Shown here piece after piece: positions 1 to 24,432 of a stretch of DNA of 24,432 nucleotides. Positions within the stretch are counted from its first letter, which is position 1. Every line of letters begins with the position of its first letter. The stretch covers positions 1 through 24,432 of the IMG/VR virus record IMGVR_UViG_3300047548_001602; one strand, given 5' to 3'. A model generated the notes under the pieces. That model saw only the letters and a list, made by a program, of their open reading frames with translations. It was not told the DNA's origin and did no database searches. Position numbers and translations under genes: made by a program. This stretch comes from a virus.

Positions 1-372
1 AAGGTTGCCTCTGCGACAATTTTCCGAAAAAGGAATCCACTCTATGTTGTCTAATAAATACCCTTTTTTGCTGTCTATCCTTTCTATGCTTGGAGTGAAT
101 TTTCTGTTATAATTCATTTTTTCCCAATCTGAAAATAACGCATTAAATTCTTTGTTGTTTATAGAAAAATAATAGAATATATTTTTATCTAGTATTTCAA
201 GACCTAAATACAAATGATTTTTGTTTTTAGTAACGCCAGTAACCCTTGAAAGCATATTTCTATAAGTTCTAACCAAAAAACCTTTTTTAGTTTTTTCATA
301 CTTTTTAGTTACTGAATTATTGTTTTTAGCCCTACGCTCTCTTTGTTTTTTGTTTTCTTCTTCTCTTGTCAT
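1..372 (-). CDS. HNH-like putative endonuclease, 3' end cut by window edge
   Basis: This is an open frame of 124 codons starting at ATG 372 and running off the left edge, so the C-terminus is missing. The N-terminus is very basic and Glu/Lys/Arg-rich (MTREEENKKQRERR). The visible C-terminal part carries PSIERIDSKKGYLLDNIEW followed by SENCRRGN. The pattern PS-x-(D/E)RID-x-x-KGY-x-x-DNI-x-W is known to me from small HNH-type, often homing, endonucleases of phages. The gene lies downstream of the metallophosphoesterase gene on the same strand, separated by 67 bases that hold a promoter-like motif. Whether it cleaves DNA cannot be judged without the missing end; it could also be a conserved phage protein with a degenerate HNH fold. 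Confidence 0.55.
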   Translation of the reverse strand, partial: MTREEENKKQRERRAKNNNSVTKKYEKTKKGFLVRTYRNMLSRVTGVTKNKNHLYLGLEILDKNIFYYFSINNKEFNALFSDWEKMNYNRKFTPSIERIDSKKGYLLDNIEWIPFSENCRRGNL

Positions 373-401
373 TTTACTTTATGTTTAAAAATTTGTAAAC
401 A

Positions 402-433
402 CAAATATACGAACAAAATCGTGGTAACTGAAA
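402..433 (-). promoter_or_regulatory. Bacteroidota-type promoter for the HNH-like gene
   Basis: On the minus strand the -7 element TATATTTG (409 to 402) matches TANNTTTG exactly. The sequence 20 bases upstream is TTTC (433 to 430), one mismatch from TTTG. Transcription would start around 395, leaving a leader of about 20 bases before ATG 372. Confidence 0.5.
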
Positions 434-439
434 AATATA

Positions 440-1630
440 TCAGAACAAATGTGTAAGTCTACTAATTTGCCCGTGTTCAAAGTCATGTATAAATCCTTCG
501 ACCGCTTTAGGGCTATGCTGATAACCATTACGATGATGCCAGCTGTCTGTACCGCTTGGAGAGCGTAATGCCTCTACACAAACACTCATATAATCTTTGC
601 TTATTTTGTGATGAAAATGATGTATGTAAAAATAACGGTGTTTGCATTTATTCCAATCGGGACTTTCGTGAGCCATAAGCATTGGCAAGTCTTGCTGTTT
701 TGCCCCATCACCGTGAGTAGTTCCAATTATATTATTCCCGTAAGTGAAGTATTTTCTGTGCGAGATAGAGCAATCAAAAGTGACGTTTGCGCAATTCTTA
801 AAATGAGTTTCAATTACTTGAGCCAAAAAGAAACCGTTTGTATAATCATGGTTTGACGGGTTAAATACAACGTGAACATCAGCCACACTCATCATTATTT
901 CAATAATATCGACATAAAGTTGTTTGGCAATTAAAAAATTATCATACCACATTCCGTCGGTATCTTGTGGTGTTCCGCTTGTGGTTGTTCTTTTAGGGTT
1001 GTCAATATGCAAAATATCATTACCGATAATAAACAATATTTTTTCAATTGAGTTTTCTTTCACTTCGCTCATTAGCCCATGGCAACCGTCTAAAACTCTT
1101 TTTACAGCAACTTGACTATTATATTCTTCTCCGACCTCAAAAGCACTACACAATTTCCCTATGTGAATATCCGCAGGAGAAAATACAAACAATCTTTTTT
1201 CTGCAACCCTGTCTCTTTTTATTGTTGGATATTTTGGGATATATCCTTGCAGTGTTTCAATTATTTTTGATTGAAGTTCAAGCGGATCAATTTCTCCTTC
1301 TTCAATATAATTTGGATTTTTTATAAAAGCATTCCCTCTTTTTTTACCATCATCATCCTTTATTTCAAGCCACAAATGTTTTACAGAAGAATTAGGTACG
1401 TCAATAGAGTCTGTTGCCAACGGAATGCCCTCGTGCATATCGAGAATAGCTTTTTCATTTCTGCGAATATACCTTGCTAATTCCCCTACTCTATCATCAA
1501 TGGTTGAACCGTCTCTAGTGCCAAGAATTGATTTTGCGTAAAAAGTGTAAGGAGGCTTAGGGTCTGTGTTTTGGTGTTTTAAAAGAAGTTCTTTTATGAT
1601 TTTGTCGTAAGGACGCCAAATAGAAGCCAT
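440..1630 (-). CDS. Calcineurin-like metallophosphoesterase
   Basis: A 396-residue protein with the ordered metal-binding motifs of the calcineurin-like phosphoesterase superfamily: D154-x-H156, GND 203-205, NHD 260-262, H306-G-D, and a His cluster at 337-341. This fold includes Mre11/SbcD nucleases and many phosphodiesterases, so it probably hydrolyses a phosphodiester or phosphomonoester with two metal ions. The first 140 residues precede the catalytic domain and are of unknown function; they may bind DNA or a partner. Start ATG 1630 is the first codon after a promoter-like -7 element. It follows the portal gene, but a terminator and a new promoter lie between, so it is probably transcribed separately. 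Such genes occur next to packaging or structural genes in Bacteroidota phages. The substrate is unknown. Confidence 0.85.
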   Translation of the reverse strand: MASIWRPYDKIIKELLLKHQNTDPKPPYTFYAKSILGTRDGSTIDDRVGELARYIRRNEKAILDMHEGIPLATDSIDVPNSSVKHLWLEIKDDDGKKRGNAFIKNPNYIEEGEIDPLELQSKIIETLQGYIPKYPTIKRDRVAEKRLFVFSPADIHIGKLCSAFEVGEEYNSQVAVKRVLDGCHGLMSEVKENSIEKILFIIGNDILHIDNPKRTTTSGTPQDTDGMWYDNFLIAKQLYVDIIEIMMSVADVHVVFNPSNHDYTNGFFLAQVIETHFKNCANVTFDCSISHRKYFTYGNNIIGTTHGDGAKQQDLPMLMAHESPDWNKCKHRYFYIHHFHHKISKDYMSVCVEALRSPSGTDSWHHRNGYQHSPKAVEGFIHDFEHGQISRLTHLF

Positions 1631-1651
1631 AAAGATTTATTTAAAGTTATT

Positions 1652-1659
1652 CAAAAGTA
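1652..1659 (-). promoter_or_regulatory. Promoter -7 element for the metallophosphoesterase gene
   Basis: TACTTTTG on the minus strand (1659 to 1652) fits TANNTTTG and lies 22 bases before ATG 1630. No TTTG is seen at the expected upstream spacing, so the call rests on one element and on its place just after a terminator. Confidence 0.4.
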
Positions 1660-1745
1660 GGCAATTCTATTGTAACTTGTATGCGGTATAAGTAAAAAGT
1701 GTTGTTTTTTAACGTGTTATCGATTTTTTCTATTGGCAAATTCAT

Positions 1746-1774
1746 AAAAAACCACCTCGATTTGAAGTGGTTTT
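1746..1774 (-). terminator. Intrinsic terminator after the portal gene
   Basis: Read on the minus strand, AAAACCACTT and AGGTGGTTTT pair over 10 positions (one G-U) around a 7-9 base loop, and the 3' arm runs into a stretch of six T. It sits 37 bases past the portal stop codon and ends the terminase-portal unit before the metallophosphoesterase gene. Confidence 0.75.
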
Positions 1775-1810
1775 GATGTTTATCCGATTACTACGTCTTT
1801 TTTCATAGCT

Positions 1811-4240
1811 TTATTTGTTTAAGTTAAACATTTCTAATTCTTCTGGTTCTTCAAAATTTTTCGGGTCTTCGTCGCGTTGCCTTTGCGTGATGAGCTGACT
1901 TTGCTGGCTTGCTTGCATCTGAGTACGCTTGTCTTTTCTTTCTTCGGTTTCCTCAAGTTTCTGCAACTGAACTCCGCCTTGAATTTGAGCGACTTGAATA
2001 TCACCTTGAATTTTCATTTCTAAGGTAATTCGGTCCTGTTCTCCTCTTACTTGCTCCTTGGCAATTTCACCTTGGGAAATCATTTGCTGAACTTGCATTT
2101 TTGTTTGAGCATCTATTTGAGCAGTTTGTTGTTTTGCTTGTTCGGCAGCTTGACTTGCTCTAATGTTAGCCTCAGATTGATAGTCGTATTCGCGTTTCTT
2201 TTGTTCCTCTTGTTGCTTGGCGAATTTTTTGCGCAAAATACCGAGATATTGAGTAGCAAGAGTAAGGTTTTTGATATTTAATATTCGGTATTTCATCTCC
2301 GTAGTTATGAACCCTTTATCAATTTCCTTAGTCAAATCAATTTCTAATTTAGCGCGCTCCTCATCATCTAAGGCAAGCTCGAAGAAAATAGCGAAATCGT
2401 ACAAATGCAAATCTTTAACAGACTCTAAATCAAGTACGGCAGTTTTGCCAATTTTACGTGCTAAGTCTTCTTTTAAATTTGAGAATTTCAATACGTCGGC
2501 AATTCGGTAACTTATCGCCTGAGCAGTATTTTTGGTCAAGTAATTCGCTGCGTCCAAAATATGACGAGTCGCGGTGTTCGAATTAAGTGCTGCCATTTTC
2601 TGCAATCCTACCAACGAATCTTTATCCGGAGTAGAAGCGTCTGACATACGGTTTAATCCGATTACGTCACGCATTTTATCTGTGTTGATTGCGATAGTAT
2701 TCTCTATTGCTTGGAGTTTGTTTAACGAATCTCCCGTACGTAACTCTTTTACAATATCTTTGGCGTAATTGAAATCTCCGCCGGCAGTTGAACTTCTTGT
2801 CAAAATATCCCCGCCTTGAACAAACATATTCAAGTTGTCTTGGATAGTGGTTGTTTTACCATCGCCCAAGTCTAATTCTACTAATCCGTCTACGTCAATT
2901 TGGAAACCGTCAGGACGTACTTTTTGCAAGATTTGAAGTCCTTTTAATACCGATACTTGAATAATGTCATCAATAGGAATCATTCTTGCCACAAGCGAAT
3001 CAATATAGCCTTTTTCTTTGTTTGGCGCAACTATTCGGTACGGTCTGATTACTTTTTGCGAATTTGACTTAGGTCGAGACATATTTTCGGCAACTTGCCA
3101 TTTCAGTAAAATGTCGGTTCCTAAAACGTAAACTCCTTCCATCAAAACTTCTTCAACTTTTTCAAGTCTTTTGAAATCTAAATTTTCCACGGCGGTTTCG
3201 TCAAATACCTCGTTTGCTTTTGAAACAACTTTCATTCCGGTAGACTTCTCTTTTATCTTCTGAGCAACTTTGCGGGTTGTCACACAAGTAAAATACAAAA
3301 TCTGCGTGGTGCCTTTCATTCTTTCATTGATATTGAAATTGTGATAAGTCCACCATTGCTGACCCGACGACTCCATTAACTCTTGAGTTTCTTTATCATC
3401 GTATAGCCACGGGTATTGCGTAATCAAATCGCTGATAAGCACTTCTTTTACTTCTCCGTCATAGTAGTTAGTCTTGTAAAACGGGTCGTCGGTGTATGGG
3501 TGAATTTTATTTTCTACATCAACGTATCTTACTTTTATGCCTTGTCCGGGAATAAACTCGTCTTTCTCGCAACCAATTCCGCAAACTACCAAGTCGGTAA
3601 TAACACGTTTTCTAACAGTATCATTGTACTCGTTTTCTTCAAATACAGTTTGGATAGCTAATTCTTCGGAAAGCTCAATTGACGGCTTGTATTCCATTTC
3701 CATATGAAGTTGTAATTCTTCATCGGTTTCCGGAACTTGGTCAATTGGTAAAAATGAAACATCTACTCCTAGAGTTTCTTTTGCTTTGATAGAAATATCT
3801 TTGGTAATTCGGTCTTTCTCGACTTCTTTTCGGTAAGTTTCCCTTTGGTCTTGAGAGATAGGGTCAATGGAATATGCTCTTACAGAATAATCTCGACTCA
3901 TCATTCCGTTTACCACCACATCGACTAATTTAGGCATAATGGTAATAGGTCGGATTCCTGTCAAATTCACATAGCTTAAATCTCCGTTTACCGCCAATGT
4001 ATCAATATACTTTTTGGTCGATTGAAGTCCTTTAGCATACGCTCTACGTTCTCTAAATTGTTCTCTTTGAGTGTAAAACGCACAAGGCGCACCACCAAAC
4101 CTGTAAAACCACTCGCTTTCAATTGCCCTTGCAAAAGCCAAGCCCCAAGCATTTGTTTTTTTTACTTCAAATGAATCTGATGGATTTGGGTAGGCAGGCG
4201 TTCCTTTGATTTCTAGCTTCTGAGAATTGTTGCTTTCCAT
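1811..4240 (-). CDS. Phage portal protein
   Basis: An 809-residue protein placed directly after the terminase gene, the usual site of the portal. The portal forms the dodecameric ring at the capsid vertex through which DNA is pumped. Seen in the sequence: a long alpha/beta body (residues 1 to about 680) with segments such as RKRVITDLVVCGIG and RMIPIDDIIQVSVLKGLQIL, and SDASTPDKDSLVGLQKMAALN, typical of large portals of Bacteroidota phages as I remember them. It ends in a roughly 110-residue Gln/Glu/Lys-rich coiled coil (about 680-790) and an acidic tail. This long Q-rich helix resembles the C-terminal barrel or crown extensions known in several portals, including those of crAss-like phages. 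The start ATG 4240 has a promoter-like -7 element 24 bases upstream. A terminator follows the stop. No frameshift is visible. Confidence 0.8.
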   Translation of the reverse strand: MESNNSQKLEIKGTPAYPNPSDSFEVKKTNAWGLAFARAIESEWFYRFGGAPCAFYTQREQFRERRAYAKGLQSTKKYIDTLAVNGDLSYVNLTGIRPITIMPKLVDVVVNGMMSRDYSVRAYSIDPISQDQRETYRKEVEKDRITKDISIKAKETLGVDVSFLPIDQVPETDEELQLHMEMEYKPSIELSEELAIQTVFEENEYNDTVRKRVITDLVVCGIGCEKDEFIPGQGIKVRYVDVENKIHPYTDDPFYKTNYYDGEVKEVLISDLITQYPWLYDDKETQELMESSGQQWWTYHNFNINERMKGTTQILYFTCVTTRKVAQKIKEKSTGMKVVSKANEVFDETAVENLDFKRLEKVEEVLMEGVYVLGTDILLKWQVAENMSRPKSNSQKVIRPYRIVAPNKEKGYIDSLVARMIPIDDIIQVSVLKGLQILQKVRPDGFQIDVDGLVELDLGDGKTTTIQDNLNMFVQGGDILTRSSTAGGDFNYAKDIVKELRTGDSLNKLQAIENTIAINTDKMRDVIGLNRMSDASTPDKDSLVGLQKMAALNSNTATRHILDAANYLTKNTAQAISYRIADVLKFSNLKEDLARKIGKTAVLDLESVKDLHLYDFAIFFELALDDEERAKLEIDLTKEIDKGFITTEMKYRILNIKNLTLATQYLGILRKKFAKQQEEQKKREYDYQSEANIRASQAAEQAKQQTAQIDAQTKMQVQQMISQGEIAKEQVRGEQDRITLEMKIQGDIQVAQIQGGVQLQKLEETEERKDKRTQMQASQQSQLITQRQRDEDPKNFEEPEELEMFNLNK

Positions 4241-4263
4241 TTGTAAATTAGTCGATTATACCA

Positions 4264-4271
4264 CAAAAGTA
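4264..4271 (-). promoter_or_regulatory. Promoter -7 element before the portal gene
   Basis: TACTTTTG on the minus strand (4271 to 4264) fits TANNTTTG in the 46-base gap between the terminase stop and portal ATG 4240. No convincing -33 TTTG is seen. It could give extra portal transcription besides read-through from terL. Confidence 0.35.
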
Positions 4272-4286
4272 AACAAAATTTTTAAA

Positions 4287-6962
4287 TTAATGACGTCCCG
4301 AGTAATTATCGTATTTTTTTATCGATAATGAGAATGGTTTTTTCTCCTCAACCTTTTTGTAATTGTTTCGATTTACCGCCATAATTGCCAAACCTGATGA
4401 AATTGACGCGTCAAATTTTGTTCTGTCTTTAACGTTGAATTTTAACCAATCCGACAAGGTTCTGATAAATGGCATATCGCCAATTTCACCGTCTTCTCTT
4501 AATCTTTGTCCCGTTCCCTCGTGTACGTATTCTCCAACGTAATTATTCACGTATGTTTCTATGCCGGTCCAATGTCTATTGATAATGTCAGGGGAGTTAT
4601 TTGGAATTCCGCCCAAAAGCTTCTCATCAGGTGATAATTTGTCCATTTGCTTGTCCATACGGTTAATAGAATAACCACGGTAACCCCTGTTTTTAAAATG
4701 GTACAACAACATTTTTTTATTGTTCTCCACAAGTATCGGCATTGAATAAAATACACACGCCATTAATACGTCTTCAAAAAACATTTCTGAATCTTTTGGT
4801 CGGGCAATGTACTCTAAGAAAAATGTATTGCTTGGCGCATCGCCTAAATTGAATCCCGTTAATCCGTGCAATGCTCCTTTTGAACCTAAATTGTATTCGG
4901 TGCCGTTTTCAGTAGCCACTAATTTAGAATCTACTACCGCTACTTGGTCATAAGGGTCACAGCCAAATGCTCCGACTTCTTCAAATAGAGGAAATCTTGT
5001 TGATCCGCCAAGTCCAAAAGGCGTCGGCTTCCAAGTAAACTTATTCCTCATCTCTTCCGGCGGAATCCAATACACTAAAAACCTACCTCTTTCTTCCGGT
5101 CGCCAAATAACCTCTGTGTCCGGCTCATTGTTTTTCCAATAGAAATTACCGCGAACTAATTTTTCATCAATTCGAACGTTTTTATTGTGAATGATTTGCT
5201 GAGTGATTTTCTCTACGTCAAATAATTGCTCTTGGATTTCATCTCTAAATGCGTCGTCTAAAGTTACAGGGTCGAGCCTTCTAGTATTATTCAGGTACTT
5301 ACCGCCCATCTTTCTTGCTGAAGCAAATTCGTTTTCTAAATATTGAAGCGCGCCAATAGTTTTCTTTTCTCCTTTGAAGTTTATAAATGAATCTCCTTCT
5401 AAAACAACATCGTGACAAACTCCGTAGATGTCTGTAAAAGTTTCGTAGTTTTTATGAGCCGGCAAGAAGTAAGAGTATAAACCGGTAGTTGTTCTTCCGT
5501 TGGGGTTTCTTTGAGTCACATCAGAGCCGTAAAACAAGTTTTGAAATTCTTTTCCACCTCTCTCAAGCGCGTTGACCGTCGACCCAATTAATGCTTTACC
5601 AACTACGTTTCCACCCTGCACCATCGTGGGTTTGATATTATTCCAATGGTCTTCGTAATTGTTCGGTCTTTCCCATTTAGAAGCCTCGTCACCTAGATAT
5701 AAATACAAGGCAGTGGAGTCATAAGCAAGCGTGGCTGTCGCTCTAAAATCGACTATAACGTTTAGATAATCGTTTGTGCTTGTATCTCTTTTTTGCTTTG
5801 CGGTTTTTGAGTTGTCTGACGGCTTTCCAAATTCCATTTTTTTAACATCGTCAATCTTACCTTTTACAACCGGCTGAAAGAAAAATGGTAAGTTTCTAAT
5901 TGCATAAGAGTATTTTGTAAATGCTTTCACGGCATCTGCCTCTGTTTTTGAAGTAATACCAAACGCTTTATTTTTTACACTTGTAGAATAATGAACGAAG
6001 TGGTCTAACGCCATTTCTGTAAATCCACTACGACGTCCCTTACAAAAAATCATACCTACACTTCTCGGGTCAATCATACAAGCTAAAGCGTGATAATACA
6101 TCGATGCTTGCGCATATCTGAAATCTTTAAACCCACCTGTCTCAAGCATCTCATTCCATTGCAAACCCATATAATGCGCCGGAGTAACCCAAGTTGGTTT
6201 TCCGTTATTAAAGAACCAAAATCCCTCTTTTCTTCTTCTGTATTCTTCTAAAATATAGTCTGAATATTCTTCTTCGTTATCAGGCGTTAGTCCTTTTGGA
6301 ATTTCTTGCCTACGCCAATACTGCTGTTCTTTTGGGAGTCTGTGAAATGCTATGTTTTTTTTATTTGCCGGAGGTTTTGGTAGCGCAACTCTTAACCCGT
6401 CAAGAACAAGTATTTCTCCTACCGTTCCTTTTGGGTCCAAAATGATACAGTCGTTTTCTTCATCGTACCATTTTTTGTAGTAATCTTTATCCGGAAAAAA
6501 CTCTTGGTTTGCGAAGCGTTCAGGAAATGAAGGCTTAAACTCTCTTGTTTTGAAATCTATTGTAGAAGTTTCTATTTGCTTCTCCAATATCTTTATTCCT
6601 GAGTTTATTTCATTCAAAGCACGGTAAATTACCGGCTTACTTCTTATCGCTTGTCCAAATTTTTCAACGTCAAGTTCATCAAAATCAATTTCCTTCCTTA
6701 GCGCCTCCCTAAGCACCGTAGAAGTTGTTTCTCCTGCTTTTATTAGTTTTTTAGTGTAGTCTATTAGTTTTGCGCTACTTGGCGCGTTTGGCGAATTTTG
6801 CCATATTCCAAGCATTTCTTTTATTGATACAAACGATTCTTGTCTTGACTTTACAAGCCTTTCCAATTTATCGTCATCAACATCGACAATCTCAATTCTC
6901 TTGGTCATTCCATCAATAGAATTGTTGATTGCTATTTCAATATCAGAACTTAAATTTTTCAT
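4287..6962 (-). CDS. Terminase large subunit (packaging ATPase-nuclease)
   Basis: An 891-residue protein from ATG 6962. It powers DNA translocation into the prohead and cuts the genome. Visible motifs: a Walker A-like segment CKGRRSGFTE (307-316), a Walker B segment LYLYLGDEASKW with D425-E426, and a coupling-like motif ALIGSTVNALERGG (457-470). The C-terminal third (about 690-800) fits an RNase H-like nuclease, with GCDPYDQVAVVDS and PILVENNK supplying acidic residues. The 270-residue N-terminal region before the ATPase is unusually long and unassigned. An in-frame GTG at 7028 would add 22 residues, but it lies upstream of the promoter-like element, so ATG 6962 is preferred. The portal gene follows after 46 bases. 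No intein splice motifs were noticed despite the length. Confidence 0.85.
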   Translation of the reverse strand: MKNLSSDIEIAINNSIDGMTKRIEIVDVDDDKLERLVKSRQESFVSIKEMLGIWQNSPNAPSSAKLIDYTKKLIKAGETTSTVLREALRKEIDFDELDVEKFGQAIRSKPVIYRALNEINSGIKILEKQIETSTIDFKTREFKPSFPERFANQEFFPDKDYYKKWYDEENDCIILDPKGTVGEILVLDGLRVALPKPPANKKNIAFHRLPKEQQYWRRQEIPKGLTPDNEEEYSDYILEEYRRRKEGFWFFNNGKPTWVTPAHYMGLQWNEMLETGGFKDFRYAQASMYYHALACMIDPRSVGMIFCKGRRSGFTEMALDHFVHYSTSVKNKAFGITSKTEADAVKAFTKYSYAIRNLPFFFQPVVKGKIDDVKKMEFGKPSDNSKTAKQKRDTSTNDYLNVIVDFRATATLAYDSTALYLYLGDEASKWERPNNYEDHWNNIKPTMVQGGNVVGKALIGSTVNALERGGKEFQNLFYGSDVTQRNPNGRTTTGLYSYFLPAHKNYETFTDIYGVCHDVVLEGDSFINFKGEKKTIGALQYLENEFASARKMGGKYLNNTRRLDPVTLDDAFRDEIQEQLFDVEKITQQIIHNKNVRIDEKLVRGNFYWKNNEPDTEVIWRPEERGRFLVYWIPPEEMRNKFTWKPTPFGLGGSTRFPLFEEVGAFGCDPYDQVAVVDSKLVATENGTEYNLGSKGALHGLTGFNLGDAPSNTFFLEYIARPKDSEMFFEDVLMACVFYSMPILVENNKKMLLYHFKNRGYRGYSINRMDKQMDKLSPDEKLLGGIPNNSPDIINRHWTGIETYVNNYVGEYVHEGTGQRLREDGEIGDMPFIRTLSDWLKFNVKDRTKFDASISSGLAIMAVNRNNYKKVEEKKPFSLSIKKYDNYSGRH

Positions 6963-6980
6963 TTTGTTTAAATATAATGT

Positions 6981-6988
6981 CAAAGATA
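6981..6988 (-). promoter_or_regulatory. Promoter -7 element for terL
   Basis: TATCTTTG on the minus strand (6988 to 6981) matches TANNTTTG and stands 18 bases before ATG 6962. The -33 position is poor. It is divergent from the rightward -7 element at 7001-7008, only 12 bases away. Confidence 0.45.
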
Positions 6989-7000
6989 ATAATTTTTTAC

Positions 7001-7008
7001 TATATTTG
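7001..7008 (+). promoter_or_regulatory. Promoter -7 element for the HNH gene unit
   Basis: TATATTTG followed by C matches TANNTTTG; the -33 site is not recognisable. Transcription would begin near 7013-7016, making a leader of about 110 bases that contains the interlocking stems described separately. Confidence 0.45.
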
Positions 7009-7015
7009 CACTGTT

Positions 7016-7101
7016 GTTGGCTTCTCACATTATACCAACTAAAGGAATTACACAGTCCCGAATATGAAGCCGAAGTGAGAAGCGGTGGATTATTCGGGAT
7101 T
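7016..7101 (+). ncRNA. Structured, pseudoknot-capable RNA leader before the HNH gene
   Basis: Two long complementary pairs interlock. Stem A: GCTTCTCAC (7020-7028) pairs perfectly with GTGAGAAGC (7075-7083), 9 bp. Stem B: AGTCCCGAATA (7054-7064) pairs with TATTCGGGATT (7091-7101), 11 bp with one G-U. The order A-B-A'-B' defines an H-type pseudoknot with connecting loops of 25, 10 and 7 bases. A short hairpin GTTGG/CCAAC (7016-7020/7035-7039) and an alternative pairing GGCTTC/GAAGCC (7019-7024/7066-7071) compete with stem A, so a switch is possible. Stem B ends 23 bases before ATG 7125 and is followed by an A-rich stretch. It fits no riboswitch or ribozyme class I can recognise. It may control the endonuclease gene or be a remnant of a mobile RNA element; both are inferences. 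Confidence 0.5.
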
Positions 7102-7124
7102 TGCGTTTTAAAAAAAAGATAAAA

Positions 7125-7655
7125 ATGGAAGAACTATTTTACATCCCAGAATTTGAGCCTTTTTACAAAATATCTAAAAAAGGCGATGTGTACACCTATA
7201 AAAAGAATCGCCACGGTCTTCTTGATACTCCAAGAAAACTAAAAGCAGTCAAGATAAAAAAGACCGGATATTTAAAAGTCACACTTCATAAAGACGGAAA
7301 AACATTCCAGCATACTGTTCATGGGTTAATGGGAATTACATTCTTAGGTAATATTCTTGATGGAACAAACAAGATTACTGTAGACCACAAAAACGATATA
7401 AGAGACGATAATAGACTTGAAAATCTTCAACTCTTAACGAATAGGAGGAATTCTATAAAAACCAAAAAGGAGGGAACATCAAAATATATTGGAGTTTCTT
7501 GGAATAAAGCAAAGAAAAAATGGGAGGTTAAAATAAGATTTAAAGGAGATAATTTATTCGTTGGTCTTTTTTCAGACGAATATGAAGCGCATTTAGCATA
7601 TCAAAAAGCACTAAAAAGAATAGAAGATGGTCTTCATCCAAAGGAAAATAAATAA
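7125..7655 (+). CDS. HNH homing endonuclease (NUMOD4-HNH-AP2)
   Basis: A 176-residue protein with the domain order of free-standing phage homing endonucleases. Residues 1-50 match NUMOD4 (EELFYIPEFEPFYKISKKGDVYTYK). Residues 60-110 form the HNH core, with H66 and VDHKNDIRDDNRLENLQLLTN supplying D87-H88 and the conserved Asn-Leu-Glu-Asn region. Residues 119-165 form an AP2-type DNA-binding domain (SKYIGVSWNKAKKKWEVKI). It would make a site-specific cut and promote copying of its own gene. The start is ATG 7125; a TTG at 7101 in frame lies inside the structured leader and is not favoured. The gene points opposite to terL and looks like an insertion between terL and the late genes. The next gene follows after 27 bases. 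Confidence 0.9.
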   Translation: MEELFYIPEFEPFYKISKKGDVYTYKKNRHGLLDTPRKLKAVKIKKTGYLKVTLHKDGKTFQHTVHGLMGITFLGNILDGTNKITVDHKNDIRDDNRLENLQLLTNRRNSIKTKKEGTSKYIGVSWNKAKKKWEVKIRFKGDNLFVGLFSDEYEAHLAYQKALKRIEDGLHPKENK

Positions 7656-7682
7656 CAATCAATTTAAAAAAAAATAAAACAA

Positions 7683-7997
7683 ATGAAAAAACCAGAAAGA
7701 ATTAAAAAAGCTGTTGAGTTAATGCTAAAAAATGAAGACAAATACTGCTCTTTAGTTTGGTATGCTAGAGCTAATCCAGACAAACACTCCGGAAGCATAA
7801 AAGAAGCCGTGCTAAAAGGCATTAAAGATGTTGAAAATAAATTCCCAAAAGAAACAGCATCTTTTAACGAAGAAGGAGCCAACGATTGGGAACACGGATT
7901 TAATTCCGGAATGTTAGCAGCATCGAGACTATATCTTTCAATGATTGAATATAATGTCGAGCAAGCATTAGAAGATTTTCCTTTTCTTGATTCGTAA
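7683..7997 (+). CDS. Conserved-looking protein of unknown function, 104 aa
   Basis: I do not recognise this protein. It is hydrophilic and predicted mainly helical, with a Lys-rich N-terminus (MKKPERIKKAVELMLKNEDKY) and a C-terminal half rich in Ala, Glu and Phe (NDWEHGFNSGMLAASRLYLSMIEY). There is no signal peptide or membrane segment and no clear catalytic motif. It follows the HNH gene by 27 bases on the same strand and ends 5 bases before a bidirectional terminator, so the two genes probably share a transcript. Genes of this kind are typical phage accessory genes. An antisense open frame covering the same bases has no codon-level support. Confidence 0.7.
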   Translation: MKKPERIKKAVELMLKNEDKYCSLVWYARANPDKHSGSIKEAVLKGIKDVENKFPKETASFNEEGANDWEHGFNSGMLAASRLYLSMIEYNVEQALEDFPFLDS

Positions 7998-8001
7998 AAC
8001 A

Positions 8002-8033
8002 AAAAAGCCTCTAATATTAATCAGAGGCTTTTT
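8002..8033. terminator. Bidirectional terminator between convergent genes
   Basis: AAAAAGCCTCT (8002-8012) and AGAGGCTTTTT (8023-8033) form a perfect 11-bp stem with a 10-base loop, flanked by A and T runs so it works on both strands. It separates the rightward HNH unit (stop at 7997) from the leftward structural gene ending at 8054. Confidence 0.85.
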
Positions 8034-8053
8034 AAATTGATCGAAATTACACC

Positions 8054-8668
8054 TTAGTTATGGGTGATTTTGTAATGTAGTTTTACCGGACCATTGAAAG
8101 CAGATGTTGAAACGTTTGTAACCCTTACTTTGAAATATCCTTTTGCGTAAGATTCAACTGTTGCAATCGGTAAACCGGTTGAAGCAGTAGCAGAAACGGA
8201 AGCAATTGTAGCTGATAAATCTCCGGAAACGTTAGCTGCGGTAATTGTAGGGAAACTTGCGGTTAATGCGCTAAAAGTTAAAACTCCTGAATTTGCAGTT
8301 ACGGTAATTCCCAAAGCAGATAATGTTGCACCGTGAGAAGTAACAAAGTTAGCAGCCGAAGTAGTCAAGTTTGACGTAAATGTTGCTAAATAGTTTGTGC
8401 CTCCTACTACGATGTTTGCGGTTCCGCTTGTGCCGGTTAAGGTTACTGCTCTAGTGCTATACCCGTTTAATGCCGGATATTCGGTTGTTAAAAGCACTGT
8501 GCTTACATTTTGAATAATGCTGTTGTTTACGGTAAATACAAATGATGTTCCTGCCGAATCAGTCAATGGTACTGTTGTTATGATTCCCTCATAACAACGT
8601 TTGGCATCACAGCTTGTGGTCTTGCTTGTTTGTTGTTGGATTACAGCAATCCTTCTGTTAGTTGACAT
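8054..8668 (-). CDS. Probable virion appendage or decoration protein
   Basis: A 204-residue Thr/Ser/Ala/Val-rich, beta-strand-rich protein. The N-terminal part has AGTSFVFTVNNSIIQNVSTV and the C-terminal end has AKGYFKVRVTNVSTSAFNGPVKLHYKI. Together these resemble the two halves of a small module (TSFxFTVxNS ... GxFxVxVTNxSTxAxNGxVKLxY) that I know from fibre or surface proteins of aquatic phages. Between them (about 73-160) lies a separate Gly/Thr-rich block, GTSGTANIVVGGTNYLATF to NVSGDLSATI, which looks like an inserted beta domain. The gene has its own promoter and terminator, so it can be expressed alone and perhaps strongly, as expected of an abundant virion component. The exact location in the particle is unknown. 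Confidence 0.6.
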   Translation of the reverse strand: MSTNRRIAVIQQQTSKTTSCDAKRCYEGIITTVPLTDSAGTSFVFTVNNSIIQNVSTVLLTTEYPALNGYSTRAVTLTGTSGTANIVVGGTNYLATFTSNLTTSAANFVTSHGATLSALGITVTANSGVLTFSALTASFPTITAANVSGDLSATIASVSATASTGLPIATVESYAKGYFKVRVTNVSTSAFNGPVKLHYKITHN

Positions 8669-8697
8669 AATGTTGTGTGTTAAAGGTTTATAATGAG

Positions 8698-8731
8698 CAA
8701 ATCTACGAAATTTTTTAATTCAATTCGCAAA
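8698..8731 (-). promoter_or_regulatory. Promoter for the 8054-8668 structural gene
   Basis: Minus-strand TTTG (8731 to 8728), 22 bases, then TAGATTTG (8705 to 8698). The -33 element lies inside the last codons of the upstream tandem-GroES gene. It would give a leader of about 25 bases before ATG 8668. Confidence 0.55.
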
Positions 8732-9257
8732 GAATTCTCTTTTTGTGCATACAGTATAATTTTTCGCCATCAATATTGAATTCGAATTCGCAATTACGTC
8801 GAAACGCGATTTTTTTCCCGATTTGGGAACTTTCGGACGAATACTTTACAATTCCCGAATGTTCTTTTTCTACAACGCCTAAAAAATAATCTTCTTCATT
8901 GAAAGGCTGAACAAATACGTTATCATCTACCGCGATTTTTTCTCCTTGTCGGATTATCATATAAACAAGCTCTTTTGAGACCCAGTATAAATCGTCTTTG
9001 ATGTGGTGGTTAGATTGAATAACTACTCCTTTGTGGTCGTACTGTGGTCGGAATATGTTGTGGTGAATTATTACTTCGTCGCCTACTTTTACATTTCCAT
9101 CGTAGTCAATTGGCAAACTCACCACTTTTGCGTTTCGGTTTACATTCTTTGCTTCTTCTATTGAAGTGCTTGTTATAAATGTAACCCCGCCGATTTCCTC
9201 AGTATTTTTGAACTGATTACCAATTGGCGAAACTATGAAATTTCGTAGCCCTTGCAT
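8715..9257 (-). CDS. Tandem GroES-like (Cpn10) co-chaperonin candidate
   Basis: A 180-residue protein that reads as two Cpn10-like domains in a row. Domain 1 (about 1-107) starts LRNFIVSPI, has a mobile-loop-like segment IGGVTFITS (22-30; compare AGGIVLTGS of GroES), the hallmark VKVGDEVIIHH (57-66), and ends YWVSKELVYMIIRQGE, the GroES strand that carries the ring contact. It has an insertion at about 70-88. Domain 2 (about 108-180) repeats the pattern: VDDNVFVQPF, a shortened loop, IGKKIAFRRNCEFEFNIDGEKLYCM, and HKKRILCEL at the end. GroES caps the GroEL ring; a double-domain form is known in chloroplast Cpn20. It lies in the late operon, 1 base after the 87-aa gene, not next to groEL. Function as a lid for the phage or host GroEL is inferred from motifs only. 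Confidence 0.65.
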   Translation of the reverse strand: MQGLRNFIVSPIGNQFKNTEEIGGVTFITSTSIEEAKNVNRNAKVVSLPIDYDGNVKVGDEVIIHHNIFRPQYDHKGVVIQSNHHIKDDLYWVSKELVYMIIRQGEKIAVDDNVFVQPFNEEDYFLGVVEKEHSGIVKYSSESSQIGKKIAFRRNCEFEFNIDGEKLYCMHKKRILCELN

Positions 9258-9258
9258 A

Positions 9259-9522
9259 TTAATCGTTTTCGTATTCTAATGTACAGAACTTATTGTAAGC
9301 AATATTTTTCCAAATTTGCGCGTCTTGACCGTCAGACAAATAAACAAGCACTCTTTCGTCCTCTAAGACAATGTCGCTCACGTACTTTCTTATTGGCATT
9401 TGCTTTTTTTCGTCTTCAAATCCGACGTTGTGTTTTGATCCAAGTTGAAATACCATATCTCGTGGATTTCCGTCGTTATCAAATATTTTGTAGCTTACTG
9501 AGCGAATTTTTCCTAATTCCAT
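9259..9522 (-). CDS. Small protein of unknown function, 87 aa
   Basis: I do not recognise this protein. It is acidic to neutral and predicted to be mostly beta strand with alternating hydrophobic residues (IRSVSYKIFDNDGN, ERVLVYLSDGQDAQIW). No signal peptide, membrane segment or catalytic motif is seen. It sits in the late operon between a 111-aa gene and the tandem GroES-like gene, only 1 base from the latter, suggesting translational coupling. The start ATG 9522 is 12 bases past the upstream stop codon. A small structural or assembly role would fit the location, but there is no direct support. Confidence 0.65.
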   Translation of the reverse strand: MELGKIRSVSYKIFDNDGNPRDMVFQLGSKHNVGFEDEKKQMPIRKYVSDIVLEDERVLVYLSDGQDAQIWKNIAYNKFCTLEYEND

Positions 9523-9534
9523 TTTATTAATTTT

Positions 9535-9870
9535 TTAAGAGCAAGTTCCATAAATCGTTGAAATAAACCCTGAATTGTCTATTTGGCAAACGTAGACAGT
9601 CATTGCGCCTGATTGTATTTGTATTGAATAATAATTATTTCCACCGGCAAATGGCACGATAAATGACGGACCATTAAACACTCTGTCACCTTCGGTGATA
9701 GTTTCTAATACTTGAGTGTCAATTCCGCAACCGATATTTAAAGAAAACGCACAAGCATTTGTTGTGCCGGGGCTTCCGGTACTTGAACTACTTCTTAAGG
9801 CAAATTCTTTCGGCTCTGGAGTAGCTGAACCGGTTTCTGTTTGAAATATTCTTTTTTGAAAACTTAGCAT
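9535..9870 (-). CDS. Putative virion-associated protein, 111 aa
   Basis: I do not recognise a family. The N-terminal third (MLSFQKRIFQTETGSATPEP) is polar and Ser/Thr/Gly-rich; the rest is predicted beta-rich (RVFNGPSFIVPFAGGNNYYSI, AMTVYVCQIDNSGFISTIYG). It contains five Cys (in ACAF, IGCG, VCQI, GTCS), unusual for a phage structural protein, but no pattern that names a zinc or redox site. It begins 1 base after the collagen-like fibre gene and shares its operon. A small fibre tip, chaperone or adhesin role is possible by context. Confidence 0.6.
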   Translation of the reverse strand: MLSFQKRIFQTETGSATPEPKEFALRSSSSTGSPGTTNACAFSLNIGCGIDTQVLETITEGDRVFNGPSFIVPFAGGNNYYSIQIQSGAMTVYVCQIDNSGFISTIYGTCS

Positions 9871-9871
9871 A

Positions 9872-10984
9872 TTATGGCATTTTAGTATCTCCGGTTAATT
9901 GGAATACAGTTGTATTGTGTACTTTTTCTAGGCAAACAGCGTAAAATTGTCCTTTTATTGCAAGACCAGTAGGATTGTTTATTGTAGTTCCGTCTTCTAA
10001 AAATGTAACGTCTCCCGTTCCTAATTGTGTAAATCCGCAACAGAATTTATTTGCAAGACCCGTTGGTACTATAATAGTAATATTGATGTCTGCATTATCT
10101 ACCATTATTGAATAGAAATTGTCGGCATTTGTTAGAGTGTAATCTCCGTCAATTGTTTTTTGAAGATTTTCTGTGGCGCCACTTGCCCCTACGTCACCGG
10201 CAATTGTAATATTCCAAGAAGTATAAGTCCCTGAGCCTACGTGATTGTCAACTGAAATAGTTACACTTGTTGCTGAAACTGCCGAAACAACTCCTTCTAC
10301 GTATTTATCTGTGGCGTTTGTTGCTCTTAGTCTTGTGCCTACAAGCCAACCTAAATTTGAAGATGAAGTATAGGTAAACGTCTTGTCTCCGTTTCCGATT
10401 GAGTTTGACGTTGCGCTTGTTCGGGTTACGTCGGCATTTAAACCATTTGTTCCGTTGGTCCCGTTTGTGCCATTTGTTCCGTTTGTTCCCGCCGGACCTC
10501 TTAAATCACCGGTCGAATAAGTTGTTGAATTGGTAAATGTAAAAGTCAATACACCGGTAGAGTTGTTGTAAGAAGTTGAAGCAATTCCATTACCCGCCGG
10601 TCCTTCTGAAACGGGGAAATCAACAAAATCTGCGTCCGTTAAAGTTTCGCCACCTACTCCGATAGTAATATTTGGCAATTTTAAAAGATACTGATGTCCG
10701 TTCAAGTTAAGAAACACTAATTCATAAGCACCAACGCTATAAGCCGGAGATAATGCGTTAGCCACGGTTGCCGGAGAAGTTTCTTCTGTTTCGGGTTCGA
10801 TTTCTGTAATTCCGATTACTCCGCCTACTTCGGGAGATAATGTCGAAACAACAAAATTTCTAATTGCCGAAAACTGAAAATTCTTCGTTTGCTTGTCGCT
10901 TGTTTCGCTGTCTGTTCCGATTACATAATCATCTTCGTTTGGCGAGTTTTTTAAAGTGTACGCTATTGTGTTGCTGATTCTCAT
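9872..10984 (-). CDS. Collagen-like tail fibre or appendage protein
   Basis: A 370-residue Thr/Asn/Gly/Ser-rich protein. Residues 163-181 form a short collagen-like Gly-x-y run (GPAGTNGTNGTNGTNGTNG), a trimerising element widespread in phage fibres. A second short GPAG motif occurs at 128-131 and GDVGASGAT near 265. The N-terminus (IAYTLKNSPNEDDYVIGTDSE) looks like an attachment region. The C-terminal 95 residues (YTLTNADNFYSIMVDNADIN to TGDTKMP) are beta-rich with the pattern of fibre-end domains, including VPTGLANKF and GQFYAVCLEKV. It likely forms a trimeric fibre near the tail or capsid surface. It lies 6 bases after the spanin-like gene and 1 base before the next gene. Confidence 0.75.
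   Translation of the reverse strand: MRISNTIAYTLKNSPNEDDYVIGTDSETSDKQTKNFQFSAIRNFVVSTLSPEVGGVIGITEIEPETEETSPATVANALSPAYSVGAYELVFLNLNGHQYLLKLPNITIGVGGETLTDADFVDFPVSEGPAGNGIASTSYNNSTGVLTFTFTNSTTYSTGDLRGPAGTNGTNGTNGTNGTNGLNADVTRTSATSNSIGNGDKTFTYTSSSNLGWLVGTRLRATNATDKYVEGVVSAVSATSVTISVDNHVGSGTYTSWNITIAGDVGASGATENLQKTIDGDYTLTNADNFYSIMVDNADINITIIVPTGLANKFCCGFTQLGTGDVTFLEDGTTINNPTGLAIKGQFYAVCLEKVHNTTVFQLTGDTKMP
10442..10498. repeat. 9-base tandem repeats encoding the collagen-like run
   Basis: Five imperfect 9-base units encode Gly-Thr-Asn on the minus strand. Such slippage-prone tracts can change length between isolates. Confidence 0.75.
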
Positions 10985-10990
10985 AGTTTG

Positions 10991-11713
10991 TTATTTTGCG
11001 ATAATTGCACCGGCTAATCCGCCTAATAATGCGCTTATAATTATTGTTGTTGCTTTTGGTTTTTTGGCTTTTTTCAAGTCACTTTGCAAATCGTCGATAT
11101 TCTTTACTAAATTTTCTTTGATTTGTTCGTTTGACTCTACTACACTTTGCAAATTTATGTATTTTTCTCTTTCAGTTTCAATAATTTTATCTTTCTCCGC
11201 AACAATTGATTGAGTCTCAGATAATACTTGCTTTGTGATTTTTAATTCAGCTTTTGCGTAATCGCCTTGTACTAATTCTTTTCCGATTGCCACAAGAGGT
11301 TCGCGAGTCATTTTAATCGCGGTGCCGTCAATTTGAATTTGCTTATCACTATATCCCGTTTTTTCTTGGTAGTATTTTTTCCAATCGGTCAAAGTGTAAT
11401 CGTCTTGCTTGGCAATTTGCTGAGATTTATTCTTCTCCAATGACGCAATTTTACTATTTAACGATTTGATTTTTTGCTCTTTCTCAACAACGTTTTTTTC
11501 TGATTTGGCAATTACTTTGTCTTTCAATTTAATCGCACCGTAAAGACTGTCGATTTTCTTTTCGTAATGCTTGTTTTCTTTATCGCGTTGTTTTCTTGCA
11601 AATGAAGTGTCCGGCTCACAAGTAAACATCGTAAGTGCTAAAATTCCGGCTACAATCCAACCCGAATATCTTTTTAACCAATCGATTATTTGAAGTAAAT
11701 TAATTTGTATCAT
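10991..11713 (-). CDS. Spanin-like membrane protein with long coiled coil
   Basis: A 240-residue protein with a hydrophobic segment near the N-terminus (YSGWIVAGILALTMF, about 16-31), a long Lys/Glu-rich coiled coil (about 40-225, broken by a central segment around 100-135), and a second Gly-rich hydrophobic segment at the end (TTIIISALLGGLAGAIIAK). An N-terminal anchor followed by a periplasmic coiled coil next to an endolysin is the layout of inner-membrane spanins, which help disrupt the outer membrane of Gram-negative hosts. The C-terminal hydrophobic helix is unusual and might reach the outer membrane as in unimolecular spanins, which normally have an N-terminal lipobox instead. FTCEPDTS places a Cys after the first segment, so a lipoprotein signal should also be considered. 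It is 2 bases from the endolysin gene. Confidence 0.55.
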   Translation of the reverse strand: MIQINLLQIIDWLKRYSGWIVAGILALTMFTCEPDTSFARKQRDKENKHYEKKIDSLYGAIKLKDKVIAKSEKNVVEKEQKIKSLNSKIASLEKNKSQQIAKQDDYTLTDWKKYYQEKTGYSDKQIQIDGTAIKMTREPLVAIGKELVQGDYAKAELKITKQVLSETQSIVAEKDKIIETEREKYINLQSVVESNEQIKENLVKNIDDLQSDLKKAKKPKATTIIISALLGGLAGAIIAK

Positions 11714-11715
11714 AA

Positions 11716-12231
11716 TTATAGTTTTGGATAAACAATTCCATTTGAATCCTTAATGGTATCTCCGGCGTCGATTTTAGCTTTTAACTCTTGCCAAGTGTAT
11801 CTTGTACCATTTTGTTTTTTGAGTTCAAAATGAGGCGCGTCTTTGAATGATTTGAAATCACCTCCCCAAAACCATCCTTTCGATTTGAAGTAGTTTACAA
11901 TTTCCATCCAATCGGCTTTGGAGTCTTTGTCGTAATCTCTAATTTGTGACCAACTTGCTTCCTCAAAACTGCCGTTTCCGTCATTATCATAAAGTAAAAC
12001 AATATCAAAACTCAGCCCAAAATTGTGGATTGACTGCCAAGCACGTGCATTGGTTACCTTTGGTCTTTTATTGAATAGCGCGTCTTGTTCTTGAGGTGTT
12101 CTGTAAACGTAAGCAAATCTCAGTCTTGCGCCTTTACCGAGTAAGTTGTTAGCTTCCTTGTATTGTTGTAAAAGCGTCTCCCTAATACTTGGGTGCGCTT
12201 GGGAAATTCGTTGGATAGTAATTGCGTCCAT
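11716..12231 (-). CDS. M15-family peptidase endolysin
   Basis: A 171-residue peptidase of the MEROPS M15 type (VanY/L-alanoyl-D-glutamate peptidase-like), which cuts peptide cross-links of peptidoglycan at lysis. Visible motifs: YRTPQEQ (43-49), SIHNFGLSFD (67-76) with zinc ligands H69 and D76, and DAPHFE (131-136) with the third ligand H134 and likely catalytic D131. An Asp/Asn-rich stretch DNDGNGSFEE (82-91) and the DKDSKAD segment are typical Bacteroidota additions. No signal peptide is seen, so release would depend on a holin; several candidates are encoded just upstream. The gene is 2 bases from its neighbours on both sides, within the lysis block. Confidence 0.9.
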   Translation of the reverse strand: MDAITIQRISQAHPSIRETLLQQYKEANNLLGKGARLRFAYVYRTPQEQDALFNKRPKVTNARAWQSIHNFGLSFDIVLLYDNDGNGSFEEASWSQIRDYDKDSKADWMEIVNYFKSKGWFWGGDFKSFKDAPHFELKKQNGTRYTWQELKAKIDAGDTIKDSNGIVYPKL

Positions 12232-12233
12232 TT

Positions 12234-12584
12234 TTATTTAGTTTTATTGAATAATTCTGAGTGTTCTTTTTCGTGTTCTGCCTTTTTTTCACTTGGCGAA
12301 TAAGCCTTAAATAGCAACGCAATTAACGCCACAACAACGGCTCCAATAACGAATTTTGATTGACGGACATAAACCGTCGCTTCGTTTTTAAAGTCATCTA
12401 AGTCATCGACTCTTTTTTCAATGTCTTTGATGTCGGTAACAATTCCTTTGTTTCCATTTTGCTTGCTTCCGATTAGTGCGTTTTCAATGTTTAGCAACAA
12501 TGTCATTTGGTCGGTGTCGTTCTTTTTAAGCAATGATAGATGATGTTCTATTCTATCTAATCTTTCGTTGTCTTGGGCGCTCAT
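12234..12584 (-). CDS. Holin-like or hemolysin XhlA-like membrane protein
   Basis: A 116-residue protein with an N-terminal amphipathic coiled coil (DNERLDRIEHHLSLLKKND, continuing to about 70), one transmembrane helix (FVIGAVVVALIALLF, about 78-92) and a charged C-terminal tail (KKAEHEKEHSELFNK). This layout resembles XhlA-type lysis proteins and class III-like holin helpers. It overlaps the preceding holin-like gene by one base and lies 2 bases before the endolysin gene. The role in lysis is inferred from layout and context. Confidence 0.65.
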   Translation of the reverse strand: MSAQDNERLDRIEHHLSLLKKNDTDQMTLLLNIENALIGSKQNGNKGIVTDIKDIEKRVDDLDDFKNEATVYVRQSKFVIGAVVVALIALLFKAYSPSEKKAEHEKEHSELFNKTK

Positions 12585-12859
12585 TATTCTTGTGGTATTT
12601 CTTGTTCTGTGTTTTGGCTTTCAAATTTTTTGTCTTTGGAAATAATTAATGCTTGTCCCGTACCATTTGCAAATAAAGCCCCTACAACTAACCAAGCGTA
12701 TTCGTTAATTTCACTTGTCAAGAATAAGTCTGATAACACAATAAAAGTCCCAAGCAAACATCCTAAAACGTGTGATGAGAACATTGTCAAAGACCTACGG
12801 CTATACTTTCCGTTTTTGTCTTTTAAGGTGTCGTTCAGTATCTTATTCAATTCCTTCAT
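12584..12859 (-). CDS. Small holin-like membrane protein, 91 aa
   Basis: From ATG 12859 this encodes 91 residues with a basic N-terminal region (MKELNKILNDTLKDKNGKYSRR) and two hydrophobic helices (SHVLGCLLGTFIVLSDLFL and YAWLVVGALFANGTGQALII). This is the pattern of small phage holins and holin-associated proteins in Bacteroidota phages. A TTG at 12892 would extend it by 11 residues but deepens the overlap with the CAP-domain gene; the ATG overlaps that gene by 17 bases. It is followed by the XhlA-like gene and the endolysin. A pore-forming role is inferred. Confidence 0.65.
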   Translation of the reverse strand: MKELNKILNDTLKDKNGKYSRRSLTMFSSHVLGCLLGTFIVLSDLFLTSEINEYAWLVVGALFANGTGQALIISKDKKFESQNTEQEIPQE

Positions 12860-13325
12860 ACTTTGTAAAAATACAATAATTTCTTCTTTCAAATTCGCAA
12901 ATTCCTACGTGAGTGTAAATTGGATTTTCGATGCACTCTCTATGGTTTTCGCTTTTTAGGTACTCCATAAAATAACCATAGGGAGTGTTGATGTTGTGTC
13001 CGCATATTTCTCCGCCACTTACCGCCTTGCATTTTTCTACTCTTTCTTCCCAATCTACGTGGTGCGGAGACAAGTTATTTTCGATGTTGTACAATATGAT
13101 TTCTTTGCAAATTTCACTTGCCAAAACCTCTACGGTAACTTCTCCTAATCCTAATGATTTTCTATGAACGTTGAATAGCCGAGATAATTCCCTTTCAAAA
13201 TTAGTCAAATTCTTTTTCTCGACCGGCTTATAATTTAACTTGGGAATTTTGATCCGCGCATAATGCTTAACGGAATAAAGGACAAATCCTAAAATAGCCA
13301 AAATGCCAAGTATTGCTAAAATCAT
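12843..13325 (-). CDS. Membrane-anchored CAP/SCP-domain protein (YkwD-like)
   Basis: A 160-residue protein with an N-terminal membrane helix (residues 2-18) and a domain matching the CAP superfamily: NVHRKSLGL (52-60), SPHHVDWEERVEKC (86-99), GGEICGHNI (104-112), YGYFMEYLKSENHRECI (116-132), YTHVGICEF (137-145) and YCIFTKYE (150-157). These are the usual CAP elements, with H88/H89, E106 and H128 as the likely metal or active-site cavity residues. CAP domains occur in bacterial YkwD-type proteins and eukaryotic PR-1 and venom proteins; their biochemical role in bacteria is poorly defined. Here the domain would face the periplasm. It overlaps its upstream gene by 4 bases and the holin-like gene, so it is embedded in the lysis block. 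A role in envelope breakdown, adhesion or superinfection control is speculation. Confidence 0.7.
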   Translation of the reverse strand: MILAILGILAILGFVLYSVKHYARIKIPKLNYKPVEKKNLTNFERELSRLFNVHRKSLGLGEVTVEVLASEICKEIILYNIENNLSPHHVDWEERVEKCKAVSGGEICGHNINTPYGYFMEYLKSENHRECIENPIYTHVGICEFERRNYCIFTKYEGIE

Positions 13326-13576
13326 AAAATTAAGTACATAACAAAAATTACTAAATCACAAGCGATAACAGCTCTCCAAACATCTTTTTTGTCAATTTCG
13401 TTTCCGTTATATGCGTTCCATCCCCATTCCCAAATCAACCCCAAAACCGTACTTATCAAAGTACCTACAAATAGTCTTTCGAATAAAACACCTCCTGAAA
13501 AAGTAAAACCAAGGCACAGACCTATTAATCCGCCAATTATGTAGTGCAATAAATCTTTTTTCTCTCTTTTTGTCAT
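13322..13576 (-). CDS. Small three-helix membrane protein, 84 aa
   Basis: A protein of 84 residues with a charged N-terminus (MTKREKKDLLHY), a Gly-rich hydrophobic segment (IIGGLIGLCLGFTFSGGVLF), a second one (LFVGTLISTVLGLIWEW) and a C-terminal one (VIACDLVIFVMYLIL). The sequence GLIWEWGWNAYNGNEIDKKDVWRAVI resembles the pattern E-x-x-D-x-x-x-x-x-x-x-D-x-x-D-V of YfiM/DUF2279-like small membrane proteins often seen in Bacteroidota phages. It may act as a holin or lysis accessory. Its start overlaps the stop of the upstream fibre gene by one base, and its stop overlaps the CAP gene start by four bases. Confidence 0.6.
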   Translation of the reverse strand: MTKREKKDLLHYIIGGLIGLCLGFTFSGGVLFERLFVGTLISTVLGLIWEWGWNAYNGNEIDKKDVWRAVIACDLVIFVMYLIL

Positions 13577-14364
13577 TATTTCAAAGGTGTTATTGATGCT
13601 CCCATTAAACCGTGAACTTCACCAGTTGCTGTCGGGTTTGCTGTAATTGTTATCCACAAATCGTTATCCATATTTACCGAAATAGGAGTGTTCACAGATG
13701 TTTGCGCACCTAATCCAGAGTTAGCGTTAGTAGTAAACCCTACTGAACAATCTAAACTACCCGCATCAATAAAATAACGTCTCGTGTTATCACTACTGCG
13801 CCCCGTTGTTCCCAATGCAGTAGAGGCTATTTGATTTGTACGTGCGCCCGAAGTTGTACCGATATAAATTCTAAAAGTTGAAGTCGCTGCTGTTACTGAT
13901 TTTGTAGGTGTAAAATCAAATTTAAAAGCATCCGTATTTGAGTAAGCACCGCCTGAAATTTTAAATGAGCAAACATTTGTCTCTCCCGTTACTCCTGTTA
14001 TAGATGTTTTGCCTTGATAAATAAAACGTGAGGCGTTTACTTTTTCATTCCATTTAATTGCGTTTGCAAATGTATTTGGTGTGACGAATTTATCAGTATT
14101 TGTGCCGGTGTTTACTTCAGTTTGAGTAGCTTGGTAAGGCACATTCAAGAAAGACCACGAAACTCCGTTTGAATAATACATTCCGGAATTGTAATACGTG
14201 CCTCCTAAACTGCCAGGTAACCAAGAAGTACCTTGACTACTTTCACACCAATAAAATTGCCCGCTTACAGTAGTAGGGTCAGGCAATGCAGAGTAATTAG
14301 CAACAACTGTAATATCGCTACCTCCTCCGCTACTAAACATTATTGAGTTTTTTACAAATGCCAT
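13576..14364 (-). CDS. Tail fibre-like protein
   Basis: A 262-residue Ser/Thr/Asn/Gly-rich protein, predicted to be almost all beta. It begins MAFVKNSIMFSSGGGSDITV. The segment QATQTEVNTGTNTDKFVTP, continuing NTFANAIKW (about 78-106), is a motif that recurs just before receptor-binding or trimerising ends of phage fibres. The C-terminal half (VCSFKISGGAYSNTDAFKF to HGLMGASITPLK) would form a beta-sandwich head domain. It lies in the late operon and overlaps both neighbouring genes by one base. Probable role: side or tail fibre contacting the host surface. Confidence 0.7.
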   Translation of the reverse strand: MAFVKNSIMFSSGGGSDITVVANYSALPDPTTVSGQFYWCESSQGTSWLPGSLGGTYYNSGMYYSNGVSWSFLNVPYQATQTEVNTGTNTDKFVTPNTFANAIKWNEKVNASRFIYQGKTSITGVTGETNVCSFKISGGAYSNTDAFKFDFTPTKSVTAATSTFRIYIGTTSGARTNQIASTALGTTGRSSDNTRRYFIDAGSLDCSVGFTTNANSGLGAQTSVNTPISVNMDNDLWITITANPTATGEVHGLMGASITPLK

Positions 14365-15161
14365 TATGCTATTAATGAAGTGTTTTTAGTTAATAATATG
14401 GTTTGCAACAATGTCCCTGATACAGAATTTGTATTTCCTGAAAAATCTATCGTACAAGTATTTGTAAAAGCAGGTTGCGATGTAGCCCAAGTTTCCGAAA
14501 TTGTATATCCTGCGGTTGTTATTAAGTTTATTTTTAAATCTAAAAAAATTAATGATGTAGGCAATTCATTAGATGGATTAAAATATGTTATCAATGTTTG
14601 TCCTACTAATAAATTTTGCAAATTTGACGGAAGCGGAAATGTTGGATTGAATTCAGTTATTGGATTAACACTCAAAGCCAAAGTGATTAAATTGCTTGGA
14701 AGTAATATTGAAGGGTTAAATTCCTCTATTTGTCCCTCAGAAATATCTAAAATTTCTAATGAATTTGGCAAAGGAATTATAGGGTTAAAGCTAGTCATTA
14801 AATGACCTACAATTCCTAATTGAATAAAAGAGCTGTCAAATCCTGATACTTTTTTAACATCACTCACTCCAATTTCCATTAAATATAAATTAGTCAAACC
14901 TTCAACATCAATAAACGCTTTTAACCTTCCTGCTGTTAGGTTAAAATAAGTTATCGTTACACTTGTTGCGCCTTGCCCTGTTAAAAAAGCCTCAAAACTT
15001 GCTTGGTCTGTAACCCCTGCACTTACCCAATCAGCCGTAATATCAAAATTAGTTTCAGGTTCACTTGAAAACGAGAATAAACGATTAGACACGCTCGATT
15101 TGGAATTACCTACGCGCGTGTCTTTTGAGTTTAACATAAATACATTTTCAGTTTTGCCCAT
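14364..15161 (-). CDS. Leucine-rich-repeat virion protein, receptor-binding candidate
   Basis: A 265-residue protein. The N-terminal 100 residues include a segment (ITADWVSAGVTDQASFEAFL to VTITYFNLTAGRLKAFI) often linked to surface proteins. Residues about 102-217 form at least four leucine-rich repeats of exactly 23 residues, marked by FNP at 125, 148, 171 and 194, with consensus FNPxxxLPxSLxxLxLxxNxIT. The C-terminus (TWATSQPAFTNTCTIDFSGN onward) is a short capping region. LRR solenoids are protein-binding scaffolds; in phage appendages they are candidates for host recognition. No signal peptide is present, in line with a cytoplasmically assembled virion part. It is flanked by a fibre-like protein and a fibre-base-like protein in the late operon. 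Confidence 0.7.
   Translation of the reverse strand: MGKTENVFMLNSKDTRVGNSKSSVSNRLFSFSSEPETNFDITADWVSAGVTDQASFEAFLTGQGATSVTITYFNLTAGRLKAFIDVEGLTNLYLMEIGVSDVKKVSGFDSSFIQLGIVGHLMTSFNPIIPLPNSLEILDISEGQIEEFNPSILLPSNLITLALSVNPITEFNPTFPLPSNLQNLLVGQTLITYFNPSNELPTSLIFLDLKINLITTAGYTISETWATSQPAFTNTCTIDFSGNTNSVSGTLLQTILLTKNTSLIA
14514..14789. repeat. Four 69-base units encoding the LRR solenoid
   Basis: The FNP codons on the minus strand start at 14789, 14720, 14651 and 14582, an exact 69-base period. The copies are similar but not identical at DNA level, so the array is old or selected for variety. Confidence 0.7.
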
Positions 15162-15169
15162 TGCCGAAT

Positions 15170-15682
15170 TTACGATAAAGTAGTTGCTAAAAATTCTCCC
15201 GTAGTAGAATCAATTGAGATTTCTTCTGCGATTAATGCGTCTCCCGTAATTGTAGTTGACTGACCCGCTATTAACGTGGTAGTTTCGCCATTTACGGTAA
15301 TGGTAGTCATTCCCGTTTTTGCCACAATTGAGAATGAGTGAATTGAATCTCCTGCAAAAGTAAGTGGTAATGTAGCGTCTTCGTCGTAAGCATCTACGTT
15401 GTTGTAGTTTCCGCTTCCTGTTCCGCCACCGCCCGCGCTTGGTAATAATGCTAAGATTTTGTCTACGGCATCTTCGTAATTTGCCGGATTAACACCGTCA
15501 ATTTCGTCAATTTGCGCATAAATCAAAGACGTTTTGTATGCTCCGTCTTCATAAAAATATATCTTCTCAGGCGGTGCCGTTGAAATACTCGGTGATGCAA
15601 AAGTCATTTTTCTTAAATTTTGACCTCCCGCCCATTCGATTACTAAATTGCCGTTTACCGACGTGATGCTTACTTGTGCCAT
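15170..15682 (-). CDS. Probable fibre or baseplate structural protein, 170 aa
   Basis: The first gene of the late operon. The N-terminal half (MAQVSITSVNGNLVIEWAG to VDKILALLPSAG) combines beta strands with a short helix; a Gly-rich linker GGGGTGSGNYNN (about 88-99) leads to a beta-rich C-terminal half (TLPLTFAGDSIHSFSIVAKT, TTITVNGETTTLIAGQSTTI). The second half resembles small trimeric fibre or adaptor modules. The start ATG 15682 follows a promoter-like region divergent from the groEL promoter. No enzyme motif is seen. Location in the particle is unknown. Confidence 0.6.
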   Translation of the reverse strand: MAQVSITSVNGNLVIEWAGGQNLRKMTFASPSISTAPPEKIYFYEDGAYKTSLIYAQIDEIDGVNPANYEDAVDKILALLPSAGGGGTGSGNYNNVDAYDEDATLPLTFAGDSIHSFSIVAKTGMTTITVNGETTTLIAGQSTTITGDALIAEEISIDSTTGEFLATTLS

Positions 15683-15724
15683 AGCTGTATGTTGTTAATT
15701 ATAAGACATTTCTATTCTCCTTAG

Positions 15725-15756
15725 CAAAAGTATAAAAAAAAACTATTCATACCTAA
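15725..15756 (-). promoter_or_regulatory. Promoter of the leftward late operon
   Basis: On the minus strand TTAG (15756 to 15753; one mismatch to TTTG), 20 bases, then TACTTTTG (15732 to 15725). It would drive the genes from 15682 down to 8715. It is back-to-back with the groEL promoter; the two -33 elements are 1 base apart. Confidence 0.55.
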
Positions 15757-15757
15757 A

Positions 15758-15789
15758 TTTGCACATCAATTTTGCAATGATTACATTTG
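15758..15789 (+). promoter_or_regulatory. Promoter of the phage groEL-groES operon
   Basis: TTTG (15758-15761), 20 bases, then TACATTTG (15782-15789): a full match to the Bacteroidota consensus. A start near 15795 leaves a leader of about 20 bases before ATG 15816, and rules out the in-frame TTG at 15759 and ATG at 15777 as starts. Confidence 0.7.
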
Positions 15790-15815
15790 TTGCAATTAAT
15801 TTAAACTTATTTAAA

Positions 15816-17375
15816 ATGATTCCAAAAGACGTTTCGCTCGATAAATCGGGCAAAGAAAAACTACTCAATGGCATTAATATCTTTGCCAATGCAATCAACA
15901 CTACATTAGGTGCCGAGGGGCGAACAGTTTTAATCGAAGACAATTACGGTCGACCATTAGCCACGGGAGACGGGTATGATGTCGGGCAATCGATTTTCCT
16001 TGAAGACCCTACCGAAAGCCTAGGTTGTGAAATGATGAAAGAAGGTACGGATAAGGTTGTAAATGACGCGGGAGATAACACTTCTACTTTTACTGCACTT
16101 GCCCAAGCGTTAGTGAATAATTCGCATATCGAATTGGATAAAAGTGGTCAATCCGCCAATTCAATTCGTGACGGTCTTTTAAAATCAAAAGAATTAGTAC
16201 TTGCGCATTTGAAAAAAATCGCCAAACCGCTTACCCCCGAATTATTACGTGACGTAGCCACAACTTCTTGCCGAGGAGATAAAGAATTGGCAAATTACGT
16301 TGTAGATGCCTTTGAAAAAGCGGGAGATTACGGTACCGTATCGCACACTCGCTCAGAAACAGAAGAAACATATGTTGACTTTATCGATGGTACGCTAATC
16401 GAATCAGGATTCAGTCACTTCGAAGTCTTCATCAATGATTTCCCTAATCAAAAAGCCGAGTGGGAAAACGCAAATGTGTTGCTTTCTGAAATGACCTTTA
16501 CAACTTGGGAAGGAATTAAACCTTTCGTTGTTCATTGTCAGCAAACGGGTAAAAATCCGCTTGTGATTATCTCCGAAGTCAGCAACGAATTACGCCAATT
16601 ACTTGCTCAAAACTTCATTGCATTTTTGCAAAATAAAGGCGGTTACCCAATTTTGGTAATTGACCCGCCAAGTTCAGGAAGTCGTCGTAAAGATTATTTG
16701 AAAGATTTGGGATTAATTGTTGGTGCCGAAGTGATTACTACTACATCGGGAGTTGACTTTTCAGCAGTTGCAGGTAATTACCTTGGCAAATGTGCGAAAT
16801 TCACTTCTACTCGTAACGATAGTATTTTAGTTTCCGACAAATCAGTTGACAAAAATCCGTCAATCGGCAAATTGGAAGAATTATCAGCTATTGTAAAATC
16901 TTCAAACAACCACGAAGAAAAGAAATACCTTGAAGACCGAATTGCCAAGTTAAATGGTAAGATTTCAATCATTAAAGTCGGCGCCGGAATAGAAAGTGAG
17001 TTAAAAGAAAAAATCTCTCGTGTAGAGGACGCTGTTAAAGCTGTAAAATCAGCAAAAGTTGATGGTGTAGTTGCCGGTGGTGGAATTGCTTTGCTTGATG
17101 CTGTTCAAAAATGTGAACTGGATTCTGTTACTGAAATTTCACTTGACGCACCGCTTAAAAAGATTTTGGAAAACGCTGGATTTGATATTTCAGTTTACAA
17201 TGAAATTGAAGGTTATCCAAAAGGATTTGACGTAGTTGCCAAGAAAGAAGTTGATATGTTTGAAGCGGGAATTATAGATACCGTAAAAGGACTTTCTTCT
17301 GCTTATTCTCACGCGGTTTCTGTTGCAGTTACCGTTCTTATGACAAATACTTTCATAACTAGAAAAAGACAATAA
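15816..17375 (+). CDS. groEL: Phage-encoded GroEL-type chaperonin
   Basis: A 519-residue group I chaperonin, which folds proteins in a closed ATP-driven chamber. Collinear with GroEL: KDVSLDKSGKEKLLNGINIF, TLGAEGRTVLIED (30-42), TGDGYDVGQSIFLED (50-64, D52), NDAGDNTSTFTALAQAL (83-99, catalytic-type D87), the apical domain from about 188 to 370, KLNGKISIIKVGAG (378-391), SRVEDAVKAVKSAK (401-414, D405 equals GroEL D398) and GVVAGGGIALLDAV (417-430). It is about 30 residues shorter than E. coli GroEL and ends FITRKRQ without the flexible GGM tail. One residue is missing before the GDxT loop compared with typical DAAGDGTTTAT. It has its own promoter and is followed after 2 bases by groES, the reverse of the usual bacterial order. 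Phage GroEL homologues are known in Pseudomonas phages EL and OBP. It probably serves folding of virion proteins. Confidence 0.93.
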   Translation: MIPKDVSLDKSGKEKLLNGINIFANAINTTLGAEGRTVLIEDNYGRPLATGDGYDVGQSIFLEDPTESLGCEMMKEGTDKVVNDAGDNTSTFTALAQALVNNSHIELDKSGQSANSIRDGLLKSKELVLAHLKKIAKPLTPELLRDVATTSCRGDKELANYVVDAFEKAGDYGTVSHTRSETEETYVDFIDGTLIESGFSHFEVFINDFPNQKAEWENANVLLSEMTFTTWEGIKPFVVHCQQTGKNPLVIISEVSNELRQLLAQNFIAFLQNKGGYPILVIDPPSSGSRRKDYLKDLGLIVGAEVITTTSGVDFSAVAGNYLGKCAKFTSTRNDSILVSDKSVDKNPSIGKLEELSAIVKSSNNHEEKKYLEDRIAKLNGKISIIKVGAGIESELKEKISRVEDAVKAVKSAKVDGVVAGGGIALLDAVQKCELDSVTEISLDAPLKKILENAGFDISVYNEIEGYPKGFDVVAKKEVDMFEAGIIDTVKGLSSAYSHAVSVAVTVLMTNTFITRKRQ

Positions 17376-17377
17376 CA

Positions 17378-17683
17378 ATGAGCGAATCAGTGAAATTTAA
17401 CGGAACCGCGTTTAACAAAGTTGTAATCTTGAAGGAAATTATCGAGGCTACTGTTGATGCTCAAACTGGATTAGACGTAAGCAACGACGCGGACAAGAAT
17501 GATAAGACAAGAAAAGGTCTAGTTATGCAAGTAGGTCACGATGTGCCAAAAGACAAGGAAGGAAATCCCTACGTTCGCCAAGGAGACTTTGTTCTCTACA
17601 ACCGACACGCTGCTTCAAACTTAACCCACGAAGGAGTCAAGTACAAACTCATCTACTACGATGATTTGATTTTGAAGCTGTAA
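17378..17683 (+). CDS. groES: Phage GroES-type co-chaperonin
   Basis: A 101-residue Cpn10-like lid protein. It shows FNKVVILKEIIEA (12-24), the first strand; a mobile-loop-like segment AQTGLDVSNDADKND (28-42); KGLVMQVGHD (46-55), equivalent to GEVVAVG; YVRQGDFVLYNRHAASN (65-81), equivalent to VKVGDxVLF; and VKYKLIYYDDLILKL (87-101), equivalent to the final xYLIMxExDILAxI strand. The length is standard for GroES (about 95-100). The start ATG 17378 is 2 bases after the groEL stop, so the genes are cotranscribed. A strong bidirectional terminator begins 4 bases after the stop. The loop carries TGLDV rather than the usual GGIVL, which may tune it to the phage GroEL. Confidence 0.85.
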   Translation: MSESVKFNGTAFNKVVILKEIIEATVDAQTGLDVSNDADKNDKTRKGLVMQVGHDVPKDKEGNPYVRQGDFVLYNRHAASNLTHEGVKYKLIYYDDLILKL

Positions 17684-17686
17684 ATT

Positions 17687-17724
17687 AAAAACCCTCGTCT
17701 TTGTGTTATCAAGCGAGGGTTTTT
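17687..17724. terminator. Bidirectional terminator after groES
   Basis: AAAAACCCTCG (17687-17697) and CGAGGGTTTTT (17714-17724) make a perfect 11-bp stem with a 16-base loop; A and T runs on both sides allow function in both directions. It separates convergent groES and the 72-aa gene. Confidence 0.85.
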
Positions 17725-17743
17725 CTTTTAATTGTAACGGAAT

Positions 17744-17962
17744 CTAAAATCTTGAAATTCTTCTGTCAAGGATAATCAAATACTGCTCCATCACATCGTA
17801 TTGATTTGCCAAGTCGTTTCTTTCTTCTTCAGCAAGACTTTGATAAATTGGATTGTCTAAAATAAACGCACCTAATTTAGAGAATTTATCTCTTAATTCA
17901 TTTGCTTCGTCAACAACTCTTTGCTGATGAGGAGCATACTGCTTTTCTTCTGTTTGACTCAT
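17744..17962 (-). CDS. Small helical phage protein, crAss001_48-related type
   Basis: A 72-residue helical protein: PHQQRVVDEANELRDKFSKL then FILDNPIYQSLAEEERNDL then YDVMEQYLIILDRRISRF. The pattern QQRVxDExxEL, KLxxFI, an F/Y-x-x-L-x-x-x-E/D-x-x-x-L core and YxxILxxRI is shared by a widespread family of tiny phage proteins that I recall being annotated as crAss001_48-related; its function is unknown to me. It is 1 base after the 303-aa gene and is the last gene before the terminator shared with groES. Confidence 0.65.
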   Translation of the reverse strand: MSQTEEKQYAPHQQRVVDEANELRDKFSKLGAFILDNPIYQSLAEEERNDLANQYDVMEQYLIILDRRISRF

Positions 17963-17963
17963 A

Positions 17964-18875
17964 TTATTTTCTTTTAGGGTTTGGTTTTTTTCTTGGCGGA
18001 AATCCTTGGTGTTCTTTTTGTCCTTGCAAAATTTCCATGTATTCCGAGTGCATTTTTTTCAATTCTTCAAAGATAGCATTTTCTCTTGGACTGTCCAATT
18101 CGTCAGTTGTCAAAATGTACGGATTTCCAAAATTGTCGAATCCGCCAAGTAACACTAACTTATCATACACTTGCTTGATAATGTAATTGAACTTATCGCT
18201 CAGCATAAAAAGCCCGGTTCCTTTCAAAACTGCTTTTTCAAAATGTAGTTTCTTATCGATTACCTCCTTGATGTAGCCTCTGATTTTGAATTGGTGAAAT
18301 GCCTTGTCGGTATTCCCGGTCATCATACATAATCTTTGCTTGAATTGGTCTTTTGAAAACGGATAGCCGTCGTTGTAGAATAATAGTCCAATTTGCAAAT
18401 AATGATTTTCCACATCGTACTTAGCGCTTGCCCAATAAAGCACATTCACTAAATTTCGTAAAAATCCGAAGTCTTTTTTGGCAATTTGAATTTTGATTGA
18501 TTTTTCAAGTGACCTTTGGTAATCATTACGGCGCCGTGCAGAGGCTAGTGAGTGAATTGTCTTTTTCTTTACTTTGCGAGTTTGCAAATCTTTAACACGA
18601 GTCATTCTTTTGAATTTTGTTCTCTCTATCCATTGCTCGTGAGTTTCGCCTTCTCGGACTTTCATAAAGTTTTCGTAGTCTTCTTTTTGCTCCGGGTTAA
18701 TTCTGCCATTGGCAAATGAAAATGTGCGTCTGTAATGACCGTCTTTGTAACTCAGAATCTCAATTTTTTCCTTTTTCTTCTTTGGTCTTTTTTTTGACCT
18801 TCCATCTACCCTTTCTGAAAACTTACGCATACCCGGGTATCTGATTTTCTTTTCTTTTTTATGCTTTACGTCCAT
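17964..18875 (-). CDS. Unknown basic protein with possible winged-helix domain
   Basis: A 303-residue protein with a very basic N-terminus (MDVKHKKEKKIRYPGMRKF, RSKKRPKKKKEKIEILSY) and a basic C-terminal tail (PPRKKPNPKRK). The central part (about 135-245: FLRNLVNVLYWASAKYDVEN, FSKDQFKQRLCMMTGNT, FHQFKIRGYIKEV, GLFMLSDKFNYIIKQVYDKL) has the helix-helix-helix-hairpin rhythm of a winged helix, with IRGYIKEV as the wing entry. Similar proteins are common in Bacteroidota phages as far as I remember, without known function. The charge pattern suggests nucleic-acid binding. It overlaps the upstream gene by one base. Confidence 0.6.
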   Translation of the reverse strand: MDVKHKKEKKIRYPGMRKFSERVDGRSKKRPKKKKEKIEILSYKDGHYRRTFSFANGRINPEQKEDYENFMKVREGETHEQWIERTKFKRMTRVKDLQTRKVKKKTIHSLASARRRNDYQRSLEKSIKIQIAKKDFGFLRNLVNVLYWASAKYDVENHYLQIGLLFYNDGYPFSKDQFKQRLCMMTGNTDKAFHQFKIRGYIKEVIDKKLHFEKAVLKGTGLFMLSDKFNYIIKQVYDKLVLLGGFDNFGNPYILTTDELDSPRENAIFEELKKMHSEYMEILQGQKEHQGFPPRKKPNPKRK

Positions 18876-19162
18876 TATTTGTTTTGTTTAGTTAATCTAT
18901 CGTAAAATTCGCCAATTGTCTCGCACTCAGAATCCGGAGAAGGCTTTCCAAAATTCAAGTCAAATATGTAGTGGTTTAACTCGTCTTTATCGAACCATAT
19001 CTCCAACAAGTCGATAATTTGCCTAATGATAAGAGAATTATCATACAAGAAGTCTTCATTAATAGAAAACGCTTCTTGAATTAGCGAAGAATTCATTTTG
19101 TCCTTGTGCATTTGTTGTTGAATTGCCTCGAGTGCAAATACGAATTTGTCTTTTTCAATCAT
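18875..19162 (-). CDS. Acidic phage protein of unknown function, 95 aa
   Basis: An acidic, helical protein of 95 residues with no membrane segment. The pattern LEAIQQQMHKDKMNSSLIQEAF, YDNSLIIRQIIDLLEIWFDKDELN, YDRLTK is one I associate with small unnamed proteins beside packaging or structural genes of many phages. Function unknown. It overlaps the upstream HTH gene by 4 bases and the downstream basic protein gene by one base, so the three are probably translationally coupled. Confidence 0.65.
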   Translation of the reverse strand: MIEKDKFVFALEAIQQQMHKDKMNSSLIQEAFSINEDFLYDNSLIIRQIIDLLEIWFDKDELNHYIFDLNFGKPSPDSECETIGEFYDRLTKQNK

Positions 19163-19341
19163 CTGCTGAATGATTTTAGGTGTTTGTTTAATACTGAATT
19201 TACCGCAGTGATTGGCAAATCAAATTTCTCAGATAACTCGCGCAAAGTGTTATTTCTTGAAGACATATACGCGTTGATGATTTTTGTTCTTACCGAATCA
19301 GAAACTTCTACTCGAGACGCTCTTTTTTTCTTGTTCTCCAT
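19159..19341 (-). CDS. Small helix-turn-helix protein, 60 aa
   Basis: From ATG 19341 this encodes 60 residues: a basic start (MENKKKRASRVEVSDSV) followed by a helix-turn-helix of the resolvase/homeodomain type (RTKIINAYMSSRNNTLRELSEKFDLPITAVNSVLNKHL), where LRELSEKFDLPITAVNSVL gives the turn and recognition helix. It probably binds DNA as a transcription factor or as a small terminase-like adaptor; phage small terminases often have such a domain, but are usually larger. An in-frame TTG at 19359 is less likely as start. It overlaps the downstream gene by 4 bases. Confidence 0.7.
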   Translation of the reverse strand: MENKKKRASRVEVSDSVRTKIINAYMSSRNNTLRELSEKFDLPITAVNSVLNKHLKSFSR

Positions 19342-19360
19342 AATTTGCGAATTTGCCAAA

Positions 19361-19618
19361 TTACATATTTTCGTCTAGTAACTTCAATACTCCTAGCCAA
19401 TTTTCTTTTGTCTTGAAGTAAATTTCCATTTGACATTGACCGGCTTTCTCTCTATTCATGTAAATATCGAGTCCGTACAAATTTGAATCGTCTTTGTACG
19501 CATAATACCCCGCAAAGTCAATTTGATTAAAGCAAAACATCACATATCCGTCAACGTAAATTTTTACTCGACCATTGTAGGTTTTGAATTCGTATTTGTG
19601 ATTTCTTTTTTCTGTCAT
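19361..19618 (-). CDS. Phage protein of unknown function, 85 aa
   Basis: An 85-residue, predominantly beta protein with many aromatic residues (YVDGYVMFCFNQIDFAGYYA, YKDDSNLYGLDIYMNREKAG). No membrane segment or known motif. I recall similar small proteins in flavobacterial phages but no function. It is the first gene of the transcription unit that starts at the promoter 19662-19693 and runs to 17744. Confidence 0.6.
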   Translation of the reverse strand: MTEKRNHKYEFKTYNGRVKIYVDGYVMFCFNQIDFAGYYAYKDDSNLYGLDIYMNREKAGQCQMEIYFKTKENWLGVLKLLDENM

Positions 19619-19661
19619 AGTTAAAGGTTTGAATTTGACGAATCCGCCAAGTATTATTTTT

Positions 19662-19693
19662 CAAAAGTACTAATTACCACAAAGCTAGTCAAA
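19662..19693 (-). promoter_or_regulatory. Promoter of the 19618-17744 unit
   Basis: Minus-strand TTTG (19693 to 19690), exactly 20 bases, then TACTTTTG (19669 to 19662): a full consensus match. The leader to ATG 19618 is about 40 bases. Confidence 0.7.
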
Positions 19694-19716
19694 TACTATT
19701 TCTCTATGGTAATTAG
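19670..19716. repeat. Perfect 10-bp inverted repeat across the promoter (operator candidate)
   Basis: CTAATTACCA (19670-19679) and TGGTAATTAG (19707-19716) are exact inverted copies 27 bases apart. One arm abuts the -7 element, the other lies upstream of the -33 element, so a bound dimer or looped pair would bracket the promoter. No regulator can be assigned. Confidence 0.65.
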
Positions 19717-19734
19717 CAAATCGATAGGGGTTGG

Positions 19735-20433
19735 TTATTGCTGATCTGAAATTTTAGATTTCGCTAATTCGACAAGAGCGCTCATTGCTTCATTGTTCAC
19801 AAACGCCTTTTTTGTGCCATAAAACACATCATTCACACTAAGACAAGGCTTATTTCTTAAAACGTACTCAGATGCCTTTTCTTTATTTGAAAAACGTTTT
19901 CTATGCTTGTGTTCCTTAGTAAAATGACCTCCGATAGTGTCGTGCATTTTGAATTTTCCGTATTGCTCATCTACAACGTAGAATTTATCTCCTTTTCGAA
20001 TTTCAACTCCGTCTTCTGTTAGAAATAGAACGGGGTCAGTGATTACTTCTTCCCAATCTGATGAGTTTTCAATTAGCCAATCTGGCAAGTAAATGTCTTC
20101 TATAAAATAACAGTCTGTAGCTTCTTTTATTTTTTCGGCAATTTTCCCCGTAGGAATGTGTTTGTATTGCTTGACTGACTGATTTGCTTTGGCGGATTCG
20201 TAAGTTTTCTCCTTGTAAGATATGATTTCTGCGTATTCACCATATTTCCAAACTAAAGCGTTCATACTATCTCCGCAATTAAGCCAAAGTTCTTTTTGTT
20301 CTCTAAAAATTGCTTCGGAATTAATTTTAGTTTTCTTCCCGCTTAATGTTTTTATTCTAGTTGAAGCAAGACACCTCACCTCTTTCACGTCCTTAAAATA
20401 CGCTTTTACTTCTTCTAAACTTGGTGTTTTCAT
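19735..20433 (-). CDS. Phage protein of unknown function, 232 aa
   Basis: A 232-residue protein whose segments I recall from many Bacteroidota phages without known function: an N-terminal TPSLEEVKAYFKDVKEV, a middle EDIYLPDWLIENSSDWEEV, and DPVLFLTEDGVEIRKGDKF plus RFSNKEKASEYVLRNKPCLS continuing SVNDVF at the end. The LTEDGVEIRKGD block is a small beta module that recurs in phage proteins binding nucleotides or ligands, but no catalytic site is visible. It is soluble. It is the last gene of the unit that begins at 21956; 3 bases separate it from the metallopeptidase-like gene. Confidence 0.65.
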   Translation of the reverse strand: MKTPSLEEVKAYFKDVKEVRCLASTRIKTLSGKKTKINSEAIFREQKELWLNCGDSMNALVWKYGEYAEIISYKEKTYESAKANQSVKQYKHIPTGKIAEKIKEATDCYFIEDIYLPDWLIENSSDWEEVITDPVLFLTEDGVEIRKGDKFYVVDEQYGKFKMHDTIGGHFTKEHKHRKRFSNKEKASEYVLRNKPCLSVNDVFYGTKKAFVNNEAMSALVELAKSKISDQQ

Positions 20434-20436
20434 AAT

Positions 20437-20772
20437 TTATTTTGATTTGATTAAAAAATTGTAGATTTCGTCGAACAAATAGCCGGTTAAATATGCTTCA
20501 GGCTCGTCGTTTTCAGCGTCTAACTTAGCTTGAATGTCCTGAAATACCATATTCTTCAAGTGTACTATTTCGTGAGCAATATTGCTTAAATGGTTTTTGT
20601 CTGTAAACCCAACCACATACGTTCTGTATTGAAACGGGTGTCTCATTGCTACTGCGCCAAATCCTTCAAGAGACGAAGTTCCGTATGTTTTTTCGATATA
20701 TGACAAGTCTTTGTCCAATACAATAATCAATTTGAATTGGTAAATCGGTATTTTTACTGTTGTTTTTTGCAT
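20437..20772 (-). CDS. Putative zinc metallopeptidase (HEXXH)
   Basis: A 111-residue protein with IAHEIVHLKN, the zincin motif H67-E68-x-x-H71, followed by an acidic third-ligand candidate in ENDEPEAYLTGYLF (E90 or E92). The order HExxH, about 20 residues, ND-EP-x-AYL-x-G is one I know from a family of small phage proteins of unknown substrate. The N-terminal part (TVKIPIYQFKLIIVLDKDLS, RTYVVGFTDKN) gives the beta sheet that packs on the helix. It may cut a host protein or simply carry a zincin fold. It lies between a small membrane protein gene and the 232-aa gene, each 3 bases away. Confidence 0.7.
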   Translation of the reverse strand: MQKTTVKIPIYQFKLIIVLDKDLSYIEKTYGTSSLEGFGAVAMRHPFQYRTYVVGFTDKNHLSNIAHEIVHLKNMVFQDIQAKLDAENDEPEAYLTGYLFDEIYNFLIKSK

Positions 20773-20775
20773 AGG

Positions 20776-20982
20776 TTACTTGGCGGATTGATTGGTTTTT
20801 ATCGCTGAAATAGCTAATTCGGCAAGACATCCGCAGATAATCATTCCAAAAAACACCATATATCTTTCGCTTTGCTTAAAACTCGGCAATTTGTCAATCC
20901 AAGCTATATCCCAAGAGATAAAACTCCAAAATAAATATCCCGCAATAAGCAAGATTAAATGGTAAATGATTCTTCGTTTCAT
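20776..20982 (-). CDS. Small two-helix membrane protein, 68 aa
   Basis: Two hydrophobic segments are seen: IIYHLILLIAGYLFWSF (about 5-21) and YMVFFGMIICGCLAELAISA (about 41-60), separated by a short polar loop, after a positive start MKRR. This predicts an inner-membrane hairpin. It is unrelated in sequence to the holin candidates of the lysis block and lies far from it, so an accessory role in the host envelope is more likely than lysis. It begins 3 bases after the end of the interrupted gene. Confidence 0.6.
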   Translation of the reverse strand: MKRRIIYHLILLIAGYLFWSFISWDIAWIDKLPSFKQSERYMVFFGMIICGCLAELAISAIKTNQSAK

Positions 20983-20985
20983 AAT

Positions 20986-21333
20986 TTATTTCTTTTTAAA
21001 TTGTTCTAAATCTTTTTCTGTTATAAGAAAATCTGAAAACCGTTGAGCAAAGTTTATCATATCTTCCTCACTGTACTTATTCTTGTCTTGTTCAGCTTGC
21101 CATTTAGCACCTGCTCTGAAATGTTCTTTGTAAATTAGTTGTACCTCCGTAACAATCCAATCGTCTGTGCAACCAGACTCATCTGTTAATTATTTTGCGT
21201 ATTTATTAACTGCTTCTTCAAGTGTTTCTTGCTGATTTGCCAAGATATAGCAATCACAAATATCTTTAATACAACCTACTTCTTTAAAATGTTCGCAAGT
21301 GTTCGGGTCTTTTAATTGGATTTCTTTTATCAT
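20986..21333 (-). pseudogene. Phage gene interrupted by an in-frame TAA stop
   Basis: From ATG 21333 the frame encodes 47 residues (MIKEIQLKDPNTCEHFKE to EEAVNKYAK), then TAA at 21192-21190, then 66 more codons in the same frame to a natural TAA at 20986. The second part (LTDESGCTDDWIVTEVQLIY, HFRAGAKWQAEQDKNKYSEE, DMINFAQRF) continues a pattern I recall from Bacteroidota phage proteins: EEAxxxYA, then FxxGAKWQxE, then YSEEDM. The downstream part has no usable start codon near its beginning. So this looks like one 114-residue gene with a recent nonsense change, a sequencing error, or a readthrough site. The fit to gene spacing on both sides (3 and 16 bases) supports a single gene. Confidence 0.75.
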
Positions 21334-21349
21334 AATTCTTTATTTAAAA

Positions 21350-21577
21350 TTATTTAATTGAATGGTTCTTTTTACACTTGGAACACAAATTGTTTTTCAA
21401 TACCAAGTCGTACAATTCCCCCATTTCCACAAGAGGACTTTTTTGACTTATCATAGCGCAGTAAATCTGCAACATTTTACTCTGCTCCTCGGTCATGCCA
21501 ATTTGAATAATTCTTCCGTCTTCAGTTTCCTTAACCAAACACAATCTCCCTATTTCTGCTCTTTCAAATTTTGCCAT
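21350..21577 (-). CDS. Small protein with C-terminal CxxC, 75 aa
   Basis: From ATG 21577, which follows the upstream stop by 10 bases, 75 residues are encoded. The first half is a beta-type segment (FERAEIGRLCLVKETEDGRI) and the second is helical (EEQSKMLQIYCAMISQ). It ends with LCSKCKKNHSIK, a single CxxC plus His that could be half of a zinc site. I do not recognise the family. An upstream in-frame TTG at 21622 lies inside the preceding gene and is rejected as start. Confidence 0.65.
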   Translation of the reverse strand: MAKFERAEIGRLCLVKETEDGRIIQIGMTEEQSKMLQIYCAMISQKSPLVEMGELYDLVLKNNLCSKCKKNHSIK

Positions 21578-21587
21578 GGTGTATTTA

Positions 21588-21956
21588 TTAATTACCGCTT
21601 GCGGTCGATTTTTCAGAATCAATTTTTACCTTCACAAAATACCCAAATTCGCCCGGGTTTTTCGCTTTCACAAATGCAACAGTTACAATCTCTCCGGTTT
21701 CCTTATGAGCATAAACATTTACATTCGTTCTCTCATATCCCACAAACGAATTAAATCTTTCTTCTTCGCCGGTCAGCTTAATTTCAACCTTGGGTTCCTT
21801 TGGTGCAATTTCTCCTTTTTTAAGAACAGAATCTAAAATCTTGTACACTCCGCTTCTACTTAAAGAAGTCGCCTTCATTATGTCTTTAATATCAGAACCC
21901 GAATTGTGCATATCAATAACTTTCTTTCTTCTCAATTCTTTTTCTTGGTCGTTCAT
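21588..21956 (-). CDS. HTH DNA-binding protein, candidate regulator
   Basis: A 122-residue protein. Residues 1-48 form a resolvase-type helix-turn-helix (EKELRRKKVIDMHNSGSDIKD then IMKATSLSRSGVYKILDSVL, with SLSRSGVYKIL as recognition helix). The rest (about 55-115: KVEIKLTGEEERFNSFVGYE, VNVYAHKETGEIVTVAFVKA) is a beta-rich domain of unknown role. It is the first gene of the leftward unit and its promoter lies among the TGTCYAC repeats at 21998-22201, so it is the obvious candidate to bind them and control itself. That link is inferred. The start ATG 21956 is about 20 bases past the predicted transcription start. Confidence 0.7.
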   Translation of the reverse strand: MNDQEKELRRKKVIDMHNSGSDIKDIMKATSLSRSGVYKILDSVLKKGEIAPKEPKVEIKLTGEEERFNSFVGYERTNVNVYAHKETGEIVTVAFVKAKNPGEFGYFVKVKIDSEKSTASGN

Positions 21957-21981
21957 ACTTTGTAGTTTTAAAATTATTCAG

Positions 21982-22013
21982 CAAATATAGTGTACATTGT
22001 CTACCAATCCAAA
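21982..22013 (-). promoter_or_regulatory. Promoter of the 21956-19735 unit
   Basis: Minus-strand TTTG (22013 to 22010), exactly 20 bases, then TATATTTG (21989 to 21982): full consensus. One TGTCYAC repeat (21998-22004) lies between the two elements and another (22019-22025) just upstream. Confidence 0.75.
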
Positions 22014-22201
22014 TGATCTGTCCACTTTTTTTGTCCACTTTGGTCTTAGACGGCTTCACCATTGACTTCATCGCGTTTTTTATATCTAAAAGTAGACACT
22101 TTTTGACCATTTTTACGCATTCTGTCCACTTGTCTACTTCGATTTGTCCACTTTTTAATAAAATTGTCCACTTTTTTGTCTACTACAAATTAATTGTCTA
22201 C
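21998..22201. repeat. Cluster of about ten TGTCYAC repeats (iteron-like)
   Basis: Direct copies of TGTCCAC or TGTCTAC start at 21998, 22019, 22032, 22123, 22131, 22145, 22165, 22177 and 22195; an inverted copy lies at 22092-22098. Most are followed by a T run, giving TTGTCYACTTTTT. A palindrome GTCTTAGAC lies at 22043-22051. Spacings vary from 8 to 31 bases, apart from a 60-base gap. The layout fits multiple binding sites of one protein, at a controlled promoter or a replication origin. Confidence 0.8.
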
Positions 22202-22310
22202 TTTTCAATAAGTCTATTTTCAGCTGTTTTAAGACGTTATCTGTGCTTATGAAGTACAAACACTTATTTTGATGGTTTTATTTGATTAGGACTCGGAAAA
22301 ATAATGTGAT

Positions 22311-22334
22311 AGCCCTGTTTTAAAAGGGTTTTTT
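22311..22334 (+). terminator. Possible small intrinsic terminator
   Basis: AGCCCT (22311-22316) pairs with AGGGTT (22325-22330) around an 8-base loop, followed by a run of T to 22334. The stem is weak and no rightward gene precedes it, so it may end an RNA from the repeat region or be a chance structure. Confidence 0.35.
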
Positions 22335-22386
22335 ATTGCGTCTTGTTTTATGTGGTTTTTATGGAGAGAAACTTTCTTTGGTGATG

Positions 22387-22467
22387 TTACACCCATCCCT
22401 CCGGCACTTGCGCCCGTTTTCGAAATTCGTTTTTTCGAGGCACCGGGTAGCGTTTTTTAGTTTCCAT
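22387..22467 (-). CDS. Possible 26-residue basic peptide in the GC-rich patch
   Basis: ATG 22467 to TAA 22387 encodes METKKRYPVPRKNEFRKRAQ followed by VPEGWV. The ending QVPEGW is reminiscent of phage proteins with a VPEGWKLVP motif, so this could be a tiny gene or a remnant. The frame coincides closely with the only GC-rich stretch of the region, which favours real coding, but no promoter is visible. Confidence 0.25.
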   Translation of the reverse strand: METKKRYPVPRKNEFRKRAQVPEGWV

Positions 22468-22745
22468 TTTCAAAACTTTTTAGCTTTTATACTGATATTC
22501 AGAACGTTATAACAAAACTGGTTTAGATTTTACGCTGCTGAACTATTTAAATGTTTTGCGTTTATAGTCTTGACATGATTATAAAACTGATTTGTAATGG
22601 CTTGATTTATAAGGATTTATTGTTTTGTATTACTATTTTACTCCGAAAATATTGGTTTTGATCCTGTTTGGTTGAGGTTGTCAAATCTTTGCGAACCCTT
22701 GTATTTACTGGTGTTGAGGAAAGATAACACACCACTAAAATAAAA

Positions 22746-22795
22746 TTTAGACACGCCTAAAAATTAATTTATACGTTACCTAAAAATATGTTTAG
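22746..22795. repeat. Two facing dyads TTTAG-N6-CTAAA and CTAAA-N6-TTTAG
   Basis: TTTAG (22746-22750) with CTAAA (22757-22761), and CTAAA (22780-22784) with TTTAG (22791-22795), each with a 6-base spacer. The longer word CCTAAAAAT occurs twice (at 22756 and 22779). The symmetry suggests operator sites; no promoter could be tied to them. Confidence 0.5.
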
Positions 22796-22827
22796 ACTGT
22801 TATAAAAATTGATTGAATAGATTATTG

Positions 22828-23079
22828 ATGTTTAATATAGTTTATTGTGTTTATAGATTGACTGAAAGAGGATCATTTTTTTTATTGGTTTGTTTGTGTT
22901 GTGTTGTTGTTGTTGTTTGTTTCTCTTTGGTGGGTTTCTTTCCCTTCTTGGCAAATTGGCGAAATTCCCTTATATCACTTAGCTGGACCGGTCAAAACTC
23001 CCTTAAAAACGCTTTAAATTCATTCCCTTACTTATTTCCTGTTATTCACTCGATACATTTACAACAATTAGCAATCTGA
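22828..23079 (+). CDS. Doubtful small membrane ORF, 83 aa
   Basis: ATG 22828 opens an 83-residue frame with a strongly hydrophobic stretch (FFLLVCLCCVVVVVCFSLVG) produced by a GTT/TTG-rich low-complexity sequence, followed by a polar tail. The low-complexity origin, the lack of a promoter and the presence of repeats in the tail make it doubtful. In its favour, two other tiny membrane proteins are encoded downstream (23495, 24120), and part of the sequence (FLAN) resembles the end of the 24120 product (HLAN). Confidence 0.2.
   Translation: MFNIVYCVYRLTERGSFFLLVCLCCVVVVVCFSLVGFFPFLANWRNSLISLSWTGQNSLKNALNSFPYLFPVIHSIHLQQLAI
22945..22966. repeat. 22-base exact repeat, copy 1
   Basis: An exact 22-base sequence containing CTTGGCAAATTGGCGAAATT recurs at 23572-23593; its first 11 bases from CTTGG also occur at 24197-24207. 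Confidence 0.8.
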
Positions 23080-23229
23080 CAATTTTAAATATTACTTGTA
23101 ATACTTTACTTTATTTTTGATTATTGTATATGTTAATAAAGTGTTAAAGTTTCGACGTGTAACCCTTGATTTTACTGCATTATAGTTTTTATCTATTGAA
23201 ATGGATTTTTTCATATAACTTAACGTCTA

Positions 23230-23237
23230 TATATTTG
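23230..23237 (+). promoter_or_regulatory. Promoter -7 element for the rightward small-gene cluster
   Basis: TATATTTG followed by C matches TANNTTTG; the -33 site is a T run without G. Predicted start near 23243, with ATG 23273 about 30 bases later. The preceding 23080-23229 holds only AT-rich sequence with no gene. Confidence 0.45.
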
Positions 23238-23272
23238 CTCAAGAAATCAATTAACAATTAAATCTTATTATT

Positions 23273-23488
23273 ATGACACAGGAACAAATCGCAAGATTGA
23301 CAAAGCAAAGTAACGAAAGTTATTCGAATAACAGAAAAAAGTATTTAAATGCTTTTATAGGTAAAAAATTCAATCATAAAGGAATTGAATATACTATTAA
23401 TGGAGTTACTGAAAATAACCAAAATTTCATACTTAACACTGTTGACGAGTTGAATGTAAGAACTGTTTTAAATTACTTTTACAATTAA
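23273..23488 (+). CDS. Small protein of unknown function, 71 aa
   Basis: A hydrophilic 71-residue protein: helical, polar N-terminus (MTQEQIARLTKQSNESYSNN) followed by a short beta-rich part (YLNAFIGKKFNHKGIEYTIN, ENNQNFILNTVDELNVRTVL). I do not recognise it. It is the first gene of a rightward series of small genes, preceded by a -7 promoter element and an AT-rich element TTAACAATTAAAT at 23251. The next gene starts 6 bases after its stop. Small proteins of this kind are typical of phage early or plasmid-like accessory regions. Confidence 0.65.
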   Translation: MTQEQIARLTKQSNESYSNNRKKYLNAFIGKKFNHKGIEYTINGVTENNQNFILNTVDELNVRTVLNYFYN

Positions 23489-23494
23489 TATATC

Positions 23495-23659
23495 ATGCGC
23501 TTTATTCACTACCTTATCAATTTTGTATTTTGCTTTGCCCTTGTGCTTTGCTTGTGCCTTCTTTGCTTCTTTTCTTGGCAAATTGGCGAAATTTCAACAC
23601 TAATTTATTTATCAATCATTTGCCTATTGGCGCTATACATTAACAATTTAAAATCTTAA
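23495..23659 (+). CDS. Small membrane protein, 54 aa
   Basis: ATG 23495 to TAA 23657-23659 encodes 54 residues with two hydrophobic segments: FVFCFALVLCLCLLCFFSW (about 10-28) and LIYLSIICLLALYI (about 35-48), joined by QIGEIST. It is Cys-rich in the first helix. It fits neatly between its neighbours (6 and 4 bases). The linker QIGEI is encoded by the second copy of the 22-base repeat. Function unknown. Confidence 0.55.
   Translation: MRFIHYLINFVFCFALVLCLCLLCFFSWQIGEISTLIYLSIICLLALYINNLKS
23572..23593. repeat. 22-base exact repeat, copy 2
   Basis: Identical to 22945-22966. Here it is inside the 54-aa membrane protein gene and is read in the frame S-W-Q-I-G-E-I. Confidence 0.8.
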
Positions 23660-23663
23660 CATC

Positions 23664-24101
23664 ATGGAAACTTTATCTTTTACAGAATTAAAAAACATTA
23701 TTTCAATCGCTAATGATTACAGTATTGACAAAAAAAAACTTTTTGAAAACATCGAAAGTCAAAACGAAGATTTTGAAGTTGACAACTACCGTTTTATCTT
23801 AGAATTAGAAGCCGAAAACATTGCGCTTGATATGTACAAATGTGACACTTATATGTTAGGCTGTTTTAATGATTGGTTTATTTCAGATAATTGCGATATA
23901 AAATTAAATGTTGTACAGGCATTGCAAAAAGCCGAAGCGTTTAGCGAGCTTGGCGAATTGATGCTTGATAACGGTATTGAGGAATTAATTAGTGAATACT
24001 GCCGTTTAGATGGCTACGGTCATGTTTTCGGTTCTTACGACGGGAATAGCGACGAAGTGACAATTAACGGAAATCTTTATGTTGTTTTTAGAACAAACTA
24101 A
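23664..24101 (+). CDS. Acidic protein of unknown function, 145 aa
   Basis: A 145-residue acidic, mostly helical protein. The segment YMLGCFNDWFISDNCDIKLN then VVQALQKAEAFSELGELML then ISEYCRLDGYGHVFGSYDGN is a pattern I associate with proteins of mobile elements in Bacteroidota (LGCFNxxFI, QKAxxFxxLGxL, DGYGHxFxxYDG), with no known function. No membrane helix. The start ATG 23664 is preceded by TTAACAATTTAAAATCTTA at 23640. It is probably cotranscribed with its small neighbours. Confidence 0.7.
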   Translation: METLSFTELKNIISIANDYSIDKKKLFENIESQNEDFEVDNYRFILELEAENIALDMYKCDTYMLGCFNDWFISDNCDIKLNVVQALQKAEAFSELGELMLDNGIEELISEYCRLDGYGHVFGSYDGNSDEVTINGNLYVVFRTN

Positions 24102-24119
24102 CCTTTAATTTTACCTACT

Positions 24120-24209
24120 ATGAAACTATTAAAAAACTTTGCTTTGGCCGTTGCCCTTTGGTTTGCTTTCTTTACTCTTTCTGTGGCGCTGTTGCACTTG
24201 GCAAATTAA
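24120..24209 (+). CDS. Tiny membrane protein, 29 aa
   Basis: ATG 24120 to TAA 24207-24209 encodes MKLLKNFALAVALWFAFFTL followed by SVALLHLAN, a single transmembrane helix after a basic start. It could be a signal-anchored micro-protein. The C-terminal HLAN and stop are encoded by an 11-base copy of the 22-base repeat start. Gene spacing (18 bases from the previous stop, 29 to the next start) and the AT-rich element before it support it being real. Confidence 0.45.
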   Translation: MKLLKNFALAVALWFAFFTLSVALLHLAN

Positions 24210-24238
24210 CGATTTTTAACCATTTAAATTATACGAAA

Positions 24239-24432
24239 ATGAATATTCATTATACAAAATACGAAAACGATTGTAAAATTAGAATTAACAGGTTTATAAA
24301 GTTAAAAAAACTTAAAACAGACTACGAAACCGTTAAAAGTGATTTTGCAAAGTTTATGAATGGCGAATATGTTGGATCCGTTTCAATGGATGTAATCCTT
24401 CAATTTAGGTTTAATTTAGAATACATTTACAA
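24239..24432 (+). CDS. Start of a hydrophilic protein of unknown function, cut by window edge
   Basis: ATG 24239 opens a frame that continues to the right edge (64 codons visible). The product begins MNIHYTKYENDCKIRINRFI and is Lys/Asn/Tyr-rich and helical, with no known motif in the visible part. The AT-rich element TTAACCATTTAAATT lies 23 bases before the start, as with the other genes in this cluster. Confidence 0.6.
   Translation, partial: MNIHYTKYENDCKIRINRFIKLKKLKTDYETVKSDFAKFMNGEYVGSVSMDVILQFRFNLEYIY

What the first reader, a model, noticed from the sequence alone, without database searches (positions are those of the whole stretch)
8715..9257. Second co-chaperonin: two GroES-like domains fused, inside the late operon
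Residues 1-107 and 108-180 each follow the Cpn10 strand order, and domain 1 keeps a GGVTF mobile-loop motif and the VKVGDEVII signature. A tandem lid in addition to a normal groES 8 kb away implies two lids in one phage, with separate expression. Double Cpn10 proteins are established for chloroplasts (Cpn20), not, to my knowledge, for such phages.
Basis: partly seen in the sequence, partly recalled or inferred. Interest (0 to 1): 0.8.

Follow-up and report, generated by a model that had tools for sequence, protein, structure and literature searches.

The report
Phage chaperonin lid with two domains
This phage gene encodes a protein made of two fused GroES-like lid domains, carried in addition to an ordinary GroES and GroEL; it belongs to a widespread, already annotated family in phages of Bacteroidota, but its tandem build, and the loss of one of its two GroEL-gripping loops in most members, appear undescribed.

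Summary
The 180-aa ORF at 8715-9257 (minus strand) is two fused GroES-fold domains (about 1-104 and 105-180). AlphaFold2 gives pLDDT 90.6. The best PDB match over the whole chain is the double co-chaperonin Cpn20 of Chlamydomonas (7ekq_R, Z 10.1), and each half also matches single GroES. Domain 2 is Cpn10 by profile too (hhalign 95-97%); domain 1 is Cpn10 mainly by fold and only weakly by sequence.

The protein is not unique. The family is PHROG 13932, already named 'co-chaperonin GroES'. It sits upstream of terL in 84 of 84 testable loci. Sequenced relatives also encode a single GroES and usually GroEL; Pachyviridae phi46:3 has both lids but no GroEL.

New here: domain 1 keeps a long mobile loop with a conserved hydrophobic motif, while domain 2's loop is cut to about 16-19 residues in the window's group (25-26 in phi38:1 and phi46:3). 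Most likely function: a second, late, gp31-like lid for folding virion or packaging proteins, possibly co-assembling with the single GroES. Lid function is inferred, not shown.

The parts
8715..9257 (-). Tandem-Cpn10 co-chaperonin gene, 180 aa (PHROG 13932)
8946..9257 (-). Domain 1 (residues 1-104), GroES fold; no roof hairpin in the predicted strand order
   Evidence: GroES 5opx_U Z 8.2; gp31 1g31 Z 7.5; weak by sequence
9129..9224 (-). Domain 1 mobile-loop region (residues 12-43), long, with conserved hydrophobic motif at residues 27-29 (FIT here)
   Evidence: lowest pLDDT block of the model (72)
8718..8945 (-). Domain 2 (residues 105-180), Cpn10 by profile and fold
8856..8903 (-). Domain 2 shortened loop (residues 119-134; 16 residues, GroES 23), modelled as an ordered beta-hairpin
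9259..9522 (-). Small conserved upstream ORF (87 aa), stop 1 nt before the ATG of the double lid; all-beta, function unknown
   Evidence: (present in 82 of 83 loci)
4287..7028 (-). terL (large terminase), downstream of the double lid in all testable relatives
1811..4240 (-). portal protein
   Evidence: phrog_6547 E 4.9e-103
15816..17375 (+). phage groEL (likely start ATG 15816; ORF opens at TTG 15759)
17378..17683 (+). ordinary single-domain groES

Best explanation
The gene encodes a tandem-domain co-chaperonin (two GroES-fold domains head to tail) that serves as a second, late, phage-specific lid for a GroEL-type chaperonin: the phage's own GroEL where one is present, the host's in Pachyviridae. 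Domain 1 grips the chaperonin through its long mobile loop with a conserved hydrophobic motif. Domain 2 packs beside domain 1 as a neighbouring lid position but in most members has given up its own gripping loop. Both domains lack the roof hairpin, as T4 gp31 does, which would leave a roomier, open-topped cage suited to large phage proteins such as capsid, portal or terminase. Shown: two Cpn10-fold domains, loop asymmetry, co-occurrence with a single GroES and usually with GroEL, and synteny with terL. Inferred: lid function, client proteins, ring stoichiometry, late expression.
For: Fold of the whole chain matches Cpn20 7ekq_R (Foldseek E 5.1e-6, probability 1.00; VIA Z 10.1) and each half matches GroES. 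Domain 2 profile probability 95-97% to bacterial Cpn10, with Pfam Cpn10 above cut-off in relatives phi46:3 (33.3 bits) and phi38:1 (24.1 bits). All nine records of 36 kb or more that were tested in the window-like and phi38:1 groups carry groEL + single groES + double lid. The position upstream of terL is conserved in 84/84 loci. Domain 1 loop is 28-33 residues in 46/46 members, with a hydrophobic residue at position 27 in 46/46. Phage GroELs keep ATPase residues T30, D52, D87, S151, D398, G415, D495. gp31 precedent: no roof loops, longer mobile loops, folds gp23 (PMC6318259).
Against: No binding or folding data. Domain 1 is only weakly Cpn10 by sequence. Even-numbered domains raise the known symmetry problem with a sevenfold chaperonin. 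Several residues that bind GroES in E. coli GroEL (L234, L237, V263, V264) are changed in the window's GroEL, so lid binding there cannot be read directly from the E. coli model. phi46:3 has no GroEL, so the phage GroEL is not an obligatory partner.
Confidence: 0.66

Rival explanations
1. Hetero-oligomeric lid (a sub-model of the best explanation): the double protein does not act alone but completes a seven-domain ring with the single GroES (for example 3 double + 1 single), as chloroplast Cpn20/Cpn10 do. Domain 2 then acts as a spacer position without its own grip.
For: Single and double lids co-occur in all five phage genomes checked, phi46:3 without groEL included, and in all nine IMG/VR records that have groEL. 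Chloroplast Cpn10 and Cpn20 form functional hetero-oligomers of seven GroES-like domains (PMC5780408). The model aligns over both domains to Cpn20 of the 7ekq complex, which also holds Cpn11 and Cpn23.
Against: No complex modelled or measured. The single gene sits on the opposite strand or in another gene block, so co-expression is unproven.
Confidence: 0.35
2. Homoheptameric two-tier lid (the other sub-model): seven chains, seven domain-1 mobile loops matched to seven GroEL subunits, and seven loop-less domain-2 copies forming an outer collar or dome.
For: One intact mobile loop per chain in the window's group fits a sevenfold chaperonin without a mismatch.
Against: phi46:3 and phi38:1 keep a 25-26 residue loop in domain 2. 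The whole-chain match to Cpn20 suggests side-by-side rather than stacked domains.
Confidence: 0.2
3. Structural or packaging protein: a GroES-fold module used in the virion or with the terminase, not a lid.
For: Invariable position next to terL and portal. GroES-like folds occur in non-chaperonin proteins, for example the MDR dehydrogenases seen at Z 3-6.
Against: In phi38:1 and phi46:3, neighbours are annotated as structural proteins but the double lid is not. A mobile-loop-like motif is conserved. Canonical Cpn10 profile in domain 2.
Confidence: 0.12
4. Inhibitory cap of another ring, such as host ClpP, as the Chlamydomonas Cpn11/20/23 cap does.
For: The closest solved structure is the cap of a ClpP complex (7ekq); CPN20 is reported to cap and repress chloroplast ClpP in vitro (PMC12282863).
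Against: Phage GroEL accompanies it in all tested large records outside Pachyviridae. No direct evidence for a ClpP target.
Confidence: 0.06

Closest known systems
Cpn20 (chloroplast/apicoplast double co-chaperonin)
   Same: Two head-to-tail GroES-fold domains in one chain; best PDB match over the full length (7ekq_R, Z 10.1); coexists with a single-domain Cpn10.
   Different: About 17% identity and no significant Cpn20 sequence hit. In the window's group domain 2 lacks a normal mobile loop, whereas Cpn20 is generally held to have two (own knowledge). Phage late gene, no transit peptide; independent origin likely but not tested.
T4 gp31
   Same: Phage-encoded lid, no roof hairpin, long mobile loop; domain 1 aligns to gp31 (1g31, Z 7.5).
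   Different: gp31 is single-domain and T4 brings no GroEL; here there are two domains, mostly with a phage GroEL.
PHROG 13932 'co-chaperonin GroES' / 'chaperonin cpn10' of Pervagoviridae, Pachyviridae, Elemovirus
   Same: This is the same family: 44/44 aligned relatives match it.
   Different: Existing annotation names a plain Cpn10; the tandem build and loop asymmetry are not mentioned in the records or papers read.
Phage single-domain GroES (PHROG 3188)
   Same: Same fold; 20/44 family members also match it, weakly; in the window protein through domain 2.
   Different: One domain, encoded beside or near groEL rather than terL.

Membership tests
Cpn10/GroES (PF00166) | GroES-type beta-barrel fold, each half | tested here: met
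   domain 1 to 5opx_U Z 8.2, domain 2 to 8wuc_a Z 8.8; the non-Cpn10 rows are at Z 5.9 or below
Cpn10/GroES (PF00166) | Sequence profile match, domain 2 | tested here: met
   hhalign 95-97%; the window protein itself is under the Pfam cut-off (13.1 vs 21.1 bits) but relatives exceed it
Cpn10/GroES (PF00166) | Sequence profile match, domain 1 | tested here: inconclusive
   hhalign 8-48%, score 21-28 against null maxima of 17-21
Cpn10/GroES (PF00166) | Mobile loop with hydrophobic motif | tested here: met
   domain 1 only:
Cpn10/GroES (PF00166) | Ring assembly and nucleotide-dependent binding to a Cpn60 | not testable with these tools
   needs purified proteins or complex modelling
Cpn20 double co-chaperonin | Two tandem GroES-fold domains | tested here: met
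Cpn20 double co-chaperonin | Mobile loop in both domains | tested here: not met
   domain 2 loop 16 residues in the window protein; 25-26 in phi46:3 and phi38:1
Cpn20 double co-chaperonin | Common descent of the tandem with plastid Cpn20 | not tested
   no Cpn20 sequence set built; profile search against PDB gave no significant Cpn20 hit
PHROG 13932 | Full-length profile match | tested here: met
   E 8.5e-19 over residues 1-176
T4 gp31 | Absence of roof hairpin | tested here: met
   no strand between E42-47 and E61-64, nor between E127-140 and E149-152, in the model; gp31 lacks roof loops (PMC6318259)
T4 gp31 | Single Cpn10 domain | tested here: not met
   two domains

The most novel reading that the evidence does not exclude
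A phage lineage evolved, independently of plastids, a two-gene lid kit: a single GroES plus a fused double lid whose second domain has lost its gripping loop. The two co-assemble into an asymmetric seven-domain cap (for example 3 double + 1 single) that opens the chaperonin cage for oversized phage clients late in infection.
Probability: 0.28. Interest if true: 0.75.

Novelty: new variant of a known kind. Interest (0 to 1): 0.55.

Why it matters
Tandem co-chaperonins are described for plastids and apicoplasts, where the fit of even-numbered lids to sevenfold chaperonins is debated. Here a large phage group, with cultivated members (phi38:1, phi46:3, Calle, elemo phages), carries a single and a double lid side by side, with and without a phage GroEL, and with one or two long mobile loops. 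That natural series would make the lid-symmetry question, and the question of why a phage needs two lids, testable in laboratory phage-host pairs.

Tried and rejected
Plain Pfam and phmmer-to-PDB searches with the single protein gave no Cpn10 hit above threshold; profiles and fold were needed. A PDB profile hit of domain 1 to an LpxA-type acyltransferase (E 0.004) was judged chance, because the AlphaFold model shows a GroES barrel. Recent internal duplication: the two halves show no direct profile similarity (hhalign 0.9%), so the fusion is old or of two different Cpn10 lineages. Small terminase (position just upstream of terL): rejected because the model is all-beta, while small terminases are helical (own knowledge). 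Relatives in bacterial and archaeal MAGs were taken for phage contigs binned with them; the titles name metagenome bins. The second copy in L001 was judged a probable assembly chimera. A correlation 'domain-2 loop lost when the phage has GroEL' was considered and dropped: phi38:1 has GroEL and keeps a 26-residue loop. The fold of the small upstream ORF gave no convincing match (best Z 4.9). The 2013 Cellulophaga phage paper was not held, so virion mass-spectrometry evidence could be read only through record annotations.

Full report
OBSERVATION. The ORF at 8715-9257 on the minus strand encodes 180 aa. Its ATG follows the stop of an 87-aa ORF (9259-9522) by one base, which suggests translational coupling. 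It lies in the minus-strand gene array that holds terL and portal (phrog_6681 and phrog_6547). An ordinary groES (17378-17683) follows groEL (likely 15816-17375) on the plus strand, about 8 kb away. The window is a 24.4-kb virus record.

IS IT TWO Cpn10 DOMAINS? By plain sequence the protein is under Pfam's Cpn10 cut-off (13.1 vs 21.1 bits, residues 145-177), but it matches PHROG 13932 'co-chaperonin GroES' over residues 1-176 (E 8.5e-19). I collected relatives and aligned 44 non-redundant ones (A2). Residues 105-180 as a profile match bacterial Cpn10 (bacterial set, plus E. coli GroES) at hhalign probability 95%, score 47.7; 40 column-permuted controls reached at most about 17. Residues 1-106 reach only 8-16%, score 21-23, aligned on the G-x-V-V ... 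VKVGDxVI core. Adding phi46:3 and phi38:1 gives 97% for domain 2 and 12-22% for domain 1; their single domain-1 sequences reach 45-48% against the mixed bacterial and phage Cpn10 set. AlphaFold2 on A2 gives pLDDT 90.6, pTM 0.82. Foldseek's top PDB hit is 7ekq_R, the Chlamydomonas Cpn20 double co-chaperonin, over both domains (E 5.1e-6); VIA-align gives Z 10.1, 154 residues, rmsd 3.9. Residues 1-104 align to GroES (5opx_U Z 8.2; 2c7c_O Z 7.8, rmsd 1.9) and to T4 gp31 (1g31 Z 7.5), residues 106-180 to Cpn10 (8wuc_a Z 8.8); the first non-Cpn10 rows are at Z 5.9. The tandem is therefore real: domain 2 by sequence and fold, domain 1 mainly by fold.

HOW COMMON IS IT? 77 phage records hold full-length relatives (68 Flavobacterium elemo phages, 7 Cellulophaga, 1 Maribacter, 1 unclassified). 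30 bacterial or archaeal contigs, nearly all MAG-derived, also carry one, most likely binned phage. Pachyviridae phages phi46:3, phi13:2, phi18:3 and phi19:3 carry a distant version (family profile E 9.4e-13 for phi46:3; hhalign 97.6%). The genes are annotated 'chaperonin cpn10' or 'co-chaperonin GroES' in many records, and a 'chaperonin cpn10' is among the eight core genes of Pervagoviridae (PMC8776804; which of the two Cpn10 genes is meant is not said in the passages read). The gene family is thus known; I found no paper on its tandem build among the open-licence papers.

NEIGHBOURHOOD. In 84 of 84 loci with enough sequence the double lid is followed on the same strand by terL within about 1.8 kb, and in 82 of 83 the small ORF precedes it (loci are related, so these are not independent events; the one apparent exception in the raw count, L003, is a short excerpt of the window itself). 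The small ORF is confidently all-beta (pLDDT 93) without a convincing PDB match (best Z 4.9). In phi38:1 and Calle_1 groEL and the single groES sit in the replication gene block; in elemoF they lie on the strand opposite to the late genes. Two lids in different transcription units is therefore a reasonable inference; expression was not measured here.

PARTNERS. phi38:1, elemoF, MW202828 and Calle_1 each have one groEL, one single groES and one double lid (Calle_1 double lid). Of 15 IMG/VR records with the double lid, 9 have groEL, and the same 9 have a single groES over Pfam's cut-off; all five records of 36 kb or more are among them, and those without are shorter fragments. phi46:3 (complete, 73 kb) has single and double Cpn10 but no GroEL by annotation or by profile search, so there the lids, if lids, must work with host GroEL, as gp31 does. 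GroEL of phi38:1 is seen as protein during infection (PMC13288928). The phage GroELs keep the ATPase residues but differ from E. coli in the lid-binding groove; the window's has K, V, A, Q at L234, L237, V263, V264 (E. coli sequence and functional positions from own knowledge).

THE TWO DOMAINS DIFFER. The domain-1 loop region is 28-33 residues in all 46 sequences, with a hydrophobic residue at position 27 in 46/46 and I/V/L at 28 in 42/46, followed mostly by N/S-T/S; it is the least certain stretch of the model. The domain-2 loop is 11-19 residues (mostly 16) in the 44 members of the window's group, has no conserved hydrophobic tripeptide and is modelled as an ordered hairpin. phi46:3 and phi38:1 have 25-26 residues there, and phi46:3 reads PSLIYIPEDNKEK, like bacterial Cpn10 (IIIPDxAKEK). 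GroES has 23 by a comparable measure. Neither domain has a roof hairpin in the model, like gp31 (PMC6318259).

MECHANISM. Best reading: a second, gp31-like lid made of two fused positions, with one grip per chain in most members, used late for large virion or packaging proteins. Two stoichiometries are open: a mixed seven-domain ring with the single GroES, for which chloroplast Cpn10/Cpn20 is the precedent (PMC5780408), or a homoheptamer with seven domain-1 grips. No step beyond fold, loops and gene context has been shown. A structural role is less likely: neighbouring genes carry 'structural protein' annotation in phi38:1 and phi46:3, the double lid does not. A ClpP-capping role is possible by analogy to 7ekq (PMC12282863) but has no direct support.

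VERDICT. The gene family is known and annotated; the tandem organisation, the regular company of a single groES, the Pachyviridae case without GroEL, and the loop asymmetry are the new parts. New variant of a known kind; interest 0.55.

Noticed in passing
L001:56-2751 (minus strand) against L001:2782-5526 (plus): IMG/VR contig 3300020045_019176 ends in an inverted, diverged (48% identical) second set of double lid, small ORF and tail genes facing the first set; probably two related phages joined head to head in assembly.
   Followed up: partly
window 9259-9522 (minus): A small all-beta protein with invariant W-K and near-invariant E-Y motifs precedes the double lid in 82 of 83 loci; AlphaFold pLDDT 93 but no convincing structural match, so it may be an undescribed partner.
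   Followed up: partly
window 7101-7655 and 7683-7997 (plus): An endonuclease-like ORF (resembling HNH/AP2-type homing enzymes by eye, not tested) and a second ORF (a relative also in L001 6248-6565) sit on the opposite strand between the double lid and terL, separating genes that are adjacent in most relatives.
   Followed up: no
window 15816-17375 (plus): Phage GroEL lacks the Gly-Met-rich tail, and its lid-binding groove differs from E. coli, including a 5-residue insertion after helix H; all 13 phage GroELs compared lack that tail.
   Followed up: partly
BFVD S0A2F3, Cellulophaga phage phi14:2: An uncharacterised 129-aa protein shows a weak structural match to one Cpn10 domain (E 9.4e-3); possible unrecognised lid in another Cellulophaga phage.
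   Followed up: no
G007 loci L150, L152, L155, L157 and G003 L158: Several MAG-borne, phage-like Cpn10 ORFs carry about 40-60 extra residues before the Cpn10 domain (open frames 142-216 aa); not examined.
   Followed up: no
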